Below are positions 1-64,000 of a stretch of 64,000 nucleotides of DNA, piece by piece. Location of the stretch: assembly GCF_000317515.1 (NCBI RefSeq), contig NC_019738.1, forward strand, positions 4,800,001 through 4,864,000, given 5' to 3'. The notes below the pieces were generated by a model. That model was not told the origin of the DNA. It was given only the letters and a program-made list of their open reading frames with translations, and ran no database searches. The stretch is from Allocoleopsis franciscana PCC 7113. Its GTDB lineage: Bacteria > Cyanobacteriota > Cyanobacteriia > Cyanobacteriales > Coleofasciculaceae. The translations under genes and the position numbers were made by a program. How positions within the stretch are numbered: position 1 is the stretch's first letter; each line of letters starts with the position of its first letter.

Positions 1-1
1 T

Positions 2-1288
2 CCCATCCGTTCTCCTTTTGGGAGTGGCCCAGGGTTGTCCTCACCCGCCGAACAGGTGAGAGACTCTGTCACCATCAGGGGGCCGGGGAGTGGGTTAACG
101 GGATATTGCTACCTCGGCACATCCGGTACCTTGTCTAATCAACCCGGCGGATTCAGCATCGATAACCCAGACGCGACTTCGCGCACCGCCCCCAATACCA
201 GAAGGAGAGTTAGGGTTACACTCAGTACCGATAACACCATCACCGTAGAAATAGACCCAACCGGTACAGGTTCAGCCTTTCAAACCATTTTAAGCGGTTT
301 TCCAGCTCCCCCTAACCGACCCGATAGCTTCAAGTTTGGTTTTGCCAGTTCTACGGGTGAGGGGATCAATTTTCATGAAATCATCAATTTGCGGGTGGAA
401 ACGATTGCTACCCCACCCTTACCGGATTTAGCCATTACCAAAACTCACTCTGGTAACTTCATTCAAGGCCAAACCGATACCTACACCTTAGGAGTGCAAA
501 ATTTACCAACCGCTACGGGACCGACCTATGGCCCGGTAGCGGTAACAGATACTTTGCCGGAGGGCTTCGATTTTGTCTCAGCCACAGGCAATGGCTGGAA
601 CTGCTCCGCCGTGGGACAACAAGTAACCTGTGTTTACGATGGCCCTGCTATTAATCCCGGTGGCACTCTCCCAGACATCACGCTCAACGTTAACGTAACC
701 TCACCCGTGGGTAACTACTCCAACCAAGCAGAGGTTTCAACAACAGGGGATAGCGATTTGACGAACAACACCGTAACCGACCCAACCCGCGTTGTCACGA
801 CGAGAGACCCTAATCTGCGTCTGGTGAAGCGAATTACGAATGTCACGAGAGGTGGAGTACCCCTAGCAGGAATAAATTTCAGCAGCTTTGTGGATGACCC
901 AGCAGATGAGAATGACAATGCACCGGGTTGGTCACAACTATCGCCAGTGGGACTTTATGACCTGGGGCTTGACTATGCTTTAGAAACTAACGATGAAGTT
1001 GATTACACTGTCTATTTTCTCTCGGATGGAGGTAGCCCAGTCACCAACGTTAATTTCTGTGATTTGATTCCCCAAGGAACAACATTTGTTCCCGGCAGTA
1101 TTCAGGCATTGAATGCAACAACCCCAAGAGAAGGGACTTTCTTCTCACCCTTGGCACCGTTGCCTGCGGGAAATTCCTGCTCTAACCAAACCAATCCTGA
1201 AGGAGCTGTGATTGTCAATTTGGGGGATATCTCTGATCAAGAGGGAAACAATTTTGGTTCAGTCCGCTTCCGCGTCAGGATTGACTAG
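2..1288 (+). CDS. Secreted lectin-like/DUF11 protein, 5' end outside window
   Basis: The reading frame is open to the left edge, so the gene very likely starts upstream; the first in-window start codon (TTG at 35) has no clear role. The first ~125 residues resemble the end of an L-type (concanavalin-like) lectin domain, closing with a FKFGFASSTG...HEIINLRV stretch. A DUF11-type beta-sandwich follows (starting PDLAITKTHSG, residues ~129-250), then a second, more divergent DUF11-like unit to the C-terminus. Four cysteines sit in the DUF11 parts (NGWNCSA, VTCVY, NFCDL, NSCSN). No anchor or sorting motif is seen at the C-terminus. Inference: an extracellular or outer-surface adhesive protein. It converges on the LD-carboxypeptidase gene with only 9 bp between stop codons. 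Confidence 0.7.
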   Translation, partial: PIRSPFGSGPGLSSPAEQVRDSVTIRGPGSGLTGYCYLGTSGTLSNQPGGFSIDNPDATSRTAPNTRRRVRVTLSTDNTITVEIDPTGTGSAFQTILSGFPAPPNRPDSFKFGFASSTGEGINFHEIINLRVETIATPPLPDLAITKTHSGNFIQGQTDTYTLGVQNLPTATGPTYGPVAVTDTLPEGFDFVSATGNGWNCSAVGQQVTCVYDGPAINPGGTLPDITLNVNVTSPVGNYSNQAEVSTTGDSDLTNNTVTDPTRVVTTRDPNLRLVKRITNVTRGGVPLAGINFSSFVDDPADENDNAPGWSQLSPVGLYDLGLDYALETNDEVDYTVYFLSDGGSPVTNVNFCDLIPQGTTFVPGSIQALNATTPREGTFFSPLAPLPAGNSCSNQTNPEGAVIVNLGDISDQEGNNFGSVRFRVRID

Positions 1289-1297
1289 AGCGGTCGT

Positions 1298-2344
1298 TCA
1301 CACCACAGCAGACTCTAACAGATGAATCGTGCCTTGATCAGCATCAATTTCTACGTCTAAACCAACGGGTACAGTGAATTTATCCTTGATATGACCGATC
1401 ATTGAACCATACCAAGCCGGAATCCCTAATGGTTGAATATGGTCTCTTAATACTTGTGCCAACGTTAATGAATCTTCCTGGTCTTTGGGCACACAATTAG
1501 TACATTGTCCAAATATAAACCCAGCAATTTGGGGCAAGATTCCTGCTAACTTTAACTGAGTTAGCATCCGGTCTACCCGGTAAGGGTCTTCCCCAATTTC
1601 TTCCACAAATAAGATGGTTTGTTTCCAGGAAGGAAGGTAAGCTGAACCCACCATGGCGGCAAGTACGGATAAATTGCCGCCAACTAGTTTCCCCCTAGCT
1701 TTTCCAGGCGTAATTGTTTCCACAGGGATTGGGGTTGTCGTCAAATTATCCTGGTTAGGACGTGGATTTTGTAGGGTTACAGCTTCCCCATTCAACAGGA
1801 TTCGCCTAACATAATCCACGGTAAACGGATTCCAGGTTGATGTTCCTACGGCTCCATGAAAGGTGACAATACCACTACGGGCATAAATCGCTAAAAGTAG
1901 GGCAGTAATATCGCTATAACCCATGAGAATTTTAGGAGAGGTGCGGTAGCGATCGTAGTTGAGGAGTGGCAAAATTCGATTACAACCCCAACCTCCCCGC
2001 AGGGTGAGAATTGCTTGCACCGAGGAGTCAGCAAACATAGCATTGACATCAGCCGCCCGGTTAGCATCCGTTCCTGCTAGATAGCCGTAGCGAGCGAATA
2101 TATGCGTCCCCAACTTCATCTTTAACCCCAGTCCTGTTATGGTTTTTGTAATTTGTTCAATATCTTTCGGTTCAATCGGACTTGCAGGGTTGATTAATCC
2201 AACGGTATCGCCCACTTTTAACCGGGGTGGTTTCAGGATGGGTTTTGGGGAGGGGTACCCTTGGGCGATATGGGGAAACTGAGTGGCGAATGCAGTCAGT
2301 CCCACCGTTTTCAGGAAGTTTCGACGATTAAGAACGCTTGACAA
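1298..2344 (-). CDS. LD-carboxypeptidase (S66 family), Tat-type signal
   Basis: Family S66 serine peptidases (LdcA type) cut the L,D bond of muropeptide tetrapeptides during peptidoglycan recycling. The 348-residue length is normal. Residues 7-8 form a twin arginine (NRRNFLKTVG) before a hydrophobic stretch ending near residue 29, so a Tat-exported periplasmic enzyme is inferred. The nucleophile motif GYSD places the serine at ~144. A later FVEEIGEDPYRVDRML segment and GMIGHIKDKF fit the Glu and His of the S66 triad. The start is a TTG at 2344: an in-frame stop lies eight codons further up and no ATG is available. It sits 11 bp after dhaL on the same strand, so co-transcription is likely. Confidence 0.85.
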   Translation of the reverse strand: MSSVLNRRNFLKTVGLTAFATQFPHIAQGYPSPKPILKPPRLKVGDTVGLINPASPIEPKDIEQITKTITGLGLKMKLGTHIFARYGYLAGTDANRAADVNAMFADSSVQAILTLRGGWGCNRILPLLNYDRYRTSPKILMGYSDITALLLAIYARSGIVTFHGAVGTSTWNPFTVDYVRRILLNGEAVTLQNPRPNQDNLTTTPIPVETITPGKARGKLVGGNLSVLAAMVGSAYLPSWKQTILFVEEIGEDPYRVDRMLTQLKLAGILPQIAGFIFGQCTNCVPKDQEDSLTLAQVLRDHIQPLGIPAWYGSMIGHIKDKFTVPVGLDVEIDADQGTIHLLESAVV

Positions 2345-2355
2345 ATGACCAATAA

Positions 2356-2988
2356 CTAATGAGTATTAACAGTGTCCAGCAGTGCTTTGAGAATAAAATA
2401 AGTAGAAGTCGCACCAGGGTCTTGATGACCACTGCTTCTTTCTCCTAAATAACTAGCCCGTCCTTTCTTGGCTACGAGGGGAATTGTGCTTTTCATTCCG
2501 GCTTCAGCGGCAGATACGGCTTTTTGTAAGGCTTCTGGCGTACTTGCACCTTCTGCGATCGCATCTTTAAACGCATCGACGGCGGGAGCAAGGGTATCCA
2601 ACATGGTTTTATCCCCCACATGTGCCTTACCCCGTTGCACAACACCATCCACGGTCGCTTGCAGGAACGTTACCATGTCTTCATCGCTGAGCTCCTGCTT
2701 GCCCGTAACCATGGTACTCGCCCGCAGGAACAGCGTTCCGTAGAGTGGTCCACTCGCACCACCGACTGTAGAGATCAGGGTCATGCTCACCGCTTTGAGG
2801 ATATTACCAATATCCTGATCAGCAACACTAGGCAACTGAGCGATCGCCTTTTGAAAACCCCGATTCATATTAATGCCGTGGTCAGCATCTCCGATTGCAG
2901 CATCGAGTTGGGTCAGATAATCCTTATTCTGCTCTAGAACTAATGCCACAGCCTGCAACCACTGCAAGATTTGCTCTTTACTCACCAT
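2356..2988 (-). CDS. dhaL: Dihydroxyacetone kinase subunit L
   Basis: DhaL binds ADP/ATP and phosphorylates dihydroxyacetone held by DhaK. The 210-residue protein starting MVSKEQILQW matches the usual DhaL length. The metal/nucleotide motif GDADHGINMNRGF is present, followed by GGASGPLYGTLF, a GDKTMLDTLAPA motif and the C-terminal GERSSGHQDPGATS segment. A longer open frame runs up to 3114, but its extra 42 residues (MKATAFFLWP...) do not look like the family and are left out; the ATG at 2988 gives the canonical N-terminus. No dhaK or PTS-type dhaM gene lies next to it, which is unusual. It probably shares a transcript with the downstream LD-carboxypeptidase. Confidence 0.85.
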   Translation of the reverse strand: MVSKEQILQWLQAVALVLEQNKDYLTQLDAAIGDADHGINMNRGFQKAIAQLPSVADQDIGNILKAVSMTLISTVGGASGPLYGTLFLRASTMVTGKQELSDEDMVTFLQATVDGVVQRGKAHVGDKTMLDTLAPAVDAFKDAIAEGASTPEALQKAVSAAEAGMKSTIPLVAKKGRASYLGERSSGHQDPGATSTYFILKALLDTVNTH

Positions 2989-3427
2989 ACTTTCACTCAG
3001 CGTTTCACGATCTAGACAGGCTTTGCCTATCTTCGCATCTTGAACGCTATGGATTGAGTAGACTTCTAGTAAAAATTCTGATTTAGGCCAAAGAAAGAAT
3101 GCGGTGGCTTTCATTTAAGCTGCTCAAGCCTCTAAATCCTGCGTGCTGATTCAGCTCTCGACGCCTATATGCTGTACAACGTTGAAATCACCTCTTGTCT
3201 AAAGTGATTGAAAACTCACCGCTTCGTTGCTACCCTTAAGTTATCTAACATTTTGTAAAGAAATTACCATCGGAAGTCTCTCACCGGATGAATGTTTGAT
3301 GAAATTTGCTGATGTGTTTTCAGGGAGTATCTGAGACGGCAGGTTTAGGCGATCGCTCCATGGCGAGATTTTCGCATAAGTCTTGCATTTTGGAGTGATA
3401 GCTCACTATGAGTTCTATAGTCGATCG
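2989..3427. other. Intergenic region, divergent dhaL / small-protein genes
   Basis: This gap separates dhaL (- strand) from the small + strand gene at 3428 and should hold both promoters. It contains one HIP1 octamer near 3350. No convincing hairpin or clean -10/-35 pair was found. The open frame that extends dhaL upstream to 3114 is judged non-coding. Confidence 0.5.
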
Positions 3428-3643
3428 ATGACATCTGTAAAACTATTACCCACAGCCCTCTATGAGCTATTTGCTACTGCCAGTGTTTCTGGTCGTCTAA
3501 CGCAGGCTGACCGTTATGGGCTAATGGCGGCACTCTTGGAAGAGTCGCTTTTAGATGATGAACTCTGCGTGATCAATCGACTCCTTTATGCCGTGCGTAA
3601 GGGACGAATTTCTGTAGTTGATGATATTTCTTTTGTGTTGTAG
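3428..3643 (+). CDS. Small conserved cyanobacterial hypothetical protein
   Basis: This 71-residue acidic protein begins MTSVKLLPTALYELF. Its core (GRLTQADRYGLMAALLEE...INRLLYAVRKGRI) has the look of short helical proteins that are common and conserved in cyanobacteria. An upstream in-frame ATG at 3383 would add 15 residues (MHFGVIAHYEF...), but the ATG at 3428 fits such proteins better. No signal peptide, cysteines or metal motif are present. Function is unknown; the regular helix-turn pattern suggests a small soluble adaptor or regulator, which is only a guess. Confidence 0.6.
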   Translation: MTSVKLLPTALYELFATASVSGRLTQADRYGLMAALLEESLLDDELCVINRLLYAVRKGRISVVDDISFVL

Positions 3644-4014
3644 GGATGAACCTATCCGACTGGGAATTTCCAGGGTAATAGACGCTTCCGCTATCATGTT
3701 CCCCCTACTCTTTACACAGAACTTTTTCTCCACAACAAAAGGTTGCCGTCTGCCTAGCGCGTAGCGTCGGTTTTAAGCCCCCGAAAATTTTGCTGGTCAT
3801 TGGAGTTTATGGTGAAACATAGACACCTAGAGGTTTGCCAAAGGATACCACTCCAGACCCAGAGAGAAAAAAAAGAGATATTTTCACAATTGAATTAGAA
3901 CGGCTAGAGTGATATTTTATATTTATTCCTCGACAGAGATGTTATTACGGGTAATTAGCGATTTATGGATTAGCGGATTCTTGTGTGGATTTTTGACATA
4001 CTAGCAATAAAACA
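3644..4014. other. Intergenic region before SGNH hydrolase
   Basis: About 370 bp without a supported gene. It holds a GCGCGTAGCGTCGG segment near 3760 that resembles dispersed cyanobacterial repeat debris, and a run of eight A at ~3868. TTGACA occurs at 3993-3998, but it is too close to the ATG at 4015 to serve as a -35 for a leadered transcript. Confidence 0.4.
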
Positions 4015-4749
4015 ATGGTTAAAATTGTCATGCTGTTTTCGATACTATTTAATCTCCTAATTTTAGGAGCAGGTAGTATCTTAGTATATTCAAAAGGTGG
4101 AATTGATTATCTAATTCGTCAACTTTCTTTCTTGCAAACTCCTGAAATGAGAGCAACGTTTATGTATGATACTCCTTACTACCGGATTAGAAAAAACCAC
4201 TTCAAGATTTTACCCCAATCAGAAGCAGACATTGTTTTTTTGGGAGATAGCATTACGGATGCCTGTGAATGGCAAGAATTATTTAAAAATGTTCGTATCA
4301 AAAATCGAGGAATTTCTGGGGATACAACGAAGGGTATTTTAAATCGAATTCATGAAGTCGTTGAATCCCAGCCTCAAAAAATATTTATTATGATTGGAAT
4401 CAATGATTTAACTAAAGGAAGTAGCATTGATGAGACATTTAATAATTACCAAGACCTTTTAAATATCCTTCAAAAAGAAAGCCCAAAAACAAAAGTTTTT
4501 GTCCAGAGCGTTCTACCTGTAAACAATCAAAAATACCCGAACATAGGAGTCAACAATAATATTATTAATTTAAATAATAGATTGAGAGATTTAGCCCAAA
4601 AATTATCGTTCAATTATATTGATTTGTTCTCTGACTTTTTAGATAGTAATAATCAATTAGATGCTCAATACACCACAGATGGTATCCATTTGAATGGGCA
4701 AGGTTACTTGCTGTGGAAGGGACTGATTGAACAAGAGGTAATGAATTAA
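4015..4749 (+). CDS. SGNH/GDSL-family hydrolase, membrane-anchored
   Basis: This is an esterase or lipase-like hydrolase of the SGNH superfamily. Block I is VFLGDSITD with nucleophile Ser79. NRGISGDTT matches block II (Gly), MIGINDL block III (Asn130) and DGIHLNGQGY block V, with the catalytic Asp/His near residues 223-226. A hydrophobic helix at residues ~5-25 suggests an uncleaved anchor or signal peptide, putting the catalytic domain outside the cytoplasm. The 244-residue length is typical. Base composition is clearly more AT-rich than in the neighbours, which hints at transfer. The substrate is unknown: phospholipid, carbohydrate acetyl ester or thioester are all possible. It converges on the EF-G gene. 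Confidence 0.8.
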   Translation: MVKIVMLFSILFNLLILGAGSILVYSKGGIDYLIRQLSFLQTPEMRATFMYDTPYYRIRKNHFKILPQSEADIVFLGDSITDACEWQELFKNVRIKNRGISGDTTKGILNRIHEVVESQPQKIFIMIGINDLTKGSSIDETFNNYQDLLNILQKESPKTKVFVQSVLPVNNQKYPNIGVNNNIINLNNRLRDLAQKLSFNYIDLFSDFLDSNNQLDAQYTTDGIHLNGQGYLLWKGLIEQEVMN

Positions 4750-4792
4750 GCGATCGCCTTGAGTAGGAAAAATCGGGTAAGGTTGCAGACGA

Positions 4793-4823
4793 GATGCCCG
4801 ACTTCTCCAAGAAGTCGGGCATC
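4793..4823. terminator. Perfect 14-bp hairpin between convergent genes
   Basis: Arms 4793-4806 (GATGCCCGACTTCT) and 4810-4823 are exact reverse complements with a 3-nt loop. It lies in the 81-bp gap between the convergent SGNH hydrolase and EF-G genes, where a bidirectional terminator is expected. No U-tract follows on either strand. This pair of arms is, from memory, a widely dispersed hairpin in cyanobacterial genomes, so it may be a mobile repeat acting as a terminator. Confidence 0.6.
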
Positions 4824-4830
4824 TATAAGC

Positions 4831-6888
4831 TTACCTAACGCCTTTTGCGGTTAGCTGTGCTTGTTGGCTAGATGGAACTGCGCGATAAGTGGCAAACTCC
4901 ATCGTAAAGTTAGCTTGTCCCGAAGTGAGCGATCGCACCGTCATTGAGTACCCGAACATTTCCTTCAGTGGCACTTCAGCACGAATCACCGCATACCCTT
5001 CCATCGTCTGAGAACCCAGCACCAAGCCACGCCGAGAGGATAAATCGCCTTGTATCCGTCCCACATACTCGTTCGGTGTTTCCACGTCCACGAGCATAAT
5101 CGGTTCCAGGATAATTGGCTTAGCCATTGCAAAGGCTTGCTCGAAGCCATGCTTGGCTGCAACCCGGAATGCCAGTTCCGACGAATCAACTGGGTGGTAC
5201 GAACCTCCTTCCAGAATCACCTTAACCCCAGTCACCGGGTAACCAATGAGAAGTCCACTGCTGAGCGCATCACGGAACCCCTTCTCACAGGCGGGAATAA
5301 ATTGGGTGGGAATGGCACCCCCAACCACCCGCTTCTCGAACACAAACGGCTGATCGCACGGTTCAATTCGACCTGTGACATGAGCGAAATCCCCGGAACC
5401 TCCTGTCTGCTTCTTGAGCGTATAGTCGAACTTTCCAGCTTGTGAGATGGTTTCGCGGTATGCTACAGCAGGCGCACCCGCATAAACCTCCGCATTGTAT
5501 TCCCGCTTCATCCGCTCAATATAGATGTCGAGATGCAGTTCACCCATCCCCGAAATCAGGGTTTCGTTGGATTCTGGGTCAACACTCACCCGGAACGTTG
5601 GATCTTCACGCATAAAGCGATTCAGCGCTTTCGACATCCGATCCGCATCCTCTTGATGCTTGGGGGTAACACTAAGGGTAATCACGGGTTCTGGTACAAA
5701 CATTCCTTCTAGGGAGAGGTTTCCTTGCGAACAAAGGGTATCCCCAGAAGCACAGTCCACACCAATCAGTGCCACAATATCACCCACTGTCGCTTCTGCA
5801 ATCTCTTGTCGGTGGTTAGCGTGCATCCGCACAAATCGCCCAATCCGCAGCCGCCGACCCGTCCGGGTATTGTAGAGGGTATCCCCTTTACGGAGTGTGC
5901 CGGAGTAGATGCGAGTGTAGGTTAGCTGTCCGGTTTCCTCATCGGTTAGTTTGAACGTGAGCGCCACAAGTGGGCCATCTGGGTCAGGATAGACATGAAC
6001 CGACTCATTTGTTTTGGTGTCGATCGCCTTTACCACTTCCCGATCTTCCGGTGATGGCAGGTAGAACGCAACGGCATCCAGCAGGTTTTGCACCCCTTTA
6101 TTTTTGTAAGCTGAACCCATGAGCACGGGTGTCAATTCCAGAGTTAATGTTGCTTTGCGAATGGTTTCCCAAATCATCTCCTTGGGAACGTCTTCGCCCT
6201 CAACCAGCTTCTCCATCATCGGTTCTGAGAACATGGAAAGGCGATCGAGCATTTTCTCCCGCGCCTCTTCTGCCTCACTCCGCAGGTTAGCAGGAATCGG
6301 TAGAATCAGGTGTTCTTCGCCTTTTTCTCCAGCAAAATAGCTTGCCGTCATCTCAATTAAATCGATGACGCCCTCAAACTTGTCCTCTATACCGATGGGA
6401 TACTGAAGGGGTATAGCGTTCAAACTCAGCTTATCTCGAAGCGCTTGCACCACGCGGAAGGGATTGGCACCCACCCGATCCATCTTATTAATGAAGGCAA
6501 TACGCGGCACCCGGTAGCGCTTCATCTGCCGATCTACTGTAATTGATTGCGACTGAACACCCGCCACCGCACACAGCACCATAATCGCACCATCGAGAAC
6601 CCGCAAAGCACGCTCAACTTCAATGGTGAAGTCTACGTGTCCGGGAGTGTCGATCAGGTTGATTTGGGTGTCATGCCAGAAGCAAGTGGTGGCAGCAGAG
6701 GTAATCGTAATGCCTTTTTCTTGCTCTAACTGCATGAAGTCCATTGTGGCACCAGCACCACCCCCCCGAACTTCTTCAATTTTGTGGATTTTGCCCGTGT
6801 AGTAGAGAATCCGCTCGGACAGTGTTGTCTTTCCAGAGTCGATGTGGGCAGAGATTCCAATGTTTCGGATATTAGTTCGGGGAATCAT
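4831..6888 (-). CDS. fusA: Elongation factor G, spdEFG1/mitochondrial EF-G1 type
   Basis: This translational GTPase promotes ribosomal translocation. Domains run in the usual order: G domain with P-loop AHIDSGKT (14-21), GITI switch I, DTPGH (80-84) and NKMD (134-137), then domains II-V ending in the EF-G C-terminal alpha/beta domain. At 685 residues it is full length. Its sequence is not the usual bacterial [45 protein letters not shown] and VDCASGDT match, from memory, mitochondrial EF-G1 and the bacterial spdEFG1 subfamily. An AAGGAG Shine-Dalgarno stands 9 nt before the ATG. It is not next to rpsL, rpsG or tuf, so it is probably a second EF-G gene. I am sure of the EF-G call and fairly sure of the subfamily. 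Confidence 0.93.
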
Positions 6889-7041
6889 AGGACTGGCTCC
6901 TTGTTATGCCAGGGTAATGGATAGATAGTTGCCGTTTGCAGGGCAATATTCTCAATCATACTACAGATATACTACATGCGTTGAGGGTGGGGATGGATGG
7001 AGGGATTGTTTAATTCGTATCTTGCACCTAGCTACTCACCC

Positions 7042-7063
7042 GCCAGGGACGTAAGTCCCTGGC
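7042..7063. repeat. 9-bp inverted repeat
   Basis: GCCAGGGAC (7042-7050) and GTCCCTGGC (7055-7063) are perfect arms around GTAA. It stands alone in the intergenic region and looks like a dispersed short hairpin element rather than a terminator of a known gene. Confidence 0.6.
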
Positions 7064-7235
7064 TTATAGATCAAGTCCTAGTCAAGAGGACTAAATACAG
7101 AGAGCTTAATACTAATAGGTTTCTCTGTAACAATGCGCTTAATGATTGACCCACCATCTCTTGCGATCGCAAGTATTAGCTGTGCTTTATTGGGCGTGTC
7201 TTCATAAAGAATTGGTTTGACTATACAAAAATTTC

Positions 7236-7285
7236 AGTCCACTAAAGTGGACTTTATGTATTAGCCCAGAACTTAAGTTCCGGGC
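7236..7285. repeat. Tandem pair of short hairpins (dispersed cyanobacterial repeat type)
   Basis: Two hairpins stand 10 bp apart: AGTCCACT/AGTGGACT (7236-7253), then GCCCAGAACTT/AAGTTCCGGGC (7264-7285, one mismatch). The layout of a GTGGACT hairpin followed by a G/C-ended hairpin is, from memory, a common dispersed composite repeat in filamentous cyanobacteria. No function is assigned. Confidence 0.55.
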
Positions 7286-7449
7286 GGGGTTGGTAGCGAA
7301 CTTAAGAATGCTGCAAATCGTTCTGTGTTGCTATCCGCTTTGAATAAAGCCGTAGGCGATCGCACATTCTCCCAAACTATCCACAAACTGTTGAGTATGC
7401 CGTGGGTAGCCAAAAGCAGAATTACGATACGAGCTTAAATCTAGGCGAA

Positions 7450-7859
7450 TTACAGCCTAACGACTGGTGACAAAATCGCATTAAAGTGAGAATTCAACCA
7501 CGCATACCAATGTTCTAAACCTTCTCCCATTTTTGCAGAAACTTGGAAAATTTGAACATTAGGATTGACCTGTTTGGCGTATTCCAAGCAACGCTCAACA
7601 TCAAATTCCACATGTTCTGTCTTAATTTTAGAGACTTCACTGGTTTCCGGATTCGTGATAGATGTAAGCTTCTCACCGTTAAGTTTATAAAATTTAAATC
7701 TATACTTTTGTTATTATTTGTTAGCAAATTCTCGGTAATTAAATCGCGCATCGCCTTACCCCCACTGCTATGGGCTAGGGTGATTTCGGTATCGCGGACT
7801 TTACCGCGACGGCGTCTTGCTTGTTCGACTTTTTGAAATAGGGGATGTTGGTCGGTCAT
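7450..7859 (-). pseudogene. hypE 5' end joined to hypB 3' end (relic of hydrogenase maturation cluster)
   Basis: The frame starting at 7859 (MTDQHPLFQKVEQARRRRGK, then ITLAHSSGGKAMRDLI) matches the N-terminus of HypE, whose usual motif is ITLAHGSGGKAM. After ~60 codons the match stops. Another frame then encodes HVEFDVERCLEYAKQVNPNV followed by QIFQVSAKMGEGLEHWYAWL and a stop at 7450-7452, which is the C-terminus of HypB, the nickel-inserting GTPase. In cyanobacterial hyp operons the order is hypE-hypA-hypB, so loss of the DNA between hypE codon ~45 and the end of hypB explains this arrangement. An open frame of 114 codons (7515-7859) runs through the joint, but its C-terminal part is the out-of-frame reading of hypB. 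Non-functional. Confidence 0.75.
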
Positions 7860-8169
7860 AGAGTTTAAATCCGTGTTAGACCGTTAGTATAAAGTCCCCT
7901 CAGATTAAAGCTGTTGTTTTTAGCTACATCTTTTCTCTCGTTGCCAGAGAGGGGGTTAGGGGGTACGTGCCGAATATCGTCTAGATCAATTCTAGGAATT
8001 TCTTCTATTTGGCTTTGCCATCACCCGGTTGCTGCATAAGTTCTCTATCTTGAGAGATATTGAGGGTTAGGAAGGTGTAGATGGAAGGAAAAGCGATCGC
8101 ACTCCAACTCCCTACTGTTCTACTTTCGATACCTCAGTAGAATATTTTTCGTACATCACGGAGAAGAAA
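7860..8169. other. Intergenic region before membrane/pilin-like gene
   Basis: No gene supported. It contains a G-rich GGGGGTTAGGGGG segment near 7960 and a HIP1 octamer near 8093. Upstream hyp genes such as hypD are not found, so the hyp relic is limited to the hypE/hypB piece. GGAGAAG at 8159-8165 is the ribosome site of the gene at 8170. Confidence 0.4.
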
Positions 8170-9015
8170 ATGCCTGGATTACTCCTTGCTAATATAGCGG
8201 CTCCTTTAATTTTATCAACGACTGGTAATGTATTTATTTTTCTCAGCATAATTCCAGTCGAGATGCTAATTTTTTGGGGGTTTTTCAATCTAGTGTTGAA
8301 AATTGGAGTTAGTTTTCCTCGATTATTAATTGTTGTGTTAGTTGCCAATATTGCTACTTCAATTTTAGGAATACCTCTCATCTATAACCCACTAATTGCC
8401 CCTAGCCCGGTTGTTACTTTTCTGGTTTTACCCATTAGTTTGTTCCTTTCTTTTTTAATTGAGTCAATTATATACACTCCTTTTCTGAAAACGAGGTATA
8501 ATCTTTCCAAATTAGAACTAATGGTAGCTTCTTTTTGGAGTAACTTAGCTAGTTACACAATATTTCTCTTTGTGCTTCTCCCCGTAACACTCAATTCTAG
8601 TTGGTTTTCTACAGCCAATCCTGCACGGGCAAGCTTTGAGCTGAGAATGTCGATACCCACTTATTTGCGAGTGCAACAAGATTTCTATGTGGAAAATGAC
8701 CGTTTTGCTTCTGCTAAAGACTTAGAATCAATAGGTTTTATACAGATAAAAGAAAATAATTTTCATCGATATGAAACTCAGGGTGACCAAAGAAAAGCGA
8801 CTATTACAGCCACGGCAAAATCAAATAATCTTAGTAGTTATATCGCCGCCGTATTTGTTGTTAAAAATAAGACTAAAACAGCCGAGCCTCAATTCATTAC
8901 TGGCGTTTGTAAAACCAATAATCCATCCAGGCAACCTCCTGAGATGCCTCAATTGATTAATGATAATTTGCAATGTCCTCCTAATTCTTCTAAAGAGTTG
9001 TTAAATCGCTTCTAA
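8170..9015 (+). CDS. Membrane protein fused to type IV pilin-like G/H domain
   Basis: The N-terminal ~145 residues form about five transmembrane segments. From ~residue 158 the sequence changes to a soluble domain (FELRMSIPTYLRVQQDFYVE, FASAKDLESIGF, then ITGVCKTNNPSRQPPEMPQL and a QCP near the end). That matches, from memory, the cyanobacterial 'type IV pilin-like G and H' domain, which normally follows a single N-terminal pilin helix. Here the pilin helix appears replaced by a multi-pass membrane region. A good GGAGAAG Shine-Dalgarno precedes the ATG. The MFS gene starts 12 bp after its stop, so they are probably co-transcribed. Function unknown; a membrane-tethered pseudopilin-like sensor or assembly factor is possible. 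Confidence 0.65.
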   Translation: MPGLLLANIAAPLILSTTGNVFIFLSIIPVEMLIFWGFFNLVLKIGVSFPRLLIVVLVANIATSILGIPLIYNPLIAPSPVVTFLVLPISLFLSFLIESIIYTPFLKTRYNLSKLELMVASFWSNLASYTIFLFVLLPVTLNSSWFSTANPARASFELRMSIPTYLRVQQDFYVENDRFASAKDLESIGFIQIKENNFHRYETQGDQRKATITATAKSNNLSSYIAAVFVVKNKTKTAEPQFITGVCKTNNPSRQPPEMPQLINDNLQCPPNSSKELLNRF

Positions 9016-9027
9016 ACTCAGCTATAA

Positions 9028-10140
9028 ATGATGAAAAATCAACGATTTGAACGAGATACAACTCAGAGTGACTCTCACTTGAACCCAAAGGTTATCTGTC
9101 TTTCTGCGATTTCTCTTGCCGTTATTCTTGGTATCTCTCACGGTGTTGCTGATGCCGCCGCCGGGTTTTTACTGGGTAGTTTACCGCGCACCATGTCTTT
9201 AGAGCAGGCAAGCTGGCTAATTATCCTCTATAACATCCTGGGTTTTGGTTATCAGCCTTTGGCAGGGATATTGACAGATCACCTAAAACGCCCTCGCGAA
9301 TCGGTATTGCTAGGATTGTTCTTGTTATTGTTGGCGTTAGTTGTAGCGGGTTGGCAATCGCAGCTAGCTGTCGTGTTGGCAGGAATGGGTTCTGCTGCCT
9401 TTCATGTCGGTGGAGGGAGTTTGGCATTATCTGCCACTCCTAATCGTACTACTGGCCCTGGATTTTTTGCGGCACCGGGGGCAGTCGGGTTGGCTGTGGG
9501 CGGCGTTTTGGGATTGACGGGTTACTCCGTTACGGTGCCATTAGTACTGCTGCTTGGGGTAATGATCGGTGTCATTGCCTTAATTAACTTGCCGAGATCT
9601 CCTCACTCCAATCCCAAATTCCAAATCCCAAATTCCAAATCCGATGACTGGGTGATGCTGGTGCTGCTTGTTGCGATCGCACTCATCTCCACGGTCTGGA
9701 CTAGCTTCCAGTTTGTACTACAAACTCATCTACACTTTATTCTCGCCTTAGCGGTTGCGGCAGCCATTGCCAAAGTCTTTGGTGCGATTCTTGCACAGCG
9801 ATGGGGATGGCGGCGCTGGATAGCAGGGACTTTCACTGTTGCCACACTTCTACTTTTATTGGGCGGACAAAATCCCTTGACTCTGCTGTTGAGTTTGGCG
9901 CTACTTCAGTCCAGCATTCCTATCACTCTAGCTGCAACCGCACAGATGATGCCTCAACAACCCGCTACCGCTGCCGGATTGGCTCTGGGACTGGCTATCA
10001 TTATTGGTGGTATTCCAGTTATTGGGGGTTGGAGTACTCTTGTAGGGACTCCAACTCTCTCCGCTTTGGTTGTAACCGTAACGGCTGTGTCATTGCATTG
10101 GGTGTTCAAATCAATTACCTTGAACACCCCATCTTGGTAG
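9028..10140 (+). CDS. MFS transporter (fosmidomycin-resistance-like)
   Basis: A 370-residue polytopic protein with about 11-12 hydrophobic segments and the MFS loop-2/3 signature GILTDHLKRPRESVLLG (residues ~80-96). The HGVADAAAGF and GSAAFHVGGGSLAL motifs resemble the Fsr-like branch of the major facilitator superfamily, which exports small molecules. The central cytoplasmic loop (residues ~191-207) carries NPKFQIPNSKS, which is the translation of a heptameric short tandem repeat in the DNA (9608-9642), an in-frame invasion of a tolerated loop. Substrate unknown. Confidence 0.75.
   Translation: MMKNQRFERDTTQSDSHLNPKVICLSAISLAVILGISHGVADAAAGFLLGSLPRTMSLEQASWLIILYNILGFGYQPLAGILTDHLKRPRESVLLGLFLLLLALVVAGWQSQLAVVLAGMGSAAFHVGGGSLALSATPNRTTGPGFFAAPGAVGLAVGGVLGLTGYSVTVPLVLLLGVMIGVIALINLPRSPHSNPKFQIPNSKSDDWVMLVLLVAIALISTVWTSFQFVLQTHLHFILALAVAAAIAKVFGAILAQRWGWRRWIAGTFTVATLLLLLGGQNPLTLLLSLALLQSSIPITLAATAQMMPQQPATAAGLALGLAIIIGGIPVIGGWSTLVGTPTLSALVVTVTAVSLHWVFKSITLNTPSW
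9608..9642. repeat. Heptameric short tandem repeat inside MFS gene
   Basis: Five 7-bp units alternate between CAAATCC and CAAATTC, the first being CCAATCC. It is in frame within the coding sequence of the MFS transporter, between its two six-helix halves. Confidence 0.8.
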
Positions 10141-10180
10141 GGTGCATTACCGAAGTAACACACCCCATCCCTGACTGCAT

Positions 10181-10717
10181 TTACTTCTTCTTCTTCGAGG
10201 TTTTCGGAGAAAGAAGCATCGTCATTCTGTTCCCTTCTCGTTTAGGGGGTTGCTCAAGATCGGCGACTTCCTGTAAATCTACAGACATCTGCTTGAGCCG
10301 CACCTCAGCTAAGTCAATGTGTTGAATTTCCCGTCCTTTAAGTAGAATGGTGGTCTTGACTTTATCTCCGCCTTTGAGAAAACGTTCAGATTGAGCGACA
10401 CGCACTTGGTAGTCGTGTTCTGCGATGTTATAACTCATCTTCACTTCTTTGAGAACCGTGGGTCGCGCTTTGCCGATTTTTTTGGACTGCTGATATTTCC
10501 ACTTGTCATAGTCCATCACTCGGCAAACAGGTAACTCTTTGTTGTCACCCACGAGCACGAGATCCATTTCTTTATCTTGTGCGATCTGCAAGGCATCCCT
10601 AGACGACATAATCCCCAGTTGAGTCCCGTCAGTATCGATCACTCGAATTTGAGGAAAACGGATTTGTTCGTTGATCAGGGGTAGGTTACGATTGGCTGTT
10701 TTTTGTTCGACAGGCAT
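10181..10717 (-). CDS. infC: Translation initiation factor IF-3, divergent copy
   Basis: IF-3 binds the 30S subunit and controls start-codon choice and subunit splitting. The N-domain (LPLINEQIRFPQIRVIDTDG), linker and C-domain (KEVKMSYNIAEHDYQVRV, GREIQHIDLAE, PPKREGNRMTMLLSPK) are all present in 178 residues. The ATG at 10717 gives the canonical MPVEQK start; the frame is open to a TTG at 10762 but those residues are not family-like. Compared with standard cyanobacterial IF-3, the linker is shortened and altered (VMDYDKWKYQQSKKIGKARP where GKYKFEQEKK is usual). It is not beside rpmI-rplT. A paralogue of the housekeeping infC is likely. Confidence 0.85.
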   Translation of the reverse strand: MPVEQKTANRNLPLINEQIRFPQIRVIDTDGTQLGIMSSRDALQIAQDKEMDLVLVGDNKELPVCRVMDYDKWKYQQSKKIGKARPTVLKEVKMSYNIAEHDYQVRVAQSERFLKGGDKVKTTILLKGREIQHIDLAEVRLKQMSVDLQEVADLEQPPKREGNRMTMLLSPKTSKKKK

Positions 10718-11051
10718 GAATGACTGCAAGAACTTAAGTATAGGATCTGAGGAATTGAGCAAGTTCTAAGCGGCTTGGCATTTAACTGGCCTACTTGAGA
10801 ATCCGAAACGCTTTGCTAGTTGAGCTGTACTGACTTTAAGTCGCCAAATTAAAGGTTGAGCAGCTTATGACTAAATTATTGCCTAATTTTATTATATTTT
10901 CCCATTCTCCTGTGCCCACATCATACATTTTTTAATCAATTGTGAGGCTGCACCTGACCGGGTAATCCTGGGAATGCCTGATTAGAGCGCTGTTTGAGCT
11001 GTCCGAGTCTAAAAGGGCGATCGCATAACCAGACAACCTACGCTCCAATCC
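10718..11051. other. Intergenic region upstream of IF-3
   Basis: An ATTATA at 10891-10896 reads TATAAT on the - strand about 175 nt before the IF-3 start and is a candidate -10 box; no good -35 is seen. The intervening leader could house regulation, but no attenuator-like hairpin was recognised. Confidence 0.35.
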
Positions 11052-11561
11052 TTAATCATAAGAGGTAAAGTATGCAGCGCCTACCTCTTGATGTAGGGAG
11101 AGGTGCTGGTAATGCTTGAGCGCCTGCTGGATAAACGCCTGCCAGGTATCATTGGGAGACCAAATTTTCTCTAAATCGCTTTTGGCTTGTTCGTCACTCA
11201 TCCCTTGGTGAATTAGGCGATAAAGATACATGAACGCCGAGACTCTCATATTAGCCGCACAGTGGACGAACACAGGTTGAGTTGCGCTCGCTTCCATGAC
11301 GCTAAAAAAACAGGCAACGTCCTCAAGAGTTGGGTTTTCCCAATCCACAGGGATAGATGCATACTGCATTCCCAGAGATTCAACAATTGCTTGCTCGTTA
11401 GGTATTGCCCTAGGAGAGTCTGAACGTGCAAGATTAACAACCACTTGGTAACCAGCTTCTTTAATGAGCGAGAGTTGCGCTTCAGTCGGTTGCCCGCCTG
11501 TTGCTACAGAGTCTGATAGTTTCAGATAGTTGTAAATCTCTTCAATTTGATTGGTCTTCAC
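11052..11561 (-). CDS. DUF442-type protein tyrosine phosphatase-like protein
   Basis: This 169-residue protein matches the beta-lactamase hydrolase-like phosphatase (DUF442) family. The N-terminal SVATGGQPTEAQLSLIKEAGYQVVVNL is diagnostic. The P-loop VHCAANMRVSAF has Cys101 and Arg106 in the C-x4-R spacing of this family, and VDWENPTLEDV lies where the general-acid Asp is expected. Cytosolic, no signal peptide. The substrate is unknown: family members act on phosphoproteins or small phosphoesters. It stands alone on the - strand. Confidence 0.75.
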   Translation of the reverse strand: MKTNQIEEIYNYLKLSDSVATGGQPTEAQLSLIKEAGYQVVVNLARSDSPRAIPNEQAIVESLGMQYASIPVDWENPTLEDVACFFSVMEASATQPVFVHCAANMRVSAFMYLYRLIHQGMSDEQAKSDLEKIWSPNDTWQAFIQQALKHYQHLSLHQEVGAAYFTSYD

Positions 11562-11955
11562 TTGTATCTTTAATCTAAGTTTTTTGCTTTGCTAAAAGAT
11601 AGTTACCGTCCCGTCTTGGAACTGGAAGACTATCGGGTAACTTATACAGTTTATCCATGGGCTAAATTCCCTATTTCCAAATGAGTTAGCGAGTTGGCAT
11701 GGAAATTTTAGTCAGTGTAGAGAGACGACCATACTTGTAATAGGCTGCACAAGCCCCTTCGGACGAAATCCTACCCCCTGAACAGTGCCACGGACTCGGA
11801 TTTCTTCAACCACAAAATGGGGAGATGAGGAGATGGGAAGAGAGGGGAATGGAGGGATGTCTTGTGTCATAGTCCCTATTCCAGAAAAGTGAGCAATAAT
11901 CAGATTGTGTTAGTACTACAATTGGGGGAAAGCCGCCATGAGTTTGATCGGTTAT
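11562..11955. other. Intergenic region with purine-rich run
   Basis: No gene found. A G/A-rich stretch at about 11818-11859 (repeats of GGGAGATGAGG type) is simple sequence. No hairpin of note. Confidence 0.4.
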
Positions 11956-12459
11956 CTATGAGTTGAATTGAGCTTTCAAAACAGCATATTGCTCGTTAAA
12001 AAAAGCGGCGATTTGTTTAATATGCGATCGCACAGTGTGAAGTGTTTCCTGAGTCAGAGTCACTTGCAACACGGAGCCATCACTGCGTAGAGGATACCGT
12101 AACGACACTGAATCGGGGTCAAGGTTCTGGAAGTAAGTAATTGCCAGCGCCACATGCTCCGGAGCTTGTTTGCAATTTCCCAACTGTTCAGCTAACTGTT
12201 GAAAACCCCTAAACAGAGTGTTTAAAGAATGCTTTTTTTGATAGTTTTGAGCAAACTCTGCAAAAGGGAGTTGAAGGATTTCTAGGAAAATTAGAATGTG
12301 TCGCTTTAAGAGCAATTCTATGCACTGACGATAAAGAAATGTTGCAGGAAGCACTACGGCCTCAGCCTTATCTGAAGATAATAGTAAATCCCCGGCTGTT
12401 TTATATTGCACAATTAACGGCGTCCATGTGTCTGCCAGACGAGCTAGACTACTGTTCAT
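11956..12459 (-). CDS. Hypothetical protein, HEPN-like fold suspected
   Basis: A 167-residue soluble protein. An N-terminal helix with LYRQCIELLLKRH, then KKHSLNTLFRGFQQL, and FQNLDPDSVSLRYPLRSDG follow the layout of HEPN-like proteins seen next to nucleotidyltransferases or in stress and defence roles. The strict R-x4-6-H ribonuclease motif is not clear: RSHIKQ near the C-terminus does not fit its spacing. No partner toxin or antitoxin gene is adjacent. Function not assigned. Confidence 0.5.
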   Translation of the reverse strand: MNSSLARLADTWTPLIVQYKTAGDLLLSSDKAEAVVLPATFLYRQCIELLLKRHILIFLEILQLPFAEFAQNYQKKHSLNTLFRGFQQLAEQLGNCKQAPEHVALAITYFQNLDPDSVSLRYPLRSDGSVLQVTLTQETLHTVRSHIKQIAAFFNEQYAVLKAQFNS

Positions 12460-12734
12460 AATCTAATAATAATGCGGTATTCGTTTTGATATCTAAAGAT
12501 AGTGATCCAGCCTGAAACTTATAGAGCTTTGTTATAATAAAACTTTACACAAATAACCGGCTCTAAATTAATTGGAGTGTTCTGAGATTGAGGTATACAT
12601 CCAGATTCATGGCTTTTAACAGGTCATGAAGGTCTAGAGTTTAAAAAAACAGGTGTTATCGGGCAGTGAGCCGCCCATATCCCTGAAGATCGAAGAATTA
12701 CCTGAGATTAACAAAGCCTAATACATCAATTGCT

Positions 12735-13640
12735 ATGGCATCTAGCACGCTCAAATACGCTTACTTTCCCGGATGTGTGGCTCAAGGAGCCTGTCGGGAG
12801 CTTTATATCTCTACCTCCGTACTCACCCAGGCACTCGGCATTGAACTGATTGAACTGAAAAAAGCGTCCTGTTGTGGTTCTGGCACCTTCAAAGAAGATT
12901 CTCAGTTACTCGAAGACACCGTTAATGCCCGTAACATTGCCCTAGCCGAGGAACTGAATCTGCCGCTTCTCACCCATTGCAGCACTTGTCAGGGGGTGAT
13001 TGGTCATGTGGATGAGCGGTTAAAGGAATTCCAAGAGACAGACCCAGGTTATATTGACGAGGTTAATGGATTTCTCAAAAAAGAGGGCTGTTCTCCTTAC
13101 AAAGGAAGTAGTGAAGTCAAGCATTTGCTGTGGGCGTTAGTGGGGGATTACGGACTCGAAGCCCTGCAAGAACGGGTTACCCGTAAGCTGAGTGGGCTAA
13201 AGTGTGCCGCATTTTATGGCTGTTATTTGTTGAGGGGACAAACGACGATTCCCTTTGATGATCCCTTTAACCCAGAGTCGATGGAGAATCTATTTCGGGC
13301 GGTGGGAGCAACTCCCGTTTATTATCGAGGTCGAACTCAGTGTTGTGGTTGGCCTATTTCGAGCTATGCCACCAAGCAAGCCTTTAAGATGGCAGGGACG
13401 CATATTCAGGAAGCGATGGAGGCGGGTGCCGATTGCATGGTGACTCCCTGTCCCTTGTGTCACCTTAACCTGGATTCCCGTCAACCAGAAGTCGAAAGTG
13501 CGATCGGGCAAAAACTGGGGTTGCCAGTGCTGCACTTACCTCAGTTGGTAGCTTTAGCGCTGGGTATTAGTCCAAAACAGTTGGGTTTAAGCAAACATAT
13601 TGTTTCCACACAACCCCTTTTGGAAAAATTAGGGTTTTAA
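12735..13640 (+). CDS. HdrB-like iron-sulfur protein (two CCG domains)
   Basis: Heterodisulfide reductase subunit B family, 301 residues. The first CCG motif is complete: Cys14, Cys46-Cys47, Cys82 and Cys85 (C-x31-CC-x34-C-x2-C). The second is FYGCY...QCCGWP...PCPLCH in the C-terminal half. Such motifs bind non-cubane 4Fe-4S clusters in methanogen HdrB and act in related proteins such as the SdhC/E-like subunits of type E succinate:quinone reductases. A cyanobacterium has no CoM/CoB, so a role in respiratory electron transfer (succinate dehydrogenase anchor-like) is the best inference. No sdhA/sdhB neighbours. A TATAAT at 12533-12538 may mark a promoter with a ~195-nt leader. Confidence 0.82.
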   Translation: MASSTLKYAYFPGCVAQGACRELYISTSVLTQALGIELIELKKASCCGSGTFKEDSQLLEDTVNARNIALAEELNLPLLTHCSTCQGVIGHVDERLKEFQETDPGYIDEVNGFLKKEGCSPYKGSSEVKHLLWALVGDYGLEALQERVTRKLSGLKCAAFYGCYLLRGQTTIPFDDPFNPESMENLFRAVGATPVYYRGRTQCCGWPISSYATKQAFKMAGTHIQEAMEAGADCMVTPCPLCHLNLDSRQPEVESAIGQKLGLPVLHLPQLVALALGISPKQLGLSKHIVSTQPLLEKLGF

Positions 13641-13656
13641 GCTAATCAACCAAAAG

Positions 13657-13698
13657 AGTCCTGAGTGGCGAGGAATTCTTCCTTAGCGACTCAGGACT
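13657..13698. terminator. Hairpin between convergent genes
   Basis: AGTCCTGAGT (13657-13666) and ACTCAGGACT (13689-13698) are perfect 10-bp arms. It lies 16 bp after the hdrB-like stop and before the 3' end of the convergent SDR gene. No T-run follows, so a factor-dependent or bidirectional terminator is inferred from position. Confidence 0.55.
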
Positions 13699-13762
13699 GA
13701 AAACGTTGGGTTCATGTCACATCTTCCTAAGCCGTTGTCTTAATATTTTTGGGCAAGGCATG

Positions 13763-14548
13763 TCACCGACTGGGACGAAACTGCTGTTCTACAAACTTCA
13801 AGAGCATATCTCTGGGAAAAAATCGTGGCAGATTAACGATTATTTTCTTCCTTAATCCACCCGTAACGACGTTGGACGTATCTACTTGCAACGCTTTGAG
13901 CGTTTCTTGCACCACGTCTTCAGCGGAAGCGGAATGCTGATTTTGTGAAGTGGCACTAGAGAGTTGAGCGAATCCAGCCCGATCAAAAAAGTCAGTCTTC
14001 GTGGGGCCTGGGCAAACAGCCATAATTTTTACGCCTTTTTCCCGATTCTCAGCCCAGAGGGCTTCGCTGAAACTTAAGACAAACGCTTTTGTGGCGGCGT
14101 ATACAGACATGTAAGGCAGGGGTTGAAAACCTGCGATCGAAGAGATATTGATGATAGTGCCACGTCGCTGCTGTATCTGTGGTAAAAATTGATAAGTCAG
14201 CTCTACTAAGGCTGAGATGTTGACTTGTATCATCTCTAGTTGCGTAGCGAGTGAACTTTCGCTAAAAAGGCCATAGTCACCAAAGCCCGCATTGTTGATC
14301 AGTAAGTCGATGGCTAAATTTTTTTCACTGACGGCTTCAAATACACGGGTGGCAGCGCCCGGTATAGCAAGGTCTTGCACCCAGACTTCTACCTGAATCG
14401 GGTACTGCTCCTGCAATTGTTGAGCGAGGGAGTCTAGTTTGTCCTGGGAACGAGCCACCAAGACCAAATTCGTTTGGCTTGCCGCCAGTGCTTTGGCGAA
14501 GGCGGCACCAATACCTGAGGAAGCACCAGTAATCAGAGCAGTAGCCAT
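13763..14548 (-). CDS. Short-chain dehydrogenase/reductase
   Basis: Classical SDR of 261 residues. The NAD(P) motif TGASSGIG is at residues 7-14, LINNAG follows near 85-90, and the catalytic Ser (IINISSIAG) and YAATK are in the usual places. VCPGPTKTDFF is the post-catalytic segment. ARSQDKL after the second strand (Arg in place of Asp) suggests NADPH preference. It resembles the DltE/YqjQ-type group, whose substrates are mostly unknown. It is divergent from hisC, with the start codons 162 bp apart. Confidence 0.85.
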   Translation of the reverse strand: MATALITGASSGIGAAFAKALAASQTNLVLVARSQDKLDSLAQQLQEQYPIQVEVWVQDLAIPGAATRVFEAVSEKNLAIDLLINNAGFGDYGLFSESSLATQLEMIQVNISALVELTYQFLPQIQQRRGTIINISSIAGFQPLPYMSVYAATKAFVLSFSEALWAENREKGVKIMAVCPGPTKTDFFDRAGFAQLSSATSQNQHSASAEDVVQETLKALQVDTSNVVTGGLRKKIIVNLPRFFPRDMLLKFVEQQFRPSR

Positions 14549-14709
14549 TAATGTAACGGTTATTCCTTTAAGTTAACTAATCTTAACAATATCGAGACAA
14601 AGGTGGTGACTTTAGAAAAAATAGTCCATTATGGAGTTGACATCCATAGATGGAAAAATGTAAACTGCGCTACCAATTTGTAACCACCGCTCAGTCAACT
14701 TGTCGTTTC

Positions 14710-15759
14710 ATGACTTTCTTTAGACCCAATATCAACGCCATGTCCGGTTATGTGCCTGGTGAGCAGCCGCTACCAGGCACTCAAGTGATTAAGTTGAACA
14801 CCAATGAAAATCCCTATCCTCCATCACCTGCGGCGTTGCAGGTACTACGGGAACTAGAGGGAGAGCTTTTGCGCCGCTATCCCGATCCCATGGCGGGTGC
14901 TTTCCGTGAAGCGGCAAGTCAGGTGTTGGGAGTACCTGCGGACTGGATTTTGGTGGGCAACGGTAGCGATGATCTCTTAACCATGATTATCCGTGCCTGT
15001 TCGGAGCCAGGGCAACGGGTTGTCTATCCCATGCCGACTTATGTACTATACCGCACTCTGACGCAGATCCAGGGAGCCGAATTTGTGGAAGTTCCCTATC
15101 AGGAGAACTACACTTTACCCGTTGAATCGTTAATTGAAGCTCAAGGTGCTGTCACCTTTGTTGCCTCTCCTAATAGCCCTTCGGGTACGGTGGCATCGGT
15201 AGAGCAGTTGGAGAAACTGGCGGCGCATTTATCGGGGGTGCTGGTGATTGATGAGGCGTATGTCGATTTTGCGGAAACAAATGCCTTAGAAGTCGTGAAG
15301 AAGTACGACAACGTAATTATCTTGAGAACACTGTCGAAGGGGTATTCATTAGCTGGATTGAGATTGGGCTTTGGTGTGGCTAACCCGGCACTGCTGGAAG
15401 GGTTGATTAAAGTCAAAGATAGTTATAACGTGGATGCGGTGGCTTGTGCAGTGGGTGCAGCTGCGATCGCAGATCAAGACCACAAAAATACCAATGCGAA
15501 TATGATTAAGGTCTCGCGTGCCCAGATGGCAGATGACCTCCAGAAATTGGGGTTTCATGTCTTGCCGTCACAAGCTAATTTTTTATTAGCGCAGTTCCCT
15601 GAGGGTAATGCAGAATTTCTGTATAAAAGCCTGAAGGAAAGGGGAATCTTAGTTCGATATTTCAATCAGCCCCAGCTAATGGATAAGTTACGGATTACGG
15701 TTGGGACGCCGGAGCAGAATGATGCTCTTATTAAGGGATTGGGGGAAGTGCTGACCTGA
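14710..15759 (+). CDS. hisC: Histidinol-phosphate aminotransferase
   Basis: A PLP enzyme of fold type I that converts imidazole-acetol phosphate to histidinol phosphate in histidine biosynthesis. The protein begins MTFFRPNINAMSGYVPGEQP from the ATG at 14710; a longer frame from 14650 adds 20 non-conserved residues. Landmarks: KLNTNENPYPP, VGNGSDDLL, ASPNSPSGT, VIDEAYVDF, and the Schiff-base lysine in TLSKGYSLAGLRLGFG. Length (349 residues) is normal. No other his genes are adjacent, as is usual in cyanobacteria. Related aromatic aminotransferases cannot be fully excluded. Confidence 0.9.
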   Translation: MTFFRPNINAMSGYVPGEQPLPGTQVIKLNTNENPYPPSPAALQVLRELEGELLRRYPDPMAGAFREAASQVLGVPADWILVGNGSDDLLTMIIRACSEPGQRVVYPMPTYVLYRTLTQIQGAEFVEVPYQENYTLPVESLIEAQGAVTFVASPNSPSGTVASVEQLEKLAAHLSGVLVIDEAYVDFAETNALEVVKKYDNVIILRTLSKGYSLAGLRLGFGVANPALLEGLIKVKDSYNVDAVACAVGAAAIADQDHKNTNANMIKVSRAQMADDLQKLGFHVLPSQANFLLAQFPEGNAEFLYKSLKERGILVRYFNQPQLMDKLRITVGTPEQNDALIKGLGEVLT

Positions 15760-15779
15760 GATAGGTAAAGAGTAGCAAA

Positions 15780-17165
15780 TCAGGATTTCTCGTAGGATTT
15801 ATCATCTAAAACATTAGAAAGGGTATGCATTGAGGATTTCACTTGTTCAGTAGTTATGAATAAATCGCGGAACTTCACTGTTTTCTTAAATCCAAGACCC
15901 ATGATTACTAATCCAGGCCAAAATAGATAACTCAAAGTGTCTATATTTTCCGCAAAAGTAAAGAGAAATAAAACCAACACTACATCTAAACCAGCCTTGG
16001 CAGTTCTGCTCTTTTGCGCCTTGATTAGTAGCTCTATGAAGCTCCATAAGAATGGAATCGCAAAAGCAATAAAGCCTACCAATCCCCTCATATATAGAAG
16101 ACCAGCCCAAGTGTGGTGAGAGCCAATAGGCATATTTTCCACAACTTTGGGACCTGGATCAAGTTCACCATGTCCCCAAATGGGGGCTTCCATCTTCCAA
16201 CGATATATAGCGATTTCTTTTAAATTACTTCTCACTTTTGTAGAGCTTGCTCTAGCACCATTAAAAGCTGCCTTGAAAGTTTCAATTCCATCAATAATCC
16301 AGGGGGAAAAAAGGCCTCCAAATAAACTTAATATTCCTGCTAATATATGTGTAATGGGTCGCATAAAATTTGTTAAAAAAGAACTGAGTAAAAAAACAAT
16401 AGGCAAACATATGACCCCCAGCCGTGACTGTGTTACCAAGCACATAGCTATAGAACCAATCATGCCTATCCAACGCCACTTTCTATCAGATTCTTGACAG
16501 GCAATAAAGAAATAGACGCAAGCGACTAAAGCTAAAGCTGGAGCCCAAGGTGTAAACAACTGCAAACGGATTGCCTTAGTATCAGAATCAATATTGTATA
16601 GAGCGACAGCATAGAATATTTCTCCACCACGTCCAATAATTCGCAGAGGAGAATAGTATAAATATTCAGGCATACGGACTATACCTGCAAAATAGCCAAT
16701 TGGGATGAAAATTAAACTCTGAAGGCAGACAATACAGACTGCCCTATAAATTAATTTTGGTCGAATATTTAGGCAACCAATCAGAGGGAATAATGCCATC
16801 ATGGCTGTTTGCCTTGCCCATTGAAATACGGTGCCGTTAATAATTTGCCCCCATCCCATATCAAAGTCTGAATAACTTTGAATTAGACCAACTTCCAAAA
16901 TTAACATCCCAATGATCCATAACCAAACTCCAAAGGGAATGGTAATTTTTTCTGCGTCCGGAGTTTTTTCTGTTTGGCTCCAACATTTAAACCCCAGATA
17001 GAAAGTCAAAACCCAAGCCATTGCAGGTATTATGATAAACTGACCTCCAATGAAATACAGCCCGTATGTTCCGATTAGTAAATACCAAACTACTTTTTCA
17101 GCAAAGTTCTGAGGCTTCATTAAGATACCAAATTCTTTTTTATTTATATTTACATTTTGTTTCAT
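15780..17165 (-). CDS. O-antigen ligase/polymerase-like membrane protein
   Basis: About eleven to twelve transmembrane segments in 461 residues. The large periplasmic loop with GSHHTWAGLLYMRGLVGFIA is the hallmark of the WaaL/Wzy-C family, with the conserved His before a tryptophan. Such proteins polymerise or ligate lipid-linked glycans. It lies 112 bp after the chain-length protein on the same strand, consistent with a Wzx/Wzy-type exopolysaccharide system. The start may be 17165 or the ATG at 17120 (MKPQNFAEKV); neither has a clear Shine-Dalgarno. Base composition is AT-rich. Confidence 0.75.
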   Translation of the reverse strand: MKQNVNINKKEFGILMKPQNFAEKVVWYLLIGTYGLYFIGGQFIIIPAMAWVLTFYLGFKCWSQTEKTPDAEKITIPFGVWLWIIGMLILEVGLIQSYSDFDMGWGQIINGTVFQWARQTAMMALFPLIGCLNIRPKLIYRAVCIVCLQSLIFIPIGYFAGIVRMPEYLYYSPLRIIGRGGEIFYAVALYNIDSDTKAIRLQLFTPWAPALALVACVYFFIACQESDRKWRWIGMIGSIAMCLVTQSRLGVICLPIVFLLSSFLTNFMRPITHILAGILSLFGGLFSPWIIDGIETFKAAFNGARASSTKVRSNLKEIAIYRWKMEAPIWGHGELDPGPKVVENMPIGSHHTWAGLLYMRGLVGFIAFAIPFLWSFIELLIKAQKSRTAKAGLDVVLVLFLFTFAENIDTLSYLFWPGLVIMGLGFKKTVKFRDLFITTEQVKSSMHTLSNVLDDKSYEKS

Positions 17166-17277
17166 CGAAATTTAAACAAATAAAGCTAATTACCTAGCTA
17201 TAGCAATGCAATTAATTTTTTTAATTCTCCTGGTTTTACTAAGTATTGAATGAGATTAAAATAGTCAAAGTATTAAA

Positions 17278-18711
17278 TCATTTAAAATTACTATTTTTTT
17301 CAAATTTATGCATCACGATTGACATCATTCTATGACGCAGTCCGAGTAGTATAAGTGCATTTATACAGAAGAAGGAGCTGGCAGCTGCACCTATCAAAAT
17401 CAATTTCTTTTTGGGGGCTTTAGGAACATCAGGCAAGCTAGGTGGTGTGAGAAGTTGAACCTCTGGATAAGAGCCGAAAAGATTTGATTTGTTAGCATCT
17501 AAACTAGCAACAGTGGATGAAAATACCGTTTCAGAAATTTGCATATTTCGTTTAAGAGAGTCTAAAGTAGACCCGTACTCTGTCAGCTTCTTAAGCCTTG
17601 CCTCAAGCAGAGAAATTTGTCGGTCTAGTTCTTGTGCATTAGCTTGGAGTCCTTGCTGTTCGACTTGGGCTGTAATCAGTTCTTTAAAAAGAATTTCCCG
17701 AGTGGAGGCGCTTTGACTGGTGTCGCCGATATTAAGTTGCTCCAGATTTGCCAAGTCAAGGGGATACCCTAACAGGGACTGGCTGCGAGCTAACAGAGCA
17801 GCTTTAGCTGAGTTCTGTAGGCTTTTTTGCTGTACAACAGATGGATGATATGCTAAGAATTTAGTGTTTAAAACGCCTAACTTAGCAGTAGCTTCAACGT
17901 AATCTTTTAGATATTGCTGAAATAGCTGGTCTGCCTTGAGGATTAAGGCATCTGCTACTTGCGGAGCATTAACATTTAAATTGCTTCCTAGCTCCTTACG
18001 TCGAGCATTGCTTTGCTGTTGTTGAGCTACAAGTTCAGCTCTTTTTTTCCTTAAATCTTCAATCTGGGATGAGAGTTGCTCAATTTGAGTATTGGATGCC
18101 AAACCCGAACGAACTTGGTAATCAGAAAGAGCTTGCTGAGAAACTTCTAGCTTTTTGCGTGCCTCTTTCAATGCCTCTTGAACACCTGCCTCTCGTTGAG
18201 CAGCTTCTTGAGTTCTCAGTTCCTTGAGTCTTGCTTTAAAGACGTTGTAAAGTACAAGGGATTTTTCCTGAGCTTCCTCTGGGGTATCTCCCCTGGATTC
18301 CAATGTCATCAGTGTAGTATTAGTTACTATAGCGACCTTGGGCTTACCGAACTTTTCTTTAGACATATTTAGTTGCTTAGCAGCTGCCTGTAAAACAGGC
18401 TCACTTGTGATCAGAAATTTATAGGTTTCTCTTGGGTCTTGAGACTGATTAGCATAAGGGGACGTTGCCTGAGAAGAAGCGCCTCCTAAGCTAGGGAGGT
18501 TGACGTTGGTAGAAGATACGTTTCCTGGTAAAGTAAGAGTCCAGTCGCTCGTGTAAGTTCGTGGCGTAACCTTCATCAAGAATAAAGCTGAACTCCAGAT
18601 GGCACCATTGATAACCATGCCCAAAAACAAGTAGGGCATCCAGCGTCTTTGGGTCTTGAGCAACTTTTCAGAAGAGCTATAGGCTGTCGGAAACTCAGTT
18701 AAATCCTTCAT
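17278..18711 (-). CDS. Polysaccharide co-polymerase (Wzz/GumC-like), no kinase domain
   Basis: A 477-residue inner-membrane protein that sets polymer length in Wzy-dependent export. TM1 is at ~residues 24-46 and TM2 near ~440-460, preceded by the proline-rich LPDVPKAPKKK typical of this family. Between them lies a long periplasmic region with coiled coils (~160-240 and ~335-385). The C-terminal cytoplasmic tail is short, so the bacterial tyrosine autokinase domain found fused in many homologues is absent and no separate kinase gene is nearby. It is divergent from the flippase gene across 1.56 kb of non-coding DNA and likely forms an operon with the downstream ligase/polymerase. Confidence 0.8.
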   Translation of the reverse strand: MKDLTEFPTAYSSSEKLLKTQRRWMPYLFLGMVINGAIWSSALFLMKVTPRTYTSDWTLTLPGNVSSTNVNLPSLGGASSQATSPYANQSQDPRETYKFLITSEPVLQAAAKQLNMSKEKFGKPKVAIVTNTTLMTLESRGDTPEEAQEKSLVLYNVFKARLKELRTQEAAQREAGVQEALKEARKKLEVSQQALSDYQVRSGLASNTQIEQLSSQIEDLRKKRAELVAQQQQSNARRKELGSNLNVNAPQVADALILKADQLFQQYLKDYVEATAKLGVLNTKFLAYHPSVVQQKSLQNSAKAALLARSQSLLGYPLDLANLEQLNIGDTSQSASTREILFKELITAQVEQQGLQANAQELDRQISLLEARLKKLTEYGSTLDSLKRNMQISETVFSSTVASLDANKSNLFGSYPEVQLLTPPSLPDVPKAPKKKLILIGAAASSFFCINALILLGLRHRMMSIVMHKFEKNSNFK

Positions 18712-19354
18712 TATTGCTAAAAATTAAGCTTTATTTTTGGTGAAAAAGTGTGTGGGAGGTACATATCGATTTTGTAAATGCATTCCCTGAAGTAATGGTT
18801 AAATCAGCTGTATAGGCTTGATTGAACAGTATACGTGCAACTTTAGGATGCACCTGCGTGAGAATCATTAATGAAGCGAAATACACTTAAAATATTAGCA
18901 ACAACTGCTTCGTCGTAAACGTCTCTCTTCTCTGGTACGAAACAGAGTTGGTTTTGTCATAAGTACTATTACTTAGATAATCTCTTACAGGATTGTTTGA
19001 AGGAGCGGTCTCTGCTGCTCGTACCAACAAATTACAACCAAGTCGGTTTGGTGTTAAGCATTGGTGGTCTGTGTTCAACTCAGACTTTGTTTCCATTCAG
19101 ACTTTAGTGATAATCACAGGAAATCAACGGAATTCAGAAGTGAGTTTTTTAGGTTGAGAATTAGCGCCAACAGGAGGTTAACTGAATCAACGGAATTGAA
19201 AACGTTGAAGACGGACATTGATAAAGAAAACAACGGACTCGCTACCAGCGAGAGGTAGCTACTGCTCAGAGAGATTACACCACTAATCTTGCCACATCCA
19301 GAACAGATCTACCACAGAGTCTGTCTACAACAAGTAGTCGTAGGAGGCAGTACC

Positions 19355-19432
19355 ATGAACCTAAACGGCTTTGTCGGCGCATTGGTGGGCTGTGCCATCA
19401 TAAATTCAGCTAGTGCAGCGCGGCAGAAATAA
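19355..19432 (+). pseudogene. 25-codon signal-peptide-like ORF, probably a gene remnant
   Basis: AGGAGG at the optimal distance precedes an ATG encoding MNLNGFVGALVGCAIINSAS and then AARQK-stop. The composition is that of a Sec signal peptide. A +1 shift after ASAA reads AEITHQSKKV-stop, so the original product was probably a secreted protein with a cleavage site at ASA-A that has been truncated and frameshifted. Alternatively it is a leader peptide for the downstream locus. No family recognised. Confidence 0.35.
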
Positions 19433-19480
19433 CCCACCAGTCCAAAAAGGTGTAAAAAGCTTAGTATACAAGCGTCCTTA

Positions 19481-19501
19481 CCTTCTGCCTTCTGCCTTCT
19501 T
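19481..19501. repeat. CCTTCTG heptamer run
   Basis: Three 7-bp units, CCTTCTG twice then CCTTCTT. The same unit recurs at 39925-39945 and 42757-42790 in this window. Confidence 0.7.
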
Positions 19502-19636
19502 TCTACTCCTACGGAGAACGCTACGCGAACTGCCTTCTTGCACTAGTCTACCCTTGAATAGTGCAGGCTCCTAGTTTAGCAACCTTCTTTTATTACTCCC
19601 TTCAAAGAATATTTATAAGGTGTTAGATTTTGCGTG

Positions 19637-19701
19637 GGTAAAGCCTGCATGGTAAAACACTTAGGTTAAAACGCCAAGGTCTTTTGGGCGAAGGCTTTAC
19701 C
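19637..19701. repeat. Long-loop inverted repeat
   Basis: GGTAAAGCCT (19637-19646) and AGGCTTTACC (19692-19701) are exact 10-bp arms around a 45-nt loop. It lies in the non-coding divide; it could be a regulatory structure or a small repeat element. Confidence 0.5.
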
Positions 19702-20273
19702 TATATTAGTTTAATCTCTTCTTTTAAAAGCGATAATTGAAGCGATCGCATATACCAACAGGTTTTGATCACGCTGCCAATCGTCTCTCACCCGAACTTC
19801 AGCTCGGAGTAGCTACCACTATTTATAAATTTTTGGTAAAGATAATGATACTTATAAGCTCGCTCGCGATTATCTGCTAATATGTCTTTGGGTAGTACCT
19901 GATTCTCAGTTAATCTGATAATGACGAAGCAGTGAAGGGAAAAGTTTCAGGGTGATCTAAGGATTGAACACAACACAGGCTTCGTTCTTCTTCTGAGAAG
20001 TCAAGGAACAAAAAAATTTTATTGAGGTTGGACTATTACTGAGATAACGCTGGTTTACTGACAGAATCTCCCAAATTCCTACCTAGTCAGGATCTCAGGA
20101 AATTACGACTTTTCTCCTGAAATTGATTATTAAGTAAGCTTGTTGGGAACGTTATAACTGTAGCGTCTGAGTTCTGCCTGTAAACTCGGAATATCACGTA
20201 TATCTTCAAATAATCTGCCTGTTTTCAGGATGCAGCACTGCCACATCTATACCTGCTTCTATACGAATAACTA

Positions 20274-21557
20274 ATGCTAATCTTCAAAAAGCTGAGGCAC
20301 ATACTATCTGGTCAATTTATTCGTAACTTTGGATGGATGGGAGGAGCAGAATTAGCTAATCGCGTTTTCCGCTTAGGAACAACAGTTGTTTTAGCTCGCT
20401 TACTTACTCCTCAGGATTATGGGCTGGTAGCAATTGTTCTCACCACGAATGAATTTTCCAATGTTTTTACCCTCAGGTCTGGTATCGGCTCTAAAATTAT
20501 CCAAGCTGATGAAAAAGAGCTTAGTGTTATCAGTAATACGGCATATTGGCTGAATTGGATTTTATGTGGCTCGCTGTTTACTATTCAGTGTTTGGCAGCT
20601 TTTCCGATTGCTTTGTTTTATCACAATACCCAATTAATTTTACCTATTTGTGTGACAGCTATAGTTTATCTAATGCTGCCGTTCTTCTTGGTTCAGGGGG
20701 CTTTAATTCAGCGAGAGAACCGACTCAATATCTTTGCTTTATGTAATGTCACACAATCACTTATCGGGAACATTCTAACTATCGCTCTAGCTATCATGGG
20801 TCTAGGCATGTGGGCAATCGTGTTACCTATTGTTCTTTCAACTCCAGTATGGGTCGTAATTTGTAGGAGAAGTCATACCTGGCGAGCTCCCAAATCTATA
20901 AGTTTCGCTCATTGGCAGAAAATTGCTCGTTTTGGTACAAACATACTTGGTGTGGAATTATTAACCAAGCTCCGAAGTAATATAGATTACTTAATAATTG
21001 GACATTTCCTCGGAGTTGATGCTTTAGGTATCTACTATTTTGCCTTCAATGCTGGTTTGGGGATTAGCATGAATGTTTTAGGTGCGTTTACATCCGCTTT
21101 GTATCCTCATTTATGTGAAGTTCGTGGAGATTTAAAGCAGCTTAAACAGAGATTCTTCAGCAGCCTTAAGACCACGATGGCGGTTATGTTTCCCCTCATT
21201 CTTGCACAATCGAGTTTAGCTCCAATTTATGTGCCAATTATTTTCGGTCAAAAGTGGGTAAGTGCTATCCCGATCTTGACTATCATTTGCCTTTCAGCCC
21301 TTTCATATCCCCTTTATAGTTCAACCAATTCTCTCCTAACTGCGGTGAATAAAACTCATGTTACTCTTCGTTTTAGCTTGATTTATACCATGATTTTCGC
21401 ACTCGCTATACTAGTCGCTGTTAAATGGGGCATCCTTTGGGTAGCTGCCTCCGTACTCACTTGCCAGCTACTTTTACCACCTGCTTACAGTATCTCGGCT
21501 ATTAGATATGTCTTCGCCAAACATTCATCCTTCTCATTGGCTGAGGAAAAACCATAA
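20274..21557 (+). CDS. Lipid-linked oligosaccharide flippase (Wzx, MOP superfamily)
   Basis: A 427-residue polytopic membrane protein with ~12-13 helices. The N-terminal GGAELANRVFRLGTTVVLARLLTPQDYGLVAIV is the hallmark of the Wzx/PST family, where NxxxR and LxPxDYG motifs recur. A central segment NIDYLIIGHFLGVDALGIYYFAFN is the second conserved repeat. Wzx flips undecaprenyl-linked repeat units across the inner membrane. It is the first gene of the + strand arm of the polysaccharide locus, so it probably shares a promoter with the genes behind it. Confidence 0.85.
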   Translation: MLIFKKLRHILSGQFIRNFGWMGGAELANRVFRLGTTVVLARLLTPQDYGLVAIVLTTNEFSNVFTLRSGIGSKIIQADEKELSVISNTAYWLNWILCGSLFTIQCLAAFPIALFYHNTQLILPICVTAIVYLMLPFFLVQGALIQRENRLNIFALCNVTQSLIGNILTIALAIMGLGMWAIVLPIVLSTPVWVVICRRSHTWRAPKSISFAHWQKIARFGTNILGVELLTKLRSNIDYLIIGHFLGVDALGIYYFAFNAGLGISMNVLGAFTSALYPHLCEVRGDLKQLKQRFFSSLKTTMAVMFPLILAQSSLAPIYVPIIFGQKWVSAIPILTIICLSALSYPLYSSTNSLLTAVNKTHVTLRFSLIYTMIFALAILVAVKWGILWVAASVLTCQLLLPPAYSISAIRYVFAKHSSFSLAEEKP

Positions 21558-21723
21558 AGATAAAGGCTGTATAAAACAATTGAATTTTGCAGCTTCTCTT
21601 GTTCCTTCTTTTCAAAATTCGGGAACTCTATAAATCAAGGTCTCTCTCGAAGTGGTCAGTCAAGTTATCTTAAGCTTGCCTGCTGACCAAATCTCTAAAA
21701 CACTCTTTTCAGGAGATATTTTC

Positions 21724-22776
21724 ATGAAGACTCTCGTGGCTGGTTGGTTTAGTTTCAAGAACATGAACGTTACGGCTGGCGATTTAATGGCGCGAGATCT
21801 AACCTGTGAATGGCTCGAACGTGCCGGTCATACCTATGACGTTGCTAATGAGCCTCCATTTGTGGGTGGCGTCGATTGGCGTTCGGTCGAACCCAACAAT
21901 TATTCACACGTTGTGTTCGTCTGCGGCCCTTTTGGTAACGGTCAACCTCTAACTGAATTTCTAGAACGCTTCGCACATTCTCGCCTGATCGGTCTTGACT
22001 TATCAATGCTCGATCCGATTAATGAATGGAATCCTTTCGACGTACTTCTAGAACGAGACAGTTCTGCTGCTTCCCGTCCGGATATTACGTTCCTTGCTCG
22101 CCAAGCGAAGGTTCCTGTTGTAGGTATTATCTTGGTTCATCCCCAAAATGAATATGGGAGTAGAGCCAAGCATCAAGTTGCAAATGATGCCATTGAGCGA
22201 CTCATCGCTTCGCGAGAAATGGTTGCTGTGCCTATCGATACTTGTCTCGATCCAAATACTACAAACCTCCGCACCGCAGCTGAAGTAGAATCGATGATTG
22301 CCCGCATGGATTTTGTAGTAACAACACGCTTGCATGGAACGGCATTAGCGCTCAAAAATAGTGTTCCTGTGCTCGCTATTGATGCCATTTCAGGAGGAGC
22401 AAAAGTTCTACGTCAGGCACAAACTATTGGCTGGCCTTTGGTATTTCCAGTTGACGACCTGACTGACGAGGCATTGCACAAGGCTTTTGACTACTGTCAA
22501 ACCGAAGAAGCACGAGCAAAAGCGAAGGAATGCCGCGAGCAGGCTATCAAAGCGGTTGAAGAGATACGCGATAAATTTATTTCTGCCTTCGATCCAGCAG
22601 ATGTATCGAGTTCAAGAGTCGGAAAGCATAAAGAGTCCAACCAAAAACAATCTTATTCCGAACTCATCCTGTCTAAAATTGGGCCGACAGCGCTAAAGCG
22701 TAAAGCAAAAACCTTACAACGTAGAGCTATGCATAAAGCCGGAAACTGGCTTTTAGAGCAATACAACAAAAACTAG
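21724..22776 (+). CDS. Polysaccharide pyruvyl transferase family protein
   Basis: A 350-residue CsaB/WcaK-type enzyme that adds a pyruvate ketal (from PEP) to a sugar of the polymer, making it acidic. The diagnostic C-terminal motif is VVTTRLHGTALALKNSVPVLAID, preceded by VVGIILVHPQ. The N-terminus is MKTLVAGWFSFKNMNVTAGD from the ATG at 21724, which has AGGAG eight bases upstream; the frame is open to a GTG at 21652 but those residues are not family-like. The C-terminal ~70 residues are lysine-rich and helical and look like an extension. Within the polysaccharide operon. Confidence 0.75.
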   Translation: MKTLVAGWFSFKNMNVTAGDLMARDLTCEWLERAGHTYDVANEPPFVGGVDWRSVEPNNYSHVVFVCGPFGNGQPLTEFLERFAHSRLIGLDLSMLDPINEWNPFDVLLERDSSAASRPDITFLARQAKVPVVGIILVHPQNEYGSRAKHQVANDAIERLIASREMVAVPIDTCLDPNTTNLRTAAEVESMIARMDFVVTTRLHGTALALKNSVPVLAIDAISGGAKVLRQAQTIGWPLVFPVDDLTDEALHKAFDYCQTEEARAKAKECREQAIKAVEEIRDKFISAFDPADVSSSRVGKHKESNQKQSYSELILSKIGPTALKRKAKTLQRRAMHKAGNWLLEQYNKN

Positions 22777-22849
22777 GGCGTATCTGCAACGTCAAATTGA
22801 AATTATTCACGCAAATTAAGCTCTTAAACTTTAGGGAGCTAAAGTAAAA

Positions 22850-23767
22850 ATGCCCACTATATCTGTAGTCATTCCGGCTTACAATGCTGAGCGCACAATT
22901 TTAGAAACTGTCGCTTCAGTACTGCAACAAACCTTTTCAGATTTTGAACTCATTGTGATTGATGACGGCTCAAAAGACCGAACGGTAGAGCTACTTCAGA
23001 GTATCAAAGACGAACGTCTAAAAGTTTTCTCTTATGAAAATGGTGGACTGCCCGTAGCTCGCAATCGCGGCATTTCTCGTTCTGCCGGAGAGTTTATTAC
23101 CTTTGTTGATGCTGATGATCTGTGGACACGGAATAAGTTGGAATTGCAACTAGCTGCCTTACAGCAGCATCCAGAAGCTGGAGTGGCTTATAGCTGGACT
23201 AGTTGTATAGATGAACAAGGAGAACTTTTGTTCCAATACGCGCCAACCTTCTATGAAGGTAATGTTTATGCCCAGTTGTTAATCGGTGATTTTATTTACA
23301 GCGGGTCAAATACTATGATTCGCAAGCAAGCGATTGAGTCCGCAGGAGAGTTCGATCCCACATTGAAATCTTGTGAAGACTGGGATTATTGGCTGCGGTT
23401 AGCAGTTCGTTGGCCGTTTGTAGTCGTTCGCAAGCACCAAATTCTCTACCGCCGCTCTTCAGGTGCCATGTCATCCAAAATTGACGTGATGAAAGAAGCA
23501 GCTTTAATTGCGATTGACAAGGCTTATAAAGCGGCTCCTCCAGAACTACAATCTCTTAAGAATCAAACCTTGACCAGTTTTTACAAGTACTGTGCGGAGC
23601 TTTATTTAAGATACAGTACAAATCTTGATGGAATTAGTAAGGCTGGTCACAACTTGTGGCTAGCCAGTCGAGCGAATCCTAAAGTTGTGGTAGACAGAAA
23701 CTTTCTCAGTCTTTTTAAATGGTTAATCAAACGTTGGATATTAATTGGGTTAAGCCCTAATCATTAA
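22850..23767 (+). CDS. Family 2 glycosyltransferase (copy 1 of tandem pair)
   Basis: GT-A fold inverting glycosyltransferase, 305 residues. PTISVVIPAYNAE is followed by VIDDGSKD, VARNRGI and the metal-binding DxD-like FVDADDLW. The C-terminal acceptor region contains CEDWDYWLRLA (ED motif with the catalytic base) and a YRRSSGAMS segment. A GGGAG-type ribosome site precedes the ATG. It is clearly paralogous to the next gene, with near-identical nucleotide blocks around ~23140-23210. It transfers an unknown sugar to the lipid-linked repeat unit on the cytoplasmic face. Confidence 0.88.
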   Translation: MPTISVVIPAYNAERTILETVASVLQQTFSDFELIVIDDGSKDRTVELLQSIKDERLKVFSYENGGLPVARNRGISRSAGEFITFVDADDLWTRNKLELQLAALQQHPEAGVAYSWTSCIDEQGELLFQYAPTFYEGNVYAQLLIGDFIYSGSNTMIRKQAIESAGEFDPTLKSCEDWDYWLRLAVRWPFVVVRKHQILYRRSSGAMSSKIDVMKEAALIAIDKAYKAAPPELQSLKNQTLTSFYKYCAELYLRYSTNLDGISKAGHNLWLASRANPKVVVDRNFLSLFKWLIKRWILIGLSPNH

Positions 23768-23828
23768 TTTTTGATGCTTTTGCTAAACAATCTTGCAGTT
23801 TTTGTAATTCAAGGAGCCTAAATAACCA

Positions 23829-24815
23829 ATGCCTACAATCTCCGTTATTATACCTACCTATAATGCCGAGCGTAGTATCTTAGAAACCATAGAATCTGTC
23901 CGGAAACAAACTTTCTCTAATTTTGAGTTAATTGTTATTGATGATGGTTCAACTGATCGAACTCTCGAGTTACTTTCTAGCGTTGTTGATGAACGTATAA
24001 AGGTTTTTCCGTATGAAAATGCAGGAGGTCCGATAGCGCGCAATCGAGGTATTTCTCGGACTACGGGAGAATTTCTCACTTTTCTCGATCATGATGACTT
24101 ATGGACTCCCGATAAGTTGGAGTTACAACTAGCGGCTTTGCAACAGCATCCAGACGCTGGAGTGGCTTATAGCTGGACTTATTACCTGCAAGAAAATGGA
24201 GAATCCTTCCATGCAGGGGAGCCTTTGTTTTTCGAGGGAAATGTTTATTCCCAGTTATTGGTGAAAAATTTTTTAGATAGTGGTTCTAATCCTCTAATTC
24301 GTAGAAGTATTATTGAAGAGATTGGAGGGTTCGATCCTGAGTTTCCCTACTGTGCAGACTGGGAATTTTATCTACGGCTAGCAGAGCATTGCAAGTTTAT
24401 TGTGGTTCCTAAACATCAGATTTTCTATCGCCAATCGTCCGGTTCAATGTCATCCAAGATTGAGTCGATGGAAGATTTCAATGTTCAAGCTTGTGAGAAA
24501 TTGTTTGAATCGGTTCCGCCAGAACTGCAATATCTCAAACAACAAAGTTTAGCCCATATTTATCAGGAGTTGGCACACCTATGCTTAGTACGAATTTCCG
24601 ATGCAGGCGGGGCTAAGCAGGCTAGTCAGAAGTTGCAAAAAGCAATTCGTCTATATCCACGAATTTTATTAAATAAGAAGACTCTTACTTTGGCAATCAA
24701 ACTTCTGTTGATCAGAGTTCTCTCACCTAAGATTGCTAGTCATCTACTTCAGCTAAGCAGCAAAAATCGCGCTAGTCGTATTCAATACTCTAATAGCGAG
24801 AGAGTTCTTCAATAG
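23829..24815 (+). CDS. Family 2 glycosyltransferase (copy 2 of tandem pair)
   Basis: 328 residues with the same plan as the preceding gene: TISVIIPTYNAERSI, VIDDGSTDR, IARNRGI, FLDHDDLW and CADWEFYLRLAEH. The DxD position reads DHDD in place of DADD, and the ED motif is AD, so it may use a different sugar. The segment PDKLELQLAALQQHPDAGVA is almost the same as in copy 1, also at DNA level, pointing to a tandem duplication kept similar by conversion. The C-terminus is longer by about 20 residues. Confidence 0.88.
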   Translation: MPTISVIIPTYNAERSILETIESVRKQTFSNFELIVIDDGSTDRTLELLSSVVDERIKVFPYENAGGPIARNRGISRTTGEFLTFLDHDDLWTPDKLELQLAALQQHPDAGVAYSWTYYLQENGESFHAGEPLFFEGNVYSQLLVKNFLDSGSNPLIRRSIIEEIGGFDPEFPYCADWEFYLRLAEHCKFIVVPKHQIFYRQSSGSMSSKIESMEDFNVQACEKLFESVPPELQYLKQQSLAHIYQELAHLCLVRISDAGGAKQASQKLQKAIRLYPRILLNKKTLTLAIKLLLIRVLSPKIASHLLQLSSKNRASRIQYSNSERVLQ

Positions 24816-25144
24816 TAGATAGTTTTACTCAATTGAATAGTCTTAAGGTTATCCAGAACCACTAATACTCGGAAAATTTTCAATGCCTTACTGGGCTGCG
24901 TTGTCTTGTCCTGATTTTGCCAATTGATTGGTTCAGGCAGCTCTTGTCACAAATACCTTGTAGCCACCCTTTTGCTGGTAGGACTTACCTAATCAGGGGT
25001 ATGTATCTAAGTCTATTTTTAACAAAATTAAATCCAAAGAGATCTGCCGAAAGATTGATCTTTGCGCCTTAAAGACAGCAGCTAGTTGGCTAGGGCTTCA
25101 GATTACTAAGCACTTTACCCTAAATCATTGAGGAGTAGTTACTT
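24816..25144. other. Intergenic region inside polysaccharide locus
   Basis: 329 bp between two glycosyltransferase genes with no supported ORF. AT-rich; no hairpin of note. GAGGAG at ~25131 is the ribosome site for the next gene. The base composition changes here, from AT-rich genes upstream to a GC-richer gene downstream, so it may mark an insertion boundary. Confidence 0.4.
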
Positions 25145-26404
25145 GTGAATGTTCAACCCGACCAAACGATCGCTCTGCTACCCTGGGGCGACCTATTTGA
25201 GGATTTTCATGACACTATCGGCATTTCATTTGAGACATTCTGCAAAGAGCTGACGGGTAGCTGGCAGTTCGGTTACATCGATGCTCTAAGTGCTGCTGGG
25301 GTACGCACTGTTTTATTCTTCGCTTCAGAGCATGTTTCTACACCGTCGCGCTTCACTCATGTGCCGACGGGAGCTACGGTATGCGTTTTGCCAGCTTCAC
25401 CCCTTCACCGCGCTGTTCGCTACACGGTTAAACGCACCTTGTTTCCAGGACTAAAGACATTAGGCGCATACCTGTCTACACCATTAGGGTTACTTGCCCG
25501 TGAATTGAGACGTGAAGGTTGCAACGCTATTCTGTGCCAAGAGTATGAGTACGCTCGCTTCGACGTTTGCGTACTGTTGGGAAAGTTAATGCGTCTGCCA
25601 GTATTTGCTACCTTCCAGGGGGGGCATCAGCAACTTAGCCGTCTTGAAGCTCCCATGAGAGCGCTAGCATTGCAACATTGCACAGGCTTGATTATCGCTA
25701 CCCAAACAGAAATTGAGCGAGTACGTACTAACTATGGTATGCCGCCTGCAAAGCTGGCACGTATTTTTAACCCATTAGATGTAAAGCTCTGGTGCGCGAT
25801 TGACCGCGATGAAGCAAGGGGTCAACTCGGCATTCCGCTAGATGCTCAGGTTGTAGTGTGGCATGGGCGAGTCGAGATCAATCGCAAGGGGCTGGATGTT
25901 TTGCTAGAGGCTTGGAAACAGATTTGCTGCGATCGTCCTGGCATAGACTTGCGGCTTTTGCTGGTAGGGACAGGCAGCGATGCTGACGAACTGCGTCAGC
26001 GCATAGCGACTATGCAACTGCGAGGAGTGATGTGGATAGACGAATTTGTAAACGATCGCACCAAGATGCGGTGTTACCTCTCGGCTGCCAACGTTTATAC
26101 TCTGCCATCCCGACACGAAGGCTTTCCAGTAGCGCCGATTGAGGCAATGGCTTGCGGTTTACCCGTAGTCGCTGCCGATGCTCCTGGCATACCCGACATC
26201 TTTGAAGGAGGTGAGGCTTCAGGTGGGTTAGTCGTCCCTCGTGGCGACGCGAAAGCATTAGCACTAGCACTCGGTCGCATTTTAGACGATGAAGCGGGGA
26301 GACGCGAGTTAGGCAAGCGTGCTCGGTGTCGAGCAGAAGATTCCTTTTCACTGGAGGTGATTGGTAAGCAACTACATGACTTTCTCTTGAGCCATCAAAC
26401 CTAA
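25145..26404 (+). CDS. Family 4 glycosyltransferase
   Basis: GT-B fold retaining enzyme, 419 residues. The C-terminal nucleotide-sugar domain is clear: VVWHGRVEINRKGLDVLLEA, LLLVGTGSDADEL, VYTLPSRHEGFPVAPIEAMA and GLPVVAADAPGIPDIFEGG (the E-x7-E motif lies in HEGFPVAPIE). The N-terminal acceptor domain contains CNAILCQEYEYARFDV. It starts with GTG at 25145 behind GAGGAG. GC content is visibly higher than in flanking polysaccharide genes, consistent with a separate origin. Confidence 0.88.
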   Translation: MNVQPDQTIALLPWGDLFEDFHDTIGISFETFCKELTGSWQFGYIDALSAAGVRTVLFFASEHVSTPSRFTHVPTGATVCVLPASPLHRAVRYTVKRTLFPGLKTLGAYLSTPLGLLARELRREGCNAILCQEYEYARFDVCVLLGKLMRLPVFATFQGGHQQLSRLEAPMRALALQHCTGLIIATQTEIERVRTNYGMPPAKLARIFNPLDVKLWCAIDRDEARGQLGIPLDAQVVVWHGRVEINRKGLDVLLEAWKQICCDRPGIDLRLLLVGTGSDADELRQRIATMQLRGVMWIDEFVNDRTKMRCYLSAANVYTLPSRHEGFPVAPIEAMACGLPVVAADAPGIPDIFEGGEASGGLVVPRGDAKALALALGRILDDEAGRRELGKRARCRAEDSFSLEVIGKQLHDFLLSHQT

Positions 26405-26486
26405 GCAATAAAAGTTGAAACGAAAGAATTATACAGGGTGCAGTTGTTGTGACGTAAACATTCTTAAACCAAGGTGAGTAAAAAAA

Positions 26487-27572
26487 ATGACAAAAGTTTC
26501 TGTGATTGTCCCTGTATATCAAGTAGAAAAATATATCGCTGCTGCTGTTGAATCAGTTCTTCAGCAAAGCTACAAAGAATTTGAAATTCTCATTGTTGAT
26601 GACGGCTCTCCTGATAAAAGTGTAGAGATTTGCCAACAATTTACAGATTCTAGAATTAAAATTATTCGTCAGGCAAATCGGGGATTAGCTGGAGCCAGAA
26701 ACACAGGAATTCGTCACGCCCAAGGCGAGTATTTAGCTTTTTTAGATTCCGATGACCTCTGGTTACCAGAAAAGTTAGAAAAACATATTGAGCATTTAGA
26801 AAGTTCTCCATCTGTAGGTATTAGTTTTTGTCCCTCTGCTTTTATCGATGAAGTGGGACAACCCAGGGGAACTTTTTCAAAACCCAAACTGAAAGATATT
26901 GAACCGTCTATTTTGCTTCGAGACAATCCAATTGGCAATGGTTCTGCACCAGTGGTTCGGCGAGCAGCTTTGGAAGGAATTAAATACCAAGACAATCTTT
27001 ACAGCACTGTTGAAGACTTTTATTTTGATGAATCTTTGCGTCAAGCAGAAGACCTTGATTGTTGGCTTCGCATCGCGATCCAAACCGACTGGCAGATTGA
27101 GGGTATTCCTGAAGCCCTAACGCTGTACCGGGTGAACTCAGGAGGACTTTCAGCCGGTCTGCTTAAGCAATTAAAATACCTAGAAAAGGTAATTGAAAAA
27201 ACACGGTCTTACGCTCCGGAACTGATAGCTCAGTGGGAAGTTCCTGTTAAGGCTTACCACCTCAGGTATTTAGGTAGAAGTGCGATACGTCTAAGAGATG
27301 GTTCAATGGCTGTGAAACTGATTCATCAAGCTTTGGTTACTCACTGGTGTCTCCTCCTTGAAGAACCAGGTCGCACGCTCATGACCTTGGCTACGGCCTA
27401 CTTACTCTGGCTCTTACCCAAGCATTGCTACCAGCAAATCCGGGCTTTGATTTTAAACATTAAAGGAGTGATCGTCTCAATAAAGGGTATTAAGCAAAAG
27501 CAATTCAGGGTGTGTCTGTCAAGTGTTTCATCAGAATTGGCCAGCTCAACACCATCCCGAATAACATTCTGA
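26487..27572 (+). CDS. Family 2 glycosyltransferase
   Basis: 361 residues. KVSVIVPVYQVEKYIAAAVE, IVDDGSPDKS, LAGARNTGIRHA and the FLDSDDLW metal motif identify the GT-A fold. EDLDCWLRIA is the acceptor-side ED motif. The C-terminal ~110 residues include a hydrophobic helix (LMTLATAYLLWLLP) that may bring the enzyme to the membrane. AAGGTGAG precedes the ATG. It is more distant from the tandem GT2 pair than they are from each other. Confidence 0.85.
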   Translation: MTKVSVIVPVYQVEKYIAAAVESVLQQSYKEFEILIVDDGSPDKSVEICQQFTDSRIKIIRQANRGLAGARNTGIRHAQGEYLAFLDSDDLWLPEKLEKHIEHLESSPSVGISFCPSAFIDEVGQPRGTFSKPKLKDIEPSILLRDNPIGNGSAPVVRRAALEGIKYQDNLYSTVEDFYFDESLRQAEDLDCWLRIAIQTDWQIEGIPEALTLYRVNSGGLSAGLLKQLKYLEKVIEKTRSYAPELIAQWEVPVKAYHLRYLGRSAIRLRDGSMAVKLIHQALVTHWCLLLEEPGRTLMTLATAYLLWLLPKHCYQQIRALILNIKGVIVSIKGIKQKQFRVCLSSVSSELASSTPSRITF

Positions 27573-27611
27573 AAGTATCTTGCCTGCTTTAATCATTACT
27601 ACTCCAAACTC

Positions 27612-27752
27612 TGTGGTTTTGACGCAAGCAGACACAGCCAACTCCGATGATTGATTGGTTTGTGATCGCCGGATGCCTTATTACGGGTTTAGTTATTTTC
27701 GTAGTAGGGCTAACCCTTACAAATTTGGCTTACGGCATCATGACTCAATCGC
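27612..27752 (+). repeat. Direct repeat copy A (5' end of the GH74-like gene)
   Basis: About 141 bp matching 29128-29268 at a constant offset of 1516 bp, with fewer than ten mismatches by eye, most of them at the 3' end. The copied segment covers 35 bp upstream plus the first ~35 codons of the downstream GH74-like gene. Confidence 0.85.
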
Positions 27753-27793
27753 TCATTTCACCAAATGTAATTTTTTTAACCTGGAGGCGTTAA
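27647..27793 (+). pseudogene. Truncated duplicate of the GH74-like gene's N-terminus
   Basis: 48 codons starting MIDWFVIAGCLITGLVIFVV, almost identical for ~30 residues to the start of the gene at 29163, then diverging (TQSLISPNVIFLTWRR) to a TAA that directly abuts the ATG of the PhyH-Rieske gene. A single transmembrane helix remains. It may be a dead leftover; if translated, its stop codon would couple to the next start. Confidence 0.7.
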
Positions 27794-29104
27794 ATGACAA
27801 ACCTAAGTCTTACAGCAAAAAGCATTGGATTCGAGCATATTCACTCGATACCACTTCACGAAATCAATGATCGTGTGATGCGCGGAGAAATCGTTGTTAT
27901 GCCTAAATGCCTACAAGCTATGGGCTATTTTGAACGCTTGAAAGAGGCTACTCTAGAGGCAATTTGTCAGGCTGTTGGGGAGGCGAAAGCTGCACAGGTT
28001 AGGAGCAAAGGCTTTGAAGCTATTCATGAAATTATTAACCTGGACGAACTCGTGGCAATTAGCAACAGTAGCTATGATGTTATACGTTCGTTAGCACCGG
28101 GGTTATCAAAAGCGGTGGTGAAAGAAATTTTTCAAAGAAAGCAACCTTTCTACTTTGAAGAATCTCCCAATGTAAGATTTCATATTCCTTATGATGTAGT
28201 AGTAGAAAGGAAAAAAGAATTTAGTCAATTCCACTGGAATGGAAAAGTTACAGCCCATGGACCGCATCACGATAGCTGGTATCAATGTCCTACCAACTGT
28301 GTTAATATCTGGATTGCGATTGGCTCTGTCAAGATTGGTAATGGTCTAAGTATCTATCCTCAAGTGTACGGAAAGCGTCTTCCTTGTACAGAGGACGGTA
28401 AGATTTTACGCGATCAATACTTTGGTTCAGTACTGAATTTTGATTTAGAACCTGGGGATGCACTTATCTTTCACGGTGAACATTTACACAGCTCGGAGCT
28501 CAATAGCACGGATGCGACTCGATATGTTGTCAGTCTGCGAATGACGCTGGAAAAGCCCAAGTTTCTTGGGCAATCACCCTACAAAAGCAACTATATATAC
28601 TCCGAGACAAACGATGGGTTAGCAGCAGCCTGCAATCAAGTATCGGCAAAAATTTCTCGCCGTTTTATAAAACAGCTCGACTCGCATCTCAACCGATCGG
28701 AAACCCCCAACTATGTGATTTCAGCATTGGATATCTCGATATTCGATAACACATCAGCTGATTTTCCCAAACCCCCTCTGGTTAAGACGGTTGAAGGAAC
28801 TTCTCAAGACAAGACCAAGCTTATCATTGACTCCACAGAGCTAGCGATAGGTACGATTAAGCCTGTGTCGCAAACGATGTGCGTTGCACGAGTGGATGAA
28901 AATCGGGTAGTGGCTTTCAGCAGGCATTGTCCTCATGAAGGAGCAGACTTGGCGGGCGGATACCTGCGAGATGGATGTGTTGTCTGTCCTTGGCACAATT
29001 TGCCGCTCAACATTGAGACGGGTGCTAGTCCCTGCAAATCGTTATCTCAGTTAAAAGTTTTTGATTGTGTTGAAAGCGATGGCACGGTGGAGATTCAGGG
29101 TTGA
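27794..29104 (+). CDS. Phytanoyl-CoA dioxygenase-like protein fused to a Rieske domain
   Basis: 436 residues. Residues ~115-255 are a PhyH-type Fe(II)/2-oxoglutarate oxygenase: His158-x-Asp160 (HHDSW), distal His232 (EHLHSSELN) and the 2OG-binding Arg243 (ATRYVVSLR). Residues ~345-436 are a Rieske ferredoxin fold: Cys379-x-His381 and Cys398-x2-His401 (CPHEGADLAGG, CPWHN) with 16 residues between, ligating a 2Fe-2S cluster. The two modules normally occur in separate proteins. GGAGG lies 6 nt before the ATG. Its place among glycosyltransferases suggests oxidation (hydroxylation) of a sugar, lipid carrier or small molecule; this is inference. Confidence 0.8.
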   Translation: MTNLSLTAKSIGFEHIHSIPLHEINDRVMRGEIVVMPKCLQAMGYFERLKEATLEAICQAVGEAKAAQVRSKGFEAIHEIINLDELVAISNSSYDVIRSLAPGLSKAVVKEIFQRKQPFYFEESPNVRFHIPYDVVVERKKEFSQFHWNGKVTAHGPHHDSWYQCPTNCVNIWIAIGSVKIGNGLSIYPQVYGKRLPCTEDGKILRDQYFGSVLNFDLEPGDALIFHGEHLHSSELNSTDATRYVVSLRMTLEKPKFLGQSPYKSNYIYSETNDGLAAACNQVSAKISRRFIKQLDSHLNRSETPNYVISALDISIFDNTSADFPKPPLVKTVEGTSQDKTKLIIDSTELAIGTIKPVSQTMCVARVDENRVVAFSRHCPHEGADLAGGYLRDGCVVCPWHNLPLNIETGASPCKSLSQLKVFDCVESDGTVEIQG

Positions 29105-29127
29105 AATTGTACCGATATGCCCCATTG

Positions 29128-29268
29128 TGTGGTTTTGACGCAAGCAGACAGAGCCAACTCCTATGATTGATTGGTTTGTGATCGCCGGACGCCTTATTAC
29201 GGGTTTAGTTATTTTCGCAGTAGGGCTAACCCTTACAAATTTGGCTTACGGCAGCATTACTAAATTGG
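29128..29268 (+). repeat. Direct repeat copy B
   Basis: Counterpart of 27612-27752; this copy is the intact 5' region and first codons of the gene at 29163. Confidence 0.85.
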
Positions 29269-31436
29269 GTACGAAAAAAGCTCGTTTCTTGGGTCAAACA
29301 GCCCGCATTGCAATTATCATCCTAGTGAGTTTAATTGCACTTGAGCAAATTAGGTCAACCATTAGCATCGTCAATATCGCCTATGGCAAGCTACAGGTCG
29401 CGAATGTTCTGGATTACCAGAAAAACGTCTCTTTAGGACAGAGAAACGTCTTTTTAGGAGGAGGTGGATATGTTACAGGTATTTACCTCCATCCACTACA
29501 GAAAGACCTGGTTTATATCAAGACTGATGTGGGTGGGTTTTATCGTTGGAATCCTGATGAGCAGAGTTGGCAGCCACTAACCGATCACTTCCCCCTGGAG
29601 CAAAGCAATTACTATGGTGGAGAAGCACTAGCGCTCGATCCCAACAATCCAGATATCGTTTATATTGCAGCCGGGAAATTCACGGCAGACTGGTGGCCTG
29701 ACAAAGGAACTATGTTCAAATCTACAGATAAGGGAGAAACCTGGACGAAGCTGAACATAGACCTCAAGATGGGTGGCAATGAGGATCTACGATGGCTAGG
29801 AGAAAGACTAGCTGTCAATCCGTTCAATTCTAATATGATTTTATTTGGCTCACGCTTAGATGGGCTATGGAAGTCATTGGATGCTGGTGCGACATGGAGT
29901 CAGGTACTCTCCTTTCCCGGAAAGCCCAAAGCAGATATTGGAATTACAGCAATCGCATTTAGTAAACAGGTACTGGGTTTGGTTTATGCGATCGCCTATG
30001 GAGATGGAATCTACCAGTCTACTGACTCAGGGTTTACTTGGAGCAAAATACCCGGAAGCTCAGCTGAGGCGAAACGCTTGGGTTTAGCCAGTAACGGTGT
30101 TTTGTATGTCACCCACTCTTCTGGGGTGAGTAAATATACCAATGGAGCTTGGAGTAACATCACGCCATTTAAAACCAAAGACACCTTCAATGCAATTAGC
30201 GTCAACCCAACCAATCCTAATAACTTGCTAGTGAGTTTAGGCGAGAATGGTCAGTCTTCTGAAATCTACCAGTCTTTAGATGGGGGAACCACATGGACTA
30301 AGAAGAAGAAATCCATGAATACGACAGTTCCCTGGTGGTCTAGCTATATGCGTTCAAATCCCTGGATAGCCGCTATTGAGTTTGATCCCCAAGTTACAGA
30401 CAGAGTCTGGTTTACTGACTGGTACGGGATTTGGCGGACAGAAGACATTAATGCCAATCCCGTAACCTGGGCTAACTACCAACAAGGACACGAGGAGGTT
30501 GTTACCTTCACACTGGTTTCACCACCAAAAGGAGCACTGTTATTAAGTGGCGTAGCCGATGTGGATGGTTTTTACCATGACAAAGGACTTGATGCTTACC
30601 CATCAAAAACATTTGGTAGTAGTGGTCCTTCGTTTCAAGATACCTATCACATTGCTTACTGCGAAACTGACCCGTTGAAAATGGTGCGCGTTGGTGGCAA
30701 TCGGTGGAACGATACTTATACGGGAACAACATCAATTGATGGCGGTCGGACGTGGAAGCCTTTCGCCTCATTTCCAGAAAAGAGGATGCTAAAACGCATT
30801 GCGATTTCTGCCACTGACCCCAACATCTTCATCGTAACGACAGGTGGTGGTCAGCCCGTAGTTACCACTGACGGTGGAAAATCCTGGAAAAACGTGTCAG
30901 GATTGCCGGACGGGTCTAAAGGTCCCTGGGACTGGAGTCAACCTCTGGCAGCAGATAAAGTCGATGGCAATACTTTTTATTACTATGCCGAGGGCAAATT
31001 TTATCGCAGTACGGACAAAGGCTTATCGTTTGAAACGGTGAACGCCTCACTGCCTAATGAATGGTGGCACTCGCTCAAAACGCTGCCAGGAGTTAAAGGA
31101 GAAGTCTGGCTGAGTCTCGATTGGCAAGGACTGTACCGTTCCACTGATGGGGGCAAAACATTTTCCAAGTTAGAGAAAGTAAACAGAGCTCATCTGTTTG
31201 CGTTCGGAAAGCCACCCAATGGAAGCACAATTCCAGCTTTGTATCTGTATGGCAAAATTGCTGGTAAGGGGGAGGGAATTTTCCGTTCTCTAGACCGAGG
31301 AAAAACTTGGGATTTCATTGGCGATCGCCAATCGCCCATCGGCAATAATCCTAATGTAATGGAGGCAAGTAAGCAACAGTTCGGTTTAGTGTTTATCGGC
31401 ACCAATGGTCGGGGAATTTACTACGGAAGCCAGTGA
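29163..31436 (+). CDS. Membrane-anchored GH74-like (xyloglucanase-type) beta-propeller protein
   Basis: 757 residues. Two N-terminal hydrophobic helices (~5-28 and ~45-65) resemble the conserved TM helix of MscS-like proteins. From ~residue 95 the sequence follows glycoside hydrolase family 74: GGGGYVTGIYLHP, VYIKTDVGGFYRWN, YYGGEALALDPNNPDIVYIA and many BNR/Asp-box repeats (STDKGETW, SLDAGATW, STDSGFTW, SLDGGTTW, SIDGGRTW, STDGGKTF, SLDRGKTW). The KTDVGG Asp sits where GH74 enzymes keep an essential Asp. Such enzymes cut beta-1,4-glucan backbones such as xyloglucan. In this locus a periplasmic, membrane-tethered role in trimming or releasing the polymer is inferred. The plan could also be non-catalytic. 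Confidence 0.78.
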   Translation: MIDWFVIAGRLITGLVIFAVGLTLTNLAYGSITKLGTKKARFLGQTARIAIIILVSLIALEQIRSTISIVNIAYGKLQVANVLDYQKNVSLGQRNVFLGGGGYVTGIYLHPLQKDLVYIKTDVGGFYRWNPDEQSWQPLTDHFPLEQSNYYGGEALALDPNNPDIVYIAAGKFTADWWPDKGTMFKSTDKGETWTKLNIDLKMGGNEDLRWLGERLAVNPFNSNMILFGSRLDGLWKSLDAGATWSQVLSFPGKPKADIGITAIAFSKQVLGLVYAIAYGDGIYQSTDSGFTWSKIPGSSAEAKRLGLASNGVLYVTHSSGVSKYTNGAWSNITPFKTKDTFNAISVNPTNPNNLLVSLGENGQSSEIYQSLDGGTTWTKKKKSMNTTVPWWSSYMRSNPWIAAIEFDPQVTDRVWFTDWYGIWRTEDINANPVTWANYQQGHEEVVTFTLVSPPKGALLLSGVADVDGFYHDKGLDAYPSKTFGSSGPSFQDTYHIAYCETDPLKMVRVGGNRWNDTYTGTTSIDGGRTWKPFASFPEKRMLKRIAISATDPNIFIVTTGGGQPVVTTDGGKSWKNVSGLPDGSKGPWDWSQPLAADKVDGNTFYYYAEGKFYRSTDKGLSFETVNASLPNEWWHSLKTLPGVKGEVWLSLDWQGLYRSTDGGKTFSKLEKVNRAHLFAFGKPPNGSTIPALYLYGKIAGKGEGIFRSLDRGKTWDFIGDRQSPIGNNPNVMEASKQQFGLVFIGTNGRGIYYGSQ

Positions 31437-31510
31437 AGTAGATGTCTTCATGTTTGGCAATTCTAATGATTAATGATAGCTTCCCCAATCAGATCAAATA
31501 GTTTTTAGAA

Positions 31511-31687
31511 ATGCCCCAAAAATTTTTATTGACGAGACGGCACGTCCTGTGGTTAGGTCTGGGAACTTGTGCTAGTCTAATTGCTTTGCACAAGGTTAAA
31601 GATGTTTATCACAATCTTAAGATTCTTGCCCTTGATGACCCCTCAAGAGACTTTACAGTAAGCCACAGATTTTCATCCCCGGTCTGA
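31511..31687 (+). pseudogene. 58-codon Tat-signal-like ORF, truncated gene remnant
   Basis: MPQKFLLTRRHVLWLGLGTC begins with a twin-arginine and a hydrophobic stretch like an export signal, then continues for ~38 residues to a TGA that lies within the left arm of a hairpin (31681-31705). No domain follows. It looks like the 5' end of an exported-enzyme gene cut off at the end of the polysaccharide operon. No strong Shine-Dalgarno. Confidence 0.4.
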
Positions 31688-31705
31688 CGGTATACCCGTC
31701 AGACC
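31681..31705 (+). terminator. Hairpin at end of + strand polysaccharide operon
   Basis: GGTCTGACGG (31681-31690) and CCGTCAGACC (31696-31705) form a perfect 10-bp stem with a TATAC loop. It stands ~245 bp after the GH74-like gene and before the convergent wecG gene. No U-tract, but stem strength and position fit a terminator. Confidence 0.55.
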
Positions 31706-31822
31706 TCTACCCCTAGATACTGGGTTAAAACCAAAGTTAGCGTGGAACGCTATTGCACGTGCTTTCGATAACGCTCCCAGCCGCTAAGTCCAAATTGAGT
31801 TGAATAATCTTGATTAATCCCT

Positions 31823-32647
31823 CTACAAATCAGGGATTGACTGTAGGACACGGCGACTGTTAACGCTCTTAAGATGGAGCTTCTGCTTAAAAATCAACCA
31901 ACAGAATATCGGCCCCCCAATCAAGTACCGCTTCCATAACCGTTTAGGCTCAGAAAGTAATCGATGTAACCATTCCAATCCAATCTCAGTCACCCACTTA
32001 GGAGCACGTTTTTTATTACCCGCCTCAAAATCAATGGTTGCTCCGATCGCCAAAAAGATCTTAATGTTAATCAACTGGTCTTTATACTTATGTATCCACT
32101 TTTCTTGCTTCGGCGCACCCACCCCTATCGCTAAGACTGTTGCACCGGAATTGTTAATTTCTTCAATAATTTCTTGGCATTCTTCTTCATTCTTTTCAAA
32201 TCCAAAAGAAGGAGAATGCGCCCCAACCACAATTTCTCTACCTAACTTAGTATTCAAATTTTCTTGAGCCTGGGTTGCCACTCCCTCTTTGGCTCCTAAG
32301 AGAAAAACTTTAATCGCTTGATTATCTTTATGATAGTTACAAAAAGAAGGGAAAAAATCAGAGCCAGAAATCTTCTCTTTTATCGGTGTCCCCAAAAAAC
32401 GAGAGACATAATAGAGGATTTTACTATCACACAATTTATAGTCAGCCGTATCATAAACACTCAAAAACTCTGAGTCGTTTTCCAGCAAAAGCAGGTGATC
32501 AACATTAGGGGTGAACACCACACCCCGGTCTAACTGCTTTAGAACCTCTGACTCTGTGACATTATCAATGTCTACATTCAATATCCTGACTTTGTCCGTT
32601 GTAATCGGACCTGGCTTTTGAAGAGTATCTAATTGACTATCCATCAT
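31823..32647 (-). CDS. WecG/TagA/CpsF family glycosyltransferase
   Basis: A 274-residue GT26 enzyme that transfers ManNAc, ManNAcA or a related sugar to a lipid-linked acceptor. Landmarks: FTPNVDHLLLLEND, DSKILYYVSRFLG, VFLLGAKEGVA, GVGAPKQEKWI (conserved GxPxQExW) and GATIDFEAGNKKRAPKWVTE. The C-terminus has the usual LWKRYLIGGPIF membrane-association segment. The start is unclear: ATG at 32647 or 32644 is preferred, but a TTG at 32668 is also in frame. A 45-bp tandem repeat spans the start (32591-32680). It lies ~70 bp after galE on the same strand, so galE-wecG form an operon converging on the + strand genes. Confidence 0.83.
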   Translation of the reverse strand: MMDSQLDTLQKPGPITTDKVRILNVDIDNVTESEVLKQLDRGVVFTPNVDHLLLLENDSEFLSVYDTADYKLCDSKILYYVSRFLGTPIKEKISGSDFFPSFCNYHKDNQAIKVFLLGAKEGVATQAQENLNTKLGREIVVGAHSPSFGFEKNEEECQEIIEEINNSGATVLAIGVGAPKQEKWIHKYKDQLINIKIFLAIGATIDFEAGNKKRAPKWVTEIGLEWLHRLLSEPKRLWKRYLIGGPIFCWLIFKQKLHLKSVNSRRVLQSIPDL

Positions 32648-32680
32648 TGTGTGACCTGGCTCTTGCAAAGCATCTAATTG
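32591..32680 (-). repeat. 45-bp tandem duplication over the wecG start
   Basis: On the - strand two 45-bp units encode QLDALQEPGHTMMDS and QLDTLQKPGPITTDK. The first unit contains the candidate ATG starts, the second lies in the N-terminal extension. The repeat length keeps the frame. Confidence 0.65.
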
Positions 32681-32718
32681 ACCCTCACCAAATCTGTTAT
32701 AGCTTACTTAGCCTCAGC

Positions 32719-33717
32719 TCAAACACTCTCATGCCGCTTCTGATGCCACTGCCATGCGTGTTTGAGGATAGTTTCTAAGTCTGCATACTGAGGGTTCCAA
32801 CCTAAGACTTGCTTAGCCTTCTCACCACTACCCACAAGGATGGGTGGGTCTCCCGGACGGCGGTCAGCCAAAGTTACGGCAATGGGGCGACCAGTAACAA
32901 CACGGGCGGCTTCAATCACTTCCCGAATCGAAAATCCTTGTCCATTACCCAAATTAAACACCTCCGTACTCCCCCCCTTGAGTAAGTACTCCAGACCCAA
33001 AATGTGTGCCTGTGCCAGATCAGTCACATGGATGTAGTCCCGAAGGCAAGTCCCATCTGGGGTGTCGTAGTCAGTGCCATAAATCGAAATACTCTCCCGT
33101 TTGCCCATTGCCGTCAACAGCACTAAAGGAAGAATGTGCGTTTCGGGACTATGATCTTCTCCCAAACGCCCTTGGGGGTCAGCACCCGCTGCGTTAAAAT
33201 AGCGGAAGCGCACAGACCGTAGACCATAAGCATGGTCAAAATCATCAAGGATGTGCTCCACCATCAGCTTACTCATGCCGTAGGGATTGATTGGCTGCTT
33301 TGGTTGGTCTTCCGAAACCGGAATTTGTTCAGGGACACCGTAAGTTGCACAAGTGGATGAAAACACAAAGTTCTTGATTCCGGCATCACACATCGCTTCC
33401 AGCAGCGTGAGAGTACCGGTCACGTTATTGCGATAGTACTTGGCAGGCTGACCTACTGATTCACCCACATAAGCATAGGCGGCAAAATGCATGACGGCTG
33501 CAAATTCCCGTGTTTTAAAGATTTTGTCTAATAGTGCCCGGTCTGCAATATCACCCTCAATCAGTTCTACCTTAAGTACCGTCTCTACTATGTCGCGATG
33601 ACCATAAACTAAATTGTCTAAGATTACGACTTCATAGCCCGCCTCTCGCAGCGCTAGAACCGCATGGGAACCAATGTAACCTGCGCCGCCCGTTACTAAA
33701 ATTGTAGGATTTGCCAT
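32719..33717 (-). CDS. galE: UDP-glucose 4-epimerase
   Basis: An extended SDR enzyme interconverting UDP-Glc and UDP-Gal (332 residues, normal length). NAD motif TGGAGYIGSH is at the N-terminus, DNLVYGH follows, and the catalytic Ser/Tyr/Lys are in FSSTCATYG and NPYGMSK. The substrate-binding FRYFNAAGADPQGRLGEDHSPETHIL stretch and YGTDYDTPDGTCLRDYIHV are typical of GalE. It supplies UDP-galactose to the neighbouring glycosyltransferases. The ATG at 33717 lacks a strong Shine-Dalgarno. Confidence 0.92.
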   Translation of the reverse strand: MANPTILVTGGAGYIGSHAVLALREAGYEVVILDNLVYGHRDIVETVLKVELIEGDIADRALLDKIFKTREFAAVMHFAAYAYVGESVGQPAKYYRNNVTGTLTLLEAMCDAGIKNFVFSSTCATYGVPEQIPVSEDQPKQPINPYGMSKLMVEHILDDFDHAYGLRSVRFRYFNAAGADPQGRLGEDHSPETHILPLVLLTAMGKRESISIYGTDYDTPDGTCLRDYIHVTDLAQAHILGLEYLLKGGSTEVFNLGNGQGFSIREVIEAARVVTGRPIAVTLADRRPGDPPILVGSGEKAKQVLGWNPQYADLETILKHAWQWHQKRHESV

Positions 33718-33950
33718 TACCGATAAGTTGAGTTTTTACAAAAAAAGGGGGGTAATCAGCATTCGATTTCCCCTGCCTGTCCGTTAGTTTCGTCTGGTAC
33801 CTTTGGTGTACCTGGTAGATGCGTCTAATATCCTGAAAATTGAATTGGCACAGTGTCACGAGATGTAGATGTGGAGTGATGTGCCATTCCCAAAGCTTTA
33901 CAGAGAAAGACTAATGTGTCTTCTGCTAACCCGCTACATGCAGATATTGC

Positions 33951-33968
33951 TCTCCATCTCGATGGAGA
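33951..33968. terminator. Hairpin downstream of hlyD-like gene
   Basis: TCTCCATC (33951-33958) and GATGGAGA (33961-33968) are perfect arms with a tight loop, 36 bp beyond the hlyD-like stop on the - strand. A possible terminator separating the secretion module from galE; no U-tract. The rest of the 33718-34003 gap shows only a G-run after A-rich sequence near 33745. Confidence 0.45.
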
Positions 33969-34003
33969 ACACTATATCAGCTTTTGTTTAAAAGAGCAAC
34001 ACC

Positions 34004-35659
34004 CTAGCGAACGTTTTTCAGGCTATCTGTTTTAGAAGAAAACAGGTCGGTGAAAATGCTCAACACGGTGCGATCGCGCACTCGAATATTGACGCTGACT
34101 GACATCCCCGCTTGCAATTTAAGGGGTTCCTGACGGTTTTTAATGAACAGGGACTGTTTCTTTAACTTGATTTTTGCGGGAAACCGATAAAAGCGATGAA
34201 TTTCATCAGGGGGTAAAGCATCAGAACCAATTGAGACTAATTCCCCTTTAACATCCCCAAACTCACTAAAAGGAAACGAGTCAATCCTGACATCAACCGG
34301 CATTCCTACTTTGACAAACCCAATATCTTTATTGGTGATATCAACCTTAGCCACTAGGGCATCATCCGGAACAATTTTCAGAATTGGTTCTGTAGAATTG
34401 GTAACAAAACCGGGAGCCGCAGGTTTCAAATCAAAGACTGTTCCACCCACAGGGGCACGTAGCTCTTGATAATTGAGCGTGACTTCCGCCTGCTTCAACT
34501 GGCTATCAATTTCCGCAATTTTTTTCTCATTAGCGACAATTGTTTCCCTCAATTGACGTTTAAGGGAGTCTAGCCGGGAATCAATATCGTTAATTTGTTT
34601 CTGATTTCCAGCCATGAGATCGGTTAACTCTTTTTTAGTCAGAGCTTTGGTATTTTCTAACTGTTCTTTCGCCTGAGCAATATCTAATTCCAGGCGCAAT
34701 TGTTCAGCGGTTAACTGTTGCACTTCAGCGTTTCGTGTTCCCACCTCGCTTTGCTGCTTGGTGTACTGAATGCGAGAAAAACCCCCTACACTAACCAGAG
34801 GCTCCAAATCGTTAAGAATCTTCTGCTCAGTTTTCAACCGTTGTTGGGCATTAGTTAGTTGAGATTGGCTCTGATCCAGCCGTTTTTGGAGCTGTTCAAT
34901 TTCTGACTCAGCTGCCGCCACACGAGAATTGAGCTCTGCTGTGGCAAACCGCATCCGTTGCCGTTGTTCGGGGCTAAGGTTAGCGCCTTGAGGGTTATCA
35001 TTAATTCGACTCTGATAAAACTGATTTTCAGCCAATAGAGCGTCTCGACTTTTAATCAGAGAAGGAAGTTCTGAGGACAACTCCACCTGGGTTTCTGGCG
35101 GTGGACTGAGTGGGGCCGTGGGATTGCGGAGGGCTGAGCGATAAAATTGGTTTTCTTGAACTAACTTCGTACGGATTTGATTGAGGGAAGCGAGTTTAGC
35201 TTTATCAGCGGTGGGATCAAGTCTGAGCAACACATCCCCTTTTTTCACCGACTGCCCATCCTGGACATAGAGTTCTTTCACCACCCCGGCAACAGGAGCT
35301 TGGATCTCCTGAACTTTGTCTTGTGGCTCCAGTTTCCCTTGAGCGGGAACCGCTTCCTCGATTTTGGCAATACTGGCCCAAATCACGCCAAAGGTGGTTA
35401 CACCCATAATCGCCCAGATAATGCCCCGTGACCAATGGTGAGGTTGTCGTAAAATAACCGGCTGATCAAATTTGGCTTGTCCCTGGGAGTGATTGCCGTT
35501 ACTCTTGCCGTTACCATTGCCATTGCCATTGCCATTGGAGGTTGCACCATTACCATTAGCGTGGGTGAGTGCGTCTGGATTAGGTGAGTTGGGAGGGGAA
35601 GGAAGCTGGAGTGCAATCTTATTGTTTTGGTCTAGTTTAGACCCGTTATGTGTGTTCAT
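34004..35659 (-). CDS. HlyD-family membrane fusion protein (type I secretion adaptor)
   Basis: 551 residues. A low-complexity Asn/Gly N-terminal tail (residues ~34-58, encoded by a hexamer repeat) precedes one transmembrane helix (~78-98). A lipoyl/barrel-sandwich half (PAVGVVKELYVQDGQSVKKGD-like; here APVAGVVKELYVQDGQSVKK) and long coiled coils (~140-400) follow, then the second lipoyl half (ELRAPVGGTVFDLKP) and a beta-barrel. HlyD proteins bridge an inner-membrane ABC transporter and an outer-membrane TolC-like channel. The ABC gene lies 45 bp upstream on the same strand. No tolC gene in the window. Confidence 0.88.
   Translation of the reverse strand: MNTHNGSKLDQNNKIALQLPSPPNSPNPDALTHANGNGATSNGNGNGNGNGKSNGNHSQGQAKFDQPVILRQPHHWSRGIIWAIMGVTTFGVIWASIAKIEEAVPAQGKLEPQDKVQEIQAPVAGVVKELYVQDGQSVKKGDVLLRLDPTADKAKLASLNQIRTKLVQENQFYRSALRNPTAPLSPPPETQVELSSELPSLIKSRDALLAENQFYQSRINDNPQGANLSPEQRQRMRFATAELNSRVAAAESEIEQLQKRLDQSQSQLTNAQQRLKTEQKILNDLEPLVSVGGFSRIQYTKQQSEVGTRNAEVQQLTAEQLRLELDIAQAKEQLENTKALTKKELTDLMAGNQKQINDIDSRLDSLKRQLRETIVANEKKIAEIDSQLKQAEVTLNYQELRAPVGGTVFDLKPAAPGFVTNSTEPILKIVPDDALVAKVDITNKDIGFVKVGMPVDVRIDSFPFSEFGDVKGELVSIGSDALPPDEIHRFYRFPAKIKLKKQSLFIKNRQEPLKLQAGMSVSVNIRVRDRTVLSIFTDLFSSKTDSLKNVR
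35505..35534. repeat. Hexanucleotide microsatellite in hlyD-like gene
   Basis: Five TTGCCA-type units (TTGCCG, TTACCA, then TTGCCA three times) encode alternating Asn-Gly in the cytoplasmic tail. In-frame slippage would only change tail length. Confidence 0.75.
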
Positions 35660-35704
35660 CGCTCTTATTCGTTCCTGCTAGTTCAGTGGTTGAGTAAGGA
35701 GAAG

Positions 35705-38686
35705 TTATAGTTGCGCTTCTTGTTGGAGGTAGAGGCAATAGTAGCGGCCTTTTTGCTCCATCAATTGCTCATGGGTGCCTTGTTCCACGACAGCCCCTTG
35801 ATCCATCATCAAAATTAGGTCGGCGTTGCGAATCGTCGTTAGGCGATGGGTGATGAAAAAGACTGTGCGTCCTTTATAGACTTGGGCTAAATTCAAACAC
35901 ACCTGCCGTTCCGTGCTGTAATCCAAAGCACTGGTGGCTTCATCTAGAATCAGCAGTTGGGGGCTTTGTAAAATCGTTCGAGCGATCGCAATTCGCTGCC
36001 GTTGTCCCCCCGATAAGGCCGAACCCCGCTCCCCAACTCGTGTATTGTAGCCACTCGGTAACTCCATAATAAAGTCGTGGGCGACTGCCACCCTTGCCGC
36101 CTCGATAATGTCTTCAGAACTCGCATCGGGATTGGTTAAGGCAATATTTTCTTGTACAGTGCCATCAAACAGCAGGGTTTCCTGAGGAACAATGCCAATC
36201 TGACGCCGCAGGGAATACAGTTCTACCTTATTGATATCGTAACCATCCACAATAATCCGTCCGGAGAGGGGATCGTACAGTCGAGGCAATAGTTTGGTTA
36301 AAGTACTTTTACCCGAACCACTTTGACCGACAATCCCGACAAATGTCCCGGCAGGGATTTCTATATTGATATTGTTCAACTGCAAGGGGCCAGTTGTGCC
36401 AAAGCGAAACGAGACATCCTCATACTTCACCATTCCCTGTACTGGCGGGAGGGCAATATTGTAGCGATCGGTTTCGTCCGCTTCTTGGGGAGAATCAACG
36501 ATATCACTGAGGCGTTCCAAAGAGAGTGCGGTTTGCTGGAAGTTCTGCCAAATTTGCGCTAACCGCAATAAGGGACCAGTCACATACCCTGAAATAATGC
36601 GGAAGGCAATCAACTGCCCTAAACTTAATTGCCCATCCAACACTAAATAAGCTCCCACCCAAAGCACCAGCAAAGCCGAGAGTTTATTCAAGAAGTTACT
36701 GGTTGAACTGGCAGCCGTTGAAGTCAGAACATTTTTAAATCCATCACTCACATAACGACCATAGCGTTCTTGCCATTTCCAACGAGCACGCAACTCAATA
36801 TTTTGGGCTTTCACGGTGGAAATTCCCGATAAAACTTCCACTAAATAGGATTGAGTTTCCGCCTGACGTTCCGCCTTGGTGCGTAGCTGTTGTCGCACGA
36901 TGGGAGAAACAACAACAGTGAGCAAAATAAATAAAGGAATCACCGCCAACGTCACCAACGTCAACAGCCAACTGTAGATGAACATAACAATGATGTAGAC
37001 GACGGAGAAAACCGCATCTAGCACCACCGTCAGCGCTGTGCCTGTGAGAAACTGACGAATATTTTCTAGCTCACCAATCCGGGTGGCTAATTCCCCCACC
37101 GGTCGTCGTTCAAAATAGCGTAAAGGTAGGCGCAACAAGTGGTCAATAATTTCCGAACCCAGCGCCATGTCAATTCGGTTTGTCGTATCTACAAATAAGT
37201 AGGTACGCAGACTGGTTAATAGTCCTTCAAAAATTGCCACGGCGACCAGCAAAACACCCAAGACGTGTAGGGTGTTAATACTGTTTTGCACAATCACTTT
37301 GTCGATGATCAATTGGATCATCAAGGGATTCGCCAGACCAAACAGTTGCACAAAGAAAGAAGCAATCAGAACTTCCGTCAAAACTCGGCGATGGCGAATG
37401 ATAGACGGGATAAACCAGTTCAGCCCAAACCGCTCTTTAGGCGTTGATTTGGTCGTCTTGAGGAGGAGCGCTTGTCCCTCGTCACCCCAGTCTTCGATGA
37501 AACGAGAGGGTTTAATCCGCTTAATTCCACTTTCGGGCACTGCCAGTACGAGTTCCCGTTCGCTACTCTCGTAGAGGATGGCAAAGCTATCTTGCCAACT
37601 GAGCAGGACTGGGGTTGGCAGACGCGACACGGCTATCGAAGGGACATTGACCAGTTGAGCGCTCAATCCCATTAATTCTGCAATAGCACCACAGTGCATT
37701 AGAGAAAGGTTACCCGAACGTGCGTCTTGGGTGGTAATCACCCGGCGGATAATATCCCGACGAAAGGGCATTCCAAAATATTGAGAGAGCATCTGGAAGC
37801 ACGCTAAGGTTGCCTCAATGGAGCCTCTACCGCGAACAAAAGGATAGTTTCGTTTGCCTGCCTTTTCTTCCGACAGGTAGCTTCCTGAGGTCGTAACGAG
37901 TTGAGCATCCGCATAAGGAATGTCGTCGTCTATTGTCGTGTGCCTATTGCTCTCGCTTGGGATAGCTAATCCGGGTGGGGTTGACGTGGCGGGGGAGAGT
38001 ACGTCCGATGGAATTCCGACGAGGCGAGTTGAACCGGGACCGTTGACGATCAGGGTTGTTATGGATTCCGAATTGAGGCATGAGCCAACGGGTACATTCG
38101 CTGATGCCCCGCCACTCACCATCCACACCCGACTGGTGTCGAGTTGGCTGGACATCTGCTTACCCTGAGCCACATTCATGATTAGGGCATTGGGCAACGA
38201 TTGAAGAGCCAGTTCTTTGAGATTTGCTTCTGTCTCGGCACGCCGTGCCAGTTCTGTTCCTAAAAGCTCGAAAATTTCTACCAGAGCGCAACGAGAGCGA
38301 AAGGCAGACGCCAGAACGGGTTCAGAGTCCAACCAGCGCAAAAAGTCAGGGATGTTGAGGGTAAAACAAACGGATTCTATGGAAGCAATTGCTGTTTCAC
38401 AGGGAATTCCCCTGATCACACTCACCCAGCCAATAATTTCTCCCGGTTGCAGTAATTTCAACGTGATGGGCGCACTACCGCGAGGGTCGAATCCCAACAG
38501 ACGGGCTTGCCCCTGAAACAGGATGGAAATGTGAGGAGGCATTTTCTCCCGGATCACAATGGGCTGACCCATGCGATAGCGCAGCAACTGACCCTGGCTT
38601 GACAGTTTGGCTCGTGCTGAGGGTGAGAGCTGATCAAACGGATAGATGCCAGCTAGAAATTCTTGTAACGAGGTCGTATAGGTCAT
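35705..38686 (-). CDS. Type I secretion ABC transporter with CNB and degenerate C39-like domains
   Basis: 993 residues. Order: an N-terminal cyclic-nucleotide-binding-like domain (~15-140, with LLQPGEIIGWVSVIRGIPCETAIA), a linker rich in Ser/Thr, a C39 peptidase-like domain (~280-405), six transmembrane helices (~430-705) and a nucleotide-binding domain (Walker A GQSGSGKST, Q-loop VPQETLLF, signature LSGGQRQRIAIAR, Walker B LLILDEATSALD, His-switch THR). The C39 region lacks the catalytic Cys motif: SIEATLACFQML replaces the usual QxxxxDCGxAC, and the catalytic His site reads WQDSFAILYE. So it should bind, not cleave, its cargo, like the HlyB C39-like domain. Exports unknown protein or peptide with the adjacent HlyD. 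Confidence 0.9.
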   Translation of the reverse strand: MTYTTSLQEFLAGIYPFDQLSPSARAKLSSQGQLLRYRMGQPIVIREKMPPHISILFQGQARLLGFDPRGSAPITLKLLQPGEIIGWVSVIRGIPCETAIASIESVCFTLNIPDFLRWLDSEPVLASAFRSRCALVEIFELLGTELARRAETEANLKELALQSLPNALIMNVAQGKQMSSQLDTSRVWMVSGGASANVPVGSCLNSESITTLIVNGPGSTRLVGIPSDVLSPATSTPPGLAIPSESNRHTTIDDDIPYADAQLVTTSGSYLSEEKAGKRNYPFVRGRGSIEATLACFQMLSQYFGMPFRRDIIRRVITTQDARSGNLSLMHCGAIAELMGLSAQLVNVPSIAVSRLPTPVLLSWQDSFAILYESSERELVLAVPESGIKRIKPSRFIEDWGDEGQALLLKTTKSTPKERFGLNWFIPSIIRHRRVLTEVLIASFFVQLFGLANPLMIQLIIDKVIVQNSINTLHVLGVLLVAVAIFEGLLTSLRTYLFVDTTNRIDMALGSEIIDHLLRLPLRYFERRPVGELATRIGELENIRQFLTGTALTVVLDAVFSVVYIIVMFIYSWLLTLVTLAVIPLFILLTVVVSPIVRQQLRTKAERQAETQSYLVEVLSGISTVKAQNIELRARWKWQERYGRYVSDGFKNVLTSTAASSTSNFLNKLSALLVLWVGAYLVLDGQLSLGQLIAFRIISGYVTGPLLRLAQIWQNFQQTALSLERLSDIVDSPQEADETDRYNIALPPVQGMVKYEDVSFRFGTTGPLQLNNINIEIPAGTFVGIVGQSGSGKSTLTKLLPRLYDPLSGRIIVDGYDINKVELYSLRRQIGIVPQETLLFDGTVQENIALTNPDASSEDIIEAARVAVAHDFIMELPSGYNTRVGERGSALSGGQRQRIAIARTILQSPQLLILDEATSALDYSTERQVCLNLAQVYKGRTVFFITHRLTTIRNADLILMMDQGAVVEQGTHEQLMEQKGRYYCLYLQQEAQL

Positions 38687-39007
38687 CAGAAGTTACTCTA
38701 AATGAGTGCTGAGTCAGGGAGTTGGGAGTGAGGCAAGAACGGGTTTGGAACTATTGAGTTCGGTTTATCCCATCTCTTGTTTCGGATATTTACAGCTCGG
38801 TACCTAATATCTAGTTATCACTCTGGACTGAGCCAATTATGCCAAGGACTTTTTGAACCAAGCTGAAGAATATTGTGAATCGGTTAATTTGCGATCCTTT
38901 CAAATCCGATTTTGTTTGTTTAATTTTTGTTAATCTGTGAGCCACAATTTAAGGCTGTAATTCTTAATTTAGCGCTCCAGTTTTCAATAATCCTAAATCA
39001 TTTACAA
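38687..39007. other. Intergenic region between PPIase and ABC genes
   Basis: 321 bp, AT-rich toward the PPIase side, no ORF or strong hairpin. Long enough that the ABC/HlyD pair may have its own promoter and not depend on the PPIase transcript. Confidence 0.4.
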
Positions 39008-39733
39008 CTAATTAAGAACGGCTAACTGCTGGTTCAGTTGTTCAGTCAACCAGGTTGAAAAACACTCATTGAGCAGCCGCTGACGCATGGGAGCATCGAG
39101 CTGAGCGGGGATAAACTTTTCTAAGCGTACAATGACTAACCATTCTCCCAGCCGCGTGGGTGGGGCAAGTTGACCGGGTTGACTTAAACGTAAGATTTGA
39201 GCGATCGCAGGATGGGGCGTACTGAGCTCAACAGGGCCAATCAACCCGCCTGTTTCTGCCTCTGGCCCTTGGGAATACTCTCGTGCTAAATCAGCAAAAG
39301 ACTGTTCTCCTTCTTGGACTCGGAAAAAGAGTTCTTGGATAATCCCTGGGTCTTGAGAACGAATCAGAGAATAGATCACCCGATCCAATTGAGACTTGCG
39401 GCTGAGAAAATAGGATTCTAGTTTGTTTCCCCAAGTGATTTGTTTGAATTTTTCAATCTTGACCCCCCGAATCGTTAAGCTTTCGAGTTGTTCTGCCGTC
39501 ATTTTACGCTGCTGCATCCAAGCTTGTTGAGTTTCCTCACTCGTAATTTGATTTTGCTCAAAAAACTGCTTACGGGCTTGGGCGGCTTCTTCCGGCGTGC
39601 AGTCGATTTCCGCGATCGCCTGATCAATGATCAGTTCGCGCAGCAATGGGGCTAGCAGTTGGTATCCTGCCAACAAGGGAAGAATTTCTTCTGCTGTAAT
39701 CGTGCGATCGCCAATTTGTAAAATGGCATCCAT
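39008..39733 (-). CDS. Parvulin-type peptidyl-prolyl isomerase, secretion-associated
   Basis: 241 residues from the ATG at 39733 (MDAILQIGDRTITAEEILPL); the frame is open further up to 39892 but those 53 residues are not protein-like. The N-terminal half is helical and SurA/PrsA-like (EIDCTPEEAAQARKQFFEQN). The parvulin core follows: FRVQEGEQSFADLAREYSQG, AETGGLIGPVELSTPHPAIA and a final GEWLVIVRLEKF. No signal peptide, so it probably acts in the cytoplasm on a secretion substrate before export. The genes downstream on the same strand encode the ABC transporter and adaptor; this trio recurs, from memory, in cyanobacterial type I secretion loci. Confidence 0.8.
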   Translation of the reverse strand: MDAILQIGDRTITAEEILPLLAGYQLLAPLLRELIIDQAIAEIDCTPEEAAQARKQFFEQNQITSEETQQAWMQQRKMTAEQLESLTIRGVKIEKFKQITWGNKLESYFLSRKSQLDRVIYSLIRSQDPGIIQELFFRVQEGEQSFADLAREYSQGPEAETGGLIGPVELSTPHPAIAQILRLSQPGQLAPPTRLGEWLVIVRLEKFIPAQLDAPMRQRLLNECFSTWLTEQLNQQLAVLN

Positions 39734-39924
39734 ACTATAAATATTGTTTGATGTCAAGTCTTGCCAATCCACGCTAGCAAATACAACCCATATTATGAGG
39801 AAAGCACCCCTATCTGTCGTAGGATTGTTAAAAAATTTTTCAAAGAAGGGGCGGCGTGAGTCAAATGTCAATGCACCCAAGAAACAGATCACAACTCACC
39901 CATGAGACCTATCACAGACAAGAG

Positions 39925-39945
39925 CCTTCTACCTTCTACCTTCTG
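39925..39945. repeat. CCTTCTA/CCTTCTG heptamer run
   Basis: Three 7-bp units in the gap between the U32 gene and the PPIase gene. Same family as the runs at 19481 and 42757. The rest of the 39734-40016 gap shows nothing else apart from a C-rich CCCGCAC repeat at its end (~40000-40018). Confidence 0.7.
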
Positions 39946-40016
39946 CTATAAATTGTATGTTTTGAAAACAGAATAAAAGCACTCAAATCCTTTTCCCCGC
40001 ACCCCCGCACCCCCGC

Positions 40017-42659
40017 TCAGTAGTTCACTGGTGCCGATCGTCTCAAAGGGCCACGAGTCACGCCCAGTTGATTTTGCAGCTTGAGTTGTCGCCAGAGTTG
40101 GGAACCTGTGATTTCCCCTTGCAGCAGTTGCCGATAGCGCTGAATCGTCTGAGTTACTTGCTGGGGTGTCTCATTCAGGAATTCAATCCGGAAGTCGCGA
40201 ACGCCCAATTCTATGAGATGTTGTACATATTCTGCCCCAGTTTGAGCGGTACCGTTAAACACCGTATTCCGACAGCCTGCATCCGCTTGCAGAATATGTT
40301 CCGTGCCTACGCGATCGCGCAATTTCACCTCATGTTTCTCGCAAGGGCGTCCACAGTTAGTGTAGTCTGTCCCCGTCGAGAGAAAGGCGCAAAACACACA
40401 ATGCTCCATGTGAAACATGGGCATGTGCTGATGGATAGTCACCTCGAACCAGTGACCCAGGCAAAGGGTGAGTAAGTCTTCGAGTTGGTTAATATTCAAA
40501 TCGTAAGATGCCGTCAGCCGTTCCAGTCCAAATTGTTGCTTAAAATAATCGGCTGTTAGGGGATTGGCAACGTTGAGAGAGAAATCCCCAATACAACGGT
40601 CTGCGGCAAAGAACTGGAGATGGTCATAGTTTCGCACTAAATAGCCATCCGCTTCACAAGAGCGGACTTGTTGCAAAATATAGTTCTCTCCAGGTTTGGT
40701 AATTCGAGGGGGTGCAACCCAGATGGTTTGATTAGGAACCGTCTGCCCGTCACGCACTAACTGCACGGCTTTTCGGTAGGCGCGGGGGTCTTCAAACTCG
40801 CAGTAGAGGGTTTCAATTCCTGCTTGGAGAGCGGCTTGCAATTGCTTCAGGTTCCGCACCAGCACAATTAGATTGGGGGCGTAGGGGTGGTCTTCTCGTG
40901 CCCACTTTGGCAGTAAGTCTTGAAGGGAAGCGCTTGAGTTGAGTTGCCAGCGCTTGGGTTGCACTCTCAACTGTTCCAACTGCGCCACCAGATCGCGCCG
41001 CATCCGGTTCAACTCACTCACGGGAAGCATTGCTTCACATTTTAGGTGATTTGTCAAGTTACCCAAACAGAAGGGGGTATTGCCGAGACGACCCAATTGT
41101 TCCTGCAATCGTTCTGTGGTGAGGGGTTTGGTATGTGCCGTTTCGAGGGGCACAGAGGACTCAACTTGGACAACATGACCCAGTTCGTCACGAGCGATCG
41201 CAATGAGGGGCTGACCGACTTCGCCCTGAACTTCAACCTGAATAGGACGCTGAAATTGGGGATTATCTCCGGCAAAACTCTGGCGCAGTTGCCGATCCAG
41301 TTCGGGGTCGCTGGTTTTCCACACCTTATCCCCCACCTTTACCCGGCGCAGGTTCAGGTCACGTCGTCCAAATGCCAACACAGCATCTTGACCCCGTTGT
41401 TCTACAGCATAGACTCGACCGCCTTCCTCCTTGGCTTCCGGGTGACCGCTGTCGAAGACCACTCCATCCCCAGGCTTGATAGGGCATGGTAATGCCATGC
41501 CCCTACATTGGACTGTGACTTGATCTTTATGGATGCGAGTCACTTCGCCCAGGTAAACTCCCCGCTTTTTACCAAAACGGGCGTGTACTAGTTCTTGATT
41601 ATTAATTCCGCGAAACCAGCCTGGATAAAGTCCCCGCGAGAACGCCATCTCTAGGTTGTAGCGTTCTTGGTCGGTAACGTGGTGCTGGTTGGATCGCTCC
41701 CCCCAATCCTCCTTGTTAAGGGGGGCTAGGTTTTTCCTCCTTTTTGAAGGGGGTGTCGGGGGGAGCGAAGTTGTTGTATCGTCTTTCACCAACTCCGTCA
41801 TCACCCGATCCAGCGCTTGGCGATAGACACGGGTCACATTGGCGACATATTCTGGAGTTTTGAGACGACCTTCAATTTTCAGACAACTTACCCCTGCCTT
41901 GACCAAGTCTGGGAGTACCTCTAACCCTGCCAAATCTTGGGGACTCAGCAGGTATTTGCAATTACCCAAATCGACCTCTTTCCCATCACTTATCAGCTCA
42001 TAGGGCATCCGGCAAGCTTGGGCACATTCTCCTCGATTGGCAGAACGTCCCCCTAGGGATTCACTGGTCAAGCACTGACCGGAATAGGCCACGCACAAGG
42101 CACCGTGAACAAAAACTTCTAGGGGAAGTGAGATATTTTTTTTGGCAATCTGCGTCTTGATTTTGTTGATTTCTGGCAGAGAGCATTCACGCGCCAAGAC
42201 AACCAACTCACAACCCAGGGATTGGGCAAATTCCACCCCAACGGCACTGGTGATGGTCATCTGGGTGGAGGCATGGATGGGAAAATCGGGTGAGAGATGA
42301 CGGATGAGGCGGCAAATTCCCACATCCTGAACAATGACCGCATCCACACCCGCCGCGATAATGGTACGGAGATATTGTTCTGCTTCTGCAAGTTCTTGAG
42401 GAAACACCAAGGTATTCAGGGTGACATAACCTTTCACACCGCGACGGTGCAGGAATTCCATCAATCGAGGTAACTCTGCCTCCGTAATATTTTGCGCCCG
42501 CATCCGCGCATTAAACCGATCCAAGCCGAAGTAAATGGCATCTGCGCCATTTTCTATAGCCGCTTTGGCGCAATCCCAGTGTCCTGCTGGGGCAAGGAGT
42601 TCTGGTCGCCCAAAGCTGGGTGAGGTGGGTTGGGGAAGGGGTGTGCGATCAACGTTCAT
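40017..42659 (-). CDS. U32 family peptidase-like protein with DUF3656
   Basis: 880 residues. The N-terminal U32 domain has PELLAPAGHWDCAKAAIENG, IHASTQMTITSA, VVLARECSLPEI, EVFVHGALCVAYSGQC and the Cys-rich ANRGECAQACRMPYEL that binds an iron-sulfur cluster. A DUF3656-type middle and a second U32-like module with cysteines (HMEHCVFCAFLSTGTDYTNCGRPCEKHEVKL) follow. U32 proteins such as RlhA and TrhP act in hydroxylation of rRNA or tRNA, so an RNA-modification role is more likely than proteolysis. The coding sequence carries two in-frame repeat insertions, at 41695-41767 and around 41482-41502, described separately. Confidence 0.85.
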   Translation of the reverse strand: MNVDRTPLPQPTSPSFGRPELLAPAGHWDCAKAAIENGADAIYFGLDRFNARMRAQNITEAELPRLMEFLHRRGVKGYVTLNTLVFPQELAEAEQYLRTIIAAGVDAVIVQDVGICRLIRHLSPDFPIHASTQMTITSAVGVEFAQSLGCELVVLARECSLPEINKIKTQIAKKNISLPLEVFVHGALCVAYSGQCLTSESLGGRSANRGECAQACRMPYELISDGKEVDLGNCKYLLSPQDLAGLEVLPDLVKAGVSCLKIEGRLKTPEYVANVTRVYRQALDRVMTELVKDDTTTSLPPTPPSKRRKNLAPLNKEDWGERSNQHHVTDQERYNLEMAFSRGLYPGWFRGINNQELVHARFGKKRGVYLGEVTRIHKDQVTVQCRGMALPCPIKPGDGVVFDSGHPEAKEEGGRVYAVEQRGQDAVLAFGRRDLNLRRVKVGDKVWKTSDPELDRQLRQSFAGDNPQFQRPIQVEVQGEVGQPLIAIARDELGHVVQVESSVPLETAHTKPLTTERLQEQLGRLGNTPFCLGNLTNHLKCEAMLPVSELNRMRRDLVAQLEQLRVQPKRWQLNSSASLQDLLPKWAREDHPYAPNLIVLVRNLKQLQAALQAGIETLYCEFEDPRAYRKAVQLVRDGQTVPNQTIWVAPPRITKPGENYILQQVRSCEADGYLVRNYDHLQFFAADRCIGDFSLNVANPLTADYFKQQFGLERLTASYDLNINQLEDLLTLCLGHWFEVTIHQHMPMFHMEHCVFCAFLSTGTDYTNCGRPCEKHEVKLRDRVGTEHILQADAGCRNTVFNGTAQTGAEYVQHLIELGVRDFRIEFLNETPQQVTQTIQRYRQLLQGEITGSQLWRQLKLQNQLGVTRGPLRRSAPVNY
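41482..41502. repeat. Hairpin repeat inside the U32 gene (GGGCATGG type)
   Basis: GGGCATGG (41482-41489) and CCATGCCC (41495-41502) flank TAATG. On the coding strand it supplies the residues CRGMALPCPIK. The motif GGGGCATGGCAATGCCATGCCC or similar is, from memory, a common dispersed cyanobacterial repeat, here in frame. Confidence 0.6.
41695..41767. mobile_element. 73-bp MITE-like element inserted in frame in the U32 gene
   Basis: Terminal inverted repeats CGCTCCCCCC (41695-41704) and GGGGGGAGCG (41758-41767) are perfect 10-mers. The interior has the CCTCCTTGTTAAGGGGGG type sequence that is, from memory, widespread in cyanobacterial intergenic DNA. On the coding strand it is read through as SLPPTPPSKRRKNLAPLNKE and then DWGERS, a basic, proline-rich loop between two conserved U32/DUF3656 blocks. 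No transposase is encoded. No target-site duplication was established. Confidence 0.65.
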
Positions 42660-42756
42660 CGGAGTTGCGGCGGGTTAGATGGCGCTATGCAGAGGTTCAT
42701 TCGTCATGATATCGTCGCCAACTCTCAATGGCTTATCCGGGTTGAAAGGATTTTAT

Positions 42757-42790
42757 CCTTCTGCCTTCTGTCCTCTGCCTTCTGCCTTTC
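42757..42790. repeat. CCTTCTG heptamer run
   Basis: Four to five 7-bp units (CCTTCTG, CCTTCTG, TCCTCTG, CCTTCTG, CCTTTC) just downstream of the AI-2E transporter gene. Confidence 0.7.
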
Positions 42791-42801
42791 TTGGTCACAG
42801 C

Positions 42802-43920
42802 TTATTTACGAGCTGAGTAGGGGGATGGATCATTCTCTTGAGGCGTCGGAGGAATGTCTGCTGTACTCGGTACAATTTGGATTGTGAGTTTGGACGACCG
42901 AATCGTATCAAAAGTTACTTTAATAAAACTGGCTATCGGCACGGCTACCAGCAATCCTAAAACGCCTCCAGTTTTAACCCCAATATCCAGGGAAATTAGC
43001 ATCCATACTGGATTCAATCCGGTGAGTTCACCCACAATACGCGGCCCCAAGACACTCTCGACAATTTGATTAATCACGATCGCGATTACCAAAACTTTAA
43101 CCCCTAACCAAAAGTTACTGAGGGCGAGGAGCAAGCTCACGATCACAATCGTCGTAGTGCCACCAAAGGGAATCAGACTCGCGGCTCCGATCCCAAAGCC
43201 AAAGAGTTGAGCTAAAGGAACACCCAAAATCAACTGAGCGGTTGTCTGAGCAATACTGATGATTACCGCCAGAATCACTTGACCAGCAATAAACCGCTCG
43301 AAATTGTAGGGCAGGGATTGACGGATGAGCTGATCCCACTGATCGGGAAACCAGCTAAGGATGCCATTCCACAATCGTTCCCCTCTCCAAACCAAGAAGA
43401 AAGAAAATACCAGTGTTAAGAAAACATTGACGATACTGCCAATGGTATTAAAAATTAAACTGAATACTTGACTGGTGAGGGAACGCAGGAGGCTGGTTAT
43501 TCGGTTAATAATCTGACTATAAGTGCCACTTAAATCGATGGGTAACTGTTGAGCAATTGCCCAATCTTCCAGGCTTTGCAGTTGCTGTTGACCTGACTTC
43601 AGCCAATCGGGTAGCCGAGTTAACAATTCATTGGCTTGTTGCCAAATAATGGGAACCAAGAACAGTCCTATCGTGACTAAAATCATCACAAATAATAGGA
43701 CGACTACTGCCATAGCGATGCCTCGATTGACTCCACGTTCATGGAGGAAGCGAATGGGGTAATCGAGCAAGAATGCAATCAGGGTAGCTGTGATTAAAAT
43801 GCTGGGCAAAGGCTGTAGCATCTGAACCAACAGAAGCAGAAGCCAGCCATTGAGAAAAACAATCGGGAAGATTAACCCAATATTGAGCTGGCGAGGAAGC
43901 TTACTGATGGATTCCTTCAT
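42802..43920 (-). CDS. AI-2E family transporter (PerM/TqsA type)
   Basis: 372 residues, about eight transmembrane segments. The family layout is clear: an N-terminal pair of helices, a soluble region after RLPDWLKSGQQQLQSLEDW, and the C-terminal conserved part (GAASLIPFGGTTTIVIVSLLLA, NQIVESVLGPRIVGELTGLNP, SLDIGVKTGGVLGLLVAVPI). Members export autoinducer-2 (TqsA) or act as antiporters; the substrate here is unknown. The last ~30 residues are a polar cytoplasmic tail. It stands alone, 142 bp upstream of the U32 gene on the same strand. Confidence 0.85.
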   Translation of the reverse strand: MKESISKLPRQLNIGLIFPIVFLNGWLLLLLVQMLQPLPSILITATLIAFLLDYPIRFLHERGVNRGIAMAVVVLLFVMILVTIGLFLVPIIWQQANELLTRLPDWLKSGQQQLQSLEDWAIAQQLPIDLSGTYSQIINRITSLLRSLTSQVFSLIFNTIGSIVNVFLTLVFSFFLVWRGERLWNGILSWFPDQWDQLIRQSLPYNFERFIAGQVILAVIISIAQTTAQLILGVPLAQLFGFGIGAASLIPFGGTTTIVIVSLLLALSNFWLGVKVLVIAIVINQIVESVLGPRIVGELTGLNPVWMLISLDIGVKTGGVLGLLVAVPIASFIKVTFDTIRSSKLTIQIVPSTADIPPTPQENDPSPYSARK

Positions 43921-44010
43921 GGGACTGTGTGGATGACCTCACTGAGCTGAAAATAGGGGTGATGCACTGCAAGGGTTAGAGAAGAGTTTTTGGCATCTGC
44001 TCCAATCCTT

Positions 44011-44832
44011 TCAATCCCTATTATTCCTCTCTATGTCAGGGTTGAGTCCTGTAGAGACAAAATTGGCGACGACGGGGAAGTGATCGGAAGGCCAATTGCC
44101 CAGCCATTGTTCAGTATCGATGCATACATTTTGCAAACTAACGCGGCTGTCATAGTAAATCGTATCAATGGCAGCGCTTGCTTGCCCCGTGAAGTCGTGA
44201 AAGCTGAGTTGATGCTCTAATTCAATACCGGTTAAGGCGTCGTGCAGGGTGACACCATTGGATAAAGGCGATTTCAACATCTCCCTGGGAAGCGTGCCCG
44301 GATCAGCGTTAAAGTCACCTGTGAGGAACAGATAAGACTCAGCCAACTCTGAACGCCCGATGCGATTGCGGATCAACTTTACCCCTAATTCTCGTGCCTG
44401 AACGCTTTTGTAGTCGAGATGAGTATTCAAAAGGGTTACCGTTCTGGCTTCCCCTGCAACGGCAAATTCAGCCCAGCTAGCCATGCGCGGGATGGGATTG
44501 CCCCAAGCTGGGCTAATACTCCCTGGGATTTCTGGGGTATCGCTCAAAACAAAATCTTGCGTCCTTAGGCACCTGAGCCGCTCAGTTCGGTAGAAAATAG
44601 CACAATATTCACCCGTATCAGTTCCCGTGCGATCGCTCCCAACACTCTGGTAATTCGGCAGCAACCGATGTAAGTCCAGCAACTGGTGGGATTGTCCTTC
44701 TTGGGTGCCAATAAGATCGGGTGAATAATGGGTAATCAGCGCTGCCACGGCCTGTTTTCGTACCTTCCAGGCATGGTTACCGGGGTCAGGCTTGTCATAG
44801 CGCAAATTGAAGCTCATTACCCTAATTTCCAT
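44011..44832 (-). CDS. Endonuclease/exonuclease/phosphatase (EEP) family hydrolase
   Basis: 273 residues with the EEP (DNase I-like) catalytic set: VMSFNLRYD, GTQEG (metal Glu), LNTHLDY (catalytic His), TGDFNADPG (Asp/Asn) and NWPSDHFPVVA (Asp/His pair). No signal peptide. Proteins of this short, cytosolic type can act on phosphodiesters in nucleic acids, sugars or lipids; the substrate cannot be told from sequence. RYDKPDPGNHAWKVRK near the start is shared with sugar/sphingomyelinase-like members of the family. Confidence 0.85.
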   Translation of the reverse strand: MEIRVMSFNLRYDKPDPGNHAWKVRKQAVAALITHYSPDLIGTQEGQSHQLLDLHRLLPNYQSVGSDRTGTDTGEYCAIFYRTERLRCLRTQDFVLSDTPEIPGSISPAWGNPIPRMASWAEFAVAGEARTVTLLNTHLDYKSVQARELGVKLIRNRIGRSELAESYLFLTGDFNADPGTLPREMLKSPLSNGVTLHDALTGIELEHQLSFHDFTGQASAAIDTIYYDSRVSLQNVCIDTEQWLGNWPSDHFPVVANFVSTGLNPDIERNNRD

Positions 44833-44871
44833 CCCTCAATCTCCAAGCTTTGCCAACACTCTCAAGCTTAG

Positions 44872-44899
44872 AATCCAAAATCCAATATCCAAAATCGAA
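44872..44899. repeat. AATCCAA heptamer run
   Basis: Four 7-bp units (AATCCAA, AATCCAA, TATCCAA, AATCGAA) between the EEP hydrolase start and the permease remnant. Related to the CAAATCC run inside the MFS gene. Confidence 0.7.
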
Positions 44900-44906
44900 A
44901 TTAGGA

Positions 44907-45362
44907 TTATCCGCCAAATTTCAACGCCATCATGACAAATCGCAGGACAAAAATTCCTGCGAGAACCCATACGGCAACAGAGGTTTCATGGGTTTTGCCC
45001 TGAAATGTCTTGATTAACGGATAGGTAATAAACCCGATCGCTAATCCTTCTGCGATCGAGTACATCAATGGCATCATCAGGATGGTCAAAAATGAGGGAA
45101 TCGACTCAGCCGGGAAATCGCCAGACTTTTGTAAAAAAATCGCATCGGATAAAATGCCCGGATTAACCACCAAAATATATGCCATCGTCATAAAGGTGGT
45201 AATACCTGCCAACACTTCTGTGCGGATCGTTGTCCGGTATTCTTGAAATTTGAAGAACCGGGCGATCGCACCTTGCCACCCCCTACTGGGTGGTTGACCA
45301 GACGGATCGGGACTCGAATTGGCTTCGCGATGACTCAACTGATTGATTTCACTATCACTCAT
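44907..45362 (-). pseudogene. NCS2-type purine permease with internal deletion
   Basis: 151 codons from the ATG at 45362. The first part (FFKFQEYRTTIRTEVLAGIT, FMTMAYILVVNPGILSDAIF, LQKSGD) is the N-terminus of an AzgA/GhxP-like hypoxanthine/guanine permease. The second part (ESIPSFLTILMMPLMYSIAE, GLAIGFITYPLIKTFQGK) is its C-terminus. Family members are ~430-500 residues, so ~300 residues, including the GLNAFF transport-core region, are missing while the frame is preserved. It cannot transport as such. Either a recent deletion remnant or, less likely, a mini-membrane protein. The frame is open to 45443 but those codons are not conserved. Confidence 0.75.
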
Positions 45363-45470
45363 GGCTGTAGCCCGACACACTCTAAACCTAAGATTAAGGT
45401 CTAAGTAAAAAACGTTTGGAATGAGGCGACACATTTCCTTCAACAGCTTTGAGCTAAAAAGCGTAGTGTT

Positions 45471-46985
45471 ATGACTTGGTCTAAAAAGCTATCCCATTCG
45501 TCTATCCCTTGGTTCGGCATCGGCATGAGCGTTATCTTTCTGTGCTCACTTGCCCTGCGCTTCTGGGGACTGGGTCGATTTAATACTCTGGTGTTTGATG
45601 AGGTTTATTACGCTAAGTTTGCTAACAACTACTTGACAGGAACGCATTTCTTTAATGCTCATCCCCCCTTGAGTCAATACATCATTGCCATTGGCATGTG
45701 GATTGGCTCTCATCTTCCCATCGGGCAAGATAACCTCAACGGGTTGACCGGTTCGCTACGTTCTACTTGGAGTTACCGCTGGCTCAATGCCTTAACGGGT
45801 TCGGTTATTCCCTTAGTGGTGGGGGCATTGGCTTATGCACTCAATCGGCGTAAGAGTTTTGCGTTGATTGCTGCCCTATTTGCCGCCACCGATGGCTTGT
45901 TCTTGGTCGAGTCCCGCTATGCCCTGAACAACGTCTATTTGGTCATCCTAGGGTTATTGGGTCAGTTGTTTTTTCTCAAAGCCTTGGGGCAAAATCAGCG
46001 GCGCTGGCCCAATCTTGCCCTATCCGGTATGTTTTTTGGGGCATCCGCTTGCATCAAGTGGAACGGGTTATGGTTCCTCCTGGGCGTTTATATGATTTGG
46101 GTGGCGGCTTGGGTGATGCAGTGGCTGCGGTGGCTGTTAAAACGAGCCAGGGAACGGTCTAAAAAGTTTCTTCCCCCCCACGTTGGATTTCGGGAAGACA
46201 CGGAAGTATCGCCTTTACAGGATTCAGAAGGGGTAAGAACTCCCCTGCAAAACCTTACCCAGTTGAAGCTTGTCCAGTTTGTCGGGAATTTTGCCATCAT
46301 TCCCGTTTTGACTTATAGCCTGTTGTGGATTCCTCATCTACAGATGAATCCAGAACCTGGGTTCTGGCAAGCGCAGCATGATATTTTGACCTTTCACGAA
46401 AAAATTGGGGATGGGCCCAAAGTTCATCCTTACTGTTCTCGATGGTTTAGTTGGCTGTTGATGTGGCGTCCCGTAGCCTACTTTTATCAAACCGCTCGTA
46501 CCCCGAACGAACAAGTCCCCGCTTATCCACCCTTACCGGCGGGGGCAGGGAAATATGTTTTTGATGTTCACGCGATTGGCAATCCTTTCTTGTGGTGGCT
46601 CTCAACGGCGGCAATTGTATGGCTGCTGTGGCGGTTGGCTCAACGTTTTATACAAGGAGACGGGTGGAAATTTTCTTTAACGTCTTCCACCTGGATTGCA
46701 CTCTACCTGGTTCTGGGTTGGCTGGCTAATTTATTGCCTTGGACGAAAGTGACTCGCTGTATATTTCTCTACCATTACATGGGAGCGTCCGTTTTTTCGG
46801 GCTTAGCCCTGGCTTGGTTAGTGGATCGCTGGTTACGCAGTGACCAAACTCAGTATAAAAGTGCAAGTGTCACGATTCTCTTGGTTGTTGTTGCGGCGTT
46901 TGTTTTCTGGTTACCTATCTATTTGGGGCTTCCCCTACCGATACCCCATTATCAACTCCGGATGTGGTTCCGCTCTTGGATTTGA
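45471..46985 (+). CDS. Protein O-mannosyltransferase-like glycosyltransferase (GT39)
   Basis: 504 residues with ~10-11 transmembrane segments. The catalytic loop VFDEVYYAKFANNYLTGTHF carries the DE pair of the PMT family, followed by NAHPPLSQYI. Later landmarks are ESRYALNNVYLV, WNGLWFLLG and the C-terminal LPWTKVTRCIFLYHYMGASV. Bacterial members use polyprenyl-phosphate mannose and transfer to exported proteins. A ~40-residue basic insert (KFLPPHVGFREDTEVSPLQD) lies between helices around residue ~230. It is divergent from the permease remnant and converges on the hybrid kinase. Confidence 0.83.
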   Translation: MTWSKKLSHSSIPWFGIGMSVIFLCSLALRFWGLGRFNTLVFDEVYYAKFANNYLTGTHFFNAHPPLSQYIIAIGMWIGSHLPIGQDNLNGLTGSLRSTWSYRWLNALTGSVIPLVVGALAYALNRRKSFALIAALFAATDGLFLVESRYALNNVYLVILGLLGQLFFLKALGQNQRRWPNLALSGMFFGASACIKWNGLWFLLGVYMIWVAAWVMQWLRWLLKRARERSKKFLPPHVGFREDTEVSPLQDSEGVRTPLQNLTQLKLVQFVGNFAIIPVLTYSLLWIPHLQMNPEPGFWQAQHDILTFHEKIGDGPKVHPYCSRWFSWLLMWRPVAYFYQTARTPNEQVPAYPPLPAGAGKYVFDVHAIGNPFLWWLSTAAIVWLLWRLAQRFIQGDGWKFSLTSSTWIALYLVLGWLANLLPWTKVTRCIFLYHYMGASVFSGLALAWLVDRWLRSDQTQYKSASVTILLVVVAAFVFWLPIYLGLPLPIPHYQLRMWFRSWI

Positions 46986-47023
46986 ACGACTGCCAGTGCC
47001 TAACTTTTTTGCAGGTCAGACCA

Positions 47024-49882
47024 TTAATACAGTATCCTCCCCGCCGTCGGCTTTTTCAACGACTGAGTCAAAGAACCATGGCTTAAAGAACTGGCTCCAA
47101 GCTGAGTGAGTTTATGACCGGTGCGAGGTAAGTTTGAAGTAGAGGGTTTGACAGTTCTCGGCAGTTCGATGCGGAAGGTAGACCCTTGACCGAGTTGACT
47201 CTCAACCTCAATGGTTCCCTGCATCAACTCCACTAAGGATTTGGTAATCGCTAGCCCTAACCCTGTACCTGGATACCGACGAGTGGTTGTTTGATCGATT
47301 TGCCGGAACTCCTCAAAAATATGTCCTAACTCCTCTTCGGCAATGCCAATGCCTGTATCCTTGACTGCAATGACCAAGCGATTAGGCGCAATCTCCTTTA
47401 CCTCCACCTCCACGCTGCCCGTCTCGGTAAACTTAATTCCGTTGGAGAGGAGATTGACTAAGATCTGCCGCAGGCGAACGCTATCATTAATCACATTGGC
47501 ATTTTTTAGCTGGTCGTGGACATGCAGCATTAAGTTCCTTTCATCTGCCAGCGATCGCAGCTCCTCCACGGTTGCCTTGACTAAGGTCATCAGGTTAAAC
47601 GTTTCCAGCTTCAACTGCAAACGTCCCGTGTCAATCTTGGAGAGGTCAAGGATTTCATCAATCAGCGCCAACAGGTGTTTACCATTGTCGAGAATGCGCT
47701 TCATCATATCGGTTTGTTGCGAGGTCAATGGGTTGTGACGCTGGCGCAAGAGCAACTGAGAAAACCCAATCACCGAATTCATCGGTGTACGCAACTCATG
47801 GGACATGGTGGCGAGAAACTGAGATTTCAGCCGTGCCGCTTCTAATAATTGCAGGTTATTGAGCTGAAGCTGCTGTCGTTGATGTTCCAGTTCTTGATTC
47901 TTGTGAGCCAGCATCTCATTTTGGTCTTCTAAACGTTTTTCTTGCTCCTCCAAGGCTTTAATCATGCGAGCATTGTCAATGGCGATCGCGGCTTGTTCCC
48001 CAACCGCCACCAGCAGATTCCGGTCTTCTTCATCAAAGGCATTGTGATCTTGCCAATTCCCGATCGTCAGCACTCCTAGACGTCCCGATTGCACCGATTC
48101 AATCGCCACCGCGTACATCGCCGCCGGATGCTTCTGTAAGGACGCTGATTCACCCTCTCGATTTTGAATTAACTGAGATTCTCCCGTTGAGAAAACTTGA
48201 TAGAGCAACCCCCCCTGGGGAGAAAAGGCATTTTCCAATCGCAGTTTTTCCGTCTCAATTCCCGCCATCACCGTCAATACCAGTCCATCGCACTGGGGGT
48301 TATTCAGCATGATGCAACAAAACTGGGCACCGGGAATCGCACCTGCCACCGCCTCTGCCATCTCTCGCAACAAACCGGGCAAGTTCGTTAAACGTTGGTT
48401 CAGAAGATTCGTTAGTTGTTGTAACGTTCGCAGTTGCTGTTGTTGTTCTCCTAAAATCAAAATCGCCTGACGCAGGTTTTCACTCGTCTCCTGTGTCTCC
48501 CGATAAAGCTGACCATTCTCTAGGGATAATGCCGCACGACGGGCGAGTTCCTCTGCCAGGGCTAAATCGGCTGGCTTATAACGACGACTTTGTTGAGTAG
48601 AGACCAAAGAAATCGCCCCCAAAGTCCGCCCCCGCACTAAAAGAGGTACAGTCATATAAGACTTGAAGCTCATGTCCTGTACAATTTGCAGGTGTTCAGC
48701 ATTGTAAGTCGCCCCGATCCATTCCTGATCAGCCATTTCCGGAACGAGGACGGCGATCCCTGTCTGTATCACCTTGATCGCCGGATGGGTGCCGTTGAGG
48801 TCAGGTGGGTATAAATGGTGCAGTTTTCGGACTTGTTCGTCCCGCGTGGGGTCAGCATGAGCAACCCCCATCCGTCGCACAACTCCGTTTTCGACAATAT
48901 CGACAACGCACAAATCCGCCAGGAAAGGCACAGCAAGTCGGGCGAGGCTTGCTAACGTCTTTTCGTAGTCCAAAGAGGCTGAAAGCATCGCACTCGCCTC
49001 TGCCAAAAATCGCAACGATTCTTCCGCTCGTTTCCGTTCGGTAATGTCGCTGATTACGCCCGACATCCGGAAGGGTTTCCCTTGGGCATCTCGCCAAGCT
49101 TTACCCCGTGCCATGCAGTAGCGATATTCTCCAGAGCTATGCAGTAGTCGAAATTCGACATCGAGTTCAACGTTATCTTGCAGGTGAGCCGCGACAGCCT
49201 GACTAATTCTGAGGCGATCTTCTGGATGGATGAGCTGACAAACCAGATCGTAATTAATCACCACCTCATCGGCTGACAAGCCCATAATTTCATAAAGGCG
49301 GTCATTGCAATAGATGGCATGGGTGATGAGATCCCAATCCCATATCCCATCATTGGAGCCTTCGAGTACCAAGCGGTAGCGTTCTTCACTTTCTCGCAAG
49401 CGTTCGTCGGCTGATGCTGCCTGCTTTTCCGCTCGGTAAATGCGAACCGCATTGCGAACGCTGCGTGAGAGGGTTTCGGGTGAGAGTTTGCTTTTAGCCA
49501 GATAGTCGGATGCCCCCGCTTTCATCAGTTCAACAGCCAGTTGCTCGTCTCCCTGACCCGTTAGCACCACCAAGGGCACTTTGATGCCAATTCCCCGGAC
49601 TTGTTGAACCAGACCCAATCCGTCGCCATCGGGCAGGCGATAATCGAGTAGAACACAATCAAAGTTGGGTTCTTTAAGGGTGGCGTTAGCGGGGTGGGTT
49701 TCTTGAGTTGTGTCGTTGCCATCCTCCCCAATGCTCCCTTGCAGCAAGGCAGCCAGAGCGCTGTGGCAATCAACTGAGGCTGTAATTTCGACTGACATTC
49801 CAGCCCTTTTCAACGCTCGGCTCACCGCCATGCGATCCACTTCATCATCTTCCACCACCAAGATTTTGATAATTTCTTCCAT
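47024..49882 (-). CDS. Hybrid sensor histidine kinase (REC-PAS-GAF-GAF-HisKA-HATPase)
   Basis: 952 residues. N-terminal receiver domain: acidic pair near residue 11, phosphoacceptor Asp80 in CVLLDYRLPDG, a ~20-residue polar insert before it. A PAS domain (~175-290, EGSNDGIWDWDLITHAIYCN) and two GAF domains (~300-460 and ~485-650) follow. The kinase core has FLATMSHELRTPMNSVIGFS (phospho-His), NGIKFTETG, DTGIGI and YPGTGLGLAI. No transmembrane segment, so it is cytoplasmic. The REC at the N-terminus suggests input from another kinase. It is separated from the regulator at 50177 by a heptamer repeat region. Confidence 0.9.
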   Translation of the reverse strand: MEEIIKILVVEDDEVDRMAVSRALKRAGMSVEITASVDCHSALAALLQGSIGEDGNDTTQETHPANATLKEPNFDCVLLDYRLPDGDGLGLVQQVRGIGIKVPLVVLTGQGDEQLAVELMKAGASDYLAKSKLSPETLSRSVRNAVRIYRAEKQAASADERLRESEERYRLVLEGSNDGIWDWDLITHAIYCNDRLYEIMGLSADEVVINYDLVCQLIHPEDRLRISQAVAAHLQDNVELDVEFRLLHSSGEYRYCMARGKAWRDAQGKPFRMSGVISDITERKRAEESLRFLAEASAMLSASLDYEKTLASLARLAVPFLADLCVVDIVENGVVRRMGVAHADPTRDEQVRKLHHLYPPDLNGTHPAIKVIQTGIAVLVPEMADQEWIGATYNAEHLQIVQDMSFKSYMTVPLLVRGRTLGAISLVSTQQSRRYKPADLALAEELARRAALSLENGQLYRETQETSENLRQAILILGEQQQQLRTLQQLTNLLNQRLTNLPGLLREMAEAVAGAIPGAQFCCIMLNNPQCDGLVLTVMAGIETEKLRLENAFSPQGGLLYQVFSTGESQLIQNREGESASLQKHPAAMYAVAIESVQSGRLGVLTIGNWQDHNAFDEEDRNLLVAVGEQAAIAIDNARMIKALEEQEKRLEDQNEMLAHKNQELEHQRQQLQLNNLQLLEAARLKSQFLATMSHELRTPMNSVIGFSQLLLRQRHNPLTSQQTDMMKRILDNGKHLLALIDEILDLSKIDTGRLQLKLETFNLMTLVKATVEELRSLADERNLMLHVHDQLKNANVINDSVRLRQILVNLLSNGIKFTETGSVEVEVKEIAPNRLVIAVKDTGIGIAEEELGHIFEEFRQIDQTTTRRYPGTGLGLAITKSLVELMQGTIEVESQLGQGSTFRIELPRTVKPSTSNLPRTGHKLTQLGASSLSHGSLTQSLKKPTAGRILY

Positions 49883-49885
49883 AAT

Positions 49886-49927
49886 TAGCTGTTAGCTGCT
49901 CGCTGCTAGCCGTTCGCTGTTGGCTAT
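49886..49927. repeat. Degenerate TTAGCTG heptamer array
   Basis: Six 7-bp units (TTAGCTG, TTAGCTG, CTCGCTG, CTAGCCG, TTCGCTG, TTGGCTA) directly before the hybrid kinase start. It occupies the place where the kinase's ribosome site would be; no Shine-Dalgarno is visible there. The rest of the gap to 50176 is AT-rich with a G-rich run near 50065-50092. Confidence 0.75.
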
Positions 49928-50176
49928 TAACAATTATTCTGAAAAAAATGATATGATTCTTATCTCTACACTGCGGCAGGTTGATTTTCCTTAAGTCATA
50001 TCAAAATAAGTATTTTTTAAAGGGCACCCGTCCATAAGCTGTGATCCATTTAATTTAGCGGTTCAGGGAGGAGGGGGAAGGGGAGTGGGGGAGAGTAATT
50101 GCTCGCTTTTATCCTGTTTTCATGAAAATGTAATTTAAATGGGCGTTCGCTTATCCACAATCCCAACGATCAGATT

Positions 50177-50605
50177 TTAGGGCATCTCATTCAGCATCCA
50201 ATATTTATTCAGTGTTGCCATAGTTTCTACAAATTTTGTAAATGTGACTGGCTTGATGATATAACCAGCGACATTGAGATTATAAGCTTCAACTTTATCT
50301 TTATCCTCATTGGATGTCGTCAGCACAATGACGGGGAGAGATCGGAGTTCGTCGTCAGTCCGTAACTCTCGGAGAAACTCGATGCCACCCATTTTGGGCA
50401 TATTCAAATCCAATAAAATCAGTCTTCGCTGTCCTGGTAACAGTTTGGGCAGTTCGTTACTCCGTAACAGGGCTAAGGCTTCGACCCCATTCGCCGCTAC
50501 GTATAAGGGATGGGTAATGTTGTTTTTCTTAAAAGCCCGTTTGACGGTCATGACATCGACTTCGTCATCATCAATCAGTAACACGCTGGTTTGTTTCTCG
50601 TTCAT
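50177..50605 (-). CDS. CheY-like single-domain response regulator (Rcp1-like)
   Basis: 142 residues, one receiver domain. Acidic pocket IDDDEVD, phosphoacceptor Asp66 in LILLDLNMPKMGG, TTSNEDKD switch Thr region and IIKPVTFTKF with the conserved Lys. The extended LPGQRRL insert is typical of Rcp1 regulators that pair with phytochrome-like kinases. No output domain, so it acts by protein contact or phosphorelay. Its ATG is 12 bp after the stop of the kinase gene at 50618 and has GGGAG 8 nt upstream, so kinase and regulator are a co-transcribed pair. Confidence 0.9.
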   Translation of the reverse strand: MNEKQTSVLLIDDDEVDVMTVKRAFKKNNITHPLYVAANGVEALALLRSNELPKLLPGQRRLILLDLNMPKMGGIEFLRELRTDDELRSLPVIVLTTSNEDKDKVEAYNLNVAGYIIKPVTFTKFVETMATLNKYWMLNEMP

Positions 50606-50617
50606 GGCTTAACTCCC

Positions 50618-53173
50618 TCATGCCATCGGTTGTTTAGGCCAGGTAAAGCGAAAGGTGGCTCCCTGACTTGGAGCGGATTCTAGGACAATGGTTCCGCCCT
50701 TATCTTCAATAATCTTTTTTACAATCGCCAAACCCACACCCGTACTTTCTACCTTGTCACGGGGTTCTAAGGTTTGAAACATGATAAAGACTTTTTCATG
50801 GAACTCAGGGGCAATGCCTGGGCCATTATCAGCAATGGCAAATTCGTAACAATCTGTGTGTTCTTGTGCGGAAATGACAATTTTCCCATCTTTTCGGTGA
50901 TGATGCTTAATCCCATTCCCGATTAAATTGGCAAAGACTTGTTCTAGGGGCACTCGTTCGATCCAAAGCGTTGGCATGTCTGGCATTACCGTGATTGTAA
51001 ATTCGGGAGGGGGTGCCAACGAATCAATCACCTCAGCGAGTAAAATCTCCATATCCACCAGTTCTAACTCTGTGCGGAAACGTCCCACACGGGAGTACTG
51101 TAAAAGACCATTAATTAAGGCTTCCATGCGATGCACACGACCTTGGAGCAAGTCCATTTGATGCCGAGTTTCTGCGGTTAAGGAGTCTGCGAGGTCTTCT
51201 TCCAGCCACTGGGCGAGGTTGGCGATCGCCCTTAAGGGAGCCTTGAGGTCGTGAGATACAATGTAGGCAAATTGATCGAGTTCGGCATTTCGCTTCTCTA
51301 AGTTTGTTGTGGTTTGGGCGAGTACGGTTGTGAGTCGAGCTAATTCATCCGCACGCGCTCGTAACGCTTGTTGGGCTTTTTTACTCTCGGTGATATCTTG
51401 CGTCATCGTCATCCCCAACAAAATTTCGCCGTCTTCGTTGATGACAGGCAGGACATGGACACAGTAAAAGCGATCGCTAAAGGGAATTTCTGTCACCGTC
51501 CTTTTTCCTTGGAGCGCCTCACGATAAATTGGCTCTAGGATTTGAGCCGTTTCCAGAGGTAATGTCTCCCAAATCGTCTTCCCGGTCAGCAATTCACTAT
51601 TAAGATTAATGTTGGCTAATCCCGTGCCTTCGGCAATGGAATATCGCATTTGTTGATCAAACAGAAACACGGCTCCATTGGGGAAATTTTTCACCAGGGT
51701 GCGATATAACTCTTCGCTCTTTCGCAGAGCCGCTTCTGCTTGCTTACGCTCTGTAATATCCTGATTAATTTCCAAGAAAGCCAATGGCATTCCTGTCTCG
51801 TCCCGTTGTAATGTCCAGCCGCTTTTCACGAAAACACGGCTACCATCCCTTCGGGAATGCATCAGTTCCCCACTCCAATATCCTTGCTGAAACAAAGCTT
51901 CTTCAATTTCCTCCAACGGTTGAGGAACTTCTGTTTGCAGGAGACTGTGGATACATTGACCCACAGCTTCGGCTGGTGAGAAACCATAAAGCCGTTGTGC
52001 TCCTTGATTCCAATAAGTGATAGTGTCGTTGAGGTCACGCACGATAATAGTGTCATTGGCTAAATTGAGCAACTGAGCTTGTTTCAACAAGATATCTTGT
52101 GATTGTTTGCGTTCTGTGATATCACGCACAATCACAATAAACAGATGCTCATTATCTAGCTGCATCTCGCTGAGCGCAAACTCCATTGGGAAGATTTGAC
52201 CACTCTTTTGACGACCCACTGTTTCCTGTTGCAGGCGTAGCTTATCGTGATTCTTCCCCACCAAAGACTTCATCGCTTGACCACTATCTTCTGCAAACAG
52301 TTCTGCCATAAGTCGTTGTAGATGTACCCCTTGAAGTTCACTGGGTTCATAACCAAAGATTTCTCCAGTTGCACTATTTGCCGATTGAATGTAGCCGCGC
52401 GAATTGACAATGATGATGCCATCGACAACATGATCGAAAATAGCTTGTAAATATAAATTATTTGTTCGCAAACGGCTTGCCTGCTGGCGTCGATCTTGGT
52501 CTAACTGATTAAATAGGCACAGAGCGGCTCCAGAACCCAGCAGACCCACCGCTAAACAAGTCCACTGTACAATTGTTGTCACCCTCGCCCACCGGAAGGC
52601 TTGCACTTGGCGATCATTCTGCCAGCGTTTTTCTTGCTCGTAAAACTCCGAAATGGCTTGGCGCAGCTCATCCATGTTCAATCGGCTCTCTTGCAATCGC
52701 TCCGTGATGAGGGTAGAGGTTCCTGCTGTGGCTCCTTGCCGATCACTTGTCTCTAGCGTCTGCTCTAAAAGCTGAAATTGTTGACGTGCTAACGAGAGAA
52801 TTTCTTGGAATTGCTGACGCCGTGCGGGATAGTTTTCAACTTGAGCGTAAAGAGTGTCCACCGACTGAGGGAGGAGAGCTTTGGCCTTTAAATAAGGACT
52901 GAGAAATTCTGGACGCCTGGTAATCACATACCCTCGAACCCCTGTCTCTGCCTCAATGAGTTCTTTCAACAAGCGGCTGGTATCGGTAACCGTTTTCTGA
53001 CTTTGTTGCTCCTGTTGTCGAACCGCAATCGTTCGAGCACGCAAAGCAGCGATCACCAAAATGGAAGCCAACAAGCAAATCACTGGAATCGAGATAATAA
53101 AAGCGCCTCGCCTACGAACCCAAACATCGGATGGGAACTTAAGCCGAGTACTCGAAAATTTTGAGGCGTCCAT
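50618..53173 (-). CDS. CHASE3/multi-PAS sensor histidine kinase (Cph1-type kinase core)
   Basis: 851 residues from the ATG at 53173; a TTG seven codons earlier is in frame. A transmembrane helix at ~20-45, an extracytoplasmic CHASE3 domain (ETGVRGYVITRRPEFLSPYL), a second TM near ~195-215, then three PAS units (around FDHVVDGIIIVNSRG, NLANDTIIVRDLN, VKNFPNGAVFLFD). The kinase core reads FAYIVSHDLKAPLRAIANLA with GNGIKHH, DNGPGIAPEFHEKVF and ESTGVGLAIVKKI. This HDLKAPL type is shared with cyanobacterial phytochromes, but there is no GAF-PHY bilin module. It pairs with the regulator at 50177. Confidence 0.9.
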   Translation of the reverse strand: MDASKFSSTRLKFPSDVWVRRRGAFIISIPVICLLASILVIAALRARTIAVRQQEQQSQKTVTDTSRLLKELIEAETGVRGYVITRRPEFLSPYLKAKALLPQSVDTLYAQVENYPARRQQFQEILSLARQQFQLLEQTLETSDRQGATAGTSTLITERLQESRLNMDELRQAISEFYEQEKRWQNDRQVQAFRWARVTTIVQWTCLAVGLLGSGAALCLFNQLDQDRRQQASRLRTNNLYLQAIFDHVVDGIIIVNSRGYIQSANSATGEIFGYEPSELQGVHLQRLMAELFAEDSGQAMKSLVGKNHDKLRLQQETVGRQKSGQIFPMEFALSEMQLDNEHLFIVIVRDITERKQSQDILLKQAQLLNLANDTIIVRDLNDTITYWNQGAQRLYGFSPAEAVGQCIHSLLQTEVPQPLEEIEEALFQQGYWSGELMHSRRDGSRVFVKSGWTLQRDETGMPLAFLEINQDITERKQAEAALRKSEELYRTLVKNFPNGAVFLFDQQMRYSIAEGTGLANINLNSELLTGKTIWETLPLETAQILEPIYREALQGKRTVTEIPFSDRFYCVHVLPVINEDGEILLGMTMTQDITESKKAQQALRARADELARLTTVLAQTTTNLEKRNAELDQFAYIVSHDLKAPLRAIANLAQWLEEDLADSLTAETRHQMDLLQGRVHRMEALINGLLQYSRVGRFRTELELVDMEILLAEVIDSLAPPPEFTITVMPDMPTLWIERVPLEQVFANLIGNGIKHHHRKDGKIVISAQEHTDCYEFAIADNGPGIAPEFHEKVFIMFQTLEPRDKVESTGVGLAIVKKIIEDKGGTIVLESAPSQGATFRFTWPKQPMA

Positions 53174-53312
53174 GATTAATTTCTGCAAGTACAAGTCATC
53201 GCAAAAAAAGGTGAGGAGAGGGGGGGAGGGGCGAGAGATTGATGGTTTTTCCCCAAATCTGAAAAGTATACTCTTTAAATTAAATGCACATAAGCTTATA
53301 ATTTCTAATCCT

Positions 53313-53400
53313 CTGCTCCCCTGCTCCCCTGCTCCCCTGCTCCCCCGCTCCCCCGCTCCCCCGCGCCCCTGCTCCTCTGCTCCCCCGCTCCTCTGCTCCT
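53313..53400. repeat. Octamer tandem array, 11 units of CTGCTCCC type
   Basis: Eleven back-to-back 8-bp units, from exact CTGCTCCC (first four) to variants CCGCTCCC, CCGCGCCC and CTGCTCCT. It fills much of the 243-bp gap between two kinase genes, 16 bp beyond the upstream kinase's stop codon. The transcript of the - strand is purine-rich (GGGAGCAG), so it would offer many Shine-Dalgarno-like GGGAG sites. Confidence 0.85.
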
Positions 53401-53416
53401 CAGTCTTGAGCCATAC

Positions 53417-55921
53417 TCAGCGCAACACCTTGGGCCAGGTGAAATAAAACGTTGCGCCCTGACCTTCTTGAGATTCTAATCGGATGGTACCTCCTTTGCC
53501 TTCTACAATCCGTTTGGCGATCGCTAAACCTAACCCTGTGTTCTCATGGGTGTCCTTGGCTTGTAGTGTCTGAAAGATGCCAAACACTCTTTCATGAAAC
53601 TGAGGGGCGATGCCCAAACCATCATCGACGACCCTAAACTCATAAGCATCGGGTTGTTCCTCAATGCCGATCATGACTGTTCCATCCGCTAAGGGGTGGT
53701 GTTTAATTGCATTATCAATTAACTGAGTAAAAACTCGCTCAAGGGGTAACCGCTCCGTCATCAGCGTGGGCATTCCTGGCGCAATGATAATCCTAAATTG
53801 AGCGTGTGGATTCAGGGTATCGATCACATGTTTTAACAACAGACCAACATCCACCTCTTGTGGCTCTGATTTCAGCCGTCCTGCACGAGAATACTGCAAT
53901 AGACCCTCGATTAGGGCTTCTAAGCGGTAAACTCTTCCCCGTAGCAGTTGGAGTTGATGGCGGTTTTCTGCATCGAGTTGATGGGCGATATCTTCCTCAA
54001 TCCACTGCGATAAGTTCGCGATCGCACGTAGGGGTGCTTTCAAATCATGAGAGGTAATATAGGCAAATTCGTCAAGTTCTTTGCTGCGCTTTTCTAAGGC
54101 GGCTGTGGTTTGAGCCAGTTGGGCTGTTGCCTCGTAGAGGGCTGCATCGGTTTGCTGAGACTGCATGGCTCCGGCTAGGACGTTAGCGACAGACTGAAGA
54201 AAATCTACATCACTCTGGCTAAACACCCGTTGTCTACTGGTGTGAGCCGCTAAAACGCCCCAGGGTTGACGGGATAAGGTAGCCCCATTGAGTTCTGGAA
54301 GGTACCGCCGTTGGAGGGAGGAGGGCAGTGGTGTTCGAGTGAGAAGGGCTGGGGCAAAAGTGGGTGGCTCATCTTGAGTTGAGGAATTCTGTTGCTCTTG
54401 CTGGCTCTCTAAAGCTATATCCGGGAGCTCCTCCTCTCCTTCTTGTCGGGTCAAGGACATGCCTCCCATAATCACACTCAGGCCACTGCAAATGTCATGC
54501 TCGTGCAGCAAGGGTGAACCCTGGAAGCGGGTTTCGCCGCGCAGGTTTTCTACCACCACGGGTTGACCGGATTGCAAGGTATAACCCGCCTGTGTATTGG
54601 CGCTGGCATCAATTAACGCTTGCCCGACTAGCCCCTCTCGCCATCCGAAGCCGGCTCGGAGTTTCAAGGTATTGTTATCGGGAAGCCATTCCCACACTTG
54701 ACAATACTCAACTCCTAGGATTTGGCAGATTAGATTAAGGCATTCGTCCATGAGGCTAGACAAGGGGGCACGCAAGAGCGCCTGTTGACCGAGTTGGGCG
54801 ATCGCAGCTTGCTGACGAAGACGGGCTTGGAGTTCGACTTCCGCAAGTTTTGCTAAGGTAATGTCTACCATCAGCCCACGACGCTTGTGTACTTGCCCTT
54901 GTTCGTCACGAATCATGTATGCGCGATCGCGCAACCAGACGACTCGATGATCGGCGGTTAAACATCGATACTCTAGTTCATAATCTCGGTCTTGAATTAT
55001 TTTCTTACGGCATACCGCCACCGTCCACTGTCGATCTTCGGGATGAATCAAATTAACCCAAAAATCGGGGTTTTCCAGCCACTGCTCCACCGGATAGCCC
55101 AATACCTGCTCAGCACTGTGGCTGACAAAGGTAAATTGTTCGGTTGTGGCATCTGTTTCCCAAATAATGGTATGTGACAGTTCATTGAGCCAATTTCGAC
55201 GGCGGTGTTGGGCGGACTTAGGGATGTCACATAAGGTTGATTCCTGCTGGGATAATGTCGCTAACACGGGAGTGAGTTCAATTCGTCGCCCAAAAGATTT
55301 CGGATCTGGGGAACACACCGAGAAGTTTGAGCGGCTGGAAGAACTGGCAAAAGAAGAAAGGGCGAAGGAAGATGCCCTTGCTGGCTTCAGGGAAGAGCTG
55401 ATATTACTCTTGCCTCTTTCTTGGTCACCAACGCTATGGTTAATCGGGTAAAGAGGCTGATCTTTGAGCGTATAAATAGCCACCCATTCTAAAATCTGAC
55501 CCTGTGTATCCTTGACTGGCATTCGTTGCCCGATAAACCAGCGGTAAATCCCATCTGAGTCACGAATGCGGCATTCAATCGGGTCGCATCCCCCTGGATT
55601 GGAAGCCACCGATTCACTCACGACAGCACTGGCGGCATAGCTGGGCCATAAGCTATCCCGGTCTTCTGGGTGTATAGCCTTGAGAAATCCCCAGCCCAGT
55701 GATTCTGAGGCGGTTAAACCGGTATACTCATACCAACGGGGGTTAAAATTAGTGACTGAGCCATTGATTTGTGCCAGCCAAACAATTTGAGGTAGGGTAG
55801 CCAGAAGACCGTAAATTCTGGCTTCACTGGTCTCTAGGCGTCGAGCAAGGCTCTGGGGATTTTGCAAATCGTCAAAATCGTTGCCAGAGGTTGATATATT
55901 GGGATTAAAGGATATATCCAT
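53417..55921 (-). CDS. PAS/GAF sensor histidine kinase (Cph1-type kinase core)
   Basis: 834 residues, no transmembrane segment. Two PAS domains (~30-155 with LPQIVWLAQINGSVTNFN, and ~250-370 with HTIIWETDATTEQFTFVS), a Ser-rich linker between them (~175-205), a GAF domain (~380-625, interrupted by a ~70-residue polar insert after MGGMSLTRQEGEEEL) and a kinase core FAYITSHDLKAPLRAIANLS with DNAIKHH, DDGLGIAPQFHERVF and ENTGLGLAIAKRI. The core closely resembles that of the kinase at 50618. Cytoplasmic sensor with unknown signal. It may be co-transcribed with the kinase and regulator downstream. Confidence 0.9.
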   Translation of the reverse strand: MDISFNPNISTSGNDFDDLQNPQSLARRLETSEARIYGLLATLPQIVWLAQINGSVTNFNPRWYEYTGLTASESLGWGFLKAIHPEDRDSLWPSYAASAVVSESVASNPGGCDPIECRIRDSDGIYRWFIGQRMPVKDTQGQILEWVAIYTLKDQPLYPINHSVGDQERGKSNISSSLKPARASSFALSSFASSSSRSNFSVCSPDPKSFGRRIELTPVLATLSQQESTLCDIPKSAQHRRRNWLNELSHTIIWETDATTEQFTFVSHSAEQVLGYPVEQWLENPDFWVNLIHPEDRQWTVAVCRKKIIQDRDYELEYRCLTADHRVVWLRDRAYMIRDEQGQVHKRRGLMVDITLAKLAEVELQARLRQQAAIAQLGQQALLRAPLSSLMDECLNLICQILGVEYCQVWEWLPDNNTLKLRAGFGWREGLVGQALIDASANTQAGYTLQSGQPVVVENLRGETRFQGSPLLHEHDICSGLSVIMGGMSLTRQEGEEELPDIALESQQEQQNSSTQDEPPTFAPALLTRTPLPSSLQRRYLPELNGATLSRQPWGVLAAHTSRQRVFSQSDVDFLQSVANVLAGAMQSQQTDAALYEATAQLAQTTAALEKRSKELDEFAYITSHDLKAPLRAIANLSQWIEEDIAHQLDAENRHQLQLLRGRVYRLEALIEGLLQYSRAGRLKSEPQEVDVGLLLKHVIDTLNPHAQFRIIIAPGMPTLMTERLPLERVFTQLIDNAIKHHPLADGTVMIGIEEQPDAYEFRVVDDGLGIAPQFHERVFGIFQTLQAKDTHENTGLGLAIAKRIVEGKGGTIRLESQEGQGATFYFTWPKVLR

Positions 55922-56158
55922 ATACGGATTCTTTTAAAGAGTTTTAGCTCCAAAATTAAAAGTTTAAGGTGTCTCCACCAAGCCTTTAATTTAAGCCAAT
56001 GGTAAAAGACGTTTGTTTAATTACAGTATTATTCAGAATGTATCTGAAGTGCTGAAATCCCTACCCCTACCAATGGGTGGACATCACTCGACGCTAGACC
56101 AGAACTTCATAAACTTCCTGTGTAAGAGCTAGAAAATTCCACAGCCTGGACGTGAAAG

Positions 56159-56878
56159 ATGAGTAAAATTCGTGTTGCTCTCATTGAAGACCATGACCTA
56201 ACACGGGTCGGGATTAGAACAGCGCTACAACAGCGTAGTGAAATTGAATTTGTGGGTGAGGCCGCTAATGCGGCTGAAGGTCTGAACTTATTGGAAACGG
56301 CCAGACCGGATATCGGGATCGTTGACATTGGTCTTCCCGATATGGATGGGATTGAATTGACAAGGCGCTTTAAAGATGCTCAATCCTCCGAGGAGGAGGC
56401 CCAAACCAGAATTCTGGTACTGACGTTGCAGGATAACGAAGACGCTGTGTTAGCGGCTTTCGCGGCTGGTGCTGATTCTTACTGCATGAAGAACATCAGT
56501 TTTGATAATTTACTAGAAGCGATACAAGTCACCAACGAAGGGAACGCTTGGATTGATCCAGCGATCGCCAAAATCGTTCTGAATAAAACCAAGTCAATGG
56601 ACAGGGGGACAGAGACGGCGGCGGCACTGAAAACCGTGACGATCAACGCGACTGAATCGGAATATAGCAAATTGATTGAAGCTGACCCCTTAACAGAGCG
56701 AGAATTAGAGGTTTTGCAGCTCATCGTTGAAGGTTGTAGCAATGCCGCGATCGCTGAGAGATTATACATCACGGTAGGTACTGTCAAAACCCATGTCCGG
56801 AATATCTTGAATAAGCTGTGTGCTGATGACCGAACACAAGCGGCTGTCCGCGCCCTTCGTTCGGGTTTGGTGGGTTAA
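56159..56878 (+). CDS. NarL/LuxR-family response regulator
   Basis: 239 residues. Receiver domain with EDHDLTRVG, phosphoacceptor Asp56 in IGIVDIGLPDMDG and a Lys near residue 107 (YCMKNISF). A linker of ~60 residues precedes the LuxR helix-turn-helix (LTERELEVLQLIVEGCSNAAIAERLYITVGTVKTHVRNIL) at the C-terminus. A DNA-binding transcription regulator. It is divergent from the PAS/GAF kinase across 237 bp, so that kinase is a candidate partner. Confidence 0.92.
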   Translation: MSKIRVALIEDHDLTRVGIRTALQQRSEIEFVGEAANAAEGLNLLETARPDIGIVDIGLPDMDGIELTRRFKDAQSSEEEAQTRILVLTLQDNEDAVLAAFAAGADSYCMKNISFDNLLEAIQVTNEGNAWIDPAIAKIVLNKTKSMDRGTETAAALKTVTINATESEYSKLIEADPLTERELEVLQLIVEGCSNAAIAERLYITVGTVKTHVRNILNKLCADDRTQAAVRALRSGLVG

Positions 56879-57372
56879 ATACTCATTTGCTAGGGATATC
56901 AGTCACCTTCCCAATCAGTGGGCGTGGGCGTCAATAGACGTACTAATCGAGAGCCAGCGGTACTCCCTACTGCTGGCTTGTCTCATCTGAAGTAGGAACG
57001 GAAGAATGAGGAAATCACTAGAAAGAGAATCCCCCTGCGCTAAGATTCAATATGCACTTCAGGCTTCTTGAGTCATGGGATAAATTATTGCTAGTCAACC
57101 AGACGCTCATTTATGCTGTTAAGGTTCAAATACATTTCAAATACATTTTGCCCATGCGGTCACAAAGAGTGTAATCCATCGACAGTCTCAGCAACCCGTT
57201 GAGAAGATACTGATAGTGATTAAGCGGCGCACCACTGAGTCAAATCCCAGGAGCATCTCAAGTGGAAAGAAGGCTTAGAGAATGGTGATTGGTAGCCAGA
57301 AAAGCCTCCCCCAAACCAATCGGCTAATCCTCAAGCTGTCGTCTCTAACTAACCTGGATCTGGAGTAAGCAA
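56879..57372. other. Intergenic region upstream of SpoIIE-type phosphatase
   Basis: 494 bp without a supported gene. It contains an 11-bp tandem direct repeat (57127-57148, separate entry), a possible binding site. GGAG at ~57361 is the ribosome site of the next gene. No strong hairpin was recognised. Confidence 0.45.
57127..57148 (+). promoter_or_regulatory. 11-bp tandem direct repeat, candidate regulator site
   Basis: CAAATACATTT occurs twice back to back, 225 bp upstream of the SpoIIE-type gene. One helical turn spacing is typical of activator sites such as those of response regulators. Binding protein unknown. Confidence 0.4.
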
Positions 57373-59073
57373 ATGAGTCAGGCAGATCAAAGCAGACTTA
57401 AACTAATGGTGGTGGACGACGAGCCTGACAACCTGGATTTGCTATATAGAACATTCCGACGAGATTTTCAAGTCTTCAAAGCGGATGGGGCTGTGAGCGC
57501 TTTGAACTTGTTGAAAACTCAAGGGGAGATGGCTGTGATTATTTCTGATCAGCGGATGCCCCTAATGAATGGAACAGAATTCTTAAGCAAGACCGTTGAA
57601 CGTTTCCCCGATACCATTCGCATCCTCTTAACAGGCTACACGGATGTTGAAGATTTGGTGGAAGCGATTAACTCAGGCAAGGTCTTTAAATACATTACCA
57701 AGCCTTGGAATCCCGAAAATCTCAAAGCGGTTGTTCAACAAGCCGCCGATACCTACCGAGTCCTGAAGCAAAGAACCCATGAACTCCGCCGCGCCTTGCG
57801 ACGAGAAGAACTTTTCAATGTGGTGACAACAGCGATTCGCGAGTCACTCGATTATCAGAGTATGCTGCAAACGGTTGTTACCATGATTGGTCGCAATTTT
57901 GAGGCAACGGGTTGCCTGTTACAATCCGTCGATGGTGAGCAATTGCTCCCAGAATCTTTCTTTTACCAAGCGGATAGGCAAGCCGCCTTCTCTATTCCCC
58001 ACACCGCATCGATTCTGCAACGTGTCCTAGAAAGCCAAAAAACAGAGATTGTTCACGACAACACTCCGGGGCATCCTTCGGTGTATCTCGTCGTTCCCCT
58101 GATTTTCCAACAACAAATCATGGCGGTTTTGTCTCTCTACCAGCAAGGGAGCGAACACCCTTGGAAGCCTGAAGACATTCAACTGATTGAGTCGGTTGGT
58201 GAGCAGGCGGCTTTAGCGATTTCTCAGGCTAAGCTTTACCAAAGTACGCTGTTGATGGCTCAGCAAATGCGGGATGAGCTACAAGTAGCGCGTCAAATCC
58301 AAAATAACCTGCTGCGTCAAAGTTGGCCGGAGGTTGAAGGTGCTCGAGTGCAAGCCCACTGCTATCCAGCACGAGAGGTGGGTGGCGATTTTTTTGAAGT
58401 TTACGTTCATCCTCAGGGGGATGTGTGGCTAGCCGTGGGTGATGTGTCTGGCAAGGGGGTTCCAGCCGCCCTATTCATGGCGAGTGCGATTTCCATCTTG
58501 CGGCGGGAACTGGCTCAAGAGTCCTCTCCAGAACCGGAAATTGTGATGCGAAATCTCAACAGCATCATGTCCGACGATTTGTTCAGTACCAACTGCTTTA
58601 TCACGATGGTACTGGCTCGTTATACACCCACATCACGGCAGTTCGTTTATGCCAATTCCGGTCACATTTATCCCATTGTCTGGTCTCATCGCTTGGTTGT
58701 TGAGCAGCAAAACTCACCCGAAAAAAATGTGACAGTGGAACCGAATTATCTGAAGGTTCGGGGCGTTCCTCTCGGAATTTTACCGATTTGGAAGGCCAAC
58801 GCCGGAATTTTAACGTTAAATCCGGGTGACATCGTACTGTTAACGAGTGATGGCATTACAGAGGCAACTGTGATCGAAACGCCGGCTAGGAGTGGCTTAA
58901 CTAAAAATGAGGAATCACGAACCAATTCAATGCTCGGATCACCGGGACTTTGGCAACTTCTGCTGGAGGAGCCAGAACCTTTTGACCTAACTAATTTATT
59001 AGCTCATATCCGAGAACGTACGAACAATGTTCAGGAAGATGACCAAACTATCCTTTCTCTGGAGGTTCTGTAA
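57373..59073 (+). CDS. REC-GAF-SpoIIE (PP2C) serine phosphatase
   Basis: 566 residues. A receiver domain (VVDDEPDN, phosphoacceptor Asp59 in ISDQRMP, TGYTDVED, YITKPWNPENL), a GAF domain (~160-295) and a PP2C/SpoIIE catalytic domain with AREVGGDFFEV, VGDVSGKGVPAALFMA, FVYANSGH, LLTSDGITEA and EDDQTILSL. All metal-binding Asp positions are present. Such proteins dephosphorylate an anti-anti-sigma (STAS) protein in partner-switching cascades and are switched on by phosphorylation of the REC domain. GGAG lies 7 nt before the ATG. The RsbW-like gene follows after 3 bp. Confidence 0.9.
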   Translation: MSQADQSRLKLMVVDDEPDNLDLLYRTFRRDFQVFKADGAVSALNLLKTQGEMAVIISDQRMPLMNGTEFLSKTVERFPDTIRILLTGYTDVEDLVEAINSGKVFKYITKPWNPENLKAVVQQAADTYRVLKQRTHELRRALRREELFNVVTTAIRESLDYQSMLQTVVTMIGRNFEATGCLLQSVDGEQLLPESFFYQADRQAAFSIPHTASILQRVLESQKTEIVHDNTPGHPSVYLVVPLIFQQQIMAVLSLYQQGSEHPWKPEDIQLIESVGEQAALAISQAKLYQSTLLMAQQMRDELQVARQIQNNLLRQSWPEVEGARVQAHCYPAREVGGDFFEVYVHPQGDVWLAVGDVSGKGVPAALFMASAISILRRELAQESSPEPEIVMRNLNSIMSDDLFSTNCFITMVLARYTPTSRQFVYANSGHIYPIVWSHRLVVEQQNSPEKNVTVEPNYLKVRGVPLGILPIWKANAGILTLNPGDIVLLTSDGITEATVIETPARSGLTKNEESRTNSMLGSPGLWQLLLEEPEPFDLTNLLAHIRERTNNVQEDDQTILSLEVL

Positions 59074-59076
59074 TTC

Positions 59077-59511
59077 ATGAAAACGGAGTTGCACATACCA
59101 AGTGACTTGAAGTTTTTGAGCATTGTGGAAAGCTGGCTGCTCGGCACTTTGGAATTAGAACTCGGTGACTCTGTAGATTGGCCACGTCAATCCAGTCGTT
59201 TGCGATTGGCGTTGGTAGAAGCTTACTCCAACGTCGTGCGCCACGCTCATAGAGACCAACCCAATTTACCGGTTTTGATTCGCTTGGAGCTTAAAGATCG
59301 GGATATTATCTTGGAGATTTGGGATCACGGTCAAGGGTTTGACTTATCTACTTATCTACCGCCCAATCCAGAGGATCGGCAGGAAAGTGGGTATGGTTGG
59401 TTGATTATGAATCGATTGATGGATCGAGTGGAATATCGCTTACAGGTGAATGGTCGTAATTGTTTGACCTTGGAGGCTAATTTACCTAAAGTTGAGGAAT
59501 CGAAGCATTAG
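59077..59511 (+). CDS. RsbW-like anti-sigma/serine kinase (GHKL)
   Basis: 144 residues with the GHKL ATPase fold of anti-sigma factor kinases: N-box LALVEAYSNVVRHAH, G1-box WDHGQGFD and the G2-like SGYGWLIMNRLMD. Such proteins bind a sigma factor or another target and phosphorylate a STAS-domain antagonist. The 3-bp gap to the phosphatase gene implies translational coupling. No STAS antagonist or sigma gene lies in the window, so the third partner is encoded elsewhere. Confidence 0.88.
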   Translation: MKTELHIPSDLKFLSIVESWLLGTLELELGDSVDWPRQSSRLRLALVEAYSNVVRHAHRDQPNLPVLIRLELKDRDIILEIWDHGQGFDLSTYLPPNPEDRQESGYGWLIMNRLMDRVEYRLQVNGRNCLTLEANLPKVEESKH

Positions 59512-59604
59512 CTGACATCAGAATTTTGATGATGTTTTGATTAAGAAAGAGAAGGAAAAGGTTTGTCCGTTTCATCGTAGCTATAGCCTTGCTTTTCACG
59601 AACC

Positions 59605-60307
59605 CTAGCTAAACTTTCTTGCAATACAGTCAGGCGACTTTTCTTGGACAGTGAGGACAATTTGATCGTCAGCGTCAGTAATCGCTTTCACGGAATTGGA
59701 TTGAAGTTGGTCAAGGCGCTCAATGGTCAAGATATTAGCAATAAATAGCCCCACGGCTACGGCTATCATTAAATCGATAAACACCGTCAGCAGTACCACA
59801 GTATAGACAATTGCTGCTATCTTCCAAAAGATTTATGGATTTGATTGATTATTTGCATGAAAGGGTTTCCTTTATTAAATAATCAAGCTGAATTTATATA
59901 AATTGACTTAACGGAATAGCAATACAGGAATATTGCTACTCCTTAATCGTGGCAGCAAACAGGTATTGCAATCCATGATCTTTAACCAGGTGAATCATCA
60001 GCAGTGCCATTGCACCAGTTGCCGCTGAAATTAACCCTGGGCGTCCACCCACAATCGCTGTCACCACGGCGATACAAAACGAGGCATACAGCCCAACTTT
60101 CGGGTCAACCCCTGCAATGATGGAAAATGCGATCGCCTCTGGAATCAGCGCCAGCGCCACAACAGCACCCGCCATAATGTCTCGCCGAGTGTTAGAAAGC
60201 CACTCTCGCCTCAAAACAGTTGTATTCAAATTACCTCCTAAAGTAGCTGTTTGAAAAAAGGCAAAGCTTTTGAGGCACTGCGTCTCTGCCCACTTATCAG
60301 CCATCAT
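59605..60307 (-). pseudogene. sulP (SLC26-type anion transporter) remnant
   Basis: Two pieces of one gene. The 5' piece (60307 to 59936) encodes [40 protein letters not shown] and [20 protein letters not shown], the SulP N-terminus, and ends at a TAG. The 3' piece (59799 to 59605) encodes LLTVFIDLMIAVAVGLFIAN and LTIERLDQLQ...AITDADDQIVLT, the last helix and start of the STAS linker, then stops. About 300 codons between them and the STAS domain are gone, and ~135 bp of non-matching sequence lies at the junction. SulP proteins carry sulfate or bicarbonate. Non-functional. Confidence 0.75.
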
Positions 60308-60395
60308 GCGATCGTGAGAGCAACGAGTACGATAATGAGAAAGTAAGCTGTTGCTGGCGCTTTAATTGAGTCTCTATAAAGACCGCACTCGGCTC

Positions 60396-60420
60396 GTAGT
60401 AACCGCTTTAGCGGCGGTTA
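60396..60420 (+). repeat. REP hairpin upstream of the transposase
   Basis: A GTAG tetranucleotide (60396-60399) stands just before a hairpin TAACCGC...GCGGTTA (60400-60420) with an inner CCGCTTTAGCGG. The pattern CGTAG-x-CGCTTTAGCG is repeated in inverted orientation after the transposase. Confidence 0.65.
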
Positions 60421-60433
60421 TAAAAAAAACTCT

Positions 60434-61054
60434 ATGTATGAATATCGTCGCCTAACTCCCGCTCAGCGCATTGAGGTCGTCCAACAACGCTTAGCACAAG
60501 GCTATCCTCCCCATAGCCCACCCCATCCAATTCGAGATCAATTATTTTATCTCTTGACAGCATCTTGTTATGAACATCAACCTCACATGAGGTGTGAAAA
60601 ACGACGCAAGCAGGTTTTAGATTTGCTTTTTGAGCAGTTCATTGCTTGGGGAATGGAGTTGAGAGGTTGGGTTATTTTACCCAATCACTATCACCTTTTG
60701 GTGTATGTAAATGACTTTGACCAAATTGGTCGAATTTTGCGTTCGATTCATGGATCAATGTCTCGTCAATGGAATCTTGAAGATAAGGCTGTGGGACGGA
60801 AGGTTTGGTATTACTATAGCGATCGGGCGATTCGCTCTGAGCGACACTATTACACAACGCTGAACTATATCCACTACAATCCAGTGAAACATAGTTGGTC
60901 AGATTCTCCCTATGACTGGTCTTGCAGCAGCGTCCACTGGTATCTGGAACATCAGGGCAGGGAGTGGTTACGAGATTCTTGGGTTAGATATCCTGTAAGG
61001 AATTATGGGAAAGAATGGGATGATTTTGCAAAAGTTGAGGATGCGTCTCGCTAA
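60434..61054 (+). CDS. REP-associated tyrosine transposase (Y1 HUH, RAYT)
   Basis: 206 residues. The HUH motif is NHYHLLV (His85, His87), and the catalytic tyrosine is Tyr145 in LNYIHYNPVKH, giving the one-tyrosine IS200/RAYT arrangement. The longer C-terminal part (YDWSCSSVHWYLE) is typical of RAYTs as opposed to IS200 TnpA. These enzymes cut and join single-stranded REP hairpins with a GTAG-type guide tetranucleotide. Both flanks carry such hairpins in opposite orientation, and the stop codon TAA lies inside the downstream hairpin. Apparently intact. It is single copy in the window and sits beside the broken sulP gene. Confidence 0.88.
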   Translation: MYEYRRLTPAQRIEVVQQRLAQGYPPHSPPHPIRDQLFYLLTASCYEHQPHMRCEKRRKQVLDLLFEQFIAWGMELRGWVILPNHYHLLVYVNDFDQIGRILRSIHGSMSRQWNLEDKAVGRKVWYYYSDRAIRSERHYYTTLNYIHYNPVKHSWSDSPYDWSCSSVHWYLEHQGREWLRDSWVRYPVRNYGKEWDDFAKVEDASR

Positions 61055-61066
61055 AGCGAGAACTAC
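61046..61066 (-). repeat. REP hairpin downstream of the transposase, inverted
   Basis: TCTCGCT (61046-61052) and AGCGAGA (61055-61061) form the stem. CTAC at 61063-61066 is GTAG on the - strand, placed as in the upstream REP. The transposase TAA stop (61052-61054) falls in the loop. Confidence 0.65.
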
Positions 61067-61287
61067 GAACGACGCGATCGCCTGCTTAAATCCACTGACT
61101 CGCTCGATGGAGAAGAAGTCATTCCTGGCTTTACCTTTGCTGTATCTGAGCTATTCCAATGAGAGGGATTGACACGGGTTGTGCGGTCAGATGTGAGCAG
61201 GACGGCTAGAAGTGCCTGTGAGGGTGGGAACCATATAATGTATTAGGTTGTAATAAAAGTTTAAAGCGGTTACAGTGAATTTAAGTT

Positions 61288-61881
61288 TTGAAGATATATC
61301 TGATGTCTGTAGATTTCTTTTTTGAGCCACCCAATTGCGATATACCTACTAAGGCTGTTTTACGTAATGAATGGTGTAATATTCCGAATAAAAATATTAT
61401 TGATGTAGTTGCCGGTGAGGAACAGTATTTTATTTTTCAGAGATTTTTACTTGAGAATCTTTATTTTACAAAAGAAGGATGTGCTTGTTCTTCATCAAAA
61501 CCTTATGCAAACCGTTTAGATTGGACTGTTCGTGCTGGTGCAATTAAAGCATCTATTTTATTAGCATTATCTATTGCTGAAGCTGTTCTTAGGGCGCACG
61601 CTGAAAAGCGTCGATTGCCTTTGAATACGGATGAGAAAAGGCGTACATTTGGCAATGTTTTAAATGCTTGGTTAATACAGAAAAATCCCGATGTTCCACA
61701 TCCAGATATAGCTCAAATTTGGACAGAATTAAAAGATATGCAATATTCTCGTAATAATGTACATTTGTTTAAAGCCTCACACAGTCCAGATGCCCTCTTC
61801 CATCGTGTTTTAGAGATAGAAGAAAATACTTTAATTAACATTAATAAAGTTTTAATTTATTTAAAAAAATTACAATCCTAG
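61288..61881 (+). CDS. Hypothetical protein, HEPN/DUF4145-like helical core
   Basis: 197 residues, AT-rich codon use unlike the upstream genes. A cysteine-containing N-terminal part (EGCACSSSKPY) precedes a helical region VRAGAIKASILLALSIAEAV, then WTELKDMQYSRNNVHLFKA. The RN-x2-H pattern is close to but not the same as the R-x4-6-H motif of HEPN ribonucleases, so the fold is likely but activity is doubtful. No clear Shine-Dalgarno. The start could be ATG at 61288 or the ATG five codons later. It is next to a second HEPN-like fragment, which hints at a degraded defence or stress module. Confidence 0.5.
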   Translation: MKIYLMSVDFFFEPPNCDIPTKAVLRNEWCNIPNKNIIDVVAGEEQYFIFQRFLLENLYFTKEGCACSSSKPYANRLDWTVRAGAIKASILLALSIAEAVLRAHAEKRRLPLNTDEKRRTFGNVLNAWLIQKNPDVPHPDIAQIWTELKDMQYSRNNVHLFKASHSPDALFHRVLEIEENTLININKVLIYLKKLQS

Positions 61882-62305
61882 AAACTATTTTAGTAAATAT
61901 ATTAAAATATCTATTTCACTTAATGAAAAAGGAATCAGCGATAAAGGAATTGATCGTGTATCCGTTTTTCTAAAGAAAGGTATTGATTATAAAATTGATA
62001 AAACTCATTGGAAAGTTCTTAAAACTGTTCAATCTATTCGCAATAAACTGGTTCATGGCGATCAAATTATTACTTTCAAGTCAATATCAAATGACAAGAA
62101 AGTGTATCAATATTTACGTCAATACAGTTTATGTGAAGCTGAAGAAGCCCCTATTATATTTAACTCACAATACTGTCAACATTTGATTGAATTCTCTTTA
62201 ATATTTTTTGAGAAAATATTCAAAGATTTTGGATTTGAAAATTCAGATTTTTTTCAGCTTGACTTGTTACCTTGGAACCCTGATAAATCTGTAAAATGGT
62301 TTTAG
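61868..62305 (+). pseudogene. C-terminal fragment of a HEPN-like protein
   Basis: A frame running from just after a stop near 61864 to TAG at 62305 encodes SISLNEKGISDKGIDRVSVF, THWKVLKTVQSIRNKLVHGD and QYCQHLIEFSLIFFEKIFKD. RNKLVH is an R-x4-H HEPN motif. The frame has no ATG before the conserved part and overlaps the end of the previous ORF in another frame, so the 5' end of the gene is missing. Two shorter ATG-started frames inside it are artefacts of this. Foreign AT-rich composition. Confidence 0.5.
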
Positions 62306-62323
62306 AATTGAAATGAATTTTGC

Positions 62324-62632
62324 TTAGTTTGCAATATCAAATGTTTGGAATTTTCTACAATCATCTAACTCTCCTAGATTATTTATTGTTTTATCATCAG
62401 CAACAGTCCTTAAATAACAAGAGCCATCTTTCTGTCTGACGATATTTACATACACTTTAGACCCTAATTTTTTTACATAAAAATTAAACGTTTTATTTTC
62501 ACAATAATTTATTGCTGTTTCAAGAGGAATTTTAAAATTTTGATAGGTGTCACCAATTTTAACTGAATAACCAATCTTCTGAATAGTGCCTGCTGATTTT
62601 TCAACACAAATAATATTGCCCTCTGTAGGCAT
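62324..62632 (-). CDS. DUF3892-like small protein
   Basis: 102 residues. The pattern IQKIGYSVKIGDTYQNFKIP, ETAINYCENKTFNFYV and SCYLRTVADDKTINNLGELDDC follows the DUF3892 layout, which ends in YLRTxxDxxxxNNLxxLxxC. DUF3892 proteins are small, often found in accessory and stress-linked regions; function unknown. Complete ORF with ATG at 62632. AT-rich like its neighbours. Confidence 0.6.
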   Translation of the reverse strand: MPTEGNIICVEKSAGTIQKIGYSVKIGDTYQNFKIPLETAINYCENKTFNFYVKKLGSKVYVNIVRQKDGSCYLRTVADDKTINNLGELDDCRKFQTFDIAN

Positions 62633-63094
62633 AATTTTCCTTGTTTTTATATGGGTAATCTTTGAAATTTAAATGCCTTAGCAATTTTAGGAACAAGACA
62701 ATTCTTATTTTAACCTATTACTTACACAATAGAGTGAGGAAGCCAAGGAAGCTGGCAGATTGTAGAGGTGTTAGCCTCGTTAACTTAATTACTCGCGCTT
62801 CCAGCTCCTACACCAACGAATCAACTTGTTGAATCGCCTCATAGGTGCTATTAATTTAGGTGGAGTACTGCATTCCATACTTTAAGCCGTGGGTCACTAT
62901 CTCCCTATAACAACGAACCGACTCAGCCTGCTGGCGATCGCTCATCAGTGCCCACCCTAACTATTGCTCCGTCACCATTACATTAACTCAGGCATTGCCG
63001 TATTGGGTTTCAAGAGCGGCTTTGCCTATGGAATGAGCCAATCGAGTAAAAGCGATTGAGGCTCTCAAGATAGGGCGAGTTTAAGGATTTTGTC
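62633..63094. other. Intergenic region with coding-like debris
   Basis: On the - strand around 62820-62960 a readable stretch encodes WALMSDRQQAESVRCYREIV and THGLKYGMQYST, then, after an in-frame TAA, INSTYEAIQQVDSLV and a TAG. It looks like a fragment of an unidentified gene with two nonsense codons. One HIP1 octamer lies near 62936. AAGGA at ~63079 is the ribosome site of the prfC fragment. Confidence 0.35.
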
Positions 63095-63337
63095 ATGCTC
63101 ATAACGTCTTCTAACTCAGATGACGGAATTGCTCAAGCCGTTGAACACCGTCGAAATTTTGCAATTATTTCCCACCCCGACGCTGGAAAAACAACGCTAA
63201 CGGAAAAGCTGCTGCTCTACAGAGGAGCCATTGTTCAAGAATCAGCGAAATTTGGAGCAGGGGTGCCTGCCCCACAACCTTTATGGGGAAACTTATTGAA
63301 CCACAGCTTCTTCCACAGCATCACTCGGAGTTGCTAA
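63095..63337 (+). pseudogene. prfC (release factor 3) 5' fragment
   Basis: The first ~46 codons ([20 protein letters not shown], then [26 protein letters not shown]) are the N-terminus of RF-3 including the P-loop HPDAGKT, and an AAGGA ribosome site is in place. After GAI, at about 63235, the RF-3 sequence stops and the frame continues with unrelated residues ([20 protein letters not shown]) to 63337, running antisense into the next gene. About 480 codons of RF-3 are missing. Either a rearrangement scar or a chimera of the assembly. Confidence 0.75.
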
Positions 63338-64000
63338 TTCTAATTCTTCCCCCTCGGTGGAGGGCAAAACCCGAACACGGGCAAATTTTAAACCCGTTAT
63401 CCCTTGTAGTGGTTCAACCGTACCCGATTGGATTTCTGTATCCACCCAGCCTTCACGAGCCAGGTAACGCAGGTATTGTTGATATTCTGACCACTCTTCT
63501 TCGGTGGAATAAACCAAAGTCACCATTCCCGGTTGAGTGATGCGAGTACGAGATTCTTCATCCACCGCTTTATCAATTCGCTTTTTCACGATTTCATAGC
63601 GGATGTCCCGTGTTCCTCGCACTTCAAACAGTTTTTCGGTATTTTCATCATGGATAATATCCACCGTCTGGTCTTGCACTAAAGCCAGGTGGGTGACTTC
63701 CATTTGGGTATTGTAGAGGGTTTGAAACTTGAACGCGGTTCGAGCACAGTCACAAACGGCACGTAGCTGTTCGTAGCGTAGACTCCGCAGATGATAGATG
63801 GAAAATTTGGAGTCGATGGATTCCCCCACATAAATCATGTGATTGATGCCGTCTGTGGACTCCACATCACAGTAATGGGAAATGATTTGTTGCATCCGGA
63901 CTTGCCAACGTTCCCAGGTTTGTTTCAACAGGGCGTTAATCTGGCTAATGGTTTTGTCATAGTGGGCACGGGAAACGTAGACCGATTTATGGTCATTGTT
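63293..64000 (-). CDS. Unidentified protein, C-terminal part; 5' end outside window
   Basis: The - strand frame is open from 64000 to the TAA at 63293 (235 codons). Readable features: [60 protein letters not shown], a mixed alpha/beta section ([20 protein letters not shown]) and a C-terminal wing-like segment ([12 protein letters not shown]...[10 protein letters not shown]). No family is recognised with confidence; regular charged helices suggest a cytosolic protein. The 3' end overlaps the out-of-frame tail of the prfC fragment on the other strand. Confidence 0.6.

Follow-up and report, generated by a model that had tools for sequence, protein, structure and literature searches.

A PhyH-type oxygenase fused to a ferredoxin-type Rieske domain in a cyanobacterial polysaccharide locus, and a proposed role of the Rieske domain as a tethered reductant

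One gene of Allocoleopsis franciscana PCC 7113 joins a predicted PhyH-type Fe(II)/2-oxoglutarate (2OG) oxygenase to a C-terminal Rieske domain of the ferredoxin type, and by sequence comparison the pairing exceeds chance, as seven fusion proteins with identities down to 20–21% retain all eight metal- and 2OG-binding residues. With moderate confidence, the protein is proposed to be a PhyH 2OG oxygenase that tailors a sugar or lipid-linked precursor, the Rieske domain acting as a built-in one-electron reductant of its iron. Each domain is well known; what appears new is the joining of a Rieske ferredoxin to a PhyH oxygenase, and a search of the open-access literature found no paper describing a PhyH–Rieske fusion. 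Positions below refer to the window, i.e. the whole 64,000-nucleotide stretch of DNA that was analysed (contig NC_019738.1, 4,800,001 to 4,864,000), and all features given with window coordinates lie on its + strand.

The fusion gene (27794..29104, 436 aa; identified from its ORF, Pfam matches and orthologues) was read as a single uninterrupted frame of 436 codons with an ATG start, 3' of a GGAGG ribosome-binding site at 27783-27787. Stops occur throughout the opposite strand as read in frame 1, and the ORF list of the window contains no reverse-strand ORF of at least 100 aa over the gene. The preliminary description of this DNA had placed a full Fe(II)/2OG site and a complete Rieske site in this one ORF; both were recovered residue for residue, as H158, D160, H232 and R243, and as C379, H381, C398 and H401, respectively. 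Between the two halves lies a fast-evolving linker (residues 261-341, 28574..28816) with 41-53% identity and the highest dN of the four segments compared. Pairwise comparison of the three close orthologues gave a dN much smaller than dS across the PhyH core, with dS near saturation in the pairs that include the window protein, and the same was found in the Rieske half for the two orthologue pairs with computable dS.

The PhyH core (residues 120-260, 28151..28573; 77-83% identity in pairs with the window protein) matched PF05721 (Pfam) at residues 145-243 with an E-value of 2.2e-6 and 28.5 bits against a cut-off of 22, the match spanning only positions 98-211 of the 213 in the profile. Profile searches against solved structures returned MysH (the best PDB profile match, E 3.9e-6), PHYHD1, human phytanoyl-CoA hydroxylase and SnoN, all in register at H...R and, where covered, at H-x-D. 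The first and second Fe ligands, H158-x-D160 (28265..28273), align to the H-x-D of PHYHD1 and SnoN, and the third ligand, H232, precedes the 2OG carboxylate arginine R243 by 11 residues (28487..28522); both elements are invariant in the seven fusions. Given what is known of the family, the fusion protein likely uses 2OG, since PHYHD1 has the same H-to-R spacing of 11. The H-x-S...N...T-R motif around the 2OG arginine is likewise retained in all fusions and in PHYHD1. The window protein thus shares the H-x-D...H triad, the arginine at H+11 and a profile score above cut-off with the PhyH family (MysH, PHYHD1, human phytanoyl-CoA 2-hydroxylase), but is distant in sequence, has a diverged N-terminal half and carries the added C-terminal Rieske domain. 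AlphaFold models of three close orthologues had a pLDDT of about 25-30 in the PhyH half. Membership in TIGR04324 (sporadic carbohydrate cluster 2OG-Fe(II) oxygenase), with which the protein has a carbohydrate-cluster setting in common, was ruled out: the weak match over residues 205-251 scored 18.7 bits, far under the cut-off of 150.

The Rieske domain (residues 342-436, 28817..29101) matched PF00355 (Pfam) at residues 354-411 with an E-value of 5.1e-10 and 39.6 bits against a cut-off of 20.3. All four cluster ligands are present in the spacing C-x-H, 16 residues, C-x2-H given in the preliminary description, namely C379-P-H381 (28928..28936) and C398-P-W-H401 (28985..28996), so that the predicted 2Fe-2S site is complete; the first pair, and the cysteine and histidine of the second, are invariant in the seven fusions. 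An extra cysteine after the cluster-binding loops, C414 (29033..29035), is also invariant in all seven. The AndAb, HcaC, NirD and MocE ferredoxin models matched this half, all under their cut-offs. In AlphaFold runs of the three close orthologues the Rieske half folded with a pLDDT of about 66-85, and a poorer model (mean pLDDT 50) was obtained when the domain was folded alone. Modelled residues 339-436 superposed on the Rieske ferredoxin 5bok (3-nitrotoluene dioxygenase ferredoxin) with a VIA Z of 14.7 and an rmsd of 2.2 angstrom over 97 residues; a similar structural match was obtained with the ferredoxins of naphthalene and carbazole dioxygenases, and the Rieske domains of oxygenases gave a lower Z than the carrier ferredoxins. 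Sequence and predicted structure together assign the domain to the electron-carrier ferredoxin type rather than the oxygenase Rieske type, as expected for an electron-donor module. It has the C-x-H-x16-C-x2-H pattern, fold and size of Rieske ferredoxins (CarAc, naphthalene dioxygenase ferredoxin, BphA3/BphF, AndAb, HcaC) and of NirD, but unlike these it is fused behind a 2OG oxygenase, instead of being a separate subunit of a Rieske oxygenase or nitrite reductase, and the fusions carry the additional conserved C414.

Homologues with the same domain order, for which the preliminary description had proposed searching, were found. A scan that sampled each species by a single genome yielded a full-length orthologue in Desmonostoc vinosum (61% identical over 1-436) and another orthologue, 66% identical over residues 65-436, in Pleurocapsales LEGE 06147. 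There, two contig ends each carry part of the gene, C49 holding residues 1-48, beside a pyruvyl-transferase-like gene, and C74 residues 65-436. As one of these contig ends, read in frame, resembles a transposase C-terminus, the split is likely due to an inserted element or an assembly break. Searching 389 genomes of the order with a PhyH profile added G022 (411 aa), G623, G634 and a second copy in the window's own genome, giving seven fusions in six of the 389 genomes; these four distant fusions are 20-27% identical to the window protein, three of them 20-21%. In the alignment of the seven, the H-x-D...H triad, the 2OG arginine, the four Rieske ligands and C414 are all invariant. That the PhyH residues and cluster ligands, four of each, stay fixed together even at 20-21% identity indicates that selection acts on both metal sites together. 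That two genes were merged here by a frameshift or misassembly, the outcome against which the preliminary description had staked its reading, was looked for and is ruled out: the D. vinosum orthologue is full-length, and five more fusions, drawn from independent assemblies or loci, show the two domains in this order, which leaves the explanation with next to no probability.

In a sample of the whole phylum, fusions occurred in three of 377 genomes, all in the same order; none was detected in 346 genomes of a second phylum (holding Yaniella), a weak negative given the cyanobacterial bias of the profile. Plasmid collections contained only a PhyH-only relative from Embleya and Rieske-only matches, and phage and viral collections contained no relatives. 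The family is thus rare and patchy, and probably old. Two types were distinguished, type A comprising the window, Desmonostoc and LEGE 06147 proteins and, more distantly, G022, and type B the second copy in the window's genome, G623 and G634. The Rieske domains of both types formed one clade (support 97/89) against 26 other sampled Rieske domains, which supports, and within this limited Rieske sampling is consistent with, one old fusion event. In the tree of the PhyH half, the Rieske-less Embleya protein branched among the fusions without support, so that this tree neither supports nor excludes a single origin and fits either loss of the Rieske domain from the Embleya protein or a position outside the fusions. 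As the Embleya relative is the PhyH part alone, the sequences indicate that this fold does not require a Rieske part.

Other PhyH-like frames were recorded in the course of these searches. The window's genome has six PhyH matches in all, two of them adjacent at G000:C1:4570465-4571806 (316- and 265-codon frames). The 528-aa protein at L044:1435-3021 joins a short-chain-dehydrogenase-like N-terminal half to a PhyH-like C-terminal half, and two more genomes of the same genus have frames of 530-532 codons.

The preliminary description had set the gene between glycosyltransferases and a GH74-like protein. The polysaccharide locus was confirmed, with a GT2 glycosyltransferase directly upstream (26487..27572). 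The downstream neighbour (29163..31436) is better described as a VPS10/BNR beta-propeller protein matching PF15902 (Sortilin/VPS10-BNR, E 3.5e-28), and the name 'GH74' was dropped, the NCBIfam glycosylhydrolase model scoring 115.9 bits against a cut-off of 175. The same locus encodes a Wzx-type flippase (Polysacc_synt_3, 20274..21557) and a polysaccharide pyruvyl transferase-like protein (21652..22776) that, by profile search and locus comparison, accompanies window-type fusions. Between the window and Desmonostoc loci the Wzx proteins are 58% identical, the pyruvyl-transferase-like proteins 63% and the fusions 61%; polymerase-like and chain-length-like proteins (43-44% each) are also common to both. 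The Wzx and pyruvyl-transferase-like genes share the locus with the window-type fusion in all three close genomes, and only five of the order's 379 genomes covered encode the pyruvyl-transferase-like protein, among them the three that have the type-A fusion proper. In LEGE 06147 the pyruvyl-transferase-like gene, which adjoins the fusion, is frameshifted, and with the fusion gene itself divided between contig ends (L064:97-1404 and L065:79-1230) the module may be decaying there. The G022 fusion adjoins a glycosyltransferase and a sulfotransferase, and the Embleya relative adjoins frames that read as glycosyltransferase-like and sulfotransferase-like.

The polysaccharide setting therefore holds for the shared locus of the three close relatives but not for type B. 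The second fusion of the window's genome lies beside an asparagine-synthase-like gene (L027:4437-9002, after an asparagine-synthase-like and a QueC/DUF6395-like gene); in L029 a 409-aa protein of similar size and look is found near another PhyH gene and an aminotransferase-like gene. In G623 and G634, both of one genus, a CpeS phycobiliprotein-lyase gene follows the fusion directly (L053:7498-9615, L052:8389-10647). Given these other settings, the combination of the two domains is not specific to polysaccharide genes.

In the proposed mechanism, Fe(II) would be held by H158, D160 and H232 and 2OG by R243, and the PhyH half would oxidise, most likely hydroxylate, a sugar, nucleotide-sugar or lipid-linked intermediate of the exopolysaccharide that this locus makes. 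Oxidative tailoring of the polymer or of a lipid intermediate, as the preliminary description had suggested, is plausible for window-type proteins. KdoO, the LPS Kdo dioxygenase that converts Kdo to Ko, offers a parallel in role (PMC5462993, citing Chung and Raetz 2011), being a dioxygenase that modifies a surface glycan and whose gene lies near glycan genes. To our knowledge KdoO has no Rieske domain, and most PhyH enzymes function without a tethered reductant. When turnover is uncoupled, the iron of 2OG oxygenases ends up highly oxidised, which ascorbate repairs in eukaryotes, and prokaryotes possess such enzymes without ascorbate (reviewed in PMC6191929). Organisms of this kind must somehow handle the dead-end ferric iron. 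In the window protein, iron left ferric by uncoupled turnover would receive one electron from the C-terminal Rieske domain and return to Fe(II), the domain replacing the ascorbate used by eukaryotic relatives; the cluster itself may be reduced by a soluble cell reductant, e.g. photosynthetic ferredoxin. The Rieske domain would thus probably keep the oxygenase iron reduced, as vitamin C does in plants and animals. If true, a conserved tethered Rieske donor would be a direct, testable answer to the ferric dead end, would link two large non-haem iron oxygenase families that are normally treated apart, and would give a natural model from which 2OG enzymes that reactivate themselves could be engineered.

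A tethered reductant would explain the joint retention of the two sites, the ferredoxin type of the Rieske domain and the retained 2OG arginine, and we infer re-reduction of the iron, as the most economical role, in preference to redox sensing or service to a partner. That the domain serves another enzyme, as a shared ferredoxin attached here to aid its expression or localisation, or adds only to the structure, is rather unlikely: the fast-evolving linker (41-53% identity) and the Embleya relative without a Rieske domain would fit such a role, but the domain persists in gene neighbourhoods that otherwise have nothing in common, and neither a Rieske oxygenase nor another obvious electron acceptor was seen in the loci examined. 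A cluster that switches the oxygenase on and off as a redox or oxygen sensor appears quite unlikely; the invariance of C414 in the seven fusions could support thiol or cluster redox sensing, but a cysteine here could be a by-product of the fold, no regulatory gene is linked to the fusion gene, and we know of no precedent for sensing in this type of Rieske domain.

Two further readings give the Rieske electrons a part in catalysis itself. An unlikely one is a self-sufficient oxygenase acting on a surface glycan precursor, in which the Rieske domain would feed the 2OG-oxygenase iron within catalysis, by rescue in each cycle or by a switch between 2OG and Rieske electrons. The other, which we regard as improbable, has the Rieske domain supply the catalytic electrons, the beta-helix iron site acting like that of a Rieske oxygenase without, or not only with, 2OG. 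The domain is of the electron-transfer ferredoxin type and has all its ligands, and such an enzyme would be a distinct solution, no self-sufficient Rieske oxygenase having been identified according to a 2025 review (PMC12445004). Against this stand the 2OG arginine and the H-x-S...N...T-R motif, kept in all fusions as in PHYHD1, and the presence of a ferredoxin-type domain only, with no reductase; a partner reductase was not found in the fusion locus either. Rieske non-haem iron oxygenases (SxtT, GxtA, dicamba monooxygenase, carnitine monooxygenase) likewise combine Rieske and mononuclear iron sites within a single chain, but the order is reversed in the window protein, which has its Rieske domain C-terminal, a PhyH-type catalytic domain and a 2OG arginine. 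Assignment as a Rieske oxygenase alpha subunit, which needs an N-terminal Rieske domain ahead of a helix-grip catalytic domain, was accordingly rejected.

At its present site the fusion gene is flanked by two copies of a 138-nt direct repeat (27612..27749 and 29128..29265, 95% identical), the only two found in the genome, which match the leader and first part of the VPS10/BNR gene downstream. The upstream copy leaves a 48-aa leader ORF (27647..27793), a truncated copy of the VPS10/BNR gene start with a membrane-like segment, and its TAA directly abuts the ATG of the fusion gene, making translational coupling of the two frames possible. G002, of the same family, has the glycosyltransferase (64%) and VPS10/BNR (59%) genes adjacent with nothing between them and no fusion (L080), and G007 has both flanking genes separated by a different 263-codon frame, also without the fusion. 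Given the flanking repeat and these relatives, the fusion gene was most likely inserted between the glycosyltransferase and VPS10/BNR genes in this lineage, and part of the neighbour was duplicated in the process; the insertion is fairly recent and probably occurred by recombination. Loop-out between the 138-nt copies would remove the fusion gene.
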